NCBI RefSeq assembly: GCF_003574315.2
Contig: NZ_AP025739.1
Location: forward strand, 5,580,001-5,644,000
DNA length: 64,000 bases
Direction of reading: 5' to 3'
Source of the DNA: Capsulimonas corticalis
GTDB taxonomy: Bacteria; Armatimonadota; Armatimonadia; Armatimonadales; Capsulimonadaceae
Part shown: one piece after another, positions 1 to 64,000 of the stretch
Position numbering within the stretch: position 1 is the first letter of the stretch
How the letters are laid out: each line of letters opens with the position of its first letter
The notes under the pieces: generated by a model
Seen by the model: the letters and a program-made list of their open reading frames with translations, nothing else
Databases searched by the model: none
What the model was told of the DNA's origin: nothing
Position numbers and translations under genes: made by a program

Positions 1-1496
1 ATTCGCTCGCAACGGGGCAGCGCCTGCAAAATGAAACCGCGAACAGCTCCGCCAGTCAGCAATGGTCGTTTGCCCCGGCCGATCATGGATACGGCGCTCT
101 TGTCAACAAAAACAGCCTCCTCTCTGGATCGATCAACCTCGCAACGAACGGCGGCGCTCCCGTAACCCAGCAACTGGCGAGCAGTCGCATCGATCAGCAA
201 TGGTCGCTTCGTTTTCTTGATGACGCTGCGGCGTATTACGCATTCAATGACAATGGAGGAGCGGCGGCGGCAGACAACAGCGGCCATGGAAACAACGGCG
301 CGCTGATCGGCGGAGCGGGCTGGACGCTCGGGCTCGGAGGCTCCGCAGCGTCGCTCAGCGGCTCCGGCCAATATGTCGACTTGAGCCGACCCGTTCTCAA
401 CACCGCCCAGAGCTTTTCCGTATCCTGCTGGGTGAAATTAAACGCAATCACCAATTGGCAGACATTCGCCAGTCAGACCATCGGCAATACCGCAAGTTTC
501 TTTCTCCAATTGCGCGCCGACGGTCACTTCGGTTTCACCACCTTTGCCGCCGATAACTACACGAATGGCGTCACGGCGGCGTCCACGTTCACGCCGCAGC
601 CAGGCGTCTGGTATCACCTCGCCGGCGTTTACAATCAGCCGCTTCAGCAGATCAAGCTCTACGTCAACGGCGTGCTGCAAAGCGCTCAGTACAATGCCGT
701 GACGGCCTCCGCCCCCGGACATACGCTGCTGGGAAGCGCGTTTGGCGGCGGAGCGCCCACGGACTTCGTCGGCGGAGCGATCGAAGACACGCGTCTCTAT
801 CAGCGCGCGCTGCTCGACAGCGATGTGACGAACCTCGCGCAGACCTTCAGCGTTCCTATCCCGCCCGCTCAATGCGAAACTCTCTTCGACGAAAATTCAG
901 GAACGACGGCGGATGACGCCAGCGGTCACGGCAAAATCGGCGCCCTGATCGGCGGAGCGGGGTGGACGGACGGCGTACTGGGCGCGGCCGTCAATCTGAG
1001 CGGCGCGGGCCAGTATGTCAGCCTGAACGGCCCCGCGATCAACACCAGCCAGAGCTTCACCGTCGCGGCATGGGTCAAACTCAATGCGCTGGGCGGCTAT
1101 CAAACGATTCTGAGTCAGGACGGCGCCAATATCAGCGCATTCTTCCTACAGGCGCGCTCCGACAATCATTTCATCTTCATCGTCCCTCAAACCGACTCAA
1201 CGGGATCATCTCTCGCCGGCGCATGGGCGCCGACGGCGGCGATCACCGGACAGTGGACGCAATTGATCGGCGTATACGACGCCTCCAACGGCCTTGTGAA
1301 GCTCTACATCAACGGCGTGCTGACTGCGTCGACATCATGCCCAGGCGCATTCGCCGCGGCGGGAGGCGCGCAGATCGGGCGCGGCAAATGGAACGGTCCC
1401 GTGGACTTCTGGAACGGAGCCATCGATAGCGTCCGTGAGTATCAGCGCGCGTTCTCCGATGCGGACGCGCTGAGTTACTACAATACCGGCCAGTAA
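1..1496 (+). CDS. Secreted RICIN/LamG-domain protein, 5' end missing
   Basis: The reading frame is open from the left edge (first full codon at base 3) and ends with TAA at 1494-1496, so only the C-terminal part (about 497 residues) is seen. The first ~70 residues contain two QQW motifs typical of RICIN-type beta-trefoil lectin repeats. Two tandem concanavalin A/LamG-like domains follow, each opening with a 'D(x)SGHG..GALIGGAGWT' type start and containing 'SFSVSCWVKL' or 'SFTVAAWVKL' strands. The two LamG copies are similar at the DNA level, indicating internal duplication. Such modules usually bind carbohydrate, so the missing N-terminal part is probably a secreted enzyme or adhesin. It is followed 27 bases later by another secreted RICIN protein on the same strand, with which it may be co-transcribed. 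Confidence 0.85.
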   Translation, partial: SLATGQRLQNETANSSASQQWSFAPADHGYGALVNKNSLLSGSINLATNGGAPVTQQLASSRIDQQWSLRFLDDAAAYYAFNDNGGAAAADNSGHGNNGALIGGAGWTLGLGGSAASLSGSGQYVDLSRPVLNTAQSFSVSCWVKLNAITNWQTFASQTIGNTASFFLQLRADGHFGFTTFAADNYTNGVTAASTFTPQPGVWYHLAGVYNQPLQQIKLYVNGVLQSAQYNAVTASAPGHTLLGSAFGGGAPTDFVGGAIEDTRLYQRALLDSDVTNLAQTFSVPIPPAQCETLFDENSGTTADDASGHGKIGALIGGAGWTDGVLGAAVNLSGAGQYVSLNGPAINTSQSFTVAAWVKLNALGGYQTILSQDGANISAFFLQARSDNHFIFIVPQTDSTGSSLAGAWAPTAAITGQWTQLIGVYDASNGLVKLYINGVLTASTSCPGAFAAAGGAQIGRGKWNGPVDFWNGAIDSVREYQRAFSDADALSYYNTGQ

Positions 1497-1523
1497 CCAC
1501 GCAATACAAAGAAGGAAACGGCA

Positions 1524-4500
1524 ATGACGCGTATTCAAAAATGGGAGCGATGCGTTCCCCTGCTGCTCGGAATCGCCGCCATGACGGCGGCCGCGACGCC
1601 GGCCGGCGCTTACACGCTGGTGGGCGACACGGCGAACCCGGCGCAGCTCCTCACGGCGATCCGAAACGCCTATAACGCCGGATCGAACGGCGTGACCATT
1701 CGGCCGGGAAAGTACGCCATTCCGATCAATCCCAGCGGAACCGCCTGGGATCTCTCGGGAATGTCCAACTTCACGATCGACGCCCCCGGCGTGACTCTTT
1801 TCTTCGCCGACAGCGCTTACAATTTGGTGTGGCTGTCGAATAACAATAACTTCACGATCCTGGGGGCGACATTCTCGTCGCCGCCTAACTTCACTCAAGG
1901 ACGCGTTTATAATGCGGGCAGCGACGCCGGCGGCAACTATATGGATGTACAGCTCGACGCCGGATATCCCACGGACTTTACCAACACCGCCCACTGGACG
2001 GCGAACGAACCCTTCAACGTGTTTGACAAGACAACCCGCCGTTGGAAAACGGCGACCGCGGACTACGGAACAACATCGCTGCCCATAACTCTGGACGCCG
2101 CAAACCGCAAATATCGCTGGCATATCAATACCGGCGATTTCCTTCCCTTCAACACGACGATTGTCAATGGCGATTATATCGGGATCCACGGCCAATCTCA
2201 GCAGTTTATGGGGATCGGCACATGCAGCAACGTAACTTTCCGTAATATGACCGTCAATATCGGCGGCGAAAACACCTGGAACGCCAGCGCCTGCGGTCTG
2301 ATCACCTTCGACCATTGCAGCTATGTCTATCAGCCCGCGCCGCCGGGAGCATCCGCCATTGGTCTGTACGGACCGAACGGCATTCAGGCCGGATGGAACC
2401 GCCAAGGACTGGTGATGACCAACTGTCTGTGGCAAGGTTCGCCGGACGATGTGGTGAACGCGGACGCCTTTACAGCCCCCGTCGGTCAGGCGAGCGGGAG
2501 CACGCTCACCTATACGGGCGGCGGATATGTGAACAACGGGGACCGATTGTATTTTTATGACGCGAATGGCAATGTCGTCGGCCAGAGAACGGTCACCAGC
2601 GCCCCTATCCATGCCAACTTCACCCCGCCCGACAACACCTACGGCAGTGTGGAGTGGCTCAATGTCACGCTCGACCAGCCGATCACCCTGCCCTATAAAT
2701 ATCAGATGGCGGACATCAACCACGCGGATATCGGCTTGACGATGAAGAATTGCGTGATTCAGAACTGCCGTGATGTTTCTCTGGTGATCAGCGGCGTCAA
2801 CGCCGATATCGAAAACTGCCTCTTCGAGACAGGCACGGTTTCGGCGATCTCCTGCGAAAACTTCTCGGACAATCTGACGATCAAGAACAACGTGTTCACC
2901 TACAACGGCTTCACGGCGGCAAACATATGGAACCGACGCAACTCGGCGGCGATCCAAATCGACCGCTACGGCTTGAGCGGACGGCCAAACACAAACACCA
3001 CAATCCAAAACAATACGTTTTATAACAACTACGGCGTCAACATTTCCCTGATGAATTCCGACGGCGCCTGGGTGACTGGGAACTCCTTCTTAAACACGCA
3101 TCAGGACGCGCCCGGCGTCTCTATCTACACCGCCGGCGCGGGCGGCTACGGACAGGATGCACACTCCGTGATCTGGCTGGGACATGACAACAACACGACG
3201 CTGTCGGGAAATACTGTCGCCGGCCAGGGAGCGAACGGCAGCGCGCTGATTGAGACGGATGGAGCCTGCACCAACACAAAGGGCCTGACCAGCGGCGTTT
3301 CTTACGCCGACACCGCCGTTTTTGAAGCCGAAAACGGAGTCATCACGAATTCTGTTGTCAGCTCCAACAGCGCCGCCTCCAATGGACAATATGTCGGCGG
3401 CATGGTCAACGCGAACAGCTCGGTAAAGTTCACCGTGAATGTTCCGGTGGCCGGCTATTACCCCATCTTCGCCTCCTACGCTAACGCCAGTGTTGACGGA
3501 GCAGGCAATCCACAGGGAGCCACTCACAACGTTGTGGTGAACGGCGGCGCGGCTGTTCCCATCTCCTATGCATACACCGGGCTTTGGGGAGTGAACGCGG
3601 CGGCGTTCACGCAGGATTATGTTTCCGGCGTAGTCGTTCGCCTGAACGCAGGCGTCAATACGATCCAGTTCAATCTGGGAAATATGTTTGCTGAGCTCGA
3701 CAAGATCACCATTCTGACTCCTCAGCAGACGGACGCCTCTTCCTTTTTCCAGCTCTTCAACCAGAACAGCGGAAAAGTGCTGGCCGTTCAAGGGGCGTCC
3801 ACAAGCGGCGGGACGCCGCTACAGCAGTACTCAGACAACGGCGCGCTGGATCACCACTGGAAATTTCAATATGTCGGGAACGGCTACTATAAAATTCTCA
3901 ATCAAAACAGCGGTTTGGAGCTCGCCGCCAACGGCGCCGCCCTCGTCGCTCCTAATGGCGCCCAGCTCATTCAAAACGTCAGCAACGGCGCCGACGATCA
4001 CTTGTGGAAGCTTGTCGCCACAGGAGGCGGATACTTCAAAATCGTCAACCATCGAACGGGATATGTGATCGAAGTGACAGGAGGCGGGACTGGCGACGGC
4101 GCTTTGATCTACCAAAATGCAGACAGCGGCGGCGCGAACCAGCATTGGAAGCTGCTGGACAGCCGATCGGGCAGTAACTATCGAATTGGAAACTCCTTTA
4201 CCGGCAAGGTCCTGACGCCCAGCGGCGGGCAAACAGCAGACGGAACTCTTCTGACGCAGTGGGACGACAATGGCGCAGCCGACCATGTCTGGAAGCTCCT
4301 AGATCAGGGATATGGGCTCTACAAATTCTTGAACACGAATAGCGGAAGGGAAATGACGATCGCCGGCGGTTCGCTTAACATTGCAGACGCATGCATTTCC
4401 ACGGTAGGCAACGGCGCGGATCATTTTTGGCGCCTGCTCGACTCCAGCGGAAGCTTTACACTGCTCAATCTGAACAGCGGCTTGGTGATGGGGGTTAACG

Positions 4501-4580
4501 GGATGAGCGCGGCGAACGGCGCGGAGATCTTTCAGACACCGGAGAACTTCTCGGCGGACCATCTGTGGCAGCTGCATTAG
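1524..4580 (+). CDS. Secreted right-handed beta-helix protein with CBM and two RICIN domains
   Basis: The 1018-residue product starts with a classic signal peptide (about residues 1-29, cleavage after AGA). A long Asn-rich right-handed beta-helix of pectate-lyase type follows, with repeated 'NNTFYNNYG'-like rungs (about 40-590). Then comes a CBM6/35-like beta-sandwich (about 600-735, starting near 'FEAENGVITNS'). The C-terminal ~280 residues carry six HxW/QxW-type motifs (DHHWKF, DHLWKL, NQHWKL, DHVWKL, DHFWRL, DHLWQL), the pattern of two RICIN beta-trefoils. An SD-like AGAAGGAA lies just before the ATG. A polysaccharide-binding or -cleaving extracellular role is inferred; no catalytic residues can be assigned. 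It is clearly related to the protein encoded at 36920-39898 (shared 'FTQG' and 'LDxGYPT' segments). Confidence 0.9.
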   Translation: MTRIQKWERCVPLLLGIAAMTAAATPAGAYTLVGDTANPAQLLTAIRNAYNAGSNGVTIRPGKYAIPINPSGTAWDLSGMSNFTIDAPGVTLFFADSAYNLVWLSNNNNFTILGATFSSPPNFTQGRVYNAGSDAGGNYMDVQLDAGYPTDFTNTAHWTANEPFNVFDKTTRRWKTATADYGTTSLPITLDAANRKYRWHINTGDFLPFNTTIVNGDYIGIHGQSQQFMGIGTCSNVTFRNMTVNIGGENTWNASACGLITFDHCSYVYQPAPPGASAIGLYGPNGIQAGWNRQGLVMTNCLWQGSPDDVVNADAFTAPVGQASGSTLTYTGGGYVNNGDRLYFYDANGNVVGQRTVTSAPIHANFTPPDNTYGSVEWLNVTLDQPITLPYKYQMADINHADIGLTMKNCVIQNCRDVSLVISGVNADIENCLFETGTVSAISCENFSDNLTIKNNVFTYNGFTAANIWNRRNSAAIQIDRYGLSGRPNTNTTIQNNTFYNNYGVNISLMNSDGAWVTGNSFLNTHQDAPGVSIYTAGAGGYGQDAHSVIWLGHDNNTTLSGNTVAGQGANGSALIETDGACTNTKGLTSGVSYADTAVFEAENGVITNSVVSSNSAASNGQYVGGMVNANSSVKFTVNVPVAGYYPIFASYANASVDGAGNPQGATHNVVVNGGAAVPISYAYTGLWGVNAAAFTQDYVSGVVVRLNAGVNTIQFNLGNMFAELDKITILTPQQTDASSFFQLFNQNSGKVLAVQGASTSGGTPLQQYSDNGALDHHWKFQYVGNGYYKILNQNSGLELAANGAALVAPNGAQLIQNVSNGADDHLWKLVATGGGYFKIVNHRTGYVIEVTGGGTGDGALIYQNADSGGANQHWKLLDSRSGSNYRIGNSFTGKVLTPSGGQTADGTLLTQWDDNGAADHVWKLLDQGYGLYKFLNTNSGREMTIAGGSLNIADACISTVGNGADHFWRLLDSSGSFTLLNLNSGLVMGVNGMSAANGAEIFQTPENFSADHLWQLH

Positions 4581-4607
4581 AAGTCGGGAAAGGGGCAGGC
4601 TCGCATC

Positions 4608-4641
4608 AAGAACGGCCGGCGCATTTGCGCCGGCCGTTCTT
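4608..4641. terminator. Intrinsic terminator, 15-bp perfect stem
   Basis: A perfect 15-bp stem (AAGAACGGCCGGCGC and its complement) with loop ATTT lies between two convergent genes (beta-helix protein on +, transglutaminase on -). Stem ends rich in A/T let it serve both strands. Confidence 0.85.
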
Positions 4642-4676
4642 GTGTCAACATGCAATATGATGGAATAAGTAGATCT

Positions 4677-5555
4677 CTATCCGAAATTGACTTCCTTAAC
4701 GCTTACCACCACATCCAGATCGCTGCATTCGGGCAGCTTGCCGCCGCGCGCCGCGCGCAGGAGGCCCTTGGTGGGCGGCACGTCATCGTAGTCGCGTCCC
4801 GATGCGATCTTGATATGGCGTTCGCCGACGAGCAAGTTATTCGTCGGGTCGAAGCCGCGCCAGGTGTTTGCATGCGGGATCAGCAGCTCCACCCAGGCGT
4901 GCATAGCGTCGCCGCCGTGCGTATTGGGGTCCGCGCCGCTGAACACGTATCCCGAAACATAGCGCGCGGGGACGCCGGCGGAGCGGGCGATCGCCAGCAT
5001 GTAGTGCGCGTAATCCTGGCAGACTCCTCGGCCCTGCGCGACGAACTCCTCCAGCGGGGTGCTGATATCCGTCGACCCCGGCACATATTGGAAACGGTCG
5101 TAGATATGCTGGCTGAGCGCCTGCCCGAATTCGAAGACGCTTGTCGTGGGCAGTTCGGGGATCATCCACTGCGGGCCGACGGAGATTATCTCCGTCGGGA
5201 ACAGCCATTCGGCCTGATCGCGGCGAAAAATCGGATCGCGCAGCATCTCCCAATCGCCGGCGTCGAACATTAAGCCTTCGAATGGGTTGGACCGATATGT
5301 TTCCACAACAGAGACGGTGCTCAGCGTCAGCAGATCGTGCGGATCGTTGCGCAGCGTGAAGTGATCGACGTGACCGAGCTCGCCGGGCAGATCGTATTGA
5401 AAGACCGGCGCGCTCGGATCCACCGTCAATTGATAGCTGCGGCACTCCTGGACGTCGGGCTGCGTGAGTGGGCGCAGGCGAACTTCCATAAAGGATTCGC
5501 CAGTGAGCGGCGCGTTGTAATGGAACGTCGTTTTGTGAGAGACCTTCAGGTTCAT
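4677..5555 (-). CDS. Transglutaminase-like cysteine protein
   Basis: The 292-residue protein has an N-terminal beta-rich region ('HKTTFHYNAPLTGE', typical of the bacterial transglutaminase N-domain) and a transglutaminase core. The catalytic triad is visible: Cys179 in GRGVCQDYAH, His219 in MHAWVE and Asp236 in FDPTNN. The family (COG1305) includes amide-hydrolysing or cross-linking enzymes and is often encoded beside MoxR/DUF4129 clusters, as here. It lies 92 bases downstream of the MoxR gene on the same strand and is probably the last gene of that cluster. There is no signal peptide, so a cytoplasmic location is likely. The substrate is unknown. Confidence 0.9.
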   Translation of the reverse strand: MNLKVSHKTTFHYNAPLTGESFMEVRLRPLTQPDVQECRSYQLTVDPSAPVFQYDLPGELGHVDHFTLRNDPHDLLTLSTVSVVETYRSNPFEGLMFDAGDWEMLRDPIFRRDQAEWLFPTEIISVGPQWMIPELPTTSVFEFGQALSQHIYDRFQYVPGSTDISTPLEEFVAQGRGVCQDYAHYMLAIARSAGVPARYVSGYVFSGADPNTHGGDAMHAWVELLIPHANTWRGFDPTNNLLVGERHIKIASGRDYDDVPPTKGLLRAARGGKLPECSDLDVVVSVKEVNFG

Positions 5556-5616
5556 CGCTTATTTTCCTTGCCTGGCGGAGCCAAGGCTGCCGAGCGACGC
5601 GACATTGCGTTTGGGG

Positions 5617-5644
5617 GCGCGGCGCCGCGATTGCGGCGCCGCGC
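5617..5644. repeat. GC-rich hairpin between moxR and transglutaminase genes
   Basis: A perfect 12-bp stem (GCGCGGCGCCGC) with loop GATT directly follows the MoxR stop codon. It lacks a T-run, so it may be a transcript-stabilising or weak attenuating hairpin rather than a full terminator. Confidence 0.6.
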
Positions 5645-5647
5645 TGC

Positions 5648-6751
5648 TTAACGGGGAACTTCCAGGCTCCCGAGAATGCCTTCGATGACGTTGTCCGCCG
5701 TCGCGCCTTCGATCTCCGCTTCGGGCCGGAGCAGCAGGCGGTGCCGAAGAACCGCCGGAGCGATGGATTTTACATCGTCCGGAATCATATAGTCGCGGCC
5801 GCGCATCGCCGCCATCGCCTTGCCGACTTGCAGCAGCGCGATCGAGGCGCGCGGGCCGCCGCCGAGCACCAGATGGCGATGCTCGCGCGTGGCGAACACG
5901 AGCGCGGAAATATATCGGAACATCGCGTCTTCCACGCGCACTTTCTTGATGATCGCGCGGCAGTTCTCGATCGTGGCGGCGTCCGCCACGGACTGGATAT
6001 TCGTGGTCTCCAGATCGTTCGAATCGAAGCCCTGATGGTAGCGGCGCAGAATCGATTGCTCGGCTTCAGCGGGCGGATAGGACACCAGGATCTTGAGCAG
6101 GAAGCGGTCGAGCTGGGCTTCCGGCAGTGGATAAGTCCCCTCAAACTCGATGGGGTTCTGGGTGGCGAAGACCATGAAGACGGAGCCAAGATCGTGCGTC
6201 TCGCCGTCGACGGTGACACGGTGCTCCTGCATCGCCTCCAGCAGCGCCGCCTGGGTCTTGGGCGGTGTGCGGTTGATTTCATCGGCAAGCAGCAGGCCGG
6301 TGAAGATCGGGCCGGGCTTGAAGACGAACTCGCTGAGCTTCTGGTCGAAAATCCGGGTGCCGGTGATGTCCGAGGGCATCAGGTCCGGCGTGAACTGGAT
6401 GCGCTTGAAGTCCGTGGAGACGGCGGCCGAGAGGGCGCGCACCAGCAGCGTCTTCGCGGTGCCGGGTACGCCTTCGAGCAGCACGTGGCCGTCGGCGAAA
6501 AGCGCGGCGAGGGCGCTTTCAATGGCGTCGTCCTGGCCGACAACGGCCTTATGGATCTCCGCCGTGATGGCGTCGGCCACCCGCTGCACCTCGTTCTGGC
6601 TGGCGTAGGTCGGCGTGCTCTCCTCGACCGGCTGGGCCGGCGGCTGATAAAAGTTCACGGAGTTCTGCGGCGCGGGCGCCGGCTCTCCCCAGGGCGAAAC
6701 GGGCGACGCCTCGGATGCGGAGGAGCGGATTTCTTCGTCAGACAATGCCAA
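5648..6751 (-). CDS. MoxR-family AAA+ ATPase
   Basis: The 367-residue protein has a ~50-residue proline-rich N-terminal extension, then a MoxR AAA+ core: Walker A GVPGTAKT (94-101), Walker B LLADEINR (154-161), a sensor region '[25 protein letters not shown]' and a C-terminal lid. MoxR ATPases act as chaperones that mature or activate partner proteins, usually with DUF58/VWA proteins encoded beside them. Here the gene overlaps the DUF4350 gene by 14 bases, showing tight coupling. No DUF58 or VWA partner lies in the window; the neighbours are DUF4350, DUF4129 and a transglutaminase. Confidence 0.93.
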
Positions 6752-8021
6752 GGTCCTTTCTGATACGATCCATGCGTCTTACTAAAGTGAGCAGATCCGC
6801 CTCGGAGACGGAGGCGCGGTCGATGCCGCCCTCGCAGTCCGCCAGCAGCTGCCGGACCTCCGCCAGTGGGACGGAGCCCCGGCGCGCGACGACGGCGGCG
6901 AGCTGCTCCAAATTGGAATCGGGCGGCAGCGCGAGACGCCCGGTGACGTCACGCAGGAACTGCCGGTAGATGGTCTCCAGCGCCGTCGCCGAAGCGCCGG
7001 CCCGCTGGTAAAGGTTCGAAAGTGATTCGACATACTCCGACGACGTGCGCCGTCCGTTTTGCAGCAGCGGGATCGGAGTGCCAAACCGCGCGCCCAGTGC
7101 GGCGGCCAGTAGCAGCGCCGCCCCGAGAAGCTGGAGAAGGGCCAGTCGCAGCGGCTGTCCCAAAGCTCCCCAGATCGTCATGCCCGATTCCAAAACGGCG
7201 TCGCCGTGATGGTATTCATCGAACAGGATCGTGTCGCCGCGTTTGGCGTGATGGTGCAGCAAATTGTCCAGAAAGACGGCGTTGTCGGCGACGGCGATAT
7301 TTCCATTCGACGCGAACGCGCCGTCCGCGATCACAATCAATCGTCCCTTCCCAATGGGGATCGACTCCGCCACAGGCCCGTTCTCATCGCCAAACAATCC
7401 CAGCCCGTCCGGAACGGAGCGGCGGATCCGCATGCCGGAAATCGTGTGTACGCGCATCAGGTCCACGGTGTCCCGTGTGAGCAGGCGCGGCGCGAATTCC
7501 GTCTTTCCGGCGGAGGTCGCGCTGGTTTCGACGATTACATCCATGGCGTCGCCAAACGTCGTCGTCCCGTCGCTGGAGCCGGCGATCTTCCCCGTCGCCA
7601 GGCGCGAGGTGAGTAGGATCAGCGTATGTCCGGACTGAAGCCACTTGCGTAGCCGCGCGGCGTCATCGGCGGTGAGCAGCGTCGTTTTTGCCGGAGGGGC
7701 GTCACTGTCATTTTGGGCAAAGAGAGTCGCCTGCGCGTCGTCACCGGTCTGCGGCGCGATGCACACCATGACCGGCGCCTGGTTTTTGTCCAGCGATGTC
7801 CAGCTGGCGCGAAGAATCTGAGGCTTGAAGCCGCGCTCCCCCACCCAATCGAAGAACGCCTTGCTGCCCGACTTTCGATCGTTGGTCACCGAAGGGTCGA
7901 CCGGACCGTCGACTCCGACCTGGCGTGACCTGGTTTCGCTTTGTCCGCCGGAGGCGAGGCCAATGGCGACAAAGACGACGAACAGAACAAAGATGGCTCC
8001 GAGCTCTTTACTGATGCGCAT
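6738..8021 (-). CDS. DUF4350 domain membrane protein
   Basis: The 427-residue protein has one N-terminal membrane helix (about 8-25) and one internal helix (about 290-310). Between them is an extracytoplasmic domain of the DUF4350 type ('GSKAFFDWVGERGF' start, then a 'FDEYHHGD' motif ahead of the second helix). The C-terminal ~115 residues are cytoplasmic and helical. DUF4350 proteins normally sit with DUF4129 and MoxR genes, as here, and their biochemical role is unknown. The gene overlaps moxR by 14 bases and lies 36 bases downstream of the DUF4129 gene, so it belongs to the same operon. Confidence 0.85.
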   Translation of the reverse strand: MRISKELGAIFVLFVVFVAIGLASGGQSETRSRQVGVDGPVDPSVTNDRKSGSKAFFDWVGERGFKPQILRASWTSLDKNQAPVMVCIAPQTGDDAQATLFAQNDSDAPPAKTTLLTADDAARLRKWLQSGHTLILLTSRLATGKIAGSSDGTTTFGDAMDVIVETSATSAGKTEFAPRLLTRDTVDLMRVHTISGMRIRRSVPDGLGLFGDENGPVAESIPIGKGRLIVIADGAFASNGNIAVADNAVFLDNLLHHHAKRGDTILFDEYHHGDAVLESGMTIWGALGQPLRLALLQLLGAALLLAAALGARFGTPIPLLQNGRRTSSEYVESLSNLYQRAGASATALETIYRQFLRDVTGRLALPPDSNLEQLAAVVARRGSVPLAEVRQLLADCEGGIDRASVSEADLLTLVRRMDRIRKDLGIV

Positions 8022-8057
8022 AACGAAGTTTCGTGAATGTCCGGAACGACCGAATAA

Positions 8058-9119
8058 TTAACCCCGGCGCGCGGCTGCCGCCGGGCTGGGCGCACGCAGG
8101 CGGTCGTAATATTCGAGCGCCTGTCGATAGTCGGACGGCCCCGCCGTGGCGTAGCCGTACCAGAGTCGGTCGAAATCGCGGGTCAGCGGCAGCATGGCGC
8201 GGTAAAGGTCGTCGCGGCCCGCGCCGCGCAGCGACCGAAGGTACTCCCAGTTGGTGCGCGATCGATCGAAGCGCAGAATGCCGTCGGTGTCCATCGCGAC
8301 AAGCGTGGCGAGATACACCAAGCGGAACGCCCCGCGGAAGTCTCCTTCTTTCGCGCGCGCTTCGGCGGCGTCGATCAGGCTGTCCTTGTCGCGCGCCTCC
8401 ACCATCGCCTCTTCGGCAAGCTCGCGGTCGCGCTGGACGACATTGACGGTGCGGTTCCGAATATATTGAACGATCAGATAAACTAGCAGACCGAACAGCA
8501 GCGCGCCCAGGCCGTAAAACAAACCGCGAATGATCGCCGGATTGATCGTACCCGAGGCGCCGCGCTGCGGCTTCGGAAGATGATCGGCGAGCCACTTCAA
8601 AAACCGGTTCCAGCCCAGCTCCAGCGGCGAGGGCGGCGGCAGCGGCTCCGATTGAAACTCGGGACGCGCCAGGATACGGCGGACTTCCACATAGGAGGAC
8701 GGCGGGTCGTCGCCGCCGCCGACATCGCCCGGCTTCATGCCGCGCATATCCTCGCGGAGAGTCTTTGTCGCGAGAATGATCGGCGCGTACTGCTCGGCGC
8801 GCTTCTTCAGCGGCGCGGCGTCGATCTTTTGCAGCGCGGCCACCAGCCGGGCGCTGCGCACGCGGACCGCGCCCTGTCCCGGGACTTCCACCGTCGGAAT
8901 GGGACCCAGCACCCGCTTCGCAAAGTCGTGAGGCGTTTCCCCGGACTCGGGCTTGCCGCCGCGGCTGGCTTCCGATGCGGTTTCCAGACGGTGCTCCACG
9001 CTGGCGAGCGCCTTGCGGAACTGGGCCACGGGAACCGCGCCCGCCGTCATCGTCGACAGCGCCGTCAGCAGGGCGCAAAGGAGAAAAACAATTGAGGTCG
9101 GTCGGCGCCGATGGATCAT
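8058..9119 (-). CDS. DUF4129 domain protein
   Basis: The 353-residue protein begins with a signal peptide or anchor (1-29), has a single membrane helix near 200-220, and ends with a DUF4129 domain ('GDFRGAFRLVYLATL', 'RTNWEYLRSL', 'DFDRLWYGYA'). Such proteins are predicted membrane-bound partners in MoxR clusters, and some are fused to transglutaminase domains. Here the transglutaminase is a separate gene in the same cluster. The start overlaps the stop of the upstream membrane-protein gene by 4 bases, a sign of translational coupling. Confidence 0.88.
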   Translation of the reverse strand: MIHRRRPTSIVFLLCALLTALSTMTAGAVPVAQFRKALASVEHRLETASEASRGGKPESGETPHDFAKRVLGPIPTVEVPGQGAVRVRSARLVAALQKIDAAPLKKRAEQYAPIILATKTLREDMRGMKPGDVGGGDDPPSSYVEVRRILARPEFQSEPLPPPSPLELGWNRFLKWLADHLPKPQRGASGTINPAIIRGLFYGLGALLFGLLVYLIVQYIRNRTVNVVQRDRELAEEAMVEARDKDSLIDAAEARAKEGDFRGAFRLVYLATLVAMDTDGILRFDRSRTNWEYLRSLRGAGRDDLYRAMLPLTRDFDRLWYGYATAGPSDYRQALEYYDRLRAPSPAAAARRG

Positions 9120-10147
9120 GCGGCCCCTCCCATATTCCCGCCGACATTGCGCGGCGGGGTGACGCCGCCGCCGCGCTGCTGGGGGAGCGGCGCCGCCGGG
9201 GGCGGCGCGGGAACGTGCCCCGGGGCGTTCGGCCTCAAGTTCAGCGGCGGATAGCCCAGATCCTTGGCGAGCAAAGCGATATCGAACGCCTCGCGGCGTA
9301 CGCGCAGGTCGTAGTAGAGAACCGTGAGCACGCAGACGATAAAGGGCGTGACGATCAGCTGCCCCAGCCCATCGCCGATCTCGGAAACCACATGGTCGGT
9401 CACGGTGTAACCGCCGACCACGCTATTTCCGCTGGTCATCGCCTGCGCGCCCGGCAGGGCCTGGATGATGCTGGTCACCAGGAACCGGATCGCCATCTCA
9501 AAAGCAAGGATCAAAATCGATCCGATAAGCCAAAGGAGAAACAGTGAGCCGAAGACCCGCAGGGCGTCCCAGCCGACCAGCGCGCGGGAGCGTCCCAGCG
9601 CTTTGAAGTAGGAGAGCTTTTCGATCGTGAAGACATGCCCCAGCATCGCCAGGAGCGTCAATGGAAAGATGACCGGTATGACGCAGAGAACCGCGCCGAC
9701 CGAAATCAGCACGCCGTACAGGATGCTGGTCACGATGAGGGGGATGATACGGCGCAGAACGGAGCCATAGGCGCCGCGCATCGTGACCGGCTCGCCCAGA
9801 TAGCGCGCCGATGTCGCCGCGGTGAGAACGCACAGCTCCACCGCGAACACGATCAGATACAGCGGAGCGACGACGGAAAGGCGCTCCGAACTCAGGCCAA
9901 GCCAGTTCAGAACCTGCGTTGGGTCATTCGACCCCTTCATCATGGTGCTGAGATCCACGACCCGGTGCAGAATTTGCAGGTCGATAAACGACGTCAGCAC
10001 TTTGAACGGGATGGCGATCAGCGCGGCGATCAAAAGCAAGAACGACAGGTTCTTCTTATAAAGGTCGAAGCCCTCGTCGAAAATATCGCCGAGGGAGAGC
10101 GGCCGTAAACTACGTTCGATCATCCGGGGTTTTCCGCGCCTTCGCAC
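9116..10147 (-). CDS. Multi-pass membrane protein, first gene of the MoxR cluster
   Basis: The product is 343 residues from GTG at 10147, or 335 from ATG at 10123, where conserved-looking 'MIERSLRPLSLGDIFDEGF' begins; the later start may be the true one. About six hydrophobic segments (roughly 35-55, 95-115, 135-170, 200-225, 270-285) are followed by a Pro-rich tail. It resembles the glycerophosphodiester-phosphodiesterase-type membrane domain proteins often found before DUF4129 genes. Its function is not known. It heads a run of five minus-strand genes with overlaps or short gaps. Confidence 0.8.
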   Translation of the reverse strand: MRRRGKPRMIERSLRPLSLGDIFDEGFDLYKKNLSFLLLIAALIAIPFKVLTSFIDLQILHRVVDLSTMMKGSNDPTQVLNWLGLSSERLSVVAPLYLIVFAVELCVLTAATSARYLGEPVTMRGAYGSVLRRIIPLIVTSILYGVLISVGAVLCVIPVIFPLTLLAMLGHVFTIEKLSYFKALGRSRALVGWDALRVFGSLFLLWLIGSILILAFEMAIRFLVTSIIQALPGAQAMTSGNSVVGGYTVTDHVVSEIGDGLGQLIVTPFIVCVLTVLYYDLRVRREAFDIALLAKDLGYPPLNLRPNAPGHVPAPPPAAPLPQQRGGGVTPPRNVGGNMGGAA

Positions 10148-10197
10148 ATCCCTTGCATCAGTGGGTTTCCGTCACAGCGATCGCTGCTTCATTTCAC

Positions 10198-10231
10198 AGC
10201 CTTAGCTGTTCTTTAGCCTTAGCTGTTCTTT
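10198..10231. repeat. 17-bp tandem direct repeat over the grpE stop codon
   Basis: Two adjacent perfect copies of AGCCTTAGCTGTTCTTT (10198-10214 and 10215-10231). The grpE stop lies in the second copy, so a recent tandem duplication at the 3' end is likely. Confidence 0.85.
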
Positions 10232-10950
10232 GCGACCTTGACCAGTGTCGGCCGGATAACGCGTCCATTCATGGTGTAGCCCTTGCGAAGCTCCGCCGTC
10301 ACGGTCTCGTCTTCCTGCTCGCTGTCTTCATCCAGCATGACCGCTTCGTGCAGGTCCGGATCGAACTTCTCGCCGACCGCCGCGATCGCCTCCACGCCCT
10401 GCTTTTGCAGGGTTTCGCGGAACTTGCGCAGGATCGCGTCGACGCCGTTCGCCAGCTGCTCGTAGCTTTCGGACTGCTTCGCCGCGTTCGCCGCGAGATC
10501 GAAATCGTCCAGAACGGGCAGCAGCTCCTTCAGAAGCTTTTCGTTGCCGTCGCGGATAATGCGAAGGCGCTCTTCCTCGCCGCGGCGGCGGAAGTTCTGC
10601 AAGTCCGCCAGCGCGCGCAGATAGTTCTCATTCGCCGTCGCCGCCTGCGCCTTCAGCGCCTCGACTTCATCGCGCGACGCGCCGCTGGGCGCGGCCGCCT
10701 CGGCCTTGGGCGTGCTGGGGATGGTCGCGTCCAGATCGATCACACCCCGGTCATCTTCATCGTCGCTGTCGGACTCCATCCCATGGACGCCGGCAAGCGC
10801 ATCCTCCAGGCCAACCGGCGCGTTCAGGTCGATGGGCGCCCGAGAGTCGACTTCGTCTTCGGGGATCGAGTGCGCGCCGGCGGCGTCAAACGATTCGTCT
10901 AGATCGTCGTGTGTCGCGTTGACTTTAATTTTGTGTATCTTCTCAGCCAT
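10219..10950 (-). CDS. grpE: GrpE nucleotide exchange factor
   Basis: The 243-residue protein has an acidic ~90-residue N-terminal extension, a long coiled coil (about 105-175, including 'NYLRALADLQNFRRRGEEER') and the C-terminal beta-wing typical of GrpE ('GVEAIAAVGEKFDPDLHEAV', 'GYTMNGRVIRPTLVKVAKN'). GrpE releases ADP from DnaK during the chaperone cycle. It is longer than the usual ~200 residues because of the N-terminal tail. dnaK and dnaJ are not in the window, so the gene stands apart from its usual partners. No CIRCE element is visible upstream. Confidence 0.95.
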   Translation of the reverse strand: MAEKIHKIKVNATHDDLDESFDAAGAHSIPEDEVDSRAPIDLNAPVGLEDALAGVHGMESDSDDEDDRGVIDLDATIPSTPKAEAAAPSGASRDEVEALKAQAATANENYLRALADLQNFRRRGEEERLRIIRDGNEKLLKELLPVLDDFDLAANAAKQSESYEQLANGVDAILRKFRETLQKQGVEAIAAVGEKFDPDLHEAVMLDEDSEQEDETVTAELRKGYTMNGRVIRPTLVKVAKNS

Positions 10951-11100
10951 GAATCCGTAGGATGACTCCTTACAAAACGAGTACGGCGCGCGGGGAACGG
11001 CTCCTCAGGAACCGAACTCCACAGAAACCGCCTTCTTACAATTACGAGTATACCCTAATGCGCGGGGAGCTTTCGCATGAAAAATTTTTAAGGCTGGGTG

Positions 11101-11129
11101 TTGACATTCGCCCTCCCATGGGATATACT
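11101..11129 (+). promoter_or_regulatory. Sigma-70 promoter of tRNA-Leu/tRNA-Gly
   Basis: TTGACA (11101-11106), a 17-base spacer and TATACT (11124-11129), 35 bases before tRNA-Leu. A close match to the vegetative consensus. Confidence 0.85.
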
Positions 11130-11164
11130 CTTCCTCGTCAGCGCGCAGTCACCCATAACACAGT

Positions 11165-11248
11165 GGGCGAGTGGTGAAATGGTAGACACGCCAGACTTAG
11201 GATCTGGTGCCGCAAGGCGTAGGAGTTCAAGTCTCCTCTTGCCCACCA
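11165..11248 (+). tRNA. tRNA-Leu (anticodon UAG)
   Basis: Acceptor stem GGGCGAG pairs with CTTGCCC, the discriminator is A and CCA is encoded. The D-arm is of Leu type (GTGGTGAAATGGTAGACAC). Anticodon stem CCAGA/TCTGG has loop CTTAGGA, giving anticodon TAG. The long variable arm and T-arm (GAGTTCAAGTCTC) fit a class II tRNA. Confidence 0.96.
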
Positions 11249-11283
11249 ATCTGTGTCAAGCGTACTCACATCGCGGACAGTAT

Positions 11284-11358
11284 GCGGGAGTAATTCAGTG
11301 GTAGAATGTCTCGTTGCCAACGAGAATGTCGCCAGTTCGAACCTGGTCTCCCGCTCCA
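11284..11358 (+). tRNA. tRNA-Gly (anticodon GCC), copy 1
   Basis: 75-base cloverleaf with acceptor GCGGGAG/CTCCCGC, discriminator T, encoded CCA, anticodon loop TTGCCAA and T-loop TTCGAAC. It is identical to the copies at 12879 and 14128. It shares a transcript with tRNA-Leu. Confidence 0.96.
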
Positions 11359-11367
11359 CAAAATAAG

Positions 11368-11398
11368 AAAGCCAGTCGTTAATTCGACTGGCTTTTTT
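11368..11398 (+). terminator. Intrinsic terminator after tRNA-Gly copy 1
   Basis: Stem AAAGCCAGTCG/CGACTGGCTTT with 6-base loop TTAATT and a T-run. First member of a terminator family that recurs at 11944, 12962 and 14211. Confidence 0.93.
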
Positions 11399-11478
11399 GC
11401 GTTTTTGACGCGCCGCGCCGCGTCTGAACATCAAAATCATCCCCAACAAGTGGTAAAATCACCATTAGGAATACCAGC

Positions 11479-11913
11479 ATGATCGTTCACTGTCCCGCCT
11501 GTCAACGAAAATTGATCTCGCACATCAGCCCCCGCTGCAACTGGTGCGGCCATGAGATCCAGGACTCTTCCTATCAAGAAGAGGCCGAGATCCGACGGCA
11601 GGCGCACGCCATGGAACAGGCGCAGCACGATGCGCAGTCGCGCCAATGGTTCCAAAATTCGATTGACGCGTACGCCGCCGGCGGCCTGGGCATGAACGTT
11701 CCGATTGGCCCGATGCGCCGCCCGCGCATGGATATGTCTCAGGACGTGCAGCAGCGCATGGCCGCCGAAGCCGCCATCATCGCGGAAGCGGCCAGAATGC
11801 AGCAAATGCGGGAAGAAGCCGCCGCCCGGGCCGAAGAAGAGCGCAAGGCGCGGGAAGAGGCCGAGGCGCAAAAGAAGACCGCCGACGGCCGCTTCAATCA
11901 TCTGGAGCTGTGA
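11479..11913 (+). CDS. Zinc-ribbon and coiled-coil protein, unknown function
   Basis: The 144-residue protein starts with a small zinc ribbon made of two Cys pairs (CPAC at 5-8 and CNWC) in the first 25 residues. The rest is Glu/Ala/Arg-rich and predicted to form a long coiled coil ('AEEERKAREEAEAQKK'). There is no signal peptide or membrane helix. It lies between tRNA-Gly copies 1 and 2 and has its own terminator. A -10-like TAAAAT and an AGGAAT SD precede the ATG. It is not assignable to a named family from sequence alone. Confidence 0.75.
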   Translation: MIVHCPACQRKLISHISPRCNWCGHEIQDSSYQEEAEIRRQAHAMEQAQHDAQSRQWFQNSIDAYAAGGLGMNVPIGPMRRPRMDMSQDVQQRMAAEAAIIAEAARMQQMREEAAARAEEERKAREEAEAQKKTADGRFNHLEL

Positions 11914-11943
11914 AACGATTTTTCTCAGTCCTCTCAACCTCGG

Positions 11944-11973
11944 AAAGCCAGTCGAATGATCGACTGGCTTTTT
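11944..11973 (+). terminator. Terminator of the tRNA-Gly-associated family
   Basis: Stem AAAGCCAGTCG/CGACTGGCTTT with loop AATGAT and five T's. The stem is the same as that behind the tRNA-Gly genes, although here it follows a protein gene. Confidence 0.9.
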
Positions 11974-12095
11974 CATTTCCCAATGCACTCGTACAAAAGC
12001 TTTCCCGGTCTTCGCAATCCAAATTCCTGTGGTATGATGAAATCGTTCTACTCACGTTCGCCTGCCATCCCCACCGTTCTTGACCGGAGATTGCG

Positions 12096-12794
12096 ATGAG
12101 TTTATTTGATAAGTTCGGCAAGAAACCACGGACAGATACCCCTCAATCCGTCCCCACGCCTCGGCCAATAGGGTTCTCCGCCGCCCCGCCGGAATGGGCG
12201 GAGCAGCGCGGCGAATTCTACGATGATTACTTCGGCGGCGCCGCCATGGTGGCCCACGAGATCATCTCACAAATACCGACCATCCATGTGTACATCTATC
12301 CTCCTCATGGATCGCGCAACTACAGCACTTTGATCACCAGCGGAGTGAGCGATCTACCGATGCCGATGGAGCCGGGCCAAAACTTGCCGATCGAGAAACG
12401 GCGCGTCGAGTTATTCATGCGTGTGCCAAGGCTGGATATGGCGGAATTTACCACGGATATGCCCTGGCAAGTTCAGATGCTCCGATTCATTGGGAAGTTT
12501 CCCTTTGAAAACAGCCGTCCCTTGGTGGAGTTCAAAACGTTCACATTGGGAGAGGTTCCCGAAAGCGACGTGCTGAAACATGTCGTACTGATGCCGCCAT
12601 TTTATGAAGCGCCCCCCTTCACATCCGGTTTGACTCACCTGGATGGAACGCGCGTCTCCTTCCTCTGGCTGGACTTGATCACGGACGCCGAGCTGGAGGC
12701 AAAGCTCAGCGGCGGGTCGGAAGCGCTCATGCAAATCTTCAAGCGCAGCAAGCACACTCCAATCCTCAATGTGGGCCGCCCGTCGTATGTATAG
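12096..12794 (+). CDS. Suppressor-of-fused (SUFU) domain protein
   Basis: The 232-residue cytoplasmic protein carries features of the bacterial SUFU domain: 'STLITSGVSDLPMPM' (compare the family's T-L-V-T-S-G-M-S-D-x-P-M), then 'RRVELFMRVPR', 'PFENSRPLVEFKTF' and a C-terminal 'VSFLWLDLITDAELE'. In bacteria SUFU-like proteins are known as immunity proteins of polymorphic toxin systems and as orphans. No toxin gene is adjacent. It lies between two identical tRNA-Gly genes in an accessory-looking stretch. A possible promoter is TTCGCA-N16-TATGAT at 12011-12038. The SD-like CGGAG precedes the ATG. Confidence 0.8.
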   Translation: MSLFDKFGKKPRTDTPQSVPTPRPIGFSAAPPEWAEQRGEFYDDYFGGAAMVAHEIISQIPTIHVYIYPPHGSRNYSTLITSGVSDLPMPMEPGQNLPIEKRRVELFMRVPRLDMAEFTTDMPWQVQMLRFIGKFPFENSRPLVEFKTFTLGEVPESDVLKHVVLMPPFYEAPPFTSGLTHLDGTRVSFLWLDLITDAELEAKLSGGSEALMQIFKRSKHTPILNVGRPSYV

Positions 12795-12826
12795 CAAAGA
12801 TTTTTGCGATTGCTCGCCTGAAATAG

Positions 12827-12856
12827 TTGACAATAGCGTTTATAGCAGGGTATAAA
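12827..12856 (+). promoter_or_regulatory. Promoter of tRNA-Gly copy 2
   Basis: TTGACA (12827-12832), an 18-base spacer and TATAAA (12851-12856), 22 bases before the tRNA. Confidence 0.75.
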
Positions 12857-12878
12857 TGTGATCGTCAGCTAATCGCTT

Positions 12879-12953
12879 GCGGGAGTAATTCAGTGGTAGA
12901 ATGTCTCGTTGCCAACGAGAATGTCGCCAGTTCGAACCTGGTCTCCCGCTCCA
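12879..12953 (+). tRNA. tRNA-Gly (anticodon GCC), copy 2
   Basis: Sequence identical to the tRNA-Gly at 11284-11358 over all 75 bases, including the encoded CCA. It has its own promoter and terminator, so it is a separate transcription unit. Confidence 0.96.
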
Positions 12954-12961
12954 TAAATAAG

Positions 12962-12992
12962 AAAGCCAGTCGTTCATGCGACTGGCTTTTTT
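12962..12992 (+). terminator. Intrinsic terminator after tRNA-Gly copy 2
   Basis: Stem AAAGCCAGTCG/CGACTGGCTTT with loop TTCATG and a T-run. Homology with copy 1 continues from the tRNA through the terminator to the following TTTGCGTT. Confidence 0.93.
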
Positions 12993-13023
12993 GCGTTCGA
13001 CGCAGTCTCAGGATGGTGACGTG

Positions 13024-13398
13024 ATGACAGCTCTCCCAACAATCAAAGCCGTCGTTCCCTTTCTCCCTTGCTCCGATCTTCTCGCTGCCCGAATATACTA
13101 CCGGGAGGCGCTTGGGTTCTCCGGTCTGGACTGGATTTGGGGCGAACCGCCGATGGCGGCCGGCGTCAGCCGCGACGGAGTTTGGCTATTTCTCTCACAG
13201 GATCCCGATCTCGCTGCCCGGATGACTGGATTCCGGTTCTATATCGATGTCGAAAATCTCGAGTCGCTTTATGAACAGCATCAAGTCGCCAGCGTAAAGA
13301 TCGTACATCCTCTTGAGGAGAAGCCGTGGGGAACGACTGAATATACAGTCGAGGACATTCACGGATATCACTTACATTTCCGCCGCGCTCCTGAATAA
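13024..13398 (+). CDS. VOC-family (glyoxalase/bleomycin-resistance-like) protein
   Basis: The 124-residue protein shows the vicinal oxygen chelate pattern: 'VVPFLPCSDLLAARIYYREALGF' at the start of the fold and 'VEDIHGYHLHFRRAP' at the end, where the family typically has 'DPDGNxLEF'. The repeated beta-alpha-beta-beta-beta units fit a single-chain resistance or dioxygenase-like protein. The metal ligands are not all clear, so activity is uncertain. ATG at 13024 is preceded immediately by an in-frame GTG (13021) and a weak SD AGGA. It lies just behind the tRNA-Gly copy 2 terminator and 14 bases before the SUKH-like gene. Confidence 0.85.
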   Translation: MTALPTIKAVVPFLPCSDLLAARIYYREALGFSGLDWIWGEPPMAAGVSRDGVWLFLSQDPDLAARMTGFRFYIDVENLESLYEQHQVASVKIVHPLEEKPWGTTEYTVEDIHGYHLHFRRAPE

Positions 13399-13412
13399 AA
13401 TCCAACCACACC

Positions 13413-14009
13413 ATGTCATTCGCTAACGAGTTTTCACAGCGCTTCAAGACCGGCGACGATCCACACGCTCTCGCCGCCGATTTTATCGACTGGTGGTACG
13501 ATCCTTTCGTCCTTCTGCCCGAACACGGAAACACCGAGGACGAAATTACGGCCACGGAAGGCGACCTTGGCTTCCGACTTCCAGAAACTCTGCGGCGCTG
13601 GTACGCTCTCTGCGGACGCCGCCTGGAAATCGTCAGTCATCAGGATATATTCCTCGAACTGCATGAGCTCACTCCACCCGTCCCGCCGACAGAATTGTTC
13701 GTGTTTCACGCCGAAAACCAGGGAGTGGCGTACTGGGGCGCCCGTACGGAAGACCTTGCTCGTCCCAACCCACCCGTCTATGTGTATGAACGAACTCGTC
13801 TAATGGAGCGAGACAATGTCTCGACCACCAATTTTCTCCTGACGACTCTGGTCTACGAAGCAGCATTCCGCGCCAGATCCGATGAGGACGCCCGACAATT
13901 GGGACAGATCTTCTCTGCCCTTCAAGACGCCAATCCTCAAGCCTCATCGATTTGGCCGCGCCGAATCATCGGCCTGGCGCCCCTCGATCACGAAGGAGAT
14001 TTCGATTGA
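13413..14009 (+). CDS. SMI1/KNR4 (SUKH)-like protein
   Basis: The 198-residue protein has the SUKH signature: 'ITATEGDLGFRLPETLRRWYALCGRR', where the family shows 'E..lG..LP.dyr.fl...nG'. It continues with 'FHAENQGVAYWGAR' (family 'eNqGv..wg'). SUKH proteins are widespread as immunity proteins against polymorphic toxins and also occur as orphans. No toxin gene is adjacent. It sits 14 bases after the VOC gene, in the cargo between tRNA-Gly copies 2 and 3. Confidence 0.82.
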   Translation: MSFANEFSQRFKTGDDPHALAADFIDWWYDPFVLLPEHGNTEDEITATEGDLGFRLPETLRRWYALCGRRLEIVSHQDIFLELHELTPPVPPTELFVFHAENQGVAYWGARTEDLARPNPPVYVYERTRLMERDNVSTTNFLLTTLVYEAAFRARSDEDARQLGQIFSALQDANPQASSIWPRRIIGLAPLDHEGDFD

Positions 14010-14046
14010 CGCACCCCGTCAAAATCCAAATACCCCGGGCACGGGG

Positions 14047-14075
14047 TTGACATTCGCTGCCCGACGCGTCATAAT
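14047..14075 (+). promoter_or_regulatory. Promoter of tRNA-Gly copy 3
   Basis: TTGACA (14047-14052), a 17-base spacer and CATAAT (14070-14075). The TTGACATTCGC start is shared with the tRNA-Leu promoter at 11101. Confidence 0.75.
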
Positions 14076-14127
14076 CTCTATCGTTCGCTGCTGACGATCG
14101 GACCATTTCCGAAGACAAGCAAATTAC

Positions 14128-14202
14128 GCGGGAGTAATTCAGTGGTAGAATGTCTCGTTGCCAACGAGAATGTCGCCAGTTCGAACCTGGTCTCCCGCTC
14201 CA
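14128..14202 (+). tRNA. tRNA-Gly (anticodon GCC), copy 3
   Basis: Identical over 75 bases to the copies at 11284 and 12879, with encoded CCA, its own promoter and terminator. Confidence 0.96.
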
Positions 14203-14210
14203 TAAATAAG

Positions 14211-14239
14211 AAAGCCAGTCGCAATTGCGACTGGCTTTT
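14211..14239 (+). terminator. Intrinsic terminator after tRNA-Gly copy 3
   Basis: A 14-bp palindromic arm AAAGCCAGTCGCAA and its complement with no separate loop, followed by T's. The outer 11 bp match the terminators of copies 1 and 2 while the loop bases differ. Confidence 0.9.
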
Positions 14240-14280
14240 GTCGTTCCAGAGACAGAAATAATCATTCAGGAACATATGCA

Positions 14281-15003
14281 ATGACGCTTGCCGCCGCCGA
14301 AATCTCTCTCGCCGAAAGTCTTGAATTTTCTCCCCAAGTCTGCGTGCTGCTTCAGGAAGTCTCGCAACGCCCATTGGAGCGTCTTGTGATCACGGAATCA
14401 ATCGACGACGAATGGGTGCAGCGGCACGGCGATGGGATTTCGGTGATGTTGAAGCGCGAAGGCGCTGAACGATTCGTCCATGATCAGCAACACCAGCTCT
14501 TGAAGCAAGGATATCTTGTGTTTGCCAGCTCGCGCCTTGACCTGCGCGGGTGCGGAGCCGGCGACGAGCTCATCCTGCTGAAAACGTCGGATCTTTACGA
14601 AATGATTCGTGTCCGCAATACCTATGCATATGAGCTGACGAACGACGAGATCATCAATCAACTCAAAAGCTGGGACGAACTCTGCGGAATTCGACTGCTT
14701 GGCGCCGGGCCGGATTGGATCTCCATGGAGTTCCTCTCTCTCCCAGAAAACTTGCTTCCGTTCGCACTCAGTGTATACCGATTCTGCTCGGAAGGGATTG
14801 GCGAGTTCGAAGAAGTCGATGAAGAGGGCGAACCGCTCTGGTTCGATAAAGTCGACGCTCAGTTCCCAGAGCGCATCGAAGAAGCGTTCCACGGTCCACG
14901 TGCGGAGGAAGGTCTTGAATACGCAACATATGACGAAAAATGCGCCAAGTTGGTGGCGGGAGGTCTTGCCGCAAACCAAAGCATTTTTTTCTGGTGGGAT
15001 TGA
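14281..15003 (+). CDS. DUF4253 domain protein
   Basis: The 240-residue protein has a C-terminal half matching DUF4253: 'ELTNDEIINQLKSWDELCGI', 'LLGAGPDWISMEF', 'LPFALSVYRFCSE' and a terminal 'FFWWD', where the family ends in 'xWWD'. The N-terminal ~110 residues have no obvious match. DUF4253 proteins are of unknown function and often lie among immunity-type genes. An AGGAAC SD precedes the ATG. The gene follows tRNA-Gly copy 3, and its stop is 8 bases before the GNAT gene start, so the two are probably co-transcribed. Confidence 0.78.
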   Translation: MTLAAAEISLAESLEFSPQVCVLLQEVSQRPLERLVITESIDDEWVQRHGDGISVMLKREGAERFVHDQQHQLLKQGYLVFASSRLDLRGCGAGDELILLKTSDLYEMIRVRNTYAYELTNDEIINQLKSWDELCGIRLLGAGPDWISMEFLSLPENLLPFALSVYRFCSEGIGEFEEVDEEGEPLWFDKVDAQFPERIEEAFHGPRAEEGLEYATYDEKCAKLVAGGLAANQSIFFWWD

Positions 15004-15011
15004 GGTTTACA

Positions 15012-15557
15012 ATGACGCCAACCCTAAACACCCAACGCCTGATTCTGCGTCCACTTCGCGAATCCGACGCCCCACGAATCCAGGAACTCTTCCCTCACTG
15101 GGAAGTCGTCCAATATATGGCGGCGGTCATCCCGTGGCCCTACCCCGACAATGGAGCGCAGGTGTATATGGAGCATGCGCTTGCGAAAAACGCCGCCGGG
15201 GAGCGATATAGCTGGGCGCTCACGCTCAAGGCGGCCGGCGACGATCGGCTCATTGGCGTGATTGAGTTAATGCCGCCGAATCCCGAAGACAGCCGGGGCT
15301 TCTGGATAGGCCAGCCCTATTGGAAGCAAGGCTACATGACGGAGGCGGTCGCCGCCGTGAATGATTTTGCTTTTGATGTGCTGGAGATGCCATATTTGAG
15401 ACTGAACAACGCCGAAGCGAATATCGGCTCGCATCGATTGAAAGAAAAGTCGGGAGCGACGATTACTAAGATCACCGACGACGTTCCGTTTGTCTCCGGC
15501 AAACTCCGTCAGATCGGATGGACGCTGACGCAGGAGCAGTGGCGTGCGAATCGGTAA
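15012..15557 (+). CDS. GNAT-family N-acetyltransferase (RimJ/RimL type)
   Basis: The 181-residue protein shows the GNAT fold of the RimJ-like group: 'LNTQRLILRPLRESDAPRI' at the N-terminus, 'GVIELMPPNPEDSRGFWIG', the acetyl-CoA loop region 'PYWKQGYMTEAVAAVNDFAF' and 'NIGSHRLKEKSGA' (family 'N..S..vleK.GF'). It probably acetylates a protein N-terminus or small amine; the substrate is unknown. ATG at 15012 is chosen because the family N-terminus starts there and a GAGG SD overlaps the preceding stop codon. Confidence 0.9.
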   Translation: MTPTLNTQRLILRPLRESDAPRIQELFPHWEVVQYMAAVIPWPYPDNGAQVYMEHALAKNAAGERYSWALTLKAAGDDRLIGVIELMPPNPEDSRGFWIGQPYWKQGYMTEAVAAVNDFAFDVLEMPYLRLNNAEANIGSHRLKEKSGATITKITDDVPFVSGKLRQIGWTLTQEQWRANR

Positions 15558-15578
15558 CGCCTTTGAGCGACTGAGCGG

Positions 15579-15584
15579 TATAAT
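15579..15584 (+). promoter_or_regulatory. -10 box upstream of parD
   Basis: Perfect TATAAT, 27 bases before the antitoxin ATG, with SD GAGGAG at 15598-15603. No convincing -35 is seen. Confidence 0.6.
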
Positions 15585-15611
15585 AGTGACAATCCACGAG
15601 GAGCCCAGAGT

Positions 15612-15869
15612 ATGTCCATTTCACTCACACCGGAACAGGAGGCGATTGTGCAAGACCGGTTAGCATCCGGCCGATATGCTTCGGCGGAGGATGTGATTAC
15701 GGACGCCTTATTTCATCTGAACCAAACCGATGAGGAATACATTGCTTGGGTTCGACGGGAAGTAACAGCAGGCGCCGAAGAATTGACAGCAGGCGCTTCG
15801 GCTCCGCTTGAGCCTTTGGACGTTTTGCTTGCTGAAGCCCGCGCACGCTATCATCCTAAGAGCCATTAA
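15612..15869 (+). CDS. ParD-like antitoxin
   Basis: The 85-residue protein starts with the ParD/CC2985-type ribbon-helix-helix region ('MSISLTPEQEAIVQDRLASG', then 'YASAEDVITDALFHL'). The acidic C-terminal half would wrap the toxin. ParD antitoxins neutralise ParE and repress their own promoter. The ParE gene follows after two bases. GAGGAG SD and a TATAAT box are upstream. Confidence 0.9.
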   Translation: MSISLTPEQEAIVQDRLASGRYASAEDVITDALFHLNQTDEEYIAWVRREVTAGAEELTAGASAPLEPLDVLLAEARARYHPKSH

Positions 15870-15871
15870 TT

Positions 15872-16168
15872 TTGCTGCCTATCCTCCGGTCCGAACGAGC
15901 AAAATCGGATATTCTGGACATTTGGCTGTACATCGCCGAGCGTGAGAATCCAGAGATCGCAGATCGTTTTCTCGCGAAGCTCTACTTGGCTATTGAGCGA
16001 ATCGCCACTTTCCCCCAAGCCGGTCCTGTTTGCTCTCACATCTATCCCGACATTCGCCGAAGTATTTACGGCTCCTATCTCATCTATTATTTAGTCCATT
16101 CGGACCATATCGAAATTGCACGCATTCTCCATGGTTCGCGTGATCAAATGATCGACTACCACAAATAA
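15872..16168 (+). CDS. ParE/RelE-family toxin
   Basis: The 98-residue protein has the ParE fold features: 'SERAKSDILDIWLYIAE', 'ADRFLAKLYLAIERIATFPQAG' and 'YLIYYLVHSDHIEIARILHGSRD', where the family ends 'I.ri.hgard'. ParE toxins usually inhibit DNA gyrase, while RelE relatives cut mRNA; this sequence favours ParE. It starts with TTG at 15872, two bases after parD, so it is translationally coupled. It is the last gene of the accessory stretch and is followed at once by a terminator. Confidence 0.9.
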   Translation: MLPILRSERAKSDILDIWLYIAERENPEIADRFLAKLYLAIERIATFPQAGPVCSHIYPDIRRSIYGSYLIYYLVHSDHIEIARILHGSRDQMIDYHK

Positions 16169-16198
16169 GAAAAGCCAGCCTTCGGGGGCTGGCTTTTC
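16169..16198 (+). terminator. Terminator after parE
   Basis: Stem GAAAAGCCAGCC/GGCTGGCTTTTC with loop TTCGGG. The preceding CACAAATAAGAAA resembles the spacer after the tRNA-Gly genes, suggesting common origin. Confidence 0.88.
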
Positions 16199-16229
16199 TT
16201 ATTTGGAAATATCTGTGAACGTGCTCGTT

Positions 16230-17480
16230 TTATAAAATCGCCGTTGACAAAATCCGGGCGGCGATGGCGTGGGAGTCTGGGAAGGCGATGTCGTCGGGGA
16301 CTTTTTGGCCGGTGGTGATGTAGGCGAGTGGGATGGCGTACTTGGCTTGCACGGTGAGCAGTTTGCCGAAGCAGGCGCTGTCTGTGGCTTCGTCGAGTTT
16401 GGTCAGGATCAGCGCGTCGGGTGCGAAGGTGTTGTAGAAGCGGCCGACGACGTTGTCCATGTCGCGGGGCGAGAGCGTGGCGGGAACGGCCAGGAATTTC
16501 TGGACGACGCCGACGCCGTCGAAGAGCTGCGCGGTTTCGCCGAGCGGCAATATGTCGTTGGGTGAGCGGCCGGCGGTGTCGAGCAGGACAAGCTCCATAC
16601 CGTCGCGGGCGTAATCCGAAAGCTGGGCGACCATTTCGGCCTTATCATGCGCGATCCGGACCGGGACGCGCAGGATGTCGCCGTAGGTCTGGAGCTGCTG
16701 GGCGGCGGCGATCCGCTGGGTGTCCATGGTGATGACCCCCACCCGGCGGCGCTCGACCAGGGAGTACTGGGCGGCGAGCTTGGCGATGGTGGTGGTCTTG
16801 CCGACGCCCGTGGTGCCGACGAAGGCCAGGACGCGAAGCTTGCCCCCGGGCTGGATCTCGACGCGGTTCGCGATCAGGAGCTTTTGCGAGATCTGCGTGC
16901 GCATCTCACTGGTGGCGGCTCCGGTGCTGAGGCCCATGGGGAGCTCAGCGATCATCTGGCGCACGAGCGGCGGCGCGATATCGGCGTCGAGAAGCTGGCG
17001 GGCCAGCGCGGCGTAGGCGTCCTGCTGGCCAGGTTCGGCGGCCTTGCCGCGCCCGCGCCGGCTGATCAAGTCGCCGATCATGCCGTCGGGCTCAATGGCG
17101 CCGACCGGGGGATAATCGCCGGCCTTGCGCTTTCCCGAAGAGTCGACGAGCGCCTGGACGCTGGTCGAGAGAGTCGCGATCTGCGATTCCAGCTTTTGGA
17201 TATAACCGGCGCTCGCTTGATCGTCACGCGCGCCGTCGTCCGAGACGCCGAACGTGACCTCGATCATATTTTTGCCGCCCAGTCCGAAGAAGCCGCCCTT
17301 TCGGACCGAGCGTTTGCTCAGAATGACGGCGTCCGAGCCCAGTTCCATCTTCGCTTGAAGCAGACATTGCGCGATCGTCGCGCCGGTGATTGATTTAACG
17401 CGCATAGCAGGTTTGGCTCTGCGATCTTGGCGGGAGTCCGCAAGTGCGGTCCGTTGACTGGCAAAGAGCAAATTAGGCAT
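16230..17480 (-). CDS. flhF: Flagellar SRP-like GTPase FlhF
   Basis: The 416-residue protein has the FlhF N-domain ('MRVKSITGATIAQCLLQAKM' from residue 26, then 'GSDAVILSKRSVRKGGFFGL') and an SRP-type GTPase domain: P-loop GTTGVGKTTTIAKLAA, 'VITMDTQRIAAAQQLQTYG', 'VLLDTAGRSPND', 'LTKLDEATDSAC'. FlhF places flagella at the cell pole. The first 25 residues are not typical, so the start could be at 17405. However, the ATG at 17480 has a good SD (AGGAACAG) and overlaps the flhA stop by 8 bases, which supports it. Confidence 0.93.
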   Translation of the reverse strand: MPNLLFASQRTALADSRQDRRAKPAMRVKSITGATIAQCLLQAKMELGSDAVILSKRSVRKGGFFGLGGKNMIEVTFGVSDDGARDDQASAGYIQKLESQIATLSTSVQALVDSSGKRKAGDYPPVGAIEPDGMIGDLISRRGRGKAAEPGQQDAYAALARQLLDADIAPPLVRQMIAELPMGLSTGAATSEMRTQISQKLLIANRVEIQPGGKLRVLAFVGTTGVGKTTTIAKLAAQYSLVERRRVGVITMDTQRIAAAQQLQTYGDILRVPVRIAHDKAEMVAQLSDYARDGMELVLLDTAGRSPNDILPLGETAQLFDGVGVVQKFLAVPATLSPRDMDNVVGRFYNTFAPDALILTKLDEATDSACFGKLLTVQAKYAIPLAYITTGQKVPDDIAFPDSHAIAARILSTAIL

Positions 17481-19602
17481 GTTCTGTTCCTGTTACCGAA
17501 CCGACGGCGCGGACATCCGTGTTCGGGACGATTTCGTGATACGAAAGAATGACCAGCTGCGGAAGAGAACGTTCGGTCAAACGGCGAAGCGGCAGGCGAA
17601 GGGCCGCCATGCAGATCAGGAGCGGCTGCTGGTAGCCAAGAGCCGCCATGCGCTCTACGTGCTGTCCCAGCGACCTTAAAAACTCTCGGGCGACCGATGG
17701 CTCCAGCGACAGCGCGGGCGAGCCCGGCACCACCGCCTCCATCAGAGTCTGCTCCAGCTGGGGATCCAGCGTGAGCGCATGCAGGGTTCCGGAGCTTTCA
17801 TCCACATACTGGCGGCAGATGGAGCGGGCCAGCGCGGCGCGCACCCATTCGCCGAGCATATCCATGTCTTTGGTCTTTGACGCGTTGTCCGCCAGAGTTT
17901 CCAAAATCGTGACCATGTCCCGGATAGAGATCCGTTCGCGCAGCAGGTGCTGCAAGACCTTCTGGACCTCGCCGACGCTCATCAGCGCCGGGATCAACTC
18001 TTCCACAACCGCCGAGTTTGCCTGGCGGATATGCTCGATCAGCGCCTGCGAATCCTGGCGGGTGATAATCTCCGCCGCGTAGCTCTTGATCACTTCCGCG
18101 AGATGCGTCGTGATCACCGACGAAGGGTCGACAACTGTGTAGCCCGCCATCTCGGCGCGATCGCGCATCGCTTTCGGAACCCACTGGGCCGGCACGCCGA
18201 AGGCGGGCTCCCGGGTCGGGATGCCGTCGACGATCGGATCGATGACGACGCCGGGATCGATCAGCATGATCGAACTGGGATGGACCGTTCCGCTGGCGAC
18301 GCTGGCGCCCTTCAGCTTGATCGTATAGTCGTTCGAGCGAAGATGCAGGTCGTCCCGGATACGCACCGTTGGGATCACAAGTCCCAGTTCCAGGGCTGTT
18401 TTTTGCCGGATCATCGTGATTCGGTCGAGCAGATCGCCGCCGGCGGCCTGGTCCACCAAACCTAATAGTCCATACCCAAAATTGAGCTCCAACACATCAA
18501 CATTGAGCAGCGGAAGCAGACTTTGCGGCGTTGTCGCGGCGAGCGGTTTGGGCGCGGCGGCGGCGATCGCGTTTTCGTGCGCCACGGCCACGGCCTTTTT
18601 CTCGTTGGCAATCAGCATAAAGCCGGTCCCGCCCAGAATGCCGGCCACGAGAAGCGTTTGCGGAGCAGGGAAGCCAAAAGGAATGAACAGCAGCACCAGA
18701 CAGCCGGCGATGATCAATGGGCGCGGCGAAGTGAACAACTGGCGGGCGATGTCGCCGCCCATCGCCGTGTCCGACGCCGCCCGGGTCACCATCAGACCCG
18801 CCGAGGTCGAGATCAGCAGCGCCGGGATCTGAGCCACCAGACCTTCGCCGACGGTGAGGATCGTATACTTTTGCAGGACCTGGACGACATCTTCGCCCTT
18901 GCTCAGGCCCATCGCGAAGCCGCCGATAATATTCAGAACGATGATGACGATCGCCGCGATTGCGTCGCCGCGAACGAACTTATTGGCGCCGTCCATCGCG
19001 CCGTAAAAGTCCGCTTCCTGGCCGACCGCTTTGCGCCGGTCGCGGGCCTGATCCTGGGTGATGACGCCGGCGTTGAGGTCCGCGTCGATCGCCATCTGCT
19101 TGCCCGGCATCGCGTCCAGCGTAAAGCGCGCCGCGACTTCCGCCACGCGCCCGGCGCCGGCCGTAATGACGACGAACTGCACGACGACCAGCAGCAGGAA
19201 AACAATGATCCCCACGACGTAGTTGCCGCCAATGACGACTTCGCCGAATGTCTTGATCACATGCCCGGCCGACCCGGTGCCGATGATCAGCTTCATCGCC
19301 GAGACTTCCAGGGCCAGTCGGAACAGCGTTGTGACCAGGAGCAATGCGGGAAAAACGGAGAATTGCAGCGGTTCGGTCGTGTAAAGCGAGGTGAGAAGGA
19401 TGAGAACGGCGCCCGCGAGGTTGAGCACCAGACCTAAGTCCAGAAGCGCCTCGGGCAGCGGCAAAATCAGCATCGCGATCATGCCGATCAGCGCCAGGGC
19501 CATGGCGATATCGGTTTGCTGCGCCGCTTTGGCGAAGAAACCCATGATGCCGGAGGGCGCGCCGCCCGTCCCCTGAGACTGTACTCCTGTTGTGACTGCC
19601 AC
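17473..19602 (-). CDS. flhA: Flagellar export gate protein FlhA
   Basis: The 709-residue length is normal for FlhA. An N-terminal membrane part (about eight helices to residue ~330) includes the conserved FHIPEP signature region ('MPGKQMAIDADLNAGVITQDQARDRR') and 'FYGAMDGANKFVRGDAIA'. The C-terminal cytoplasmic domain binds export substrates. It starts with GTG at 19602 preceded by AAGGAG. FlhA is a core part of the flagellar type III export apparatus. flhF follows with an 8-base overlap. No other flagellar structural gene lies in the window. Confidence 0.96.
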   Translation of the reverse strand: MAVTTGVQSQGTGGAPSGIMGFFAKAAQQTDIAMALALIGMIAMLILPLPEALLDLGLVLNLAGAVLILLTSLYTTEPLQFSVFPALLLVTTLFRLALEVSAMKLIIGTGSAGHVIKTFGEVVIGGNYVVGIIVFLLLVVVQFVVITAGAGRVAEVAARFTLDAMPGKQMAIDADLNAGVITQDQARDRRKAVGQEADFYGAMDGANKFVRGDAIAAIVIIVLNIIGGFAMGLSKGEDVVQVLQKYTILTVGEGLVAQIPALLISTSAGLMVTRAASDTAMGGDIARQLFTSPRPLIIAGCLVLLFIPFGFPAPQTLLVAGILGGTGFMLIANEKKAVAVAHENAIAAAAPKPLAATTPQSLLPLLNVDVLELNFGYGLLGLVDQAAGGDLLDRITMIRQKTALELGLVIPTVRIRDDLHLRSNDYTIKLKGASVASGTVHPSSIMLIDPGVVIDPIVDGIPTREPAFGVPAQWVPKAMRDRAEMAGYTVVDPSSVITTHLAEVIKSYAAEIITRQDSQALIEHIRQANSAVVEELIPALMSVGEVQKVLQHLLRERISIRDMVTILETLADNASKTKDMDMLGEWVRAALARSICRQYVDESSGTLHALTLDPQLEQTLMEAVVPGSPALSLEPSVAREFLRSLGQHVERMAALGYQQPLLICMAALRLPLRRLTERSLPQLVILSYHEIVPNTDVRAVGSVTGTEHA

Positions 19603-19911
19603 ACGAACTCCTTACTGGAAAAACTACCGGACTTTGACAATACCGAGGTAGTTATTCCACGAAGGGAGGCGAAATCACAGTAAAAGTTTACGGGGGCAAG
19701 GATTTGAGCGCCTATCCCTCCATCGAGCTAAGGCTCAATTTCCCCTTTCCCTGCTTCAGCCCTTCGGGCGGGAAAGGGAACGCTCATCATGATAGGCGTC
19801 ACAGGTCTTTTTGTGTGGCAAAACGCAAATGGCCCGTTACCTTGATCGAGGTAACGGGCCAATTTTCTATTCTTCGCACTCCGCCAATAACTCGCGCGGG
19901 GAGAGATGGGA
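19603..19911. other. Gene-free stretch with nested inverted repeats and pgi terminator
   Basis: 309 bases between flhA (start) and pgi (end). It holds a nested palindromic element at 19705-19797 (arms TGAGCG/CGCTCA, GCCTATC/GATAGGC and CCCTTTCCC/GGGAAAGGG), of the same style as other intergenic repeats in the window. It also holds the hairpin at 19830-19861. No coding signal is seen. Confidence 0.7.
19830..19861 (-). terminator. Hairpin terminator downstream of pgi
   Basis: 13-bp perfect stem TGGCCCGTTACCT and its complement with loop TGATCG. A/T-rich flanks on both sides allow termination of pgi on the minus strand. Confidence 0.8.
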
Positions 19912-21270
19912 TCAGAACCCGACCACCGTATCCGCGCTCTGCGCCTTCAGCCGCGCCTGGACTTCCTGGGTCGCCTGCTCGAACTTGGGCTTGCCGAGCA
20001 GCGCGAACATGTTCTTTTTGTACGCTTCGACGCCGGGCTGATTGAACGGATTGATGCCGCCCAGGTAGCCCGATACGCCGCAGGCGCGCTCGAAGAAGTA
20101 GATCAATGCGCCGAGGGAATAAGCGTCGAGCTGCGAAAGGTGTACGGTGCTGTTGGGCACGCCGCCGTCGCGGTGCGCGAGCGCCGTGGCCTTGTAGGCG
20201 GCTTCGTTGACATATTGCAGCGATTTGCCCTGGAGATAACCGAGCTCGTCGAGGTCGCTGTCCGACGGCGGAATCAGGACTTCGGGTTCGCCGCCGTCGA
20301 GAATAACGAAGGTCTCGATGATGTTGCGGCGGCCTTCCTGGATCCACTGGCCCATGGAGTGCAGGTCCGTGGTCAGTTCGACGGCGGCGGGGAACAGGGA
20401 GATGTGGCTCTTGCCTTCGCTTTCGCCAAAGAGCTGCTTCCACCACTCGGCGACGTAATGCAGGCGCGGCTCGAATGAGGCGAAGATCTCCGTGGAGTAT
20501 CCCTTGCGGTAGAGCAAGTTGCGCGCGGCGGCGTAGAAATACGCCGGGTTCTTGGTGACATCCGTGCTGTTCGTGGCGGCCGCGACATCGCGCGCGCCGG
20601 CCAGCAGGCCGTCGATATCGATGCCGGCAACGGCGATCGGCAGCAGGCCGACGGGGCTGAGGACCGAATAGCGGCCGCCGACATCGTCGGCGATCTTCAG
20701 CGTGGCGTAGCCCTCTTCATCGGCGAATTTGCGCAGGGCGCCCTTCGCGGCGTCGGTGGTGGCGACGATCTTTTTACGGGCTTCCTCGGCGCCGACCTGA
20801 CGCGTCAGCAGGTCTCGGAACAGGCGAAACGCGACGGCGGGTTCGGTGGTGGTGCCGGACTTGGAGATCGCGTTGATCGAGAACTTCTTGCCGTCAAGTT
20901 TGCGCAGCAGGCGGTCATGATCGAACGCCGAAAGCGAATTGCCGGCGTAAACCACTTCCGGACCGTCGCCCGCTCCAAGCGCTTCGATCACAGCGCGGGC
21001 GCCCAGATAAGAGCCGCCGATGCCGATCGAGACCAGATAATCCGAACTTTCGCGGATACCGGCCGCCAGCGTCTTGATCGTCGCCACTTCGTCCTCGCTA
21101 ACGATCTTGCCGGGGTCCACCCAGCCGAGGTACTCATCCCCCAGCCCGCCGCCCTGCGTCACCTTCTTGTGCGCCAGGTCCACTTGATCTTGCCATGATT
21201 GCACCTCGTCCAGATCCACGTCGGGAGCGAGATATCCGTAATCCAATTTCAGCGGCAGCGAAGCGGCCAT
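19912..21270 (-). CDS. pgi: Glucose-6-phosphate isomerase
   Basis: The 452-residue protein interconverts glucose-6-phosphate and fructose-6-phosphate in glycolysis and gluconeogenesis. Visible signatures are 'SIGIGGSYLGARAV', 'NAISKSGTTTEPAVAFR' (sugar-phosphate SIS domain), 'GGRYSVLSPVGLLP' and 'RACGVSGYLGGINPFNQPGVEAYK'. The length fits the short Bacillus-type Pgi. ATG at 21270 is chosen because a GGAGG SD precedes it and the family N-terminus starts there; a longer frame to 21363 has no support. It is a single-gene unit with its own hairpin terminator. Confidence 0.96.
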   Translation of the reverse strand: MAASLPLKLDYGYLAPDVDLDEVQSWQDQVDLAHKKVTQGGGLGDEYLGWVDPGKIVSEDEVATIKTLAAGIRESSDYLVSIGIGGSYLGARAVIEALGAGDGPEVVYAGNSLSAFDHDRLLRKLDGKKFSINAISKSGTTTEPAVAFRLFRDLLTRQVGAEEARKKIVATTDAAKGALRKFADEEGYATLKIADDVGGRYSVLSPVGLLPIAVAGIDIDGLLAGARDVAAATNSTDVTKNPAYFYAAARNLLYRKGYSTEIFASFEPRLHYVAEWWKQLFGESEGKSHISLFPAAVELTTDLHSMGQWIQEGRRNIIETFVILDGGEPEVLIPPSDSDLDELGYLQGKSLQYVNEAAYKATALAHRDGGVPNSTVHLSQLDAYSLGALIYFFERACGVSGYLGGINPFNQPGVEAYKKNMFALLGKPKFEQATQEVQARLKAQSADTVVGF

Positions 21271-21370
21271 ATTCCAACCTCCATCATCGCCGGCGGCGAT
21301 GGTTTGTGTATTCTTGTCGGCAAAACGGGCGGGGCGTTTGCGCCCCGCCCGTATTCTACCCAATGCGTTC

Positions 21371-22126
21371 TTACTTGCCTCGGAAGAAGCGCTTGATCTT
21401 GAACAATGTGACGTCGCGGTGCATCTCGGCGATGGCGTCGGTGAGCGGAATGTTCTTGGGGCAAACTTTGACGCAGTTCTGCGCGTTGCCGCACGACGTC
21501 ACTCCGTCCGATCCGCCAATCGCCTCCAGCCGCTCGTCGGCGTTCATATGCCCGGTCGGGTGGCTGTTGAACAGGCGTACCTGACCGATTGCTGCCGGGC
21601 CGATGAAGTTCGAGTGCTCATTGACCTGAGGGCAGGCTTCCAGGCAGCTGCCGCAGGTCATACACTGCGAAAACTCATAGGCTTCCTGCCGGTCCCGTTC
21701 GTTCATGCGCGGTCCAGGTCCCAGATCATAGGTTCCGTCGATCGGGATCCAGCCTCGGATCTTCTTCAGGTTCTCGAACATCCGGGAGCGGTCCACGATC
21801 AAGTCCTTCACAGTAGGGAACTTGGTCATCGGCTCCAGCGTGATCGGCTGCTGAAGGTTCGCCACCAGAGTCGCGCAGCTCTGTCCGACCCGGCCGTTCA
21901 TGACCATGGTGCAGGAGCCGCAGACGTTCTCCAGGCAGTTCATATCCCAAACCGGCGCGGTCGTCTGCTTGCCGTCACTGGTGACGGGATTCTTGCGGAT
22001 CTCCATCAGGAGCGAGATCACGTTCATATTCGGCTGATGCGGGACCGCGAACTCCTCCCAGTAGGGAGCGGAGTTCTGATCCTTACGCCGCTTGATTTTG
22101 ACGAGAATTGTCTTTGCGTCCGCCAT
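21371..22126 (-). CDS. sdhB: Succinate dehydrogenase/fumarate reductase iron-sulfur subunit
   Basis: The 251-residue protein carries the SdhB electron relay: an N-terminal ferredoxin domain with the [2Fe-2S] site around 'CLENVCGSC', and a C-terminal domain with 'SQCMTCGSCLEACPQVN' and 'CGNAQNCVKVCPKNIPL' for the [4Fe-4S] and [3Fe-4S] clusters. It passes electrons from SdhA to SdhC. It lies downstream of sdhA, separated by a 176-base gap filled by a repeat element, unlike the 2-base sdhC-sdhA gap region. Confidence 0.96.
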   Translation of the reverse strand: MADAKTILVKIKRRKDQNSAPYWEEFAVPHQPNMNVISLLMEIRKNPVTSDGKQTTAPVWDMNCLENVCGSCTMVMNGRVGQSCATLVANLQQPITLEPMTKFPTVKDLIVDRSRMFENLKKIRGWIPIDGTYDLGPGPRMNERDRQEAYEFSQCMTCGSCLEACPQVNEHSNFIGPAAIGQVRLFNSHPTGHMNADERLEAIGGSDGVTSCGNAQNCVKVCPKNIPLTDAIAEMHRDVTLFKIKRFFRGK

Positions 22127-22157
22127 CTTGTTTGTCTCTCTTCAATTGCCGCAGAAA

Positions 22158-22300
22158 GGCCCTCACCCGGCGCTCCGCGCCACCCTCTCCCAATTCTAGG
22201 AGAGGGTTGGATTCAGGATTTTCGATCTAAAATCTTATCACTTAAAAACTCTGACTCCCCCTCTCCCAATTTTGGGAGAGGGGGCCGGGGGGTGAGGGCC
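22158..22300. repeat. Intergenic inverted-repeat element between sdhA and sdhB
   Basis: Outer arms GGCCCTCACCC (22158-22168) and GGGTGAGGGCC (22290-22300) enclose further palindromes built on CTCTCCCAATT and GGGAGAGGG. The GGCGCTCCGCGCCACCC core recurs in nearly the same form near 63660. It looks like a mobile or REP-like palindrome inserted in the sdh operon. Confidence 0.75.
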
Positions 22301-22302
22301 TC

Positions 22303-24306
22303 CTACAGATCCTGCCGCGCCGCCGGGGGCCGGGTGCTAAGCGCGTCGCCGCTGTCGCCAGCAGCTTTCGCCTCTGTGCCGTTGGCGCCGTTCGTCCCAT
22401 TCGCGGTCGTCGTATTCACGACGATCTTTTCCGGCTGCTTCTCTTCGACCGCGTCGCCTTCGTTCTTTTCCGCCGCGTAGTTGCGAAGGCGGGGCTTGAT
22501 CAGCGTGGTGTCGACTTCTTCGTAAGAAAGTCGCGGGCCGCTGGGGGTAAACTCGGCGATGGTCGTTTTCAGAAAGCGCTCGTCGTCGCGATTCGGGAAG
22601 TCCGGCTTGTAGTGCGCGCCGCGCGATTCATCGCGGGCCAGAGCGCCGGCCACGATCACGCGGGCCAGATGTAGCATGTTGTTCAATTGGCGCGTGAACG
22701 GAATCAGCTGATTGGTCCAGCTCGACGTATCGGCGATCGAGACGTTGTGGACGCGCTCCTGAAGCTCCTGGATCTTCGTTTCGGTGACTTTGAGGCGATC
22801 GTTGTGGCGAACAACGGTCACGTTGTCCGTCATGATGTCGCCCAGCTCCTCGTGCAGCTTGTACGGGTTTTCGCCGCCGGTGGACTTCGCCAGCGTTTCG
22901 TACTTGCGGTTCTGATCCGAAAGCGCGGTTTCGTAGAGCGAGCTCGGCAGGTCGTCGGCGCTCTTGCTCAGATGCTTGACGTAGTTGACGACGCCGGGGC
23001 CGGTGAGCTGGCCGCCGGTCAAGCACGAGAGCAGCGAGTTCGCGCCCAGTCGGTTCGCGCCATGGTACTGGTATTCGCACTCGCCGACGGCGTAGAGCCC
23101 CTTGATGTTGGTCATCTGGTTTCGCGGATCGCCTTCGACGAGGCCGCCGGTATTGCCATCCTTCACGAAGCCGACCCAGAGGCCGCCCATCGAGTAGTGG
23201 ACGCCGGGGAAGATACGCATCGGCGTGGTGCGCGGGTCTTCGCCAATGAACTTCTCGTAGATCTCCAGAATGCCGCCGAGCTTGATGTCGATCAGCTTCT
23301 TGTCCAGATGGGTCAGGTCGAGATAGACTTGGTTCTGGCCCCAGACGCCCATCTTTTCATCGACGCACTTGGCGAAGATCTCGCGGGTCGCGATGTCGCG
23401 AGGAACGAGGTTGCCGTACGCGGGATACTTCTCTTCCAGGAAGTAAAGGCGCTCGCTCTCGGGGATATCCTCGCCGCGTCGCGGATCGCCCGGTTTGCGC
23501 GGAACCCACACGCGGCCGCCCTCGCCGCGCGCCGATTCGGACATCAGGCGCAGCTTATCCTGACCGGGAATCGCGGTCGGATGGACCTGAATAAACTCGC
23601 CGTTAGCATAGCGCGCGCCCTGCTGATAGACGGCGGCGGCGGCGGTGCCGGTGTTCATGACGGAGTTGGTCGAACGGTTGTACACGATGCCGGGGCCGCC
23701 CGTGGCGAGCACCACGGCGTCGGCGCGGAAGGTCTCGATCTTCATCGTGCGCAGGTCCTGCGCGACGATGCCTTTGCAGACGCCGTCATCGTCCTTCACG
23801 ATCCCCAGAAACTCCCAGAATTCGTGCTTGGTGATCTCGCCCGCGACTTCATGCCGCCGCGCCTGCTCGTCCAGCGCGTACAAAAGCTGCTGCCCGGTCG
23901 TGGCGCCGGCGTAGGCCGTGCGGTGGTGCTTGGTGCCGCCGAAGCGCCGGAAGTCCAGCAGACCTTCGCCGGTGCGGTTGAACATGACGCCCATACGGTC
24001 GAGCAGGTTGATGATGCCCGGCGCGTTGTCCGCCATGTGCTTGACGGGCGGCTGGTTCGCCAGGAAGTCGCCGCCGTAGACGGTGTCGTCCAGGTGCTCG
24101 TAGGGCGAGTCGCCCTCGCCCTTGGTGTTGACGGCGCCGTTGATGCCGCCCTGCGCGCAGACCGAATGGCTGCGCTTGACGGGAACAAAGCTGAAGAGAT
24201 CGACGGGGACGCCCGCTTCGGCGATCTTCACCGAAGTCATCAAGCCGCCCAGTCCGCCGCCGACGACGATGACTTTGGGTTTTGTATTTGTCGCTACTGT
24301 CGCCAT
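22303..24306 (-). CDS. sdhA: Succinate dehydrogenase/fumarate reductase flavoprotein subunit
   Basis: The 667-residue protein has the FAD dinucleotide fold ('VVGGGLGGLMTSVKIAEAG'), the covalent flavin attachment region ('KRSHSVCAQGGINGAVN', His before SVCAQGG) and substrate-site motifs 'FIQVHPTAIPG' and 'SESARGEGGRVWVP'. It oxidises succinate to fumarate, linking the TCA cycle to the quinone pool. The last ~65 residues form a low-complexity Asn/Thr/Glu-rich tail not normal for the family. It starts 2 bases after the sdhC stop. The 3' end abuts a palindromic repeat. Confidence 0.97.
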   Translation of the reverse strand: MATVATNTKPKVIVVGGGLGGLMTSVKIAEAGVPVDLFSFVPVKRSHSVCAQGGINGAVNTKGEGDSPYEHLDDTVYGGDFLANQPPVKHMADNAPGIINLLDRMGVMFNRTGEGLLDFRRFGGTKHHRTAYAGATTGQQLLYALDEQARRHEVAGEITKHEFWEFLGIVKDDDGVCKGIVAQDLRTMKIETFRADAVVLATGGPGIVYNRSTNSVMNTGTAAAAVYQQGARYANGEFIQVHPTAIPGQDKLRLMSESARGEGGRVWVPRKPGDPRRGEDIPESERLYFLEEKYPAYGNLVPRDIATREIFAKCVDEKMGVWGQNQVYLDLTHLDKKLIDIKLGGILEIYEKFIGEDPRTTPMRIFPGVHYSMGGLWVGFVKDGNTGGLVEGDPRNQMTNIKGLYAVGECEYQYHGANRLGANSLLSCLTGGQLTGPGVVNYVKHLSKSADDLPSSLYETALSDQNRKYETLAKSTGGENPYKLHEELGDIMTDNVTVVRHNDRLKVTETKIQELQERVHNVSIADTSSWTNQLIPFTRQLNNMLHLARVIVAGALARDESRGAHYKPDFPNRDDERFLKTTIAEFTPSGPRLSYEEVDTTLIKPRLRNYAAEKNEGDAVEEKQPEKIVVNTTTANGTNGANGTEAKAAGDSGDALSTRPPAARQDL

Positions 24307-24308
24307 AA

Positions 24309-25055
24309 TTATCCCCTCGCGACCTTAGTCGCCGCGCCCGGCGCGGAAATCGCGGCCCGTTCATGGTTCAGGCCCGCCACACGGAAGCGGTTGGCCGTCG
24401 CCAGTCCAATCAAAGTAAAGACCGCGAAGATCCCCGCGCAGACATAAGCGCTGATTTTCTGCGAACGCGGCGAGATCGTGACGCCCCAGCGGATACAGAA
24501 GTTCCAGATGCCATTCGCGAAGTGGAACACCGTCGCCGTGATTCCGATCACATAGAACGCGAAGAACAGCGGGTCCGCGAACTGCCCGGCCATGGATTCC
24601 CAGCCGATCGCTTTTCCGGGATCGGGCGAGCCCTGCCACTCCAGGAAGTAACGCTGAAGGCTCGTATTCCAAACGTGGAAGCCGATGTAGAAAAATGCGA
24701 TCACGCCGCTGATGCGCTGGAGGAAGTACATCCAGTTCCGACCGTAGCTGTAACTGCCGAGATTCTGCTGCCCGTGCGCCGCGATAAAGATACCGTAGAT
24801 CCCATGATACAAAATCGGGATATAGATGATCACAATCTCCAGAATCGCCACAAAGGGCAGATAACCAAAGACCTTGACCACCGTTTCGAACGCGCCCGGA
24901 CCGCGCAGGGCGTAGGAGTTGGCGATCAAGTGCTGCATCAAGAAGATGCCGATCGGCAGGATCCCTGAGAGCGAGTGCAGCTTATGCCATAAATACGGGT
25001 CACGCAGCCCTCGCGTGTTCGTCGCCTCGTTCGAGACGGGTATTGAGGAAGCCAT
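24309..25055 (-). CDS. sdhC: Succinate dehydrogenase cytochrome b subunit (type B)
   Basis: The 248-residue single membrane anchor has about five helices and spaced His residues (for example 'YLWHKLHSLSGILPIGIFL', 'LMQHLIAN', 'LYHGIYGIFI', 'HFANGIWNFCI') that fit the di-heme SdhC of the Bacillus/Wolinella type. It reduces (mena)quinone. ATG at 25055 is preferred over GTG at 25061 because an AAAGGA SD is then well spaced. It is first of the sdhC-sdhA-sdhB operon and diverges from a LysR gene. Confidence 0.93.
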   Translation of the reverse strand: MASSIPVSNEATNTRGLRDPYLWHKLHSLSGILPIGIFLMQHLIANSYALRGPGAFETVVKVFGYLPFVAILEIVIIYIPILYHGIYGIFIAAHGQQNLGSYSYGRNWMYFLQRISGVIAFFYIGFHVWNTSLQRYFLEWQGSPDPGKAIGWESMAGQFADPLFFAFYVIGITATVFHFANGIWNFCIRWGVTISPRSQKISAYVCAGIFAVFTLIGLATANRFRVAGLNHERAAISAPGAATKVARG

Positions 25056-25091
25056 CGTCACAGTCCTTTCGGCAAACCATTAAACGAACCT

Positions 25092-25120
25092 AGTATACCA
25101 TCGGGGTTGCAAAATGTAAA
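25092..25120 (-). promoter_or_regulatory. sdhCAB promoter
   Basis: On the minus strand: TTTACA (25115-25120), a 17-base spacer and TATACT (25092-25097). Good match to the vegetative consensus, about 37 bases before the sdhC start. Confidence 0.75.
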
Positions 25121-25125
25121 ATGAA

Positions 25126-25150
25126 ATGATATCATACTTATTATAAGCAT
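25126..25150. promoter_or_regulatory. Candidate LysR-type operator between sdhC and lysR genes
   Basis: A perfect palindrome ATGATATCAT (25126-25135) adjoins the imperfect palindrome ATACTTATTATAAGCAT (25134-25150), directly upstream of the sdh -35 box and touching the regulator start codon. The position fits an activator and autorepressor site. Inferred. Confidence 0.5.
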
Positions 25151-26069
25151 GGCTAATATTTTACAGATAGAAACACTGAAACTCTTTTGCGATCTCGTGG
25201 AAGCGCAGAGCTTCTCGCGCGCCGCCGAGCGCAACTTCGTCTCGCAGTCGGCGGTCAGCCAGCGCCTGCGCGCGCTGGAGCGCGAATACGGCCGGTCCCT
25301 GATCGACCGGGGCCAGGGCCGCGGCGGCGTCACCCCCACCCCCGCCGGCCAGCTGCTCTACGACGGCGCCAAGCGGCTGCTGCGCGAAGCGAACGCGCTC
25401 GACGCGCTGCTGCGCAACAGCGGCGACGAAGTCGGGGGCACGATCCGTGTCGCGACCGTCTACTCCGTGGGCCTGCACGCCCTCCCGCCGCGTCTCAAAC
25501 CGTTTCTCGCCGCGCACCCCAAAGTTAATGTACATCTGCAATACCAGCAGACCGAGGAGATCTACCGGGAAGTCATGGACGACTCGGTGGACATCGGCAT
25601 CGTCGCCTGCCCGGTCGCTAAGCGCGGCCTGGAGACATTTCTGTTCAGCGAGGAGGAGATGGTGCTGATCTGCGCGCCCGAGCATCCGCTGGCCGGACGC
25701 GCGTCCGTCGCCCTCAAGGATTTGGACGGCGTCGCGTTCATCGGCTTCGACAATGATATCCCCACGCGCAAGCTTATCGAAGCCCGTCTTCAGCGCGCCG
25801 GCGCGCGCGTGCGCCTCACCAGCACATTCGATAACATCGAGACGATCAAGAGCATCGTGGAGATCGGCAACGGCGTGAGCGTAGTCCCGGCGGACACCAT
25901 CCGGCAGGAAGTGCGCGAAGGCGCGCTCGTGGCCGTGCCGTTTACCGAGGGCGATACGTTTTTGCGGCCGACGGGCCTATTGGTGAAAAAGAGCAATCTG
26001 AAGCGGTCCGTGGTGCAGGTTTTCGTGAACGCCATGACGCTCGGCAGGCCGCCCGAGAACCGCCCATGA
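25149..26069 (+). CDS. LysR-family transcriptional regulator
   Basis: The 306-residue protein has a LysR winged HTH ('QIETLKLFCDLVEAQSFSR', 'SQSAVSQRLRALEREYG') and a C-terminal effector-binding domain (about 90-295; 'VDIGIVACPV', 'IVEIGNGVSVVPADTI'). It is divergent from sdhCAB with an 87- to 93-base shared control region, so regulation of sdh and of itself is the simplest inference. No SD precedes the ATG. The effector is unknown. The C-terminus is like CysB/CysL-group regulators, but that does not fix the ligand. Confidence 0.93.
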   Translation: MANILQIETLKLFCDLVEAQSFSRAAERNFVSQSAVSQRLRALEREYGRSLIDRGQGRGGVTPTPAGQLLYDGAKRLLREANALDALLRNSGDEVGGTIRVATVYSVGLHALPPRLKPFLAAHPKVNVHLQYQQTEEIYREVMDDSVDIGIVACPVAKRGLETFLFSEEEMVLICAPEHPLAGRASVALKDLDGVAFIGFDNDIPTRKLIEARLQRAGARVRLTSTFDNIETIKSIVEIGNGVSVVPADTIRQEVREGALVAVPFTEGDTFLRPTGLLVKKSNLKRSVVQVFVNAMTLGRPPENRP

Positions 26070-26194
26070 TCCGCTAAAGTTCTGTTGACAATCGCCGACA
26101 ATACCTTTAACGCATGCCGCAATTTTGTCCACCGCCCCGGATGATTTGTGTTGCCCTTTGGATGTTGTCGCATTGTTGAAAAGGAACCGCTGAC

Positions 26195-28168
26195 GTGACA
26201 CCCTATTTCCGTAACCTGAAGACCGGCAACAAGCTGGCCCTTGGCTTCGGCCTCTGCATTCTTCTCAGCGCCGCCGCCAGCGGCGTCGCCATCCTGCGTC
26301 TGGCTCAGGCGAGCTCCGTCTCACGGAATATCATCGCGAGTTCTCTTGACGGCGTGGAGGCGCTGGCCCAGTTCAATGAATCCTCGCGCCGTCTCCGGAT
26401 CGCGGAGTTCCAGCACGTGCTGGCCACGAAGAAGTCGGACAAGGACGATCTGGAAAAGGAAATGGCCGGCGAGCAGGCCGACGCCAAGACGGCGCTGGAG
26501 GCTTACTCCGTCGCCGTGGATGACGCCGCCGACCAGCACAACTACGAAACGCTGAAGGCGAACTGGGAAAAATATGCGTCCGGGACCGATGCGCTGATCG
26601 CCGTCAGCCGGGCCAACCGGACCCAGGACGCCGTCGGGCTGCTGAATGGACCGATGGACGATCAGTTTGCGGCGGTCACCTCACAGCGAACGATGATGGC
26701 GGAATGGAACCGCCGCCACGGCGAGTGGTACGGCCGACGGATCGAGGCGACGCACCGAAGCGGAGTCAGTGTGATCCTGGGATTGCTGGCCCTGTCGCTG
26801 CTGGTCAGCATCGCCGTTTGTATCGTCATCACGCGCTATATGGTGGGGACGCTCACCCAGGTCTCCGGTCGGCTGACTCAACTGGAAAGCAGTGATTTGA
26901 CCAGTCTCGCCAGCGGTGTCGAAGCCCTGGCGCGAGGCGATCTCACCGCCGAAGCCAAGGTCAGCGCCCAGCGGCTGACTCTGGATACCCGGGATGAGTT
27001 CGGGCAGATGGCCGGTACGTTTAACGCCATGCTGGACAAGGTGCAGACGACCATCGGCGCCTTCCACGCCTCCCAAGAATCGCTCGCGGTCCTGGTTCGC
27101 GGCTTGCAGCGCTCCGCCCAGCAGGTTGCGTCCGCGTCCGGAACGCTCGCGGCGACGAGCCGACAGGTCGGCGCCTCCACCGAGGAGATTTCGTCGACGA
27201 TGCAGGAAGTCGCCGAGGCTTCGGATCAATCGGCTCGCGGCGCGAGCGAAGTGGCGCAGGGAGCGACCGCGCAGGCGAGCGCCGTGTCCTCGGCCGCCGC
27301 GCAGGTGAAGGATTTGACCGCCGCCGTGCTGAGCGTCGCCCGTGACGCCGAAAACGGCGCGCAGGCGGCCGCCGACGCCAACGGCGAGGCGGCGAACGGC
27401 GCGTCGACCGTGGAGCGGACCGTGGCGGGCATGAAGCGAATCGAACAAACGGTATCGCAGTCGGCAAAAGCCATCCAGGCGCTCGGCGATGTCTCTGTCC
27501 GTATCGGCGGGATTGTCGCCACCATCGAACAGATCGCCGAGCAGACCAATCTGCTCGCGCTCAACGCCGCCATTGAGGCGGCCCGGGCCGGAGAATCCGG
27601 GCGCGGCTTCGCGGTCGTCGCGGACGAAGTCCGCAAGCTGGCGGAACGCTCCGCATCGGCCACCCGGGAAATTGGCTCGCTCATCCGTGAAGTGCAGTCC
27701 GGCACGGCCCAGGCGGTGACGGCCATGGAGGCGGGAACCCGAGAAGTGTCCTCGGGTGCGGCTCTGGCGGAGGAAGCCGGCGAGGCGCTGACGCGAATCC
27801 AGGCGGTAGTCTCCAGCGTCACCGAGCGCGTGCGGCGCATCAGCGTGGCGGCGGACAATATGGCGCTCTCCTCGGACGAAGTGTCGAGAACGATCACCGA
27901 AGTCGCCGCGATCGTCGAGGAAAGCAGCGCGGCGGCCGAGCAGATGTCGGCGTCGGCCGAAGAGGTCTCCGCGTCCGTCACCACCGTCTCCGACGCGACG
28001 GCCCAGCAAAGCGCCTCTGTTGAGGAGCTGTCGGCCTCGTCACAAGAGCTCGCGGGAATCGCTCAGGAGCTGGAATCCGCCGTATCCCAATTTACGGTAA
28101 AATCTCTCGACAATCACTCCCAGGTCTCCGCGCCGCTCACACGGCTGTCGATGAGCAAGGCCGCTTAA
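26195..28168 (+). CDS. Methyl-accepting chemotaxis protein
   Basis: The 657-residue transducer has TM1 (13-35), a ~150-residue extracytoplasmic four-helix-bundle sensor, TM2 (about 190-217), a HAMP domain and a long coiled-coil signalling domain. The conserved hairpin tip '[18 protein letters not shown]' and '[18 protein letters not shown]' lies near residues 447-480. It controls CheA in chemotaxis. It starts with GTG at 26195 with AAGGAA ten bases upstream. No CheR-binding pentapeptide is seen at the C-terminus. The ligand cannot be predicted. The gene has no che neighbours. Confidence 0.95.
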
Positions 28169-28190
28169 GGCGTCCCCGAACACTCTCCAA

Positions 28191-28238
28191 CACACAACAG
28201 CGGCGCCCGGTTTTTCAACCGGACGCCGCTGTTGTGTG
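28191..28238. terminator. Bidirectional hairpin between mcp and sucD
   Basis: 22-bp stem with one mismatch (arms starting CACACAACAGCGGCG) and loop TTTC between convergent genes. It lacks a long T-run. Confidence 0.75.
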
Positions 28239-28260
28239 TAATCGAGAATTCGCGTGTGGC

Positions 28261-29130
<870 letters not shown>

Positions 29131-29139
29131 GGCTGTTCT

Positions 29140-29349
29140 TTAACCCCGTCGTCGCTTGAAGTAGAACACGGTGACCGGGACGCTGTCGTCCACATCGTCG
29201 TCACCTTCGCCGCCGTCTTCGGTGGCGCGCACATCCGCGACCGCGTTGACCAGCTCCCAGCCATCCGCGCCGTGGGTGTTGAGCGTCTGCTCATCCGTCT
29301 CGTCGTCCTCTTCGCTCACAACGATCTTATACTCGAATACGTCTGCCAT
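29140..29349 (-). CDS. DUF4177-like small protein between sucC and sucD
   Basis: The 69-residue protein matches the DUF4177 pattern: 'FEYKIVVSE' near the start, 'LNTHGADGWELVNAV' in the middle and a terminal 'VFYFKRRRG'. An acidic stretch (GGEGDDDVDDS) precedes the last strand. DUF4177 proteins are small beta-rich proteins of unknown function. Its place inside the sucCD operon, 9 bases before sucD and 42 bases after sucC, suggests co-expression with succinyl-CoA synthetase. No function can be given. Confidence 0.8.
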   Translation of the reverse strand: MADVFEYKIVVSEEDDETDEQTLNTHGADGWELVNAVADVRATEDGGEGDDDVDDSVPVTVFYFKRRRG

Positions 29350-29391
29350 TGATATCCATCCTTCTTCTTGCTTCTCAAATGAAGCGCGTAA

Positions 29392-30552
29392 TTATTTCGC
29401 GGCGTAAGCCAGCTCCACGATCTTTGCGGCGGCTTCCTGCATGGTTTCGGCGGGAACGAGGTTCGTGGTCTTCAGCAGCTCGGCGCCTTCGGCGGCGCGG
29501 GTGCCGGCGAGGCGGATCACGATCGGCACCTTGACGTCGAGCGTCGCGACGCCGGCGATGATGCCCTTGGCGACTTCGTCGCCCCGGGTGATGCCGCCGA
29601 AGATGTTGAACAGAACGCCCTTGACATTGGGATCGGACAGCACGACTTCGAGGCTGCTCGTGACGGCTTCGGCCTTGGCGCCGCCGCCAATGTCCAGGAA
29701 GTCCGCCGGCTTGCCGCCCGCGCGCTTCACTTCGTCCATCGTGGTCATGACCAGCCCCGCGCCGTTGCCGATGATGCCGATGTCGCCGCCCTCAAGACGG
29801 ACATACTGGATGCCGCGCCGGTGCGCTTCGGTCTCGATCGGGTCTTCCTCGGCGGTGTCGTGGAAGGCCGCGAACTCGGGGTGGCGGAACATGGAGTTCT
29901 CGTCGATATCCCACTTCGCGTCGCCGGCGATGACCGTTCCTTCTTTGGTGATGACCAGAGGATTGATCTCGGCGAGGGTGGCGTCCGTGCCGACATACGC
30001 GGCGTAAAGGGCCTTCAGGACAGGGATCGTCTTGTTGATGAACGCCACGTCGAAGTTGGCGTCGAACAGCACCTGGCGCGCCGCGTAGTCGGGCAGGCCC
30101 AGCAGCGGGTCGATATAGAGGTTGGCGATATCGGCCGGGTTGTTGTGCGCGACCTCTTCGATGTCCATGCCGCCCTTAGTGGAGACGATCAGCACGTCGC
30201 GCTGGCGGGCGCGGTCCTGGGTAATCGCGACATAGATCTCCTTGTCGATATTGACGGCTTCTTCCACCAGCAATTTGTTGATCTTCAGGTCCGAGTTGGC
30301 CTGCGCGAAGAACAGGGTCTTGCCCAGCAGCGCCTTGCCGATCTCCTCGGCGTCGTTCGGATTGTCGGCGAGCTTGACGGCGCCGGCCTTGCCGCGTCCG
30401 CCGCTATGCACCTGCCCCTTGATCACGACCTTACGGCCGAGCTGAGAAGCGATATCCCGCACCTCGGCGGGGGTCGAAGCGGCCTGTCCTTCGGGTACGG
30501 GAACGCCGTACTGCTTCAGGAGCTGCTTCGCCTGGAACTCATGTATCTTCAA
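29392..30552 (-). CDS. sucC: Succinyl-CoA synthetase beta subunit
   Basis: The 386-residue protein begins with the ATP-grasp signature 'MKIHEFQAKQLLKQYGVPVP' and includes 'VVIKGQVHSGGRGKAGAVKL', 'EINPLVIT' and the C-terminal CoA-ligase domain ('FNIFGGITRGDEVAKGI', 'RLAGTRAAEGAELL'). The length matches the family. It is first gene of the sucC-DUF4177-sucD unit. Confidence 0.97.
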   Translation of the reverse strand: MKIHEFQAKQLLKQYGVPVPEGQAASTPAEVRDIASQLGRKVVIKGQVHSGGRGKAGAVKLADNPNDAEEIGKALLGKTLFFAQANSDLKINKLLVEEAVNIDKEIYVAITQDRARQRDVLIVSTKGGMDIEEVAHNNPADIANLYIDPLLGLPDYAARQVLFDANFDVAFINKTIPVLKALYAAYVGTDATLAEINPLVITKEGTVIAGDAKWDIDENSMFRHPEFAAFHDTAEEDPIETEAHRRGIQYVRLEGGDIGIIGNGAGLVMTTMDEVKRAGGKPADFLDIGGGAKAEAVTSSLEVVLSDPNVKGVLFNIFGGITRGDEVAKGIIAGVATLDVKVPIVIRLAGTRAAEGAELLKTTNLVPAETMQEAAAKIVELAYAAK

Positions 30553-30649
30553 AATCGTGTCTCCTGCTCTTTTAAAGAAGCCAAGCGGCCGGCGAAATCG
30601 TTTTGCCGGCCTTCTCTCGCCTCTTTTGTTCGAACCGACTCCTATTATG

Positions 30650-30691
30650 AACGAAAAATCGTTTCCAACGGGTGTCGGAAACGATTTTTCG

Positions 30692-30693
<2 letters not shown>
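30650..30693. terminator. Terminator downstream of acs
   Basis: 17-bp perfect stem AACGAAAAATCGTTTCC and its complement with a 10-base loop. It overlaps the acs stop codon, and the arms end in T-rich sequence for the minus strand. Confidence 0.85.
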
Positions 30694-32680
<1,987 letters not shown>

Positions 32681-32731
32681 CCGGGAAGAGAGTTCGGCAT
32701 GGCTGGCAAAATTACCTGCGTGGATTTTTTT

Positions 32732-32781
32732 GGATCCCCATCTCCAGGCCGAGCTTCAGCGAGGCGGGGAGATGGGGATCC
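32732..32781. repeat. Inverted repeat between acs and MBL-fold gene
   Basis: Perfect 14-bp arms GGATCCCCATCTCC (32732-32745) and its complement (32768-32781) around a partly palindromic centre, preceded by seven T's on the plus strand. It abuts the stop codon of the MBL-fold gene. Confidence 0.75.
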
Positions 32782-33602
32782 TAAAACAAATTCAGCTGAA
32801 GCGGCTTCACCCCCGGCGTCCACGACACCGAAGGCTTGTCGCGTTTGGCGACATCGAGCACTACGGGGCAGCCGGTTTCGACGGCGACGGTGGCTTTGGC
32901 GTAGGCGAGCGCGAGTTTGGGGGTGTTGTTTTCTTTGGAAAGGTGCGCGAGCCAGGCCGTGTGCGGGCCGTGGGTCATGGCGTGTTCGCACAGGAGCGCG
33001 ACGGCGGCTTCGTTGGAGAGGTGGCCGCGGTCACTGAGGATGCGCGCTTTGAGATAACCGGGATAGACGCCGGCGTTCAGGCGGTGGACATCGTGGTTGG
33101 CTTCTAAAATCAAGAGGTTCGCGCCGCGTATCGCCGCGCGCATGGCGTCAGTGACATGGCCGGCGTCGGTGATGATACTGGCCTTGTGGCCGCTCGGCCG
33201 GTAATACAAATTGACGCCGACGGGCTCGACGGCGTCGTGCGGCACCGGGAAGGTCTCGATATCGAGATCGCCGATGGACCAGCGGTCTCCCGTGGCCAGC
33301 TTGATATTAGGCGAATCCGTGCAGCGCCGATAAATCACATTGAGCGTCGCGGGGTTGGCGACAATCGGAACATTGTAGCGTTTGGAGATCGCGTGCGCGC
33401 TCTGGATATGGTCCGAATGTTCGTGGGTAAGGACAATTCCGCTCAGATCCGAGAGCAGAAGATCGTGCGTCGCGAGGGCGCTGGCGATCAGACGAAGTCC
33501 GATTCCTGCGTCGATCAATACCGCGTGGTCGCCGGCTCGAACAAGTGTTGTATTGCCGGAAGACCCGCTGGCGAGTGCGTGGACTGAAAAGCGCCGAGTC
33601 AT
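32781..33602 (-). CDS. MBL-fold metal-dependent hydrolase (YycJ/WalJ-like)
   Basis: The 273-residue protein has the metallo-beta-lactamase motif 'LTHEHSDHI' and matching His/Asp sites ('VPHDAVEP', 'IITDAGHVTDAM', 'WLAHLSKENNTP'). The N-terminal 'FSVHALASGSSGNTTLV' is the hallmark of the YycJ/WalJ group, thought to be single-strand DNA exonucleases involved in DNA mismatch repair or cell-wall coordination. ATG at 33602 is preferred since it starts the family region; a TTG at 33632 is possible. Confidence 0.9.
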   Translation of the reverse strand: MTRRFSVHALASGSSGNTTLVRAGDHAVLIDAGIGLRLIASALATHDLLLSDLSGIVLTHEHSDHIQSAHAISKRYNVPIVANPATLNVIYRRCTDSPNIKLATGDRWSIGDLDIETFPVPHDAVEPVGVNLYYRPSGHKASIITDAGHVTDAMRAAIRGANLLILEANHDVHRLNAGVYPGYLKARILSDRGHLSNEAAVALLCEHAMTHGPHTAWLAHLSKENNTPKLALAYAKATVAVETGCPVVLDVAKRDKPSVSWTPGVKPLQLNLF

Positions 33603-33651
33603 AAGGAGTATATTACCCCAAAACCACTCCAAAAACAGTTCAGACGTGCAA

Positions 33652-33685
33652 AGACCCGACGGGAGGCGGCAGCGACGTCGGGTCT
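33652..33685. terminator. Hairpin upstream of the MBL-fold gene
   Basis: 10-bp stem AGACCCGACG/CGTCGGGTCT with a 14-base loop. The remaining sequence to 33884 is A/T-richer and shows no gene. Confidence 0.55.
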
Positions 33686-33884
33686 CTCAATTGTGTGCTT
33701 CCTTGCGTCTGCTCGTAAGGTTGATGTTACGAGCTCCTTATCATTCGCCGCGATCACCGTTAGATAGATTTCAGTGACCGCAGCTTGTTATTAGCACATT
33801 GCATTCCTGTATGAAGTTGTCTACCCGTATTATAGGCAGGCGCGTAATGAGTTGTTACTGCAACACATACTAGGTTTTCCGGGA

Positions 33885-35027
33885 TTAATGCTGGGCAGGC
33901 TTCAGGAATGACGCCGTAGCGAGCGAGGACTCTTTGCCGCCTTCGACTTTCTTGCCGCCGGCGGCGAGCGCGAGGCCGTCCGGAAAGACGATCAGCGCCA
34001 GATCGTGACTGCTGTCCGGGAGCGCCGGCATGGACGTAAAGACGCCGGCGGCGGGGTCGAAGATCTCCGTCGTCGCGGTCGTCGCATGCGCCGCCGGCGA
34101 CCACCCTCCCACGAGCAAAATCCGGCCATCCGGCAGTGTTCCGGCGCTGTGCGCCATGCGCGGGGCTCCCAGGAGATGTGGAAGCGTGTGGAACTCGTCC
34201 GTCGCGGGATCGTAGATCTCCACCTCGCGCGGCCCCGCGTCGCCATTTTGACCGCCGGCGACAAGCACGGTCCCGTCGGCAAGCAGAGTCGCCGTCGGCC
34301 GGTCGCGGGCGACAGACATCGGGGATTTCGTCAGGCGAAAGGAATTGGTTGCGGGATCAAAGATCTCCGCCGTCGCGGAAAAGCGGTCGGGTTTGCCGAC
34401 AAACCAGTGTTTGCCGCCGGCAATGAGCACGCGCCCATCGCGCAGGCGAACGGCGGCCTGCCCAAAGCGGTCTTCCTGCATATGCCCCGGGATCTGAGAA
34501 AAGGCGTGTGTCTGCGGATCGTAGAGATCCGCCGTCGCCAGGGTGCGGCCCCGATGCGTGTTGAAACCGCCGGCAAGCAAGATTCGCCCATCCGCGAGCG
34601 TCGTCGCCGTGAACAGCTCGCGCGGCTTCGACATCTGGCTTGCGAGCACGTGGAACTGTTCGGTTTGCGGATCGAACACTTCGGCCGTCGGCAGCGACCC
34701 CAGCGTTGTGTTGTATCCGCCCGCGATCAGAACCGTCCCATCGGCGAGGACATTCGTCGTGGCGAAGTCGCGCGGATAGGTCAGGCGGCCCCTGGCCCGA
34801 TGAAACGCATTCTTGGCGCTGTCGTAAATATCGGCGGTCGCGAGGCACGAGCCGGCGTCGTAACTGTAGCCGCCGGCGATCAGAGCGCTCGCGCCGCTGG
34901 GCAGAAGCGCGGCGCTCGGGGCCCAGCGCGAATCGCAAAGAGCGGGCAGGATCGGCGTCCATGACGAAGTTTGGGCCATTGCAGGGGCGCCGATCGCGCA
35001 CAGCAGCAGGAGAAAGGCGGCTTTCAT
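33885..35027 (-). CDS. Secreted kelch-repeat protein
   Basis: The 380-residue protein has a signal peptide (1-18, cleavage after AMA) and about six kelch-type beta-propeller blades, each with 'DGxxLxAGG' and 'A(E/D)xYDPxT(x)xF' motifs (for example 'LADGTVLIAGGYNT', 'AEVFDPQTEQFHVL', 'EIFDPATNSFRL'). Such propellers bind partners or sugars, and some are oxidases, but the copper ligands of galactose oxidase are not evident. Its start overlaps the stop of the upstream pterin dehydratase gene (ATGA), an unexpected pairing. Confidence 0.88.
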   Translation of the reverse strand: MKAAFLLLLCAIGAPAMAQTSSWTPILPALCDSRWAPSAALLPSGASALIAGGYSYDAGSCLATADIYDSAKNAFHRARGRLTYPRDFATTNVLADGTVLIAGGYNTTLGSLPTAEVFDPQTEQFHVLASQMSKPRELFTATTLADGRILLAGGFNTHRGRTLATADLYDPQTHAFSQIPGHMQEDRFGQAAVRLRDGRVLIAGGKHWFVGKPDRFSATAEIFDPATNSFRLTKSPMSVARDRPTATLLADGTVLVAGGQNGDAGPREVEIYDPATDEFHTLPHLLGAPRMAHSAGTLPDGRILLVGGWSPAAHATTATTEIFDPAAGVFTSMPALPDSSHDLALIVFPDGLALAAGGKKVEGGKESSLATASFLKPAQH

Positions 35028-35323
35028 CCGAGGATCGTGTCCGCGAAATCGTCGCTGGCGGCCGCCAGCTCAAAGTCGTGGATCGTCAGACCGCCGGAAT
35101 CGTGCGTCGTCAGCCGGAACGTGACTTTGTTGTAACGGATATCGATGTCGGGGTGATGATTGATCGACTCGGCTGTTTCCGCCGCCTGATTGACGAATTG
35201 CAGCGCTTGGATAAAATCTTTGAACTGGAAAGTGCGGACCAGCATGTTGCCGTCGCGTGTCCACATCGGTACGCGCTGCAAATGCTCCTCGATCTCGGCT
35301 TCGGTCAGCGTGGGATATCTCAT
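35024..35323 (-). CDS. Pterin-4a-carbinolamine dehydratase
   Basis: The 99-residue protein carries the family motif 'SINHHPDIDIRYNKVTFRL' with the catalytic His pair, and ends with a helical region. It dehydrates 4a-hydroxytetrahydropterin, recycling the cofactor of aromatic amino acid hydroxylases; some homologues moonlight as DCoH. ATG at 35323 is chosen because of the strong GAAGGAGA SD and the family length; the frame extends to 35401 without support. It overlaps the kelch gene by 4 bases. Confidence 0.93.
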   Translation of the reverse strand: MRYPTLTEAEIEEHLQRVPMWTRDGNMLVRTFQFKDFIQALQFVNQAAETAESINHHPDIDIRYNKVTFRLTTHDSGGLTIHDFELAAASDDFADTILG

Positions 35324-35484
35324 GCGGCTGTCTCCTTCTTTGATGGCGTCAAAGCTTACTGTTGAGATCATCATACCCAGATTTTCCCGGTCGGAGATCA
35401 TGCGGGCATGGCCTGCTTCACCACGTAAGCCTGGTATTCCTCCCAGCAGGATTTCCAGGGGTCCGCGCCGAATCCGTGCGCATC

Positions 35485-35979
35485 ATGCGAGTTGTTCTGC
35501 AGCGGGTGACGAGCGCCGCCGTCACCATCAAAGAAACGGGAGACCGGCGCTCCATCGGCCCGGGTCTCGCCGTGCTCCTAGGCGTCGGTCATGGCGATGA
35601 TGCGGGCGATGTCGATTACCTCGTACAGAAAGTAACGTCGCTTCGAATTTTTGCCGATGAACATGGAAAGATGAATCTCTCGCTGGAAGACGTCCAGGGC
35701 CAGATGCTGATTGTCTCTCAGTTCACCCTGCTCGGCGATACGCGTAAGGGCAAGCGACCATCGTTCACAGACGCCGCCCCGCCCGCTATCGCCATTCCTC
35801 TATACGAACGGTTTGTCGCCCAGGTCCAGGCGCGCGGCGTGACGGCGCGGACCGGAGAGTTCGGCGCGGATATGAGCGTCGAGATCACGAACGATGGGCC
35901 GGTGACGCTGATCATCGAGAGCCCGCCCAAGACCAACACGGAGCAAAAGAAAGAAGAACGTGTCAGTGAACGACTCTGA
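35485..35979 (+). CDS. dtd: D-aminoacyl-tRNA deacylase
   Basis: The 164-residue enzyme removes D-amino acids and glycine mischarged on tRNA. Signatures: 'MRVVLQRVTSAAVTI' start, 'SQFTLLGDTRKGKRPSFTDAA' (catalytic Thr region) and the cis-Gly-Pro motif in 'ITNDGPVTLIIESP'. The C-terminus has a ~16-residue charged tail. ATG at 35485 starts the conserved region; further upstream in frame is non-family sequence. The 3' end overlaps the following TPR gene by 20 bases. Confidence 0.95.
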   Translation: MRVVLQRVTSAAVTIKETGDRRSIGPGLAVLLGVGHGDDAGDVDYLVQKVTSLRIFADEHGKMNLSLEDVQGQMLIVSQFTLLGDTRKGKRPSFTDAAPPAIAIPLYERFVAQVQARGVTARTGEFGADMSVEITNDGPVTLIIESPPKTNTEQKKEERVSERL

Positions 35980-36805
35980 CGATCAGGGCCCTCCGCCCGC
36001 ACAGCCTGCCCCGCCCGTCCCTTCGGCCATTCGCAGACAGGGAGAAATCAGCCTGCGGCAAGGCAATATCGAGCTCGCCCTCTCAAAGTACCGGAAGGCG
36101 GTTCAGATGGAGGGCGCCGGCGCGGGCGGCCCGCAGGAAGGCGTCTCGGCGGCGCGCACGGACCTGGGCGACGCTTATGCGTACGCCGATCAGGCCGTGA
36201 ATGCGCTGCGGCAGTTTCGGCGCGCCATCCGCTCCAGCCCCAAGCGCTCAGAGCCGCATTTTTCTCTTGGAGAGCTGTACCGACGGCATGGCAAAACACA
36301 AGCCGCCGTCGCCGAATACCGGCGCGCGATCGAGTACTCCCCGCGCAACGCCTTCTACCACTACCGACTCGCGGACACGCTCGTGGACGCCGGCTTCGAG
36401 ACCGAAGCCATCTCCGAAATGGAGATCGCCGCCGAGATGGCCCCCGAAGACTCGTTCTACCACTTCCGTCTCTCCGACCTTTATCTCACGCGCGGACGGC
36501 TGGAAGAAGCCGTGGCGGAGATTCAGATGGCCTCGATGTTCTCCCCCAAGGACGCCTACTACAACCTGCGTCTGGGGATGCTTTACATCCTCGCGGGCCA
36601 TTGGGAAGACGCCGCCGAAGCCCTCGCCCACGCGCTGCGCCTCGACCCGCGCAACGCGCTCTATCATTGTGTGTTAGGGGACGTGTATTTGCAGATCCCA
36701 AGAAACGATCTGGCGATGAGCCACTATCAAATGGCCGGGGATTTGGATTATTACGATATGGAGCACGTGCGGCGGATCCGGCAGCTGGTGGGGATTGGGG
36801 AGTGA
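35960..36805 (+). CDS. TPR-repeat protein
   Basis: The 281-residue protein has a Pro-rich N-terminus then about six to seven tetratricopeptide repeats ('SLGELYRRHGKTQAAVAEYRR', 'RLADTLVDAGFETEAISEME', 'RLGMLYILAGHWEDAAEALA'). TPRs mediate protein interactions; no enzymatic domain is present. It starts with GTG at 35960 inside the end of dtd, so translation is probably coupled. Function unknown. Confidence 0.88.
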   Translation: MSVNDSDDQGPPPAQPAPPVPSAIRRQGEISLRQGNIELALSKYRKAVQMEGAGAGGPQEGVSAARTDLGDAYAYADQAVNALRQFRRAIRSSPKRSEPHFSLGELYRRHGKTQAAVAEYRRAIEYSPRNAFYHYRLADTLVDAGFETEAISEMEIAAEMAPEDSFYHFRLSDLYLTRGRLEEAVAEIQMASMFSPKDAYYNLRLGMLYILAGHWEDAAEALAHALRLDPRNALYHCVLGDVYLQIPRNDLAMSHYQMAGDLDYYDMEHVRRIRQLVGIGE

Positions 36806-36816
36806 GGATGCGGCCA

Positions 36817-36851
36817 TCACCCGGCGGCCTCTGGGCGCCGCCTCGGGGTGA
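36817..36851. repeat. Intergenic GC hairpin
   Basis: Arms TCACCC/GGGGTGA with inner GGCGGC/GCCGCC, of the same style as the CCCTCACCC-type elements near 22158 and 63660. Confidence 0.5.
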
Positions 36852-36865
36852 CAACCTAATCCGAG

Positions 36866-36896
36866 CGGCCGTCTGGATCTGATGTCCAGACGGCCG
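36866..36896. terminator. Hairpin after the beta-helix gene
   Basis: 12-bp perfect stem CGGCCGTCTGGA and its complement with loop TCTGATG, between convergent genes. Confidence 0.75.
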
Positions 36897-36919
36897 GCGC
36901 GTCGCCAGAGGAAAGAGAG

Positions 36920-39898
36920 CTATGGAGCCTGGAAGCTCCAGTTCTGATTGGCGGCGCCGCTCGACGCCTTGACGTCAATCGCAGCGTTCGGACTGGTAGA
37001 GGAGCCGCTGACTTCGAAAACGTACCCGGAGAGCTTGTTAACGAGTTTGTAATACGCGCCATTGACTTGCAGAGTCCAGAGCTGGTCATTGCCGCCTGTG
37101 AGCGTCTCCAGCAGTACGGCGGCTCCGCTTGCGGCTGAGCCGTTGACGCTTGCCGCCAGTCCGTTCCCAGCACAGGTCAGGGTGTAGTATGCGCCCGAGG
37201 CGGTCAGAGTCCACTTCTGATTAGAGCCGCCGCTATAGCCGTACTGGTCGAGCGCAGTTCCCACCCCCCAGCCAGCGGGATCGTCGAGCGCCAGGCCGCT
37301 ATTCTGGTTGATCAGCTTGTATGTTCCGTTGGCGTTCGCCGGCGGCGTGGCCGAAACGACGTTCGAGTTTGGCCCGGCGCCGGCGTAGGCCGTAGCGGCT
37401 ACGACATAGTAGTACGTCGTTCCGCCCGTGACGCTGGTGTCGGCATAGCTGTTCGTCGTGACATTCGTGGCGATGGCCGTGAACGGACCGCTCGCGGACG
37501 TTCCTCGGGAAACGGTGAAAGTCGACCCAACCGTCGGCGTCCAATTCAGCACGACCTGACCGTAGTGCGCCGTCGCCGCCAATCCGGTTGGGGCCGCCAG
37601 CAGATACCATCGCTGATTCCAGCCGCCGTTCGCCACCCATTGATCAATCTGCGCGCCAGCAGTCGTGGACTGCCCCACAACATCGGCGACCAGCCCTGAG
37701 GCGAGGTTCACCAGTTGAACCGTCTGATTATCGTATGGAACGAGCGTCCATTGCTGCTCGTTGGCGCTATTCGCGTTTTCCAGGGCGAGGAGCCCGCCAT
37801 TGGCTGTCGAAGAGCCCACGCCGACGGGAAGGTTATTCTGGTTAGACAACAGCTTGAAGTACCCATTGGCTGTGGGGGTAATCGTCCAGAGCTGATTGTT
37901 CGCGCCGCCGAAGCCCCACTGCACCAGATCCGTCCCGGCTCCGCCATAGCCGGCGTCGTCGAGCGCCAGATTATCCGAGGCGCTGAAGATTCCCAGCGCC
38001 TTGTCGGTCAGGAAAATACCGGTCGTAGCGCCATTGATTCCTGAGGTCGTCCCGGTCGTCTTGACGAGCGATGTCCCATAAGGGCCGAAGTTGCTCACAA
38101 GATTCTGGGCCAGCGTGATGTTCTGGGAGTTGGCGATATTGACGACCGACCCCATATCGATTCCGTAGCTGTTGAAATCGCTCCAGGTCTGCTGAGCCGT
38201 GTTCTTAAACAGATTTCCCGTCACCTGAACATTATTCGAATACTGGAGAATGACCGGCGGTCCCCACATGGAGGTGAAGGTATTGTTTTTGATGGTGGCG
38301 GCGCTGGCGTTCCCAAGGCGAATCCCGCCGCCGCGTATGTCGTTGACCGGCGAATACAGTCCGTCCGAGAAGGGAGCATGCGACCCGCCATTGAGAAACG
38401 TATTGCCCTCAATGTCGATATTGTTGCAGAGGTTGGACGCTGTAGAAACGCGCACGGTGCAGTCGATGCTCTGAACATCGATATTTCGGAACGTATTGTT
38501 CTTGATCGTCAAGCCCGATGTCGCGGGTCCGCCGTGCCACGCTGTTTCGGCGTTGAGTTCCAGACCCGCCGAGGAATCGTAGAATGTATTGTTCTCAAAA
38601 TCGATCCCCGGCCCCGACATGCTGGTGATTCGGCCGCTGCCCTGGAACGAGGAGTTTTTGACAATGACCGGGGCGGCGGTGTTCAAGTCGCAGCAGCGGC
38701 TAATCCCATCCGTCTCCTGTGAGGCGCCTGGATTGGGCCCGGTCAGAGGCACAGTGACATTTTGATTGAGGGTCAGCAGCCAGTTTCCGCTGCCGTCCTG
38801 GCTCACGGCGGTCACCGTGCATGTCGCCTTCACATATTCCGCCTGATACACCCAGTCCCAGATCTGCACGGTGTCGCCGACCATATAAGTAATGACATTG
38901 GGCAGATTCTCGACGGTGATTTTGTTCGCCGCCGTCTGCGCCAGAATATGCGAGAAGTCGCCGCCGGTGCAGATCTCATCATCCTCCATCCCAGAGAAGT
39001 TGTTGTTCGTGATGGTAATGGTTCCGCGATTTCCTTCTCCTAAATATCCGCCGGCCGGTCCGCACAATCGTCCCGAGCCGGGAGGCGGGCCAGCGGTAAT
39101 ATTCGTAAGATTGAGCGCCGCCGAGTTGTTCCAGAAGCCGCCGACACTGCCGGCGCCGCCCCCATAATCGGTAAGGTTACTCGCGGTGCATGTTCCCGTG
39201 CAATGTGTGAAGTTGAACGGCCAGCCGCCGCCATTGTGCGCCCAGACAACGAACTTCTTTCCAACAATGGTGGACGGCAGAGTCGCGCCGGTCATATTGA
39301 TCGTCCAATTGCTGCCGGAGGTGTTGGTCGCGCTCGCGAAATTTCCGCCGCAGGTGCGATCGTAGCAAAGCGACGAAGAGTCTGTGTAAAAGAAAACCTC
39401 GCTGCTTGTGGAGCCGACATCGGGATCGGTAAGCGTCGGATAGCCGCTGTCCAGGGTGACGTTAACACTGCTCGTTCCGCTGATTGAGTTGACGACGCCT
39501 TGCGTAAACCGAAACGGCGTTGTGTCGAAGATCATCTGGTTAAGCGTGATGTTGTTCGAATCCCAGACGGAGAAGAAGGCGTTGTTATCGCCGTGGTTCG
39601 CATTGACCAGCTTCGTCGTCGAATCTCCATAGACCGTAATGCCGTTCGCATTATGAATGCTGAGCTGCTGGCCGGACGCCAGCAGATATGTACCGGCGGG
39701 AATATAGACCTGCGATCCCGGCCCGGCGGCGATCGCCGCCTGAAGCGCGGCGTTGATCGCCGGAAAATCATTCGCCACCCCATTGCCCACAGCGTTATAG
39801 GGCGCGTTCTTCACATTGAATGTTGCGGCGTTCCCAGCATTGGGAAGGACCGCCGCCGCGACGATGGCGGCAAAAACCTTGAGTTTGGAAAAGTTCAT
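36920..39898 (-). CDS. Secreted beta-helix protein with RICIN and FnIII domains
   Basis: The 992-residue protein has a signal peptide (about 1-23, cleavage after GNA), a right-handed parallel beta-helix ('GNGVANDFPAINAALQAAI' start, Asn-rich rungs such as 'TIKNNTFRNID') to about residue 600, a RICIN-type region ('NNQLWTI', 'EQQWTL', 'NQRWYL'), one FnIII domain ('APTGLAATAHYGQVVLNWTP') and a second RICIN ('NQKWTL', 'NDQLWTL', 'NQNWSFQAP'). Pectate-lyase-like folds act on polysaccharides; catalytic residues cannot be named. ATG at 39898 has a GGAGG SD. It lies 115 bases downstream of the pseudopilin gene. It is homologous to the protein at 1524-4580. Confidence 0.9.
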   Translation of the reverse strand: MNFSKLKVFAAIVAAAVLPNAGNAATFNVKNAPYNAVGNGVANDFPAINAALQAAIAAGPGSQVYIPAGTYLLASGQQLSIHNANGITVYGDSTTKLVNANHGDNNAFFSVWDSNNITLNQMIFDTTPFRFTQGVVNSISGTSSVNVTLDSGYPTLTDPDVGSTSSEVFFYTDSSSLCYDRTCGGNFASATNTSGSNWTINMTGATLPSTIVGKKFVVWAHNGGGWPFNFTHCTGTCTASNLTDYGGGAGSVGGFWNNSAALNLTNITAGPPPGSGRLCGPAGGYLGEGNRGTITITNNNFSGMEDDEICTGGDFSHILAQTAANKITVENLPNVITYMVGDTVQIWDWVYQAEYVKATCTVTAVSQDGSGNWLLTLNQNVTVPLTGPNPGASQETDGISRCCDLNTAAPVIVKNSSFQGSGRITSMSGPGIDFENNTFYDSSAGLELNAETAWHGGPATSGLTIKNNTFRNIDVQSIDCTVRVSTASNLCNNIDIEGNTFLNGGSHAPFSDGLYSPVNDIRGGGIRLGNASAATIKNNTFTSMWGPPVILQYSNNVQVTGNLFKNTAQQTWSDFNSYGIDMGSVVNIANSQNITLAQNLVSNFGPYGTSLVKTTGTTSGINGATTGIFLTDKALGIFSASDNLALDDAGYGGAGTDLVQWGFGGANNQLWTITPTANGYFKLLSNQNNLPVGVGSSTANGGLLALENANSANEQQWTLVPYDNQTVQLVNLASGLVADVVGQSTTAGAQIDQWVANGGWNQRWYLLAAPTGLAATAHYGQVVLNWTPTVGSTFTVSRGTSASGPFTAIATNVTTNSYADTSVTGGTTYYYVVAATAYAGAGPNSNVVSATPPANANGTYKLINQNSGLALDDPAGWGVGTALDQYGYSGGSNQKWTLTASGAYYTLTCAGNGLAASVNGSAASGAAVLLETLTGGNDQLWTLQVNGAYYKLVNKLSGYVFEVSGSSTSPNAAIDVKASSGAANQNWSFQAP

Positions 39899-39971
39899 CC
39901 GAGCGCCTCCAAGAACAGTGCAAGCGTCTTGCTTGAATATTGCTTTTGTATCTAAAGAAACAAACATGAAT

Positions 39972-40002
39972 GCTTCCGATCCTCCCATGGAAGATCGGAA
40001 GC
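39972..40002. terminator. Hairpin after the pseudopilin gene
   Basis: 10-bp stem GCTTCCGATC/GATCGGAAGC with an 11-base loop, 12 bases after the pseudopilin stop. T-poor, so it may only partly separate the two genes. Confidence 0.55.
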
Positions 40003-40013
40003 GACATCCGGCT

Positions 40014-40811
40014 CTATTGATTGTATTTCTGATCGAGAAGCGATAAATCTTGGACGATGGTGGCGTTGGTGTCGTTGCAGTTGATGGCGTCTTCCCAGTT
40101 GGCGCCGACGGGGCAGTCTGTTTGCGTGGAGCCATAGATATATCCCCACATGCTGCCGTTCACGACAGTCTGAATTGGCCGCAGCGCCTTGACATGCCCA
40201 TCCATGAAGATCATGTTCATACGACCGACATGGCGGGCGGCGACGAGGTCTCGAAAGTACGTGTCGCGCCAATCGTCCCAAACGATTCCCGGATCGTCGC
40301 GAAACGCCGAGTCCGCCTCCGTCACCATAATTCGAGTGGCTGGCTCTTTAATCTGAGAATCTTTGTGCGCTCCGCCCCACCCCGTAGGTCCGTCCTGATT
40401 GAATTGTCCTAGTTCGTTATTGTAACGATAGGACGCTGGAATCGCGGGCGTCGCGTAGATGGTCTTCGCCAGCGTATTGTTGCTGGGGTCCGACGGGCAG
40501 TGGAATACCTGCGTGCTCTTCACATAAGGGTAAATGTCCTGTCCCCAATTTGTGGTGTCGCCGCTGGCGTTCCAATGATTCGTCACGGGATAAATCTCAT
40601 CGTTATCCTGCAAGTATTGCATGATCCCCAGCCCGATCTGCTTCAAATTGCTCATACACGCCGCCTGCCGCGCCTTCTCCCGGGCTTTCGCGAAGACCGG
40701 GAACAAAATAGCCGCGAGAATTGCAATGATTGCGATAACAACGAGAAGCTCAATAAGCGTAAACCCGCGAAATTGATTTTGCCGCCGCGCATTGGTAAAG
40801 TAACGATACAT
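40014..40811 (-). CDS. Type II secretion/type IV pilin-like pseudopilin
   Basis: The 265-residue protein has a prepilin leader and methylation motif '[20 protein letters not shown]' at residues 16-35, then '[25 protein letters not shown]', the standard start of the large pseudopilin family (DUF1559-like). The C-terminal globular part contains a '[17 protein letters not shown]' segment resembling the H-X9-DG signature. It is processed by prepilin peptidase and may form pseudopili. It sits beside a GH35 gene and shares its operator (see 40861-40882). An AGGAGAG SD precedes the ATG. Confidence 0.92.
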
Positions 40812-40860
40812 AACCTACTCTCCTTATTTTCCGTAAAGCGAATAAAACGATGTTCAAATC

Positions 40861-40882
40861 ATGATATACACGTGATAATCAT
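40861..40882 (-). promoter_or_regulatory. Operator A of the pseudopilin promoter
   Basis: 22-bp near-palindrome centred on CACGTG, with ATGAT and ATCAT ends (ACACGTGATAATCAT as core). It shares 20 of 22 bases with the site before the GH35 gene. It starts 9 bases after the -10 box, over the presumed transcription start. LacI-type operators are usually symmetric around CG, as here. Confidence 0.7.
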
Positions 40883-40891
40883 ATTGTACTC

Positions 40892-40920
40892 ATAATACAG
40901 CAATACCCTCCCATTGTCAA
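40892..40920 (-). promoter_or_regulatory. Sigma-70 promoter of the pseudopilin gene
   Basis: On the minus strand: TTGACA (40915-40920), a 17-base spacer and TATTAT (40892-40897). Strong consensus, 80 bases before the ATG. Confidence 0.85.
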
Positions 40921-40987
40921 GAAAAATATTCTCTTATTCCGACGATCCGCCCCACCCCGGCCCACAGGCCGAGGCGAGGCGGCCTGC

Positions 40988-43936
40988 TTACTTGGCGGCG
41001 ATATTCACAACGCCGTTATTCCAGCTGGCGACGTCTTCGATCCTCAGGTGGATATTCTCGGCGCCCATGCCGTCTTCATCGAAAACAATCAGAGAGTTAG
41101 CGCCGGATTTCAGCCAGCACTCGGGAATATAAAGCCCTTCCACATGCAGCGTTTCCGGATAACGGCCGATGTTATGCCCGTTGACCCAGATGAAGCCATG
41201 CGCCTTCGGATCGGGAACAACGCGGATCACTGCGTTTTCTCTGGAAGAGCCGTCGTATGCAAACGTGGTTTGGTAATAGCGCGGGACGCCCGGCGCATCG
41301 CCGCCGGTCGGCTTCCAGTCCGTAATGGCGGCGGGTTCGCCGATGCCGCCGCGCATCTTCCAGCCGGTGATCGGCGTGCTGTCCGTGAACGCGGTCAGGG
41401 TGACCGGCTTCAGGACGCCGCCAGGGCCGTTGGTATTCTGCACCAGGACGCTCAGGATATTCGGCTTGCCGGGAAGAAGTACGCCGTCAAGCGGCACGCT
41501 AAAGGCTTGATCCCAGCCAGAGTGCGTGGCGAGCTTCTTGCCGTTGACATAAATCACGCCAATGTCGTCCACGCTTTCAAAGCGCAGCGTTCCGGTAGGA
41601 CTAGCTCCCTGGATCGCGGGAAGCGTGGTCTGATACCAATAGAATTCCCCGCCGGATTTGAAAGCGTCAACGCCTACTTTGATCGGAACCAATGCGGGAT
41701 CGCCGGGAACAGGAATGGGATCATTCTCCTTGGCCGGCTTGCCCACCCAGGCGTCCAGGGGATAGGAGGCGCTATTCGGGGAGCGCAAAAACGCCGGGCC
41801 GACGAGTCCCTTGGAATCGTAATCGGTGATCGGTCCCATATACCCAAAGATCTTGTCGCGGCCAGCGTGCGTGGCGAAGATCGCCAGGGAGTGTGTTCCC
41901 GCCGGCAGATCCAGCACGAGCGGATTGACTGTGTCTTTCGTCGGCTGCACGCGTTTCCCATCGAGAAATGGGATCAGACGATCTCGCGCGGAGTTGAACC
42001 AGAGAGCGTACTCTCCAGCCGCCGAGGCGTTGATGTGCGTACGATACCAGGCGTAAGCCGTTCGGTCGCCGTCGACGCCCATCTGCTCGGGATCGCGCGA
42101 GGCTCTCCATCCGCTGTCGTCCATGCCCGCCGCCTGGGCCGTCACGAGATGTTCCTTCCAGGTTCCCAGATGAGGAGCAGTTGTCGGAACGCCGCTGGCG
42201 GCGTCTGCGGCGTCTTGCGCGCCGCCGTCGATGGAGGGGCCATAGACCCAGACACGCCCCGGCGCGACGTCCAGCGGACTTTGCGTATCCAGCGCCAGAC
42301 CTCGCGCCGTCGCCGACACATCGCCGACATACGCAGGCCCGGTCATAAGATAGCTGCCGGCGCCTGCCGTGACGGACCAGGTCTTGAGCGCCTGATCGAT
42401 CGACATGGCGAGAATGCGCACATGATTGCCGCCCGAAGAGAGCCGGAACTCGGCGGGCGCGCCCTCCGAGAACAAGATCTTCAGCGTCTTCTTCCCATCA
42501 GCGTCCGTCGCCCAGCTTCCGGCAGGCCCTGTCACTACAGCGCCTGCTGGAGCGTCAAACGTCATCTCTCCGGGTTCGCCGGGATGACCGTAGACAACCA
42601 GTGTTTTCTCGCCGTTTTGATCAAAGAGCCCGAGTATTCGAGTCGCGGAAAAGGCGATCTTGATCGAGCCGGCGACTGCAAAGCCCGACACAATTGGGAC
42701 GACTTCAAATTTATCGAACTGGATCGGTCCGGCAGATGGATACACACGGCCCGAAGCATCCTTGACCTGGCTCACACACGGCGATTTCCCTTTGTTGTCC
42801 AGAAAAACGATCGTTCCCGCCGGACTCTTGCGCGCGGTGATCGCAATTTCAGCGTTGGTCGCCGCTCCGGAATAGGCGCTGGTCGCGTTGACGCTGTCTT
42901 CCAGCACATCCTGAAAGCCGCGCGCAAAGTAGGCGGCGTTTTTCAGCAAGTAATAGTCGGGACGGATATCCCCCGCCTGACCGATCGGGCAGCCGTAGTC
43001 ATAGCTGGCGGCGTCCTCATTATTGTTCCAGTAACCAAAGTTCGTGCCGCCATGGAACATATAGTAATTGTAGCCATTGCCGCCATTTGCCAGCACTCGC
43101 CATGTCGAATGACGCCGCTCTTCTGGATTGTCCACCGGTCCATAAATGCTGAACCAGCCCGGATAAAACTCCGTCGAAAACCAGGGGTTGGTCCGGCCGA
43201 CGCTGTCCCAGGGCTCATCGCCGGGATCGGCTTCGTGATGCTCTCCGCTGAAGAAATACGGAACTTCGATCCCCATGGAAATCGCCTTCGCCTGGAGATG
43301 CTTGAAGTAATTATTGGGGATCGAAGTTCCCCAGGACTGCGGATGCTCGTTTTCCAATTGCACCATGATTACGGAGCCGCCGCGATGAATTTGATTCGCG
43401 GCGACAATCGGCATAATCTTGTCGAACCACCGATCCATATACTTCTCGAATTCCGGATTATCTTCGCGAACGCGGACGCCAGGCTTGAAACGCAGCCAAA
43501 TCGGATAGCCGCCGCTGTCCCATTCGGCGCAGACGTAAGGGCCGACGCGCACGATCGCGTACATGCCCAGTTCCTTGACCAGTTTGAGAAAGGCGTTGAT
43601 GTCTCGATCGCCGGTGAAATCCCACTGCCCCTCCTGCTCCTCATGGAAGTTCCAAAAGGCGTATGTCTCCACCGTATTGAGGCCGGCCCGCTTGAACTTC
43701 AGCAGTCGATCGCGCCACAGCGCGCGCGGAACGCGCGGATAATGCAGGCTGCCCGAGGCGATAAACGTTCGATTGCCGTCAATGAGAAAACCGCGCCCGT
43801 CGAAGTCGATCCGCGCCTTGGCGGCCGGCGCCGGCGGGAACATTCCATCGTCGGCGCGGCACTGCGCGGACGCCGACAGGGCAAGCGCGCAAAGCGCGGC
43901 GGGGGTGAAAACATGGCGCAAGAAGAACCGATGCAT
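40988..43936 (-). CDS. GH35 beta-galactosidase, secreted
   Basis: The 982-residue protein has a signal peptide (about 1-28). It then has a GH35 (beta/alpha)8 catalytic barrel: 'SGSLHYPRVPRALWRDRLLK', 'WNFHEEQEGQWDFTGDRDI', the acid/base in 'MVQLENEHPQ' (Glu197) and the nucleophile in 'WFSTEFYPGW' (Glu256). Several beta-sandwich domains follow to the C-terminus, typical of long bacterial GH35. It cleaves terminal beta-galactosyl units, probably from plant or algal polysaccharide. Its promoter carries the shared operator at 43961-43982. A LacI-family gene lies upstream. Confidence 0.95.
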   Translation of the reverse strand: MHRFFLRHVFTPAALCALALSASAQCRADDGMFPPAPAAKARIDFDGRGFLIDGNRTFIASGSLHYPRVPRALWRDRLLKFKRAGLNTVETYAFWNFHEEQEGQWDFTGDRDINAFLKLVKELGMYAIVRVGPYVCAEWDSGGYPIWLRFKPGVRVREDNPEFEKYMDRWFDKIMPIVAANQIHRGGSVIMVQLENEHPQSWGTSIPNNYFKHLQAKAISMGIEVPYFFSGEHHEADPGDEPWDSVGRTNPWFSTEFYPGWFSIYGPVDNPEERRHSTWRVLANGGNGYNYYMFHGGTNFGYWNNNEDAASYDYGCPIGQAGDIRPDYYLLKNAAYFARGFQDVLEDSVNATSAYSGAATNAEIAITARKSPAGTIVFLDNKGKSPCVSQVKDASGRVYPSAGPIQFDKFEVVPIVSGFAVAGSIKIAFSATRILGLFDQNGEKTLVVYGHPGEPGEMTFDAPAGAVVTGPAGSWATDADGKKTLKILFSEGAPAEFRLSSGGNHVRILAMSIDQALKTWSVTAGAGSYLMTGPAYVGDVSATARGLALDTQSPLDVAPGRVWVYGPSIDGGAQDAADAASGVPTTAPHLGTWKEHLVTAQAAGMDDSGWRASRDPEQMGVDGDRTAYAWYRTHINASAAGEYALWFNSARDRLIPFLDGKRVQPTKDTVNPLVLDLPAGTHSLAIFATHAGRDKIFGYMGPITDYDSKGLVGPAFLRSPNSASYPLDAWVGKPAKENDPIPVPGDPALVPIKVGVDAFKSGGEFYWYQTTLPAIQGASPTGTLRFESVDDIGVIYVNGKKLATHSGWDQAFSVPLDGVLLPGKPNILSVLVQNTNGPGGVLKPVTLTAFTDSTPITGWKMRGGIGEPAAITDWKPTGGDAPGVPRYYQTTFAYDGSSRENAVIRVVPDPKAHGFIWVNGHNIGRYPETLHVEGLYIPECWLKSGANSLIVFDEDGMGAENIHLRIEDVASWNNGVVNIAAK

Positions 43937-43960
43937 GGATTATCCTATCGTTCCAAGAGT

Positions 43961-43982
43961 TTGATTTACACGTGATAATCAT
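43961..43982 (-). promoter_or_regulatory. Operator B of the GH35 promoter
   Basis: Near-palindrome TGATTTACACGTGATAATCA around central CACGTG, matching 20 of 22 bases of operator A. It begins inside the -10 box and runs over the transcription start. An overlapping GTGATA-N7-TATCAC inverted repeat (43972-43990) is also seen. Confidence 0.7.
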
Positions 43983-44009
43983 TGTATCACGAGAAGGCAC
44001 ATTTGGCAA
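43981..44009 (-). promoter_or_regulatory. Promoter of the GH35 gene
   Basis: On the minus strand: TTGCCA (44004-44009), a 17-base spacer and TACAAT (43981-43986). It has the same layout as the pseudopilin promoter. Confidence 0.75.
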
Positions 44010-44129
44010 GAGCCGCCCGAGTTTATTTAATAGACTTGAAATTCGTAAGAGGAGGGTGTGCCGCCGGAGCAGTATCGTAAAGCGATGCGGCGCTTCTCAC
44101 AGAAGATCCGAGTGTGAGCGCGGCGCAAA

Positions 44130-45128
44130 TCAGGTCGTATCCCCGATCCGCAAATGGACGGGGACGATCGTTTCGCGCGCAACTTCCTCGCCGCGAATCG
44201 CCGCCGCCAATACCGACGCCGCTGTTCGCGCCACCTCGGCCCAGGGCGCAACAACGGTCGTCAGCACTCCGGGAAGATCGAACTGCCCCGTCAGTCCATC
44301 GAACCCCGCCATGGCGACATCCTGTGGGGTTCGCAAACCCTCGTCCCGGCAATAGCGCGCGACTGGCGCCAGCGAAAGATCTCTCCAGCCCGTAACCACG
44401 CAGGGATAATTAACGGCGTCGGAGAGGAATGCGGCTTCCCTGGGATCGAGATCCGAATCCTCATCGAACGCGATCACCGTGACATTCAGGCCGAGAACGC
44501 CGGCGGCGTCCATAAACCCTTCAAAGCGACGCCGGCTGGAGACGATCTCCAGCCTCTTGCGCCGATAAAGCACACGATGGTAGCCGCGATCGGCAAAGTG
44601 TTCGGCAAGCAGCTTGCCGCCGCCATAATCATCGGAGACAATCGAGGGAAACTGCGCAATCGCGTCGACAATGGCGACAATCGGGAGGTGGGATTTGCTG
44701 AGCAAGTCCAGCACGGCGGCGTCCCCCTGCGCATGCAGGACAAGACCATCGATCTTGCCGCCGAGCAGGCTGCGGCGTAAATCCATTCCGCTCAGGCTTC
44801 TGTGAATGAGAAGGTCTTTGTTCTCCTTCACAGATCCATCCACCAGTCCGCCAATGATCTTTGCGGTGAATTCGTCCTCGGAGCTGAGCAGGCCGCCGAC
44901 ATTGAGGAAGCCGAAGGTATCCGTGGCGCCCCGCTTCAGTGAATTGGCGATCTCATTTGGAAAGTAGCTCATTTCTTCGGCCGCCCGAAGAATTCGCCGC
45001 CGCGTGTCCTCGGAAACGCGAATTCCCGGCTTACGGTCGTTCAGCACCGACGAGACCGTAATTCTCGATACCCCAACGCGCTCCGCGACATCCTGCATCG
45101 TTGGGGGACGCTTGCGTTCTTCAGTCAT
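44130..45128 (-). CDS. LacI-family transcriptional repressor
   Basis: The 332-residue protein starts with a LacI HTH ('PPTMQDVAERVGVSRITVSSV', 'VLNDRKPGIRVSEDTRRRI') and continues with a two-lobed sugar-binding domain ('GATDTFGFLNVGGLLSSED', 'GLVLHAQGD', 'MAGFDGLTGQFDLPG'). ATG at 45128 starts the family region; a GTG at 45143 is possible. The gene is upstream of GH35 on the same strand, about 120 bases from the GH35 promoter. The two operators described above are the obvious candidates for its targets. The inducer is probably a galactoside or related sugar; this is inferred. Confidence 0.93.
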   Translation of the reverse strand: MTEERKRPPTMQDVAERVGVSRITVSSVLNDRKPGIRVSEDTRRRILRAAEEMSYFPNEIANSLKRGATDTFGFLNVGGLLSSEDEFTAKIIGGLVDGSVKENKDLLIHRSLSGMDLRRSLLGGKIDGLVLHAQGDAAVLDLLSKSHLPIVAIVDAIAQFPSIVSDDYGGGKLLAEHFADRGYHRVLYRRKRLEIVSSRRRFEGFMDAAGVLGLNVTVIAFDEDSDLDPREAAFLSDAVNYPCVVTGWRDLSLAPVARYCRDEGLRTPQDVAMAGFDGLTGQFDLPGVLTTVVAPWAEVARTAASVLAAAIRGEEVARETIVPVHLRIGDTT

Positions 45129-45233
45129 ACGGCTATTTTGCACGTTTTTTATTGTTTATACAAGAAGCGGCTTTCACAGGTCGCGATCACCGACTCTGTA
45201 ACATGGAGTTCGCCAGGGGGCGTATCGCTCGGA

Positions 45234-45899
45234 CTAATCGTGCGCTTCGCCGAACACGTCTCGCAGCTGCTGTTCGTCGTCGGCGTGCACCATCACGATG
45301 ACGGTGTCGTCGTTTTCGAAGCGGGTGTCGCCCTGCGGGAGCAGCGCGTTGTCGTTACGGACGATGGAGATGATCAGCGCGTTTTTGTCGAGCGGGAGTT
45401 CGCGGATCGTGCGGCCCAGGACCGGGGATCGTTCGGAGACGGTGATCGCGACGACTTCGATGTTGCCGTTCTTTAATGCGCCCAGCGGAATGACTTCGCC
45501 GGTTTCAATCTGTTGCTCCAGCAGGTTGAAGATGATCTGCGTGCTGGAAACGGTGGTGTCGATGCCGAGCTGCTGGAAAAGCTGCTGATTGGCGGGGTTG
45601 TTGACGCGAGCCACGGTGCGCGGCGTCGTAAACTTCTTCTTCGCCATCTGGCAGATGACGAGGTTGTCTTCGTCATCTCCGGTCACGGCGACCACGACAT
45701 CGGCGCGGCCGAAACCGGCTTCGGCCATCAATCGGACTTCGCAGCCGTCGCCCTGCACCACCACGTCGCCCAGCTCCTCGGAGAGCATGGCGTAACGGCG
45801 GCGGTCCTTTTCCATGAGCGCGATTTCGTGACCTTCGGCGATCAGTTTCTTGGAAAGATAGTAGCCGATCTTTCCGCCGCCGACAATAATAATGTACAT
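45234..45899 (-). CDS. TrkA-type RCK protein with TrkA_N and TrkA_C domains
   Basis: The 221-residue protein has an NAD(H)/nucleotide-binding RCK_N Rossmann fold ('MYIIIVGGGKIGYYLSKKL', 'VVVQGDGCEVRLMAEAG', 'DVVVAVTGDDEDNLVICQMAK') and a C-terminal RCK_C (TrkA_C, about 145-215, 'GRTIRELPLDKNALIISIVRND'). It gates K+ uptake channels. It lies 14 bases from a second RCK gene (45914-46405). No membrane K+ channel gene is in the window. The ATG is at 45899. Confidence 0.93.
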   Translation of the reverse strand: MYIIIVGGGKIGYYLSKKLIAEGHEIALMEKDRRRYAMLSEELGDVVVQGDGCEVRLMAEAGFGRADVVVAVTGDDEDNLVICQMAKKKFTTPRTVARVNNPANQQLFQQLGIDTTVSSTQIIFNLLEQQIETGEVIPLGALKNGNIEVVAITVSERSPVLGRTIRELPLDKNALIISIVRNDNALLPQGDTRFENDDTVIVMVHADDEQQLRDVFGEAHD

Positions 45900-45913
45900 C
45901 GTGACGCCCTTCG

Positions 45914-46405
45914 CTAACCTAACTGTGCCGGATACTCAACATCCCACGCTTCGAGCCGCTCCTGCCAGGCGCCGGACTCTTCGGTCTGAAGCACGGCCGC
46001 ATGGAGTACGCCCGCCGCGATCGTGGTGGTGCACAGGGTAATGATTCCCATTTCCCGGTACGCCTGTGACCGGATCGGGTCGTAAATACGCGCGTGGACT
46101 CTCGGAATGGAGAAAACTTTCTTCGCGACCTGAGCGGCCATAATGTTGGTGTTGTCGCCCTGAGTGACGGCGATAAAGACGTCGGCTTTACTGAGGCCGG
46201 CCTTTTCGAGCGTATCGCGATCCAGACCGGTCCCGACCACGCGCTGACCTTTGAATTTCGTGCCCAGGCGGCGGAACGCGTCACTGGTGATATCGATCAC
46301 CGTGACGTGGTGGCCTTCCTGCGACAGTTGTTTGGCGAGAGTAGAGCCGACTCGGCCGCAGCCCAGAATGACCACATTCAGGGGTGAGGCAGTGGATAAC
46401 GACAT
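45914..46405 (-). CDS. RCK_N (TrkA_N) domain protein
   Basis: The 163-residue protein has one Rossmann RCK_N domain ('VVILGCGRVGSTLAKQLSQ', 'VVGTGLDRDTLEKAGLSKAD', 'VFIAVTQGDNTNIMAAQVAK') and no TrkA_C domain, so it is a short relative of KtrA/TrkA. It is 14 bases upstream of the two-domain protein, and the pair may form a hetero-octameric gating ring. It is divergent from the ClpS-like gene. Confidence 0.9.
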   Translation of the reverse strand: MSLSTASPLNVVILGCGRVGSTLAKQLSQEGHHVTVIDITSDAFRRLGTKFKGQRVVGTGLDRDTLEKAGLSKADVFIAVTQGDNTNIMAAQVAKKVFSIPRVHARIYDPIRSQAYREMGIITLCTTTIAAGVLHAAVLQTEESGAWQERLEAWDVEYPAQLG

Positions 46406-46510
46406 TGTCAGGAGACCTCCAACGCCAAGGAAGCGTTCAGCAAAGAGGATACACTTTGTGTCCCGGTGATGTCAACCCCGGACGTTCCCAGGCGCCCGCA
46501 ATTTGGCGGG

Positions 46511-46539
46511 TTATCAGCAGCGACGCAAGCGGGTATAAT
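46511..46539 (+). promoter_or_regulatory. Promoter of the ClpS-like gene
   Basis: TTATCA (46511-46516), a 17-base spacer and TATAAT (46534-46539), 67 bases before the start codon. Confidence 0.65.
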
Positions 46540-46605
46540 AAACGCAAATCCTCGTGCGATTTCAAAGGGCGGCGCGCCGAGCCGCGACCATGTGGAGAGT
46601 TTTGT

Positions 46606-46932
46606 ATGTCCCAACGCATCGATCTGATGCCGGCCACCGCGCCGGCGGAAGAAATTACCGAAAGCCCAAACGAGCAGACGCAGCATAGCCCGCCGGAAAC
46701 CGACAAGCCGTATGTCGTGATCGTGTATGACGACGATTGGCATTCCTTCGGCGATGTCGAAGTGCAGCTTCAGAAGGCCACCGCCTGTACTTTGGAAAAG
46801 GCGGAAGCCCTGGCGCGCGAAATCGATTCCACCGGACGCGCGATCGTCTTCGCGGGCTCTGATGTGGAGTGTGAGCGCGTCGCGAACGTGCTGCGCGAGA
46901 TCCGTCTTCAGGTGGAAACCGACCGCGCGTGA
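46606..46932 (+). CDS. ClpS-like protease adaptor, divergent pocket
   Basis: The 108-residue protein has a disordered ~30-residue N-terminus and a ClpS core ('KPYVVIVYDDDWHSFGDVEV', 'LEKAEALAREIDSTGRAIV', 'ERVANVLREIRLQVE'). ClpS hands N-degron substrates to ClpAP. By alignment to E. coli ClpS, the pocket residues Asn34 and His66 are replaced here (Tyr in VYDDD; Asp in DSTGRA), so classic N-degron binding is doubtful. ATG at 46606 has a GGAGAG SD. The stop overlaps the aminotransferase start by 4 bases. Confidence 0.8.
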   Translation: MSQRIDLMPATAPAEEITESPNEQTQHSPPETDKPYVVIVYDDDWHSFGDVEVQLQKATACTLEKAEALAREIDSTGRAIVFAGSDVECERVANVLREIRLQVETDRA

Positions 46933-48197
46933 CACCGTCCCCTCGCCTCTTGACGCCGATTCCCGGGCCAAAATCCCGGGACCTCGCGGCGCGCCTGCGC
47001 CAAAGCGAAAGTCCCAACATCACCTATCTCGCCGACGACTTCCCGGTGTTCTGGGAAAGCGCGTCCGGCTGCTGGGTCACTGATGTTGACGGCAATGTCT
47101 TTCTCGACCTCACGGCCGCTTTCGGCGTCGCGGGCGTCGGCCACAGCCATCCGGATGTCGTGGCCGCGATCCAGCGCCAATCCACCCGTCTCATTCACGG
47201 CATGGGCGATGTCCACCCGTCGGATGTCAAAGTTGCTCTTTGCGAACGCATCGCTTCGCGTGTTCCCATCTCCGAAGCCCGGGTCATCCTTGGTCAGAAC
47301 GGCGCCGACGCCGTTGAAGCCGCGCTCAAGACCGCCGCGCTCGCGACCGGCCGGCGCGGCGTCCTCGCCTTCGAAGGTGGGTACCACGGCCTCTCCTACG
47401 GAGCGCTCGACGCCACCTTCCGCGACGACTTCAAAGCCCCATTCCGGGCGCAGCTTGGCGCGTTCACCTCGCACATTCCATACGGCTGCGCGCTGGACGA
47501 CATCGCGCGCATCGTCACAACGCAGGAAATCGGCGCCGTGCTCGTGGAGCCGATCCAGGGACGCGGCGGCATCATCGTCCCGCCCTCCGGATGGCTGGCG
47601 GGCCTGCGCGATCTCTGCGCGGCTCACAACGTCCTCCTGATCTTCGACGAAATCTTCACGGGCTGGGGCCGTACGGGAGATTGGTTCGCGTGCCAATATG
47701 ATGATATTCTTCCGGACATCCTCTGTATTGGCAAGGCCATGGGCGGAGGAATGCCGATCTCCGCCTGTGTCGCCGGCAAGGATGTCATGAGCGCATGGCC
47801 GGTGTCCCTGGGCGAGGCGCTCCACACCAGCACGTTTTTGGGCAACCCTCTCGCCTGCGCCGCGGCGCTTGCCGCGACGGACGTGATGTCACGCGAAGAT
47901 CTGCCGGCGCGCGCCAAAGAGTCCGGCGCGTACTTTATCCACAGGCTTCAGGACTTACAAGACCGATATCCCGGCCATATCCATGAAGTGCGTGGACGGG
48001 GCCTGATGCTCGGCTTGAAGTTCTCCTCTCGTTCGTTTTCCCTCGATCTCGTGACGCGCGCCCTGCGGGCAGGCTTAATCATTCTGCCCGCCGGCGATGG
48101 GAGCGTGATCGAATTCGTGCCGCCTCTCATCATTACCCACGAAGAAATCGACTGCGCCATCGGCATTCTCGATGCTCTCATGCGCATCACGGCCTGA
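46929..48197 (+). CDS. Class III PLP-dependent aminotransferase
   Basis: The 422-residue enzyme belongs to the omega/GSA-type class III group: 'DVDGNVFLDLTAAFGVAGVG', 'GQNGADAVEAALKTAA', 'AFEGGYHGLSYGALDAT', 'LLIFDEIFTGWGRTG' and the PLP-lysine motif 'CIGKAMGGGMPISACV'. The substrate is not clear; acetylornithine/GABA-type and glutamate-semialdehyde-like enzymes share these features. It starts with GTG at 46929, overlapping the clpS-like stop. Confidence 0.93.
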   Translation: MTPSPRLLTPIPGPKSRDLAARLRQSESPNITYLADDFPVFWESASGCWVTDVDGNVFLDLTAAFGVAGVGHSHPDVVAAIQRQSTRLIHGMGDVHPSDVKVALCERIASRVPISEARVILGQNGADAVEAALKTAALATGRRGVLAFEGGYHGLSYGALDATFRDDFKAPFRAQLGAFTSHIPYGCALDDIARIVTTQEIGAVLVEPIQGRGGIIVPPSGWLAGLRDLCAAHNVLLIFDEIFTGWGRTGDWFACQYDDILPDILCIGKAMGGGMPISACVAGKDVMSAWPVSLGEALHTSTFLGNPLACAAALAATDVMSREDLPARAKESGAYFIHRLQDLQDRYPGHIHEVRGRGLMLGLKFSSRSFSLDLVTRALRAGLIILPAGDGSVIEFVPPLIITHEEIDCAIGILDALMRITA

Positions 48198-48263
48198 TTT
48201 TCCCGTACCTGGTAGTACTCCCGGTTTTCCTTGCCCGCCCTTATACGCCGACTTATCCAACCC

Positions 48264-48278
48264 GATAACTATGTTATC
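48264..48278. promoter_or_regulatory. GATAAC-TAT-GTTATC palindrome
   Basis: Perfect 6-bp inverted repeat with 3-base centre, 28 bases before the CAP gene start. Possible operator, or chance. Confidence 0.3.
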
Positions 48279-48306
48279 AACGGCTGCGGCAAGAAGGTGG
48301 ACCGGG

Positions 48307-48882
48307 ATGAAGAAGCAAGAAGTCGGGCGTATCTTTTCGTTATGTTTCGCATTGGCGGCGATCGCGCCGCCAATGCCAAGCATAGCGGCTCCCAAAACGA
48401 CGATCCAGGTTCATTCCCAGGCGCCTGCCGCCGGCATGCCCACGCCGAGCGAAGCCGAGTTCATTCAGCGCGTCAACGCCGAGCGCACTAAGCGCGGCCT
48501 GAACGCCCTAACGCTCGATCCCGTGCTGATGGAAACCGCCCGCGCTCACTCCCGCGATATGGGCGAGCGCGACTACTTCAGCCATCACTCCCCTGCCCCG
48601 GCGCCCAAAACCCCGATGCTCCGTTACGTCAAAGACCTGGAAAGCTGCGGCGGCTCCGAGCCGGACACGATACTGGTCGGCGAAAACATCTACTATTGCA
48701 GCGTCTATACCAAAGATTTCGGCGTCAAATACGGACACCAGTCGCTGATGGAGAGCCCGGCGCACCGCGCCAATATTCTGGAGCCGCGTTTTCAAAAGGT
48801 CGGCGTCGGCATTTATATCGATCCCATCGGCCAGTTCTACGTCACCGAGATGTTCCTGCGCGACACTCCGTCGAGTTCTTAG
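48307..48882 (+). CDS. Secreted CAP (SCP/YkwD-like) domain protein
   Basis: The 191-residue protein has a signal peptide (1-27) and a CAP domain: 'SEAEFIQRVNAERTKRGLNA', 'METARAHSRDMGERDYFSHH', 'VGENIYYC' and 'MESPAHRANILEPRFQKVG'. The His/Glu pattern of CAP cavities is conserved. CAP proteins in bacteria are of mostly unknown role; some bind lipids or are linked to the cell surface. ATG at 48307 is chosen over the upstream frame because a signal peptide starts there and AAGGTGG precedes it. Confidence 0.92.
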   Translation: MKKQEVGRIFSLCFALAAIAPPMPSIAAPKTTIQVHSQAPAAGMPTPSEAEFIQRVNAERTKRGLNALTLDPVLMETARAHSRDMGERDYFSHHSPAPAPKTPMLRYVKDLESCGGSEPDTILVGENIYYCSVYTKDFGVKYGHQSLMESPAHRANILEPRFQKVGVGIYIDPIGQFYVTEMFLRDTPSSS

Positions 48883-48894
48883 GACTAGCGGCGG

Positions 48895-48900
48895 TATAAT
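48895..48900 (+). promoter_or_regulatory. -10 box of coaX
   Basis: TATAAT six bases before the coaX start codon. If used, the transcript starts at or near the ATG, that is, leaderless. Confidence 0.7.
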
Positions 48901-48906
48901 GTCCGC

Positions 48907-49701
48907 ATGCTTCTTGTTATCGACGCCGGCAACACCAACGTCACCTTCGGCATCTTCGAAGGCTCTCAGCTCATCACGCACTGGCGCATTCGTACGGAGC
49001 ATGGACGCACCGGCGATGAATACGCGGCGCTGCTCACGACGCTGTTTCAATCGGAAAACCTTCGCTTCACGGATATCGACGGCATCTGTATCGCGAGCGT
49101 CGTTCCGAGCGCGACCACGGACCTGCGCCGTCTGGCCGAACGACACTTCCAGCACGACCCGCTCGTCGTCTCGGGCGAGATCCCGCTTGGCCTCACCGTC
49201 CGCTATCATCCCGTGACGGATATCGGCGCGGACCGTTTGGTGGACGCCGTCGCCGCCGTCCACAAATACGGCGCCCCGTGCATCGTCATCGACTTTGGAA
49301 CGGCGACCACGTTCAACGCCATCGCGGCGCCCTCGGCGCCTGGCGAACCGCCGGTTTATCTCGGCGGCGCGATCTGCCCGGGAATCGCCCTGTCCGCCGA
49401 AGCGCTGTTCTCCCACGCGGCGAAACTCGCCGCCGTGGAGATCGTCCGGCCACCGCATGCGATCGGCGCGAACACCGTCCACGCCCTGCAATCGGGAATG
49501 CTGTTTGGTTACGCCGCGCAGGTCGACGGCATGGTCGCCCGTTTCCGCGCCGAAATGAACGCTCCCGATTGTCCCGTGATCGCTACCGGAGGCCATGTCT
49601 CCGTGCTGATCTCGGAAGTGGGAACGAGCATTACGGCGACAGAGCCGCTGCTGACATTAGAGGGATTGCAGCGGGTTTACGCGCACAGTCAAACGAACTA
49701 G
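48907..49701 (+). CDS. coaX: Type III pantothenate kinase
   Basis: The 264-residue ASKHA-fold enzyme phosphorylates pantothenate in the first step of CoA synthesis. It has 'MLLVIDAGNTNVTFGIFEG' (phosphate-1 loop), 'VTDIGADRLVDAVAAV', 'CIVIDFGTATTFNAI' and 'VIATGGHVSVL'. Length is usual for CoaX. There is no SD; instead a TATAAT box ends six bases before the ATG, which suggests a leaderless mRNA. dusB follows after 34 bases with its own promoter. Confidence 0.96.
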   Translation: MLLVIDAGNTNVTFGIFEGSQLITHWRIRTEHGRTGDEYAALLTTLFQSENLRFTDIDGICIASVVPSATTDLRRLAERHFQHDPLVVSGEIPLGLTVRYHPVTDIGADRLVDAVAAVHKYGAPCIVIDFGTATTFNAIAAPSAPGEPPVYLGGAICPGIALSAEALFSHAAKLAAVEIVRPPHAIGANTVHALQSGMLFGYAAQVDGMVARFRAEMNAPDCPVIATGGHVSVLISEVGTSITATEPLLTLEGLQRVYAHSQTN

Positions 49702-49717
49702 CCGCTCGTTTCTCGTA

Positions 49718-49726
49718 TGGTATAAT
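49718..49726 (+). promoter_or_regulatory. Extended -10 promoter of dusB
   Basis: TGGTATAAT (extended -10) ends nine bases before the dusB ATG. Start of transcription would lie within a few bases of the start codon. Confidence 0.65.
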
Positions 49727-49735
49727 AGCGCTATC

Positions 49736-50740
49736 ATGTCTTTGATCCAAACAACGCCGCTGCAGCCGCTGCGGATCGGGCCGATTACGATCGACACGCC
49801 GCTGGTGCTGGCCCCCATGGCCGGCGTCACCTCCCACGCCTTCCGTTTGCTCTGCAAGCAGTATGGGGTCGGCCTTGTCGTGACCGAGCTGCTTTCCTCC
49901 CACGCAATTCACTATAAGAACGCCAAGACGTTCGGCATGTTCGACTGGAACGACGCCGAGCGCCCGGTTTCCGTGCAGTTGTTCGGCGGCGATCCGGCGA
50001 TGATGGCGGAGGCGGCGCAAGTGGTCGAGGCCGCCGGCGCGGATATCGTCGATCTGAATATGGGATGCTGGGTGCCGAAGGTCGCGAAGACCGGCGCGGG
50101 CGCCACGCTGCTCAAAGATGTCTGCCTCGCGCAGAGCGTCGTTAAGGCGATGGTGGATGCCGTGAAGATCCCGGTGACGGTCAAAATCCGTTCGGGATGG
50201 GATTCGACGCAGACGACGGGAATCGAATTCGCCCAGCGGGCGCAGGACGCCGGCGCGGCCGCCATCGCGGTCCATGCGCGGTTTGCGAGCCAGGGCTTCA
50301 CGGGACACGCCGACTGGTCGATCATTCGACGCGTGAAGGATATCGTGACGATCCCGGTCATCGGCAACGGCGATGTGGAGACGGCCGAGGACGCCAAGCG
50401 GATGTTCGAGGAAACGGGCTGCGACGCCGTCATGATCGGACGCGCGGCGATGGGCAACCCCTGGATCTTCGCCGACGTCAAGCGCTTCCTCACCACCGGC
50501 GAGCACCTACCGCCGCCCACGCTCGACGAGCGCATCACGGCGTCCCTCTTTCATCTCACGACCATGGCCGCCGATCCGCATGTCGGCGAGGAGCGCGCCG
50601 TCAAGGAGATGCGGGGATTGATCACGCATTACTTCAAAGGCTTCAACGGAGTTTCAGCGCTGCGAGCTCTGCTCGTCAAAGCCAACAGCATTCAGGAAGT
50701 GACTGATTTATTGCATCATGAAAGGCGACGCAGCGCATGA
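49736..50740 (+). CDS. dusB: tRNA-dihydrouridine synthase (DusB type)
   Basis: The 334-residue FMN enzyme reduces uridine in the tRNA D-loop. It shows 'LVLAPMAGVTSHAFRLLCK', the catalytic Cys in 'LNMGCWVPKVAKTGAGATLL', 'VKIRSGWDS', 'IAVHARFASQGFTGHADW' and 'VMIGRAAMGNPWIF'. The final helical domain ends near the stop, which overlaps the next gene start by 4 bases (ATGA). It is the first gene of a small operon with two unusual membrane proteins. Confidence 0.95.
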   Translation: MSLIQTTPLQPLRIGPITIDTPLVLAPMAGVTSHAFRLLCKQYGVGLVVTELLSSHAIHYKNAKTFGMFDWNDAERPVSVQLFGGDPAMMAEAAQVVEAAGADIVDLNMGCWVPKVAKTGAGATLLKDVCLAQSVVKAMVDAVKIPVTVKIRSGWDSTQTTGIEFAQRAQDAGAAAIAVHARFASQGFTGHADWSIIRRVKDIVTIPVIGNGDVETAEDAKRMFEETGCDAVMIGRAAMGNPWIFADVKRFLTTGEHLPPPTLDERITASLFHLTTMAADPHVGEERAVKEMRGLITHYFKGFNGVSALRALLVKANSIQEVTDLLHHERRRSA

Positions 50741-51690
50741 TCACGGAACCGACGACCGAAGCGGCGGCGCCGAAGCCGTCCGTCTCTTATCACCGATGGC
50801 TGCAAACACCTGTTGCCGTCGGAGCCGCATATTTCGCGTATAACGTTGCGATCCCTAACGTTCCAATCGAAAAACTTCGCCTGCCACAGTCAGTACTGTC
50901 GATCCTTGTTATCGCATCCACTCTGGTCTTTATGTTCCTGCTGCTTTGGGTCCCGCGCGCCATAATCGCGCGGGAGTGGAACACAGCCAAATGCATTCAA
51001 GGCGCACTTTTATTTGGAGTGCTTTGGGCAGTTACGACATTCGCTTGGCATGCTAAACACACATATCATGTGAGACCAAGTATTCGAGGTTTAATGCTGG
51101 CTGTTTCGCTGGCGTTCTTTGGGGCGCTGCTCTCACGGATTGTTCGCGAAGCCAAGATGCTCCTGCCAATTGCATTAGTGGCTATGGTGATCGATGTACT
51201 AGGGGCTATGATGCCGAGGGGATTTACCAGGGACATCTATGAGCAACACCCAGGCGTCATTCCTAGCTTCTCAGTTCCTATGCCTGGCATTGGCTCCCTG
51301 GAACCCATCTCATATGTTGGACCTGGCGATGCGCTCTTTATTGCTTTCTTTTTTGGAATTGTCCAGCGTTACCGTCTAAATATGTCTGGCACATTCTGGA
51401 TGATGTTCGGATTGCTTTCAGCAGCCATGCTGGCGGTCAATGCTGGTGTGGGAAATATTGCGGCGCTTCTTCCCATGGGGATTGCCGTGATCGTGGCGAA
51501 CTTTCGCTACTTTAAGTTCGATCGATCTGAAATGTTTGCAATGATTTACGCCGGCATTCTCGCTGTCGTGCTGGCAGCCGGCTTTTTCGCCTTCTCACAT
51601 AAGCAATTTTTCGGGAAGAAGCCGTCACCCGCGCGCGCCCAAGGGACGCTCCCTCTCCAGCAAACTGCGCCAAGCGCCAAAAAGAATTAA
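50737..51690 (+). CDS. Presenilin/SPP-like GxGD membrane protein, copy 1
   Basis: The 317-residue protein has about eight to nine membrane helices. Three spaced motifs match the presenilin/signal-peptide-peptidase layout: a membrane Asp (Asp153 in 'VAMVIDVLGAMMPRGF'), a GxGD motif 45 residues later (GPGD, Asp198, in 'YVGPGDALFIAFFFG') and a PAL-like segment another ~46 residues on ('ALLPMGIAV', 243-251). Human SPP has its two Asps 46 residues apart. Such enzymes cut substrates inside the membrane. The match is motif-level and no search was possible. Base use is less GC-biased than neighbours (more A/T third positions), which may mark recent acquisition. Its start overlaps dusB. Confidence 0.65.
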   Translation: MITEPTTEAAAPKPSVSYHRWLQTPVAVGAAYFAYNVAIPNVPIEKLRLPQSVLSILVIASTLVFMFLLLWVPRAIIAREWNTAKCIQGALLFGVLWAVTTFAWHAKHTYHVRPSIRGLMLAVSLAFFGALLSRIVREAKMLLPIALVAMVIDVLGAMMPRGFTRDIYEQHPGVIPSFSVPMPGIGSLEPISYVGPGDALFIAFFFGIVQRYRLNMSGTFWMMFGLLSAAMLAVNAGVGNIAALLPMGIAVIVANFRYFKFDRSEMFAMIYAGILAVVLAAGFFAFSHKQFFGKKPSPARAQGTLPLQQTAPSAKKN

Positions 51691-51711
51691 ACACGAGAGG
51701 CGACGGAGCGC

Positions 51712-52620
51712 ATGACCAGCCAACGCTTTCGCATCATTAATCTTGCCGCGGTCAAAGAAAATCCGTGGCCGTATCGCGCGCTGATCTTTTCCCTGATCTA
51801 TCTCGCCTTTGATTGTCTTCTGCCGCTGATTCGTCTCGATCCAAGGCATCTCTCCAGGCCGCAAATCGCCGGCCTGGTCATTCTTTCCACGCTCGCCTTC
51901 ATGCTGCTCCAGATGGCGATCCCGCGCGCGATTGTTGGAATGCGCTTGCCTGTCCGGCAATCCCTGGTAGGAGTGGCGCTTTCCGCGCTGATCTGGTGGC
52001 TTTGCGTGGTGGTGAAGATCCCGTTTCGGGAAATGCCCTATGCGCTCGCCGTAGGCGTGTTCCTGCTGGATAAAGCGCTGGTGGGGCTTTCGCTGACGGT
52101 CGCGCTGGCGTTTCTGGGCATGATGCTCTCGGTGATTATCCGCGAGCCGAAACTGCTTTTGCCCATTGCGCTGGTGATCATGGCGATCGATGTGGTGGGA
52201 GTTTTGACGAATATCGGCTTTACGGCCAACACCATCGCGCAGCATCCGGAAGTCGTCCACCGTGTTTCCGTGGCGATGCCGTCGGTAGGCGGACTTCAGC
52301 CGCAGGCGTATGTCGGCCCGGGCGACGCGCTGTTCATTCCGTTTTTCTTCGGGATCGTCGAGCGATTGCGCCTGAATATGCGCGGGACATTCTTCACGAT
52401 GTACGGCCTGCTGGCGCTGGCGATGATCCTCGCGGTGATTGGAGTAGGAAATATTCCGGCGCTCTTCCCCATGGGTTTCGCCGTCGTGCTGGCCAATTCC
52501 AAGCACTTTAAGTTCGATCGATCGGAAGTATTTGCGATGATTTACGTGGGAGGGTTAGCCACCGCCGCCGTGCTGGGCTTTTTCCTCTTCACGCACACGC
52601 ATCTCTTCCACGCGCATTAA
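51712..52620 (+). CDS. Presenilin/SPP-like GxGD membrane protein, copy 2
   Basis: The 302-residue paralogue of the preceding protein has the same topology. Asp160 lies in 'LVIMAIDVVGVLTNIGF', GPGD (Asp205) in 'YVGPGDALFIPFFFG' with the same 45-residue spacing, and a true PAL motif at 249-251 ('NIPALFPMGFAV'). The shared 'GVGNI', 'KFDRSE' and 'FAMIY' segments show that the two arose by duplication. Codon use is typical of the genome here, unlike copy 1. It starts 21 bases after copy 1. A protease role is inferred only from motifs and topology. Confidence 0.68.
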   Translation: MTSQRFRIINLAAVKENPWPYRALIFSLIYLAFDCLLPLIRLDPRHLSRPQIAGLVILSTLAFMLLQMAIPRAIVGMRLPVRQSLVGVALSALIWWLCVVVKIPFREMPYALAVGVFLLDKALVGLSLTVALAFLGMMLSVIIREPKLLLPIALVIMAIDVVGVLTNIGFTANTIAQHPEVVHRVSVAMPSVGGLQPQAYVGPGDALFIPFFFGIVERLRLNMRGTFFTMYGLLALAMILAVIGVGNIPALFPMGFAVVLANSKHFKFDRSEVFAMIYVGGLATAAVLGFFLFTHTHLFHAH

Positions 52621-52637
52621 GACAAAGAGGATAAACC

Positions 52638-52895
52638 ATGGAAACACGAGTTGACGGAGAAAAGCGCCGCGTTCTGCTGCTGGAGACCGATGAGCGTCCG
52701 GGGCTCGTCGCGGCTCTGGCGGCGGAATGCGCGGCGCAGAATGTGTCGTTAGAGATTACCACTGGGCCGGGGCACGTTTTGATTACCTTTGTCGCCACCG
52801 ACGACCGGGTTGACGTTTTGTCCGGGGCCTTGCGGAGCGTTCCCGGGGTTACCGGGGTTTCGCCGTACCTTGTCGCCACGCTTGTGGGGCGCTAA
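52638..52895 (+). CDS. ACT-domain protein
   Basis: The 85-residue protein consists of one ACT-like beta-alpha-beta-beta-alpha-beta unit ('RRVLLLETDERPGLVAALAA', 'NVSLEITTGPGHVLITFVA', 'LSGALRSVPGVTGVSPYLV'). ACT domains bind small ligands, mostly amino acids, and regulate partners. It is 17 bases after the second GxGD protein, on the same strand. Its 3' 147 bases overlap a gene on the other strand (DUF5658-like), which is unusual. Confidence 0.75.
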   Translation: METRVDGEKRRVLLLETDERPGLVAALAAECAAQNVSLEITTGPGHVLITFVATDDRVDVLSGALRSVPGVTGVSPYLVATLVGR

Positions 52896-53300
52896 GGCGT
52901 TCGCCCAGCGCGGATCGACTCCGTTGTTGGGCGCGGCGTTCGCGCTGGAGCTGATCTCTTCCGGCTCAGCCGGCTTCGGGTACAGATGCGTCGTCACCAG
53001 GAAGCATTCCCAGAACACGACCATCAAGTAGACCAGGCATCCCGCCGTGATGATGATCCGGGACTTACGAATGCTGCTAAGCGAGATCCCCTCGCACGCC
53101 AGAACGACGACCAGGACAAGCAAAAATTTATAGATGGCGAAACCGGCCAGACCATAATGCTCCATGATAAAAACGGCGATTCCATTGGCTTCATCGCCAT
53201 GGAGCCGGAAAATCAGTCCCGTCAAGAACAGGTCGAACATATTCAGCAGCAGAAAACCCAGGTACTCCTGGGCGAGAAGAACATCCTTTTTAAAAAACAT
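52749..53300 (-). CDS. DUF5658-like small membrane protein
   Basis: The 183-residue protein has three membrane helices ('EYLGFLLLNMFDLFLTGLIF', 'GLAGFAIYKFLLVLVVVLA', 'CLVYLMVVFWECFLVTTHL'), matching the DUF5658 pattern ('N.lDlllT', 'E.Np.m', 'f..K'). The C-terminal ~70 residues are Pro/Gly/Asn-rich and disordered. These last residues are encoded antisense to the ACT gene, so this tail could be longer than functional. Function unknown. Confidence 0.75.
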   Translation of the reverse strand: MFFKKDVLLAQEYLGFLLLNMFDLFLTGLIFRLHGDEANGIAVFIMEHYGLAGFAIYKFLLVLVVVLACEGISLSSIRKSRIIITAGCLVYLMVVFWECFLVTTHLYPKPAEPEEISSSANAAPNNGVDPRWANALAPHKRGDKVRRNPGNPGNAPQGPGQNVNPVVGGDKGNQNVPRPSGNL

Positions 53301-53339
53301 GGCGGCGGCGCTCCTTTGCTCTTCCTCTCGTAGCGGCTC

Positions 53340-55022
53340 TTAGCGGGCGGCCAGCATGTCTTTCGCATGCTGCACCACGGCTTCCGTCCTTTTGCTGCCC
53401 CCCAGCATCCGCACAATCTCGTCCACGCGCTGCTCCGTCGTCAGCGGCGCGACGGTGACGGACGTTCGTCCCTGGGCGACATTCTTCTCAATATAAAAAT
53501 GGTCGCCGGCGCGCGATGCGATCTGCGCCAGATGCGTGATGCAAAGGATCTGCGACTCGCGGCCCAGCGCTTCCAGCTTTTCTCCCAAAACCTGACCGGT
53601 GCGGCCGCCGACGCCCACGTCGATTTCGTCGAAGATCATCGTCGGCATGCCGCCCTCGCGCACGATGACGGATTTCATCGCCAGCATGATGCGCGACATT
53701 TCGCCGCCCGACGCGATCTTGGCCAGGGGGCGCAGCGGCTCGCCGGGATTGGGCGACAGCAAAAACTCAATATGGTCAGCGCCTTTGCTCGTCACCGGCT
53801 GCGCTTCGATGCTGACTTCGAACTTCGTCGCCGTCATCCCCAGATCGCCCAGCTCGGCGGCGATCTTGGAAGCGAAATCTTTCGCGCCCGTCTTGCGCGC
53901 CGCCGTAAGCTTCGCCGCGACCTTCGTCAAGTCATTCTCGCCCTTCTCGATCTGCGCCGTCAGGTCCGCCTCGCGCTCCTCGGAGTTTTCCAAGCGGTCC
54001 AAATTTTCCCGCAGCTCGACGCCGTAGGCCAGGATCTCCTCAACCGTGTCGCCGTATTTACGTTTCAAGGTCCGGATCAGGTTCAGGCGGCTTTCGATCT
54101 CTTCCAGCCGCTCGGGGTCGTACTCAATCGCTTCCTGGTAGCTGCGCAGTTCGTGCGCGCCGTCCTCCAGATACGACAAAGCGCCCTGGATCATCTCTAC
54201 GACCGGCGCGAGCGTTTCGTCCATGCCGCTGGCGTGCTCGACGGACGCCAGCGCGGCGTTCACGAGGTCCAGAGCGCCTTTGCCGCTATCGTCGCCCGTC
54301 AGATAAGCGTGCGCCTCCGCTGCGCCCGTCGCCAGTTTCTCCGCGTTCGCGATGCGGCTGCGCTCCGCGCCCAGGTCATCCTCTTCCCCAGCGGCTAAGC
54401 TCGCGGCGTCGATCTCTTCCTGCTGGAACCGATACAGATCCAGCGTCCGCGTGCGCTCGCGGGCGTCCAGCCGCAGGCGCTCCAGCTCACGCCGCAGCCC
54501 GTTCAGTTCGGACACGCGCGCCGCCACATCGGCGCGCAGCGCCAGCACGGATTTTCCCAGCCATTTGTCGAGGACATCGATATGCCGATCGGCGGCCAGC
54601 AGCGATTGATGCTCGTGCTGTCCATGGACATCGACCAGATTCTCCCCGACTTCCTTCAAGGTGGACACCGGCATCAGACGACCATTGATACGGCACTGAG
54701 ACTTGCCGCTGCCACGCCGTAGTTCGCGCGTGATCAGCAGCACCGCCTCATCATCGGTCTCCAGCCCCAGCTCCGCGATCTTCTCGCGTACGGCCGGCGG
54801 CTCCCCCGAGATATCGAAGACCGCCTCGACCACCGACCGGTCCGCTCCGGTGCGGATCAAATCGTTCGCATTCGCCCGCTCTCCGAGGACCAGCCCCAGC
54901 GCATCAATGATGATCGATTTTCCGGCGCCCGTTTCCCCCGTCAAAACATTGAGCCCTGGACCAAACGTCAGCGACAGCCGGTCGATCAGGGCGAAATTTT
55001 CAATATGCAGTTCCTGAAGCAT
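53340..55022 (-). CDS. recN: DNA repair ATPase RecN
   Basis: The 560-residue SMC-like protein acts in double-strand break repair. Visible: 'MLQELHIENFALIDRLSLTF', Walker A 'TGETGAGKSIIIDALGLVLG', long coiled coils, the ABC signature 'ASGGEMSRIMLAMKSV' and Walker B 'MIFDEIDVGVGGRTGQ'. The length is normal. It lies 30 bases downstream of nadK on the same strand, a common arrangement. Confidence 0.97.
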   Translation of the reverse strand: MLQELHIENFALIDRLSLTFGPGLNVLTGETGAGKSIIIDALGLVLGERANANDLIRTGADRSVVEAVFDISGEPPAVREKIAELGLETDDEAVLLITRELRRGSGKSQCRINGRLMPVSTLKEVGENLVDVHGQHEHQSLLAADRHIDVLDKWLGKSVLALRADVAARVSELNGLRRELERLRLDARERTRTLDLYRFQQEEIDAASLAAGEEDDLGAERSRIANAEKLATGAAEAHAYLTGDDSGKGALDLVNAALASVEHASGMDETLAPVVEMIQGALSYLEDGAHELRSYQEAIEYDPERLEEIESRLNLIRTLKRKYGDTVEEILAYGVELRENLDRLENSEEREADLTAQIEKGENDLTKVAAKLTAARKTGAKDFASKIAAELGDLGMTATKFEVSIEAQPVTSKGADHIEFLLSPNPGEPLRPLAKIASGGEMSRIMLAMKSVIVREGGMPTMIFDEIDVGVGGRTGQVLGEKLEALGRESQILCITHLAQIASRAGDHFYIEKNVAQGRTSVTVAPLTTEQRVDEIVRMLGGSKRTEAVVQHAKDMLAAR

Positions 55023-55052
55023 TCACACATCCTGGTCGGAAAATTCGTTGCT

Positions 55053-55931
55053 TTAGTACACCATTCGTTCGCCCCAGCGCAGTTTGCTCTGGAGCTTGTC
55101 GTAAAAGTCGGCGCCGCCGACGGTGAGAAGGCGGGCGGGATAGGGCGACCGGCGCACCTTGATTTCATCGCCCGCGAGCAGCGGGAAGCCGACCTGACCG
55201 TCGACGGTCACGCGGACCATGTCCTGCGGGTCGCGCTCGACGACGATTGTGATCTCGGCGTCCTCGGGCACAAGCAGCGCGCGCGCCGTCAGCGTATGCG
55301 GACAGATCGGCGTCACAAGGATCGTCTGCATGCTCGGATGAACCAGCGGCCCGCCGGCCGAGAGCGAATACGCCGTGGACCCCGTCGGCGTGGCGATGAT
55401 GATCCCATCGGCCGCATAAGTCGTCACATATTTGCCGTTGACCGACATGCGCAGATGCAGCACGCGGGACAAAGGACCGTTGGCGATCACCACATCGTTC
55501 AGCGCGAACGCCGACGCTTGATCTTCCTCGTCGGCGCCGCGCAGCGATTCGCAGCGTAGCATCATCCGCTCATCGACGGTGAAATTGCCGCTGAGCAGGG
55601 CGTCCAGCGCCGGGTTCAAATCCTCCGGCGACACTTCCGTCAAAAAGCCGAAGCGACCCAAATGTATCGGAAGCATCGGCGTGCCTTTGGACGCGCACTC
55701 GCGCGATGTCGCCAGGATCGTGCCGTCGCCGCCCATCACCAGCACGGCGTCGGCGTCCGTCACTTCACTGTCGCTGAGACCGCGCCCGGCGTCGCCAATC
55801 TCCTCCGCCACATGATGCTGAAGCAGGACCGCTACGCCCCGAGCGCGCAGATATTCATCCGCCGCCTTGGCCACATGGAGCGCCGCGTCCTTTCCTGCAT
55901 TCGCCATGATACCAATCGTACGCATGAACAT
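55053..55931 (-). CDS. nadK: NAD kinase
   Basis: The 292-residue enzyme phosphorylates NAD to NADP. Motifs: 'ADAVLVMGGDGTILATSREC' (GGDGT), 'NDVVIANGPLSRVLHLRM' and 'YAADGIIIATPTGSTAYSLSAGGP'. Length is normal. It starts at ATG 55931 or the in-frame ATG 55925. It is followed by recN, with which it is probably co-transcribed. Confidence 0.96.
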   Translation of the reverse strand: MFMRTIGIMANAGKDAALHVAKAADEYLRARGVAVLLQHHVAEEIGDAGRGLSDSEVTDADAVLVMGGDGTILATSRECASKGTPMLPIHLGRFGFLTEVSPEDLNPALDALLSGNFTVDERMMLRCESLRGADEEDQASAFALNDVVIANGPLSRVLHLRMSVNGKYVTTYAADGIIIATPTGSTAYSLSAGGPLVHPSMQTILVTPICPHTLTARALLVPEDAEITIVVERDPQDMVRVTVDGQVGFPLLAGDEIKVRRSPYPARLLTVGGADFYDKLQSKLRWGERMVY

Positions 55932-55964
55932 AAACTTTAAGCGCCCATTTCGAGTGTAAAGATC

Positions 55965-57407
55965 TTATTTCCGAGAGAAGCGAGACACGTTTTCCCGCGC
56001 TTCTTTCAGATTCGGGTCGATTTGGACGGCTTTACGGTAGGCTGCCAGCGCTACAGTAGTTCTACCTTGTTTTTCGTAGACCACACCAAGATTATTTTGC
56101 GCGATGGCGTTTTTCGGATCGGCGTCGAGGGCCGCCTGAAACGCGTCGATCGCGGTCACGAGATCGCCGAGCGCCTCATGCGCCAGCCCACGGCTGTTCT
56201 GGGCGTTGGAATTGCGCGGCTCGGCCTTCGCGACATTATCGTAGAGGGTGACGGCGTCCAGGTAATTCTTCTGCGCGTAGTACAGATCCGCAAGCGCCAG
56301 CTTGATATCGAGGTCGTCCGGCTTGTTCTCCAGCGCCGTTTTGAGTTCGCCCTTCGCCTTGGCGTAGTCGCCCTGACGCGTGTAGATCTCTCCAAGCGCC
56401 ACATGCGCCTCCGCGCCGTCCGGATCGGCGTCGGCAACTTGGTTAAGCAGCGCGATCGCCTCGTCCGTCTTGCCGGCGTCGCCGAGCGCGATGCCGAGAT
56501 TGAGCGTGGTGGCCTTGTCGCCCGGCTTGATCTCCAGCGCCTTTCGATACGCGGCGATGGAGGCCAGCAGGTCGCCGGCGCGCGATTGCACGATCGCGAG
56601 ATTGAACCAGGGCGCGAACTCCTTCGGCTGCAAGCGCGAGGCGACCTGGAACTCACTGATCGCTTCCGGCTGCCGGTTCGTGGCGGCGTAAGCCTCGCCC
56701 AGCGCGAAATGCGCGGGGTATTTGTGCTCGGTCCCAAGCGCGACGGCGCGGCTGAGCGCGCCGATCGCCTTGCCGGTGTCTCCGGTCTGCTGATACAAAA
56801 GACCGGCGTTCAGCCATGCCGACGAGTTCTTGGGATCGATCGCGGCGGCGCTTCGGTAGGCTTCGGCCGCCGGCGCGAACTTCCCGGACTTCTCCAGCGC
56901 GTATCCCAGATTGATATATGTCGGCGCGGACGGCTGCCGCGCGATGGAAAGCTGATACTCCTTGATGGCCGCCGGATACTGCTCCAGCTGTGCGTAGGCG
57001 TTGCCGAGATTGAAATGCGCCGAGGCGCTGGCGGGAGTCGCCGCCGTGACGATCTTGTATTCGGCGATAGCCGCGTCGGTCTGGTTCGCCTTCAAGTACG
57101 CCGCGCCGAGATTGTTATGCGCGGAGTAATCCTTGGGCGTGATCGCGACCGCCTGCTTGAGATGGAGGATGGCGTCCGCCGCGTCGTTGTTCCGCAGATA
57201 AATGTAACCGAGGAGTCCGTGCGCCGGGCCGTCCTGCGGAGCGGCGACAAGGTATTGTTTCAGTTCGCTTTGCGCCGCCGCAAGGTTGCCGGACTTGTAA
57301 TCCTTCACCCCTTGCTGATAAAGCTGGTCGGCGTCAGGCGCGGCGAAAGCCGCGGATGTCGCCGCCAGAACGAGGGCCGGTAGTAGAATTCCCATCCATT
57401 GCTTCAA
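55965..57407 (-). CDS. Secreted TPR-repeat protein
   Basis: The 480-residue protein has a signal peptide (about 1-22, cleavage after AFA) and roughly twelve tetratricopeptide repeats ('QLYQQGVKDYKSGNLAAAQ', 'HNNLGAAYLKANQTDAAIAEY', 'HFNLGNAYAQLEQYPAAIKEY', 'QNNLGVVYEKQGRTTVALAAY'). It is a periplasmic or outer-membrane scaffold by inference. No catalytic domain is visible. It is read away from glnA, with a ~300-base regulatory region between. Confidence 0.9.
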   Translation of the reverse strand: MKQWMGILLPALVLAATSAAFAAPDADQLYQQGVKDYKSGNLAAAQSELKQYLVAAPQDGPAHGLLGYIYLRNNDAADAILHLKQAVAITPKDYSAHNNLGAAYLKANQTDAAIAEYKIVTAATPASASAHFNLGNAYAQLEQYPAAIKEYQLSIARQPSAPTYINLGYALEKSGKFAPAAEAYRSAAAIDPKNSSAWLNAGLLYQQTGDTGKAIGALSRAVALGTEHKYPAHFALGEAYAATNRQPEAISEFQVASRLQPKEFAPWFNLAIVQSRAGDLLASIAAYRKALEIKPGDKATTLNLGIALGDAGKTDEAIALLNQVADADPDGAEAHVALGEIYTRQGDYAKAKGELKTALENKPDDLDIKLALADLYYAQKNYLDAVTLYDNVAKAEPRNSNAQNSRGLAHEALGDLVTAIDAFQAALDADPKNAIAQNNLGVVYEKQGRTTVALAAYRKAVQIDPNLKEARENVSRFSRK

Positions 57408-57482
57408 CAGTTTCTCGCTCCAGGTATAAATGATAGGTAATTATAGCAGAATCCTACCCCTGAATAACGCGTGCGCCGCCTC

Positions 57483-57515
57483 TTGACAAACCGTTCGTTC
57501 GCTCAGTATACTGAG
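57483..57515 (+). promoter_or_regulatory. glnA promoter with palindromic -10 region
   Basis: TTGACA (57483-57488), an 18-base spacer and TATACT (57507-57512). The -10 sits inside the perfect 14-bp palindrome CTCAGTATACTGAG (57502-57515), a likely operator. Confidence 0.75.
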
Positions 57516-57558
57516 ACCGAGTTTGAGCTGGCGCCCTCTGAAAATAGAGAACACCGAC

Positions 57559-57622
57559 GTTCCTGTTGCGGCCCAGTGCGATACGCGTTACTGTGTCGCA
57601 CCCCGCGTCAGGGACTTTTTTT
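57559..57622 (+). promoter_or_regulatory. Attenuator-like hairpin in the glnA leader
   Basis: Long stem GTTCCTGTTGCGG (57559-57571) with CCGCGTCAGGGAC (57603-57615; wobbles and one mismatch), enclosing a second stem GTGCGATAC/GTGTCGCAC (57576-57601). Seven T's follow directly. This looks like an intrinsic terminator 84 bases before the glnA ATG, so transcription may be attenuated. Confidence 0.6.
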
Positions 57623-57705
57623 GTGTCCGCCGCCATTCCCCGTCATCCAAGCCGCGGATGTGAGCGATTTCCGAAAAACTAACGCTAAGGAGACATGATC
57701 CCCAG

Positions 57706-59124
57706 ATGGCAAAAACAGCCAAAGACGTCCTGAACCTGATCAAAGAGAAGGAATTGAAGTTTGTCGACGTGAAATTCGTCGATGTGCCCGGTACGTGGCA
57801 GCACTTCACCCTCCCCGCCCACCGATTTACCGAGGATAACTTCACCGAGGGAATGCCGTTCGACGGCTCCTCCGTGCGTGGTTTCCAGACAATCGATGAG
57901 TCGGACATGCTCCTGGTCCCCGACGCGGACAGCGCGATCATCGATCCCTTCACCGAAATCCCGACGCTCTCGATCATCGCGGACGTCGAAGATCCGATCA
58001 CTCGCGAGAAGTATCCCCGCGACCCTCGCAACATCGCCAAGAACGCCGAGGCTTACCTGACCTCCACCGGCATCGCCGACACGGTCTACCTCGGACCCGA
58101 GGCGGAGTTCTACGTCTTCAACGACATCCGCTACGGCCAGACGGCCAACACCGGTTTCTACGCCATCGACTCCGATGAAGCGGCCTGGAACACGGGACGC
58201 GACGAGAAACCGAACCTCGGCTACAAGATGCGCACCAAGGAAGGCTACTTCCCCGTGCCGCCGTCCGACACCCTTTCCGACCTGCGCGGCGAGATGGTCA
58301 TGACCCTGCTGGAAGCGGGCGTGGAAGTTGACGTCCACCACCACGAAGTCGGCAACGCCGGCCAGGGCGAGATCGGTCTGAAGTACAACACGCTCGTGAA
58401 GATGGCGGACCACCTCCTTCTGCACAAGTACATCGTCAAGAACGTCGCCGCCCAGAACGGCTACACCGCCACGTTCATGCCCAAGCCGATCTTCCAGGAC
58501 AACGGCTCCGGCATGCACACCAGTGTCTCGATGTGGAAGAACGGCTCGAACGTTTTCTACGATGAGAAGGGCTACGGCGGCCTGTCCGAAACGGCGATCT
58601 ACTACATCGGCGGTATCCTGAAGCATGCGAAGGCGCTCCTGGCCTTCGGCGCGGCGTCCACCAACTCCTACCGCCGCCTGGTGCCGGGTTACGAAGCTCC
58701 GATCAACCTGGTCTACTCGGCCCGGAACCGCTCGGCCGCGATCCGCATCCCCGTCACGCAGAACCCGAAGGCCAAGCGTGTCGAGTTCCGCGCTCCGGAC
58801 CCGACGGCGAACCCGTACCTGCTCTTCTCCGCATTGGTGATGGCGGGCATCGACGGTATCCAGAACAAGATCATGCCCCCGGCTCCGGTCGACAAGGATA
58901 TCTACGAACTGGCTCCTGAAGAGAAGGCCGGCATCGCGCAGACCCCCGGCTCCCTGGCCGAATCGCTCGACGCCCTCGAAGCCGACCACGACTTCCTGCT
59001 CAAGGGCGACGTGTTCACCAAGAGCCTGATCGAGACCTACATCGACTACAAGCGAGTTCGTGAAGTGGAAGGCGTCGCTCTGCGGCCCCATCCGTACGAG
59101 TTCTACCTGTACTACGACTGCTAG
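57706..59124 (+). CDS. glnA: Glutamine synthetase type I
   Basis: The 472-residue length matches the GSI-beta type. Motifs: 'FVDVPGTWQHFTLP', 'EGMPFDGSSVRGFQTIDESD', 'GPEAEFYVFND', 'KPIFQDNGSGMHTSVSMWK' (ATP binding) and 'EFRAPDPTANPYLLFSALVMAG'. The 'DIYELAPEEKAGI' segment has the Tyr of the adenylylation site of GSI-beta enzymes. It assimilates ammonium into glutamine. Codon use is strongly biased to preferred codons, pointing to high expression. The leader carries a palindromic promoter and a hairpin-plus-T-run element. Confidence 0.98.
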   Translation: MAKTAKDVLNLIKEKELKFVDVKFVDVPGTWQHFTLPAHRFTEDNFTEGMPFDGSSVRGFQTIDESDMLLVPDADSAIIDPFTEIPTLSIIADVEDPITREKYPRDPRNIAKNAEAYLTSTGIADTVYLGPEAEFYVFNDIRYGQTANTGFYAIDSDEAAWNTGRDEKPNLGYKMRTKEGYFPVPPSDTLSDLRGEMVMTLLEAGVEVDVHHHEVGNAGQGEIGLKYNTLVKMADHLLLHKYIVKNVAAQNGYTATFMPKPIFQDNGSGMHTSVSMWKNGSNVFYDEKGYGGLSETAIYYIGGILKHAKALLAFGAASTNSYRRLVPGYEAPINLVYSARNRSAAIRIPVTQNPKAKRVEFRAPDPTANPYLLFSALVMAGIDGIQNKIMPPAPVDKDIYELAPEEKAGIAQTPGSLAESLDALEADHDFLLKGDVFTKSLIETYIDYKRVREVEGVALRPHPYEFYLYYDC

Positions 59125-59136
59125 GATTTCGCAACC

Positions 59137-59173
59137 ACAGCCCGCGCTTCACAACGAAGCGCGGGCTGTTTTT
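59137..59173 (+). terminator. Terminator after glnA
   Basis: 13-bp perfect stem ACAGCCCGCGCTT and complement with loop CACAACG, followed by five T's. Confidence 0.92.
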
Positions 59174-59203
59174 ATGAGTTCAGAACTCTTCCCTCCTTCT
59201 CTG

Positions 59204-59349
59204 GCAAACCCACCCCCGGCCTTCGGCCGACCCCTCCCGCGACGGGAAGGGTTAGTAAGATTGCCTCTTACGAGAGACGCCTGCGACATCGATCCGAATC
59301 ACCCTTCCCGTCGCGGGAGGGGTCGGCCGAAGGCCGGGGGTGGGTTTGC
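59204..59349. repeat. 49-bp perfect inverted repeat
   Basis: Arms at 59204-59252 and 59301-59349 are perfect complements over 49 bases, separated by 48 bases. Each arm itself contains the palindrome GGCCTTCGGCC. The A-rich GCAAACCCACCCCC ends are characteristic. It may be an insertion of a palindromic element. Confidence 0.9.
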
Positions 59350-59394
59350 AAGCGAGGGGGCTCCGAAGGAGCGGGGGCAGGTCACGATATCTGG

Positions 59395-59400
59395 TACAAT
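59395..59400 (+). promoter_or_regulatory. -10 box of the large protease gene
   Basis: TGG-TACAAT (extended -10) ends six bases before the GTG start codon, the same spacing as at coaX. A leaderless transcript is likely. Confidence 0.6.
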
Positions 59401-59406
59401 ATCCCC

Positions 59407-62400
59407 GTGAAATACGCAATCTTCGCGCGATGCGCGCCGCCCGTGCTTTTGTTCGTCTCGCTCGCCGCTCCGGCGGCGCAGGCGGCTTCGTCCCCTTCCT
59501 CCGAAACCCTGACTTCCGTGCTGGCGAAGCACGCGAAGGCGGTGCTCGTCCCAGGCGTTAAACAGCCGGACGGGGATCAGGAGACGGTCTATACGATCAG
59601 CGCCGGCGGACTCTTCGGCACGCTTCAGGAGACCAACGCCAAGCCGCGTAAGTTCCGCGTGGATATGATTTTGGGACCGCTCCATGAGATCACGGCGGAC
59701 AACGGCGTGACCGGATGGTCGCAGGACAGCACCGGCAACGTGCGCGTGGTGCGCGGCGCGGAGCTGACGGAAAACAGGGCGTCGGCGTCGTTTTCGCTGG
59801 AGTCTTACGACCCCATCAAGGACGCCAAAAAAGGCAAGGTGAAGCTTCGGGCGGGGCGAGAGACGGGGACGGGCGCTTTTATTCTCGATGTCGCGCCGAC
59901 CGGCGGGACGGCGCAGACGATCTATGTGAACTCCAAAACGTACATGATCGATAAGATCGTGGCGCATACGGGCGCGGTTTCCGGCACGGTCGCCATCCGA
60001 TCCTACAAGGCCGTGGAGGGCGAACGCCTCCCGGCGGTGCTGGACATCAGCTACGCGGGCCTGCCGTTCACCGTGCGCGCGGAGCTGAAATCGTCTCAGC
60101 ACATCGCCAAAGCCGATCCGGCTCTCTTCCAGGTCCCAGATTCCGCGAAGGACTACGAGTTCCTCGCGGCGGCGGCCGACAAATCCGTCGACGTTCCCTT
60201 TACGTTCGATCAGGGCGAAATCGTCGTCGCCGCCACAATCAACGATCATCCCGTGCGGCTGATCGTCGACAGCGGCGCCGGCACGAGCTTTATCACCGGC
60301 AAGGCGTCGGACGCCATCGGCCTCAAGCCGCAGGGCGATATTGCGGCGGTGGGATACGGCGGCGCGGCCGCGACCGGGATCGCCACGAAGGCGACGATCG
60401 ATTTGCCGGGACTGGCGCGAATCCACGGGCAGCTAATCTATGTGATCAAAGATTCCAAAGTCGCGCAGGCATTGAACGATCGGGCGCAGGTGGACGGCGC
60501 GCTGGGCTACGATCTGTTCGCGCGCTTCCGCGTTCACATCGACTACGATAAGCATATTCTGCGGCTCACGGACCACAGCGTTCCCGTCTCGGCATCGGCC
60601 GGGGCCACGCACTGGCCGATCCGCCTGATCAATAAAACTCCCGTCGCCGCCGCCATCATCGACGGCAAGCACGCCGGGAACTTCCTGGTAGACACCGGCG
60701 ATACCGGCTCCGTTCACCTGTATACGCGCTTCGCGCGCAAGAACGGGCTGCTCCCGACGGCGGCTACTCCCGGCGCGACATCGCGGACGGGCGTCGGCAT
60801 CGGCGGCGCGATCAGCGAAACCCAGACCGATGGTCATACGCTGACCATCGGCAAAATCGGGATCCGCAATATTTCGGTCTCCACGATCGCCGGCGCCGGC
60901 GTCTCCGATCTGTCGGAGCTTGCGGGCGGAATCGGCGGCGACGTGCTGAAACGGTTCGACGTCACATTTGACTATCCCAACCTGACGATCTTGCTTGAGC
61001 CGAAGATCTTCGATACAGGATCATCCACATCCAATCCGGCGCCGGCCCTGACGCTGGACGATATTCTCAAGCGTCATTTGCGGGCGATGGGCGGCGAGGA
61101 TGCGCTGCGCGCGATCCGGAGCACGCGGATTCGCGGGACGATCGACACCGGCGGCGTTATCGGCCAGCTCACGACGGCCTTCGCCGAGCCCGGCAAGGAG
61201 TACGAGGAAGACCAGATCGGCATCCTGAACGTCAAGCAGGGTTACGACGGCGCCAGCGCCTGGCGGCGCGACAGCAACGGCAACACGCGCCTGCTCTCCG
61301 GCGATGAGATCAAAGACCTGCGCAATCAAGTCTTCTTCGACACCAACTCTTACGTTTTCACGGACAAGGTTCCCGGCAAGCGCGCGCTGCGCGCCGCGCG
61401 CGAGCCTGGAACCGGAAACTACATCGTGGATGTCACGCCCGACGGCGGCAAGCCCAGCACGATTTACTTCGATCCGATCAGCTTCCTTCTCGTCAAAGAA
61501 CAGCATAACGACGACGATGTGGTCTCGACCACCACCTTTTCGGACTTCGTACGGATCGGCGGCGTGCTTTATCCGCGCAAGCAGCATATCACGAACGGCA
61601 ATGAGCGGTACGATGTGAACATCACCGCCATGAAGATCGAAAACAATGTCGATCTCGCCGGCGCGCTCTTCGCGCTGCCCGCCGTCTCTAAGAACTATAC
61701 GTTCCTGAAGCCCGGCGCGCACTCGGCGACGATCCCGTTCGTGTTCGACGACGGCGCGATCGGGTTCAAGGCGCGCATCAACGGCAAACCAGTCGTATTG
61801 CTGCTCGACAGCGGCGCCAGCGGCATCGCCATCAGTCAAAAGGCGGCCAAGTCTCTCGGACTCAAACAGGGCGGATTTCTGGAGGCGCGCGGTTACGGCG
61901 GCTCGACGGACCTGCGCCCGATCGAGATGGACAGCCTGGAGATTCCCGGCGCGGTCAAGCTGACCAAGATCACCGCCGTCGCGGTGAACCTGCCCGAGGA
62001 GCTGGATAGTTTTCTCGGACATCCCGTCGCGGGATTTGTCGGGTACGATCTGCTGTCCCGTTTTGTCGTGCGCGTCGATTTCCCCAACCGCACGATGACG
62101 TTCACCGAACCTGCCGCCTTCCATCCCTCGCCGTCCGACGGCTCTCCGGTCCCCATCGCTCTGGAGGACGATATCCCCAACACCACGGCGCAGGTGGACA
62201 CGCTGCCGCCGGCGCGCTTCTTGATCGATACCGGCGATGTCGCCGCCGTGCGCCTTTACGGGCCGTATGTGCAGGACAAGGGGCTGGCGAAGAAGTATCC
62301 GAAGGGAATGATCACCTCGGGCGGCGGCATCGGCGGAATCTCCGAGGCCCGGCAGGTTCGGGTCAAGACCGTCACGCTCGGGGGCATCGCGCTGACCGGG

Positions 62401-62844
62401 GTCCCGACGGATTTTTCTCTGGACGCCAAGGGCGGCGCGTCGCAGCTCAACGCCGGCTCGATCGGCTCGGGCCTGCTTTCGCGCTTCACCGTGACGTTCG
62501 ACTATGCGAACAACCGGATCTTTCTGGGTCGTAACACCGGAAGCCTGAAACCGTTCGACACCCGGACGACGGGCGCGGGTCTCTCCGCCAGCACAGATGT
62601 CGATGGCAATTCGCACTACTTCATCGATTCCGCGATGCCCTCGGCGCCGATCGCCAAGGCCGATATTTCGCCGGCGGACGAGCTGCTCAAAATCGACGGA
62701 CAGCCTGTTTCCAAATTAGGTCTTGCGCAGGCGCGGCAAGTGCTGTCAAAATACCAGGGAAAATCCGCCGCCGTGCTGGTGTTTCGGACGCCGCATGGGC
62801 GCTTCAAAACCGTACGGGCGGAGTTTTTCGACCCATTGCAATAA
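59407..62844 (+). CDS. Secreted duplicated aspartic-protease protein with PDZ domain
   Basis: The 1145-residue protein has a signal peptide (about 1-26). Two copies of a ~513-residue module follow: an LolA-like beta-rich domain, then a retropepsin/pepsin-like domain with two Asp motifs. Motifs are D288 (LIVDSGAG), D429 (FLVDTGDTG), D801 (LLLDSGASG) and D941 (FLIDTGDVA), with 141 and 140 residues between the two in each module. A C-terminal PDZ domain (about 1060-1145) ends the protein. Each module could form a complete two-Asp active site. The usual bacterial family has one protease region plus PDZ, so this protein is a tandem duplicate. GTG start at 59407. Substrate unknown. Confidence 0.88.
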   Translation: MKYAIFARCAPPVLLFVSLAAPAAQAASSPSSETLTSVLAKHAKAVLVPGVKQPDGDQETVYTISAGGLFGTLQETNAKPRKFRVDMILGPLHEITADNGVTGWSQDSTGNVRVVRGAELTENRASASFSLESYDPIKDAKKGKVKLRAGRETGTGAFILDVAPTGGTAQTIYVNSKTYMIDKIVAHTGAVSGTVAIRSYKAVEGERLPAVLDISYAGLPFTVRAELKSSQHIAKADPALFQVPDSAKDYEFLAAAADKSVDVPFTFDQGEIVVAATINDHPVRLIVDSGAGTSFITGKASDAIGLKPQGDIAAVGYGGAAATGIATKATIDLPGLARIHGQLIYVIKDSKVAQALNDRAQVDGALGYDLFARFRVHIDYDKHILRLTDHSVPVSASAGATHWPIRLINKTPVAAAIIDGKHAGNFLVDTGDTGSVHLYTRFARKNGLLPTAATPGATSRTGVGIGGAISETQTDGHTLTIGKIGIRNISVSTIAGAGVSDLSELAGGIGGDVLKRFDVTFDYPNLTILLEPKIFDTGSSTSNPAPALTLDDILKRHLRAMGGEDALRAIRSTRIRGTIDTGGVIGQLTTAFAEPGKEYEEDQIGILNVKQGYDGASAWRRDSNGNTRLLSGDEIKDLRNQVFFDTNSYVFTDKVPGKRALRAAREPGTGNYIVDVTPDGGKPSTIYFDPISFLLVKEQHNDDDVVSTTTFSDFVRIGGVLYPRKQHITNGNERYDVNITAMKIENNVDLAGALFALPAVSKNYTFLKPGAHSATIPFVFDDGAIGFKARINGKPVVLLLDSGASGIAISQKAAKSLGLKQGGFLEARGYGGSTDLRPIEMDSLEIPGAVKLTKITAVAVNLPEELDSFLGHPVAGFVGYDLLSRFVVRVDFPNRTMTFTEPAAFHPSPSDGSPVPIALEDDIPNTTAQVDTLPPARFLIDTGDVAAVRLYGPYVQDKGLAKKYPKGMITSGGGIGGISEARQVRVKTVTLGGIALTGVPTDFSLDAKGGASQLNAGSIGSGLLSRFTVTFDYANNRIFLGRNTGSLKPFDTRTTGAGLSASTDVDGNSHYFIDSAMPSAPIAKADISPADELLKIDGQPVSKLGLAQARQVLSKYQGKSAAVLVFRTPHGRFKTVRAEFFDPLQ

Positions 62845-62943
62845 CAAGCCCAAAAGACGAAGCGGCCGGGAGTTTTGTTCGGTCCAGGGTCTGGGTACAT
62901 TCGAGCAACACCGGCTTTCAAAGCCGGGATACAAGGAGATACG

Positions 62944-63294
62944 ATGCGTGAGATGATTCTGCGGCGACGCAGCCTGCCGGCCCTTGGACTCGCTGTCCTC
63001 TTGACAGCGTCCGCCCTGACGGGCTGTGGATCGAAAGGCGGCCAAGACACCGCCGCCTCCAATCCCAGCGCGGGGCAGGCCGGGGACGATGCTCTGATTG
63101 GAACTCAGGTTCAGAGCGCGGTCACCACGGATCCGAAGCTGGATGGAGCGGAGATCACGGCGGACGCCAAAGCGGGCGTCGTGACTCTGACCGGTACGGT
63201 CCCCGCCGCCGCCGGAAAAGCCGCGGCGGAAGAGGACGCAAAAAAAGTCGCCGGCGTGAAAAGCGTCGTGAATAGCCTCACCGTCAAGAAATAG
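62944..63294 (+). CDS. BON-domain lipoprotein
   Basis: The 116-residue protein has a lipoprotein signal peptide with lipobox LTGC (Cys28) and a BON domain ('DALIGTQVQSAVTTDPKLDG', 'VTLTGTVPAAAGKAAAEEDA', 'KSVVNSLTVKK'). BON domains bind phospholipid and occur in periplasmic envelope-stress proteins such as OsmY. ATG at 62944 has an AAGGAG SD. It precedes a stalk-domain gene by 11 bases, so both are probably co-transcribed. A short perfect hairpin (CCGGCTTT/AAAGCCGG) lies before the SD. Confidence 0.9.
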   Translation: MREMILRRRSLPALGLAVLLTASALTGCGSKGGQDTAASNPSAGQAGDDALIGTQVQSAVTTDPKLDGAEITADAKAGVVTLTGTVPAAAGKAAAEEDAKKVAGVKSVVNSLTVKK

Positions 63295-63305
63295 GAGCAC
63301 ATCCC

Positions 63306-63641
63306 ATGAGCTACACATTGAATGGACAGGCGGTCGCGTTGACCGAAGAACCGCATGAAAAAGACGGCGTCGTCTACGTGCCATTGAAAGAAGTCGTCAC
63401 CGCCCTCGGCGGAACGGTCACCTGGGACAACGAAACCAAGACCGCCGCCGCGACCATCGGCCAGTGGACGGCGACGTTCCAGATGGCGGAAAACACCGCG
63501 GACGTCAACGGCACCGCCGTGACATACTCCGCCCCGTCCTATGTCGACAACGGCGAACTCTACGTTCCCGTCGACTTCTTCCAGCAAGCCTACGGCTACA
63601 AACTCGCCGGCTCCGGCACGGATGTCTCGCTGTCGGTTTGA
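63306..63641 (+). CDS. Copper-amine-oxidase N-terminal (stalk)-domain protein
   Basis: The 111-residue protein has two stalk-domain motifs: 'EKDGVVYVPLKEVVTALGGTVTWDNETKT' near the start (family 'gr.lvPlR.i.e.lGa.v.wd..t..v') and 'DNGELYVPVDFFQQAYGYKL' later. The family is usually a secreted binding module with a signal peptide, but here none is visible. It lies 11 bases downstream of the BON lipoprotein gene. Function unknown. Confidence 0.85.
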   Translation: MSYTLNGQAVALTEEPHEKDGVVYVPLKEVVTALGGTVTWDNETKTAAATIGQWTATFQMAENTADVNGTAVTYSAPSYVDNGELYVPVDFFQQAYGYKLAGSGTDVSLSV

Positions 63642-63732
63642 CCTACCCCGAGGGCGCCCCTGGCGCTTCGCGCCACCCCCTCCCGCCGACGGAAAGGGGT
63701 AACTCTTATGAGGGCGGCCTGCAAAAACGAAA

Positions 63733-63769
63733 AATCCCCATCGCCAGCAATAAAGGCGATGGGGATTTC
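63733..63769 (-). terminator. Minus-strand terminator facing a gene beyond the right edge
   Basis: 14-bp perfect stem AAATCCCCATCGCC and complement, loop AGCAATAAA. On the minus strand it is followed by T-rich sequence, so it may end transcription coming from the right. Confidence 0.7.
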
Positions 63770-63862
63770 GTGTTTATAACTCTTTCCAGTTTGCTGGGAG
63801 TTCACTGGGAAGAGTGTGATCGCCTGCGATTTTTGGTCTTCCGTCCGGCACGGACGGTCGGC

Positions 63863-63941
63863 GCGAAGCGCCCCCAGCCCCGTAATTTATTGCGGGGTCC
63901 CTAATGCGAAGCGTCCCCAGCCGGGTAATTTATTGCCCGGT
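63863..63941. repeat. Two hairpin repeats with covarying stems and loop TAATTTATTG
   Basis: Two units (63863-63898 and 63906-63941) share GCGAAGCG(C/T)CCCCAG and the loop TAATTTATTG, but their stems differ together: CCCCG/CGGGG in one, CCGGG/CCCGG in the other. Covariation supports a structured repeat. Confidence 0.75.
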
Positions 63942-63944
63942 ACG

Positions 63945-63985
63945 CAAAAAACCTACCCCTGTGAGGGGGCGGGTCCCGCGTAGGT
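63945..63985 (-). terminator. Terminator for a gene entering from the right
   Basis: Outer stem ACCTAC/GTAGGT encloses GCGGGACCCGC and CCCCCTCACAGGGG hairpins. On the minus strand six T's follow. Confidence 0.75.
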
Positions 63986-64000
63986 CACTCCGTCACCATC

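Follow-up and report, generated by a model that had tools for sequence, protein, structure and literature searches.

Presenilin and signal peptide peptidase (SPP) are the cutters behind Alzheimer's amyloid and the clearance of signal peptides. What, then, are we to make of two adjacent genes in the bacterium Capsulimonas corticalis that a sequence-only reading took for a tandem pair of presenilin/SPP-type intramembrane proteases? The papers we consulted treat prokaryotic relatives of these enzymes as archaeal (PMC9282858 included). The pair lies in a stretch of 64,000 nucleotides, which we call the window; the host genome is a single contig of 7.65 Mb.

The tandem pair and its family

The genes at the locus, and one short repeat between them, are these:

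49736 to 50740, forward strand: dusB, the 5' neighbour, a context gene outside the system (open reading frame).
50737 to 51690, forward strand: copy 1, a presenilin/SPP-like putative intramembrane aspartyl protease of 317 aa (open reading frame, homology to copy 2, position in the tree).
51689 to 51715, forward strand: a second copy of the dusB 3' end (K-HERRRSA-stop), immediately 5' of copy 2, a scar left by the tandem duplication (by comparison with the true dusB end, H-HERRRSA-stop).
51712 to 52620, forward strand: copy 2, a presenilin/SPP-like putative intramembrane aspartyl protease of 302 aa (open reading frame, AlphaFold, Foldseek).
52638 to 52895, forward strand: a small ACT-domain-like gene 3' of the pair, a context gene kept beside the family in Capsulimonadaceae (open reading frame).

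Open reading frame calling recovered both genes where the sequence-only reading had placed them, as well as the overlap it had described with dusB, which amounts to 4 bp (50737-50740) shared with copy 1. The two proteins are 47% identical across 270 aa. In the family tree they are sisters (support 100/97) and the end of dusB is repeated before copy 2, so the pair is, as that reading had supposed, a local tandem duplication, one that copied the end of dusB as well. The duplication is old enough for about half of the residues to have changed, and among the genomes inspected, only that of C. corticalis has a second full copy alongside the first. Copy 1 does have the deviating codon bias claimed for it: its GC3 is 0.547, against 0.726 in copy 2 and 0.70-0.86 in neighbouring genes. 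Odd codon use might be taken as a sign of foreign origin, an idea that finds no support here because the two copies are sisters and the copied dusB end sits between them.

Bacterial members of this superfamily had been expected to be rare. Within the Armatimonadota the opposite is true: a profile search finds the family in 224 of 237 genomes and 136 of 140 genera, nearly always once, and even a search with a single query matches 172 of 201 genomes. Scanning the GTDB genome collection with a pattern returned Armatimonadota only, at a low sensitivity (13 loci recovered, against at least 224 carrier genomes), and no family member was found on viral contigs or plasmids. In a tree of 108 members the taxonomic families that were sampled stay largely intact, a pattern that suggests vertical inheritance. 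This, together with the failure of the archaeal SPP/PSH model PF06550 to match in any of 101 Armatimonadota genomes, led us to reject the acquisition of an archaeal-type PSH by transfer. The family is unannotated and previously undescribed, and we found no paper in the open-licence literature that joins Armatimonadetes with presenilin or intramembrane proteases. Rfam and promoter scans gave no useful result.

The motifs that raised the question map as follows:

51190 to 51204, forward strand: copy 1, first catalytic motif IDVLG with Asp153 (its aligned column is invariant in 108 of 108 members).
51319 to 51330, forward strand: copy 1, GPGD, residues 195-198, with Asp198 (family alignment).
51460 to 51474, forward strand: copy 1, PAL-type motif AALLP, from residue 242 (A here, P in 102 of 108 members).
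52186 to 52200, forward strand: copy 2, first catalytic motif IDVVG with Asp160, in the helix 146-165 (AlphaFold model, alignment).
52219 to 52263, forward strand: copy 2, short helices resembling TM6a that follow the first Asp, at residues 170-184 (AlphaFold; the position is that of TMD6a in PSH, PMC9282858).
52315 to 52326, forward strand: copy 2, GPGD, residues 202-205, with Asp205, at the start of the helix 203-218 and preceded by a short strand, 200-201 (AlphaFold, alignment).
52456 to 52470, forward strand: copy 2, PALFP, from residue 249, at the start of a short helix, 251-261 (AlphaFold, alignment).
52519 to 52527, forward strand: copy 2, R-S-E with the family-invariant Glu272 (108 of 108 members).

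All three elements that had been read from the letters are therefore present in both copies: the membrane Asp (153 and 160), the GPGD motif 45 residues on (Asp198 and Asp205) and a PAL-type motif (ALLP and PAL). The distance between the aspartates, 45 in each copy, ranges from 43 to 59 in the 108 members. The pattern goes beyond chance, because D160, G202, D205 and E272 (copy 2 numbering) are invariant in an alignment of 108 distinct homologues. Checking the homologues also confirmed the two aspartates and showed that the second site is better written G-x-[GA]-D. At position 204, 60 of the 108 have Gly and 48 have Ala, such that 44% of relatives lack a strict GxGD and have GxAD. Among the members sampled, GxAD is fixed throughout whole families (f14, f24, f9, f5, f2, f43, f35 and f36). 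The PAL-type site is almost as well kept: its first residue is P in 102 of the 108 members, its second is A (73 members) or G (25), and its third is L in 103. The Tyr that precedes the first Asp in characterised A22 members (the YD motif) is not conserved in the family. A resemblance to presenilin had also been seen in the 'MMPRGF' that follows the first Asp in the window. Taken by itself, this matches the first motif poorly; the corresponding stretch in relatives is, for example, VYDMFLVLTPVGP.

Could these proteins have the fold and have given up the chemistry, acting as a membrane chaperone-like or structural factor? The GxAD sites, the extra invariant Glu272 and a housekeeping-like conservation with no obvious partner would all suit such a role. 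Pseudo-enzymes, however, normally lose their catalytic residues, and here both catalytic aspartates are invariant, 108 of 108, across a deep and divergent tree; the PAL site has been retained as well, and so has the strand that precedes GxGD. We regard a family of inactive proteins as quite improbable.

The motifs invite another identity, that of diverged type IV prepilin or preflagellin peptidases (family A24), which are also prokaryotic membrane diaspartyl proteases with a GxGD motif. The signature of A24 is GxGDxKL, which this family lacks while having a PAL-type motif. A24 genes (PF01478) are, moreover, present at other loci in 80 of 81 genomes, those of C. corticalis being at 5725223 and 5926853, and no A24 structure is among the Foldseek matches listed. 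A prepilin peptidase identity was rejected because those genes sit elsewhere in the same genomes, and we consider a diverged A24 origin the most improbable of the readings weighed here.

Relationship to peptidase family A22

The window proteins themselves gave little away. Single-sequence searches matched no Pfam model beyond noise and no NCBIfam model, and phmmer with copy 2 as the query found nothing in the PDB. We discarded as noise an INSIG match (E 0.23) and matches to nAChR.

The wider family was more forthcoming. One member (L152) scores 25.4 bits against PF04258, Peptidase_A22B, above the gathering cut-off of 23.3 (E 1.3e-5), in a match that spans both aspartates and extends to the PAL region; it is alone in doing so in 237 genomes, and the window proteins fall below the cut-off. 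A core profile built from 107 members, run against 177,635 PDB sequences, has a single match at E<=10, the C-terminal fragment (CTF) of presenilin-1 (E 0.0028), with GxGD aligned on GLGD and PAL on PAL; only the CTF was reported, and no full-length presenilin chains. The presenilin model PF01080 has no match above its cut-off in the same 237 genomes and 54 below it. We inspected 18 of these 54 places, chosen in part for their likely relevance, and 12 were members of the family, every one of them matched on the two catalytic sites (for example, IFLAVYDMFLVLTPVGPTSQLL and IGLGDFIFLA); the remaining six were low-complexity or unrelated.

Structure prediction tells a similar tale. AlphaFold models of copy 2 (pLDDT 91.9, pTM 0.88) and of a distant member (pLDDT 95.2, pTM 0.91) are both confident. 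The copy 2 model has eight long helices and a short PAL helix, in keeping with the eight or nine that had been predicted. When the models were compared with the PDB using Foldseek, ranks 1-13 for copy 2 were all presenilin-1 or SPPL2a, and ranks 1-16 for the distant member were presenilin-1, presenilin-2, SPPL2a and the archaeal homologue PSH (4HYG, at ranks 13 and 15), with presenilin-1 first in both searches. The probabilities of these A22 matches reach 1.00, but their E-values exceed 0.01 and their TM-scores are 0.3-0.4; the next fold from outside A22 has a probability of about 0.1. In the viral library, the sole confident match was to a signal peptide peptidase from a giant virus. In each model the first Asp is followed by a short helix and GxGD is preceded by a strand; PSH has its TMD6a and beta-2 strand at the corresponding positions (PMC9282858). 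The helix plan is altered: four helices, against five in presenilin, come before the catalytic pair, and the PAL segment is followed by an additional helix. The low TM-scores and the E-values above 0.01 indicate that the N-terminal part or the global packing differs.

Those scores, and the ease with which hydrophobic families such as nAChR produce false sequence matches, are the case for convergence or chance, that is, for an unrelated polytopic membrane family that happens to have presenilin-like aspartates and GxGD and PAL motifs. Set against it is the agreement of independent tests: PF04258 above its cut-off, the sole PDB match in register and the PF01080 matches on both catalytic sites. 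The top consecutive fold matches, besides, come from two divergent members, and the TM6a-like helix and the strands are correctly placed. Convergence is, to our minds, very improbable. Five agreeing lines (PF04258, the PDB profile, the PF01080 sites, Foldseek and the TM6a and strand positions) support homology, and the family is very probably related to peptidase family A22. The presenilin/SPP-type identity first read from the letters holds up in large part, and it withstood both of the checks that had been proposed as able to refute it.

Orientation and a possible role

The catalytic loop of presenilin is cytosolic. To see which way round the Armatimonadota proteins might sit, we counted Lys and Arg in their loops. 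The loops between helices 2 and 3, between helix 4 and the first catalytic helix, between the second catalytic helix and helix 8, and between the PAL segment and the last helix are richer in these residues than the other loops in 100 of 103 sequences. By the positive-inside rule, this puts the N-terminus inside and the long loop containing TM6a and the hairpin, the catalytic loop, outside, an orientation that would be SPP-like. SPP has a topology reversed with respect to presenilin and cuts type II (N-in) proteins (PMC7768045). 'SPP-like' is therefore a better label than presenilin-like, and with the catalytic loop outside, the proteins would be likely to act on N-in (type II) segments. Taking all this together, we think it probable that each of the two genes encodes a polytopic aspartyl protease of the inner membrane, belonging to A22, with an SPP-like orientation and type II substrates.

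The main competitor has the proteins oriented and acting as presenilin does, making the second cut in type I substrates after shedding, in regulated intramembrane proteolysis and not in the disposal of signal peptides. Presenilin-1 is, after all, among the best single matches in both sequence and fold, and the family has a GAF histidine kinase and an ANTAR regulator as neighbours in some genomes. Those neighbours, though, are not kept across the phylum, the only family match above threshold is to A22B, which is SPP, and the Lys and Arg counts place the catalytic loop on the side opposite to that of presenilin in 100 of 103 rows. We judge a presenilin-type action unlikely.

How might an SPP-like enzyme of this design work? 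The two aspartates, Asp160 in the fifth long helix (Asp153 in copy 1) and Asp205 within GxGD or GxAD at the start of the following helix (Asp198 in copy 1), would activate a water molecule and cut a substrate helix within the membrane. Unwinding the substrate and keeping it in strand form would fall to the TM6a-like helix, the PAL segment and the beta hairpin that precedes GxGD, as in gamma-secretase with bound substrate. As substrates we would expect the signal peptides that signal peptidase leaves behind in the membrane, possibly along with N-in single-pass proteins. For the job that this predicts, a signal-peptide-peptidase-like enzyme clearing spent signal peptides, we put the chances at about even.

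The genomic setting offers some guidance. SppA-type S49 proteases score above the cut-off in 41 of 81 genomes and are absent from that of C. corticalis; the S2P/M50 family is universal in the phylum. A simple either-or replacement of SppA by the family is rejected, since the f15 genomes lack both. Comparing neighbourhoods turned up no partner gene conserved across the phylum that might hint at a substrate. LeuS, a GAF histidine kinase, an ANTAR regulator and QueA recur as neighbours (named from sequence, not by family search), and dusB adjoins the family only in Capsulimonadaceae. The logic of operons and partners was accordingly abandoned: there is no phylum-wide partner, and the neighbours are not conserved. 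Near-universal presence as a single copy with no conserved partner fits a housekeeping-like role. A bolder proposal, which we hold only tentatively, is that this deep Armatimonadota branch of A22, a near-universal core gene passed on vertically, is a bacterial SPP with an SPP-like orientation, an altered helix plan and GxAD sites. It would be one of the principal means of clearing signal peptides in genomes that lack SppA, such as that of C. corticalis.

What is new here is an A22-like family that is bacterial, has a predicted SPP-like orientation and an altered helix plan, and includes GxAD forms. If such a family is near-universal in a bacterial phylum, the superfamily would have a wider range than is known, and if the bolder proposal is true, its roots among prokaryotes would not be archaeal only. 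It would suggest a second bacterial route for disposing of signal peptides beside SppA and RseP. Structural studies of a medically important enzyme class would gain a large set of small proteins that stand alone. The family would also offer a natural test of the GxGD glycine, with whole families having Ala at the position (204 in copy 2) that corresponds to Gly384 of presenilin-1, a residue that a paper cited in PMC7768045 describes in its title as 'required for presenilin-1 function'.

Comparison with known systems

Of the known systems, the A24 peptidases (PF01478) share with the Armatimonadota family only the general description of GxGD prokaryotic diaspartyl membrane proteases; they are separate genes in the same genomes, and their structures do not appear among the listed fold matches.

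Presenilin (A22A, PF01080) comes closer. Some members resemble it in sequence around both aspartates (for example, VYDMFLVLTPVGP and IGLGDFIF), and it is both the sole PDB match of the core profile and first in the two Foldseek searches of the PDB. Unlike presenilin, the family has no large loop between the aspartates, probably lies the other way round in the membrane and stays below the PF01080 cut-off in 237 genomes.

The archaeal PSH/MCMJR1 (4HYG, PF06550) is likewise a stand-alone prokaryotic protein of similar size, and its TM6a and beta-2 strand positions match (PMC9282858). It differs in that PF06550 matches none of the 101 Armatimonadota genomes, from which we take the family to be a branch separate from PSH, and in that the Armatimonadota proteins include GxAD variants.

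SPP and the SPPLs (A22B, PF04258) are the nearest parallel. The Armatimonadota family departs from them in being bacterial and, by prediction, N-in, with four rather than five helices before the catalytic pair, an extra helix after PAL, the invariant Glu272 and GxAD in 44% of members. What they have in common is this: two membrane aspartates in adjacent helices, GxGD and a PAL-type motif, a short loop between the aspartates (43-59 residues in the family), SPPL2a among the top fold matches, one member that passes the PF04258 cut-off and, by prediction, the orientation of the catalytic loop that SPP itself adopts (PMC7768045).

Tandem duplication and the composition of copy 1

The two C. corticalis genes for these putative intramembrane aspartyl proteases stand in tandem behind dusB, and directly before copy 2 lies a remnant of that upstream gene:

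51689-51715, repeat of the dusB 3'-end, 8 codons (HERRRSA-stop)

This repeat is the scar of the tandem duplication. Copy 1 (50737-51690) has a GC3 of 0.547, against 0.70-0.86 for its neighbours, and is nonetheless sister to copy 2; relaxed selection, expression or conversion may account for its low GC3. Downstream, a small ACT-domain-like gene (52638-52895) is kept behind the family gene in Capsulimonadaceae. Around other family members (L035, L037, L042, L082 and more), leuS stands directly 3' of the family gene in several lineages, and a GAF histidine kinase paired with an ANTAR regulator upstream of it in other lineages.

Genomes without the family and the distribution of SppA

Few high-quality Armatimonadota genomes lack the family, among them three from one genus of taxonomic family f15 (G014, G028 and G042) and two 1.5 Mb genomes from a small-genome genus of family f14 (G180 and G184). 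SppA (S49) is patchy in the phylum, scoring above cut-off in 41 of 81 genomes, and had no match anywhere in C. corticalis' own genome (G000).

Conserved and variable residues

Glu272 (copy 2 numbering; 52519-52527), which sits where the last helix begins, is unchanged in all 108 aligned members; we know of no counterpart in presenilin or SPP. The motif holding the second putative catalytic Asp varies, GxAD replacing GxGD in 44% of members (L041, L043, L046, L047 and L049, for example) and being fixed within several taxonomic families. The equivalent of this Gly/Ala-variable site in presenilin-1 is Gly384.
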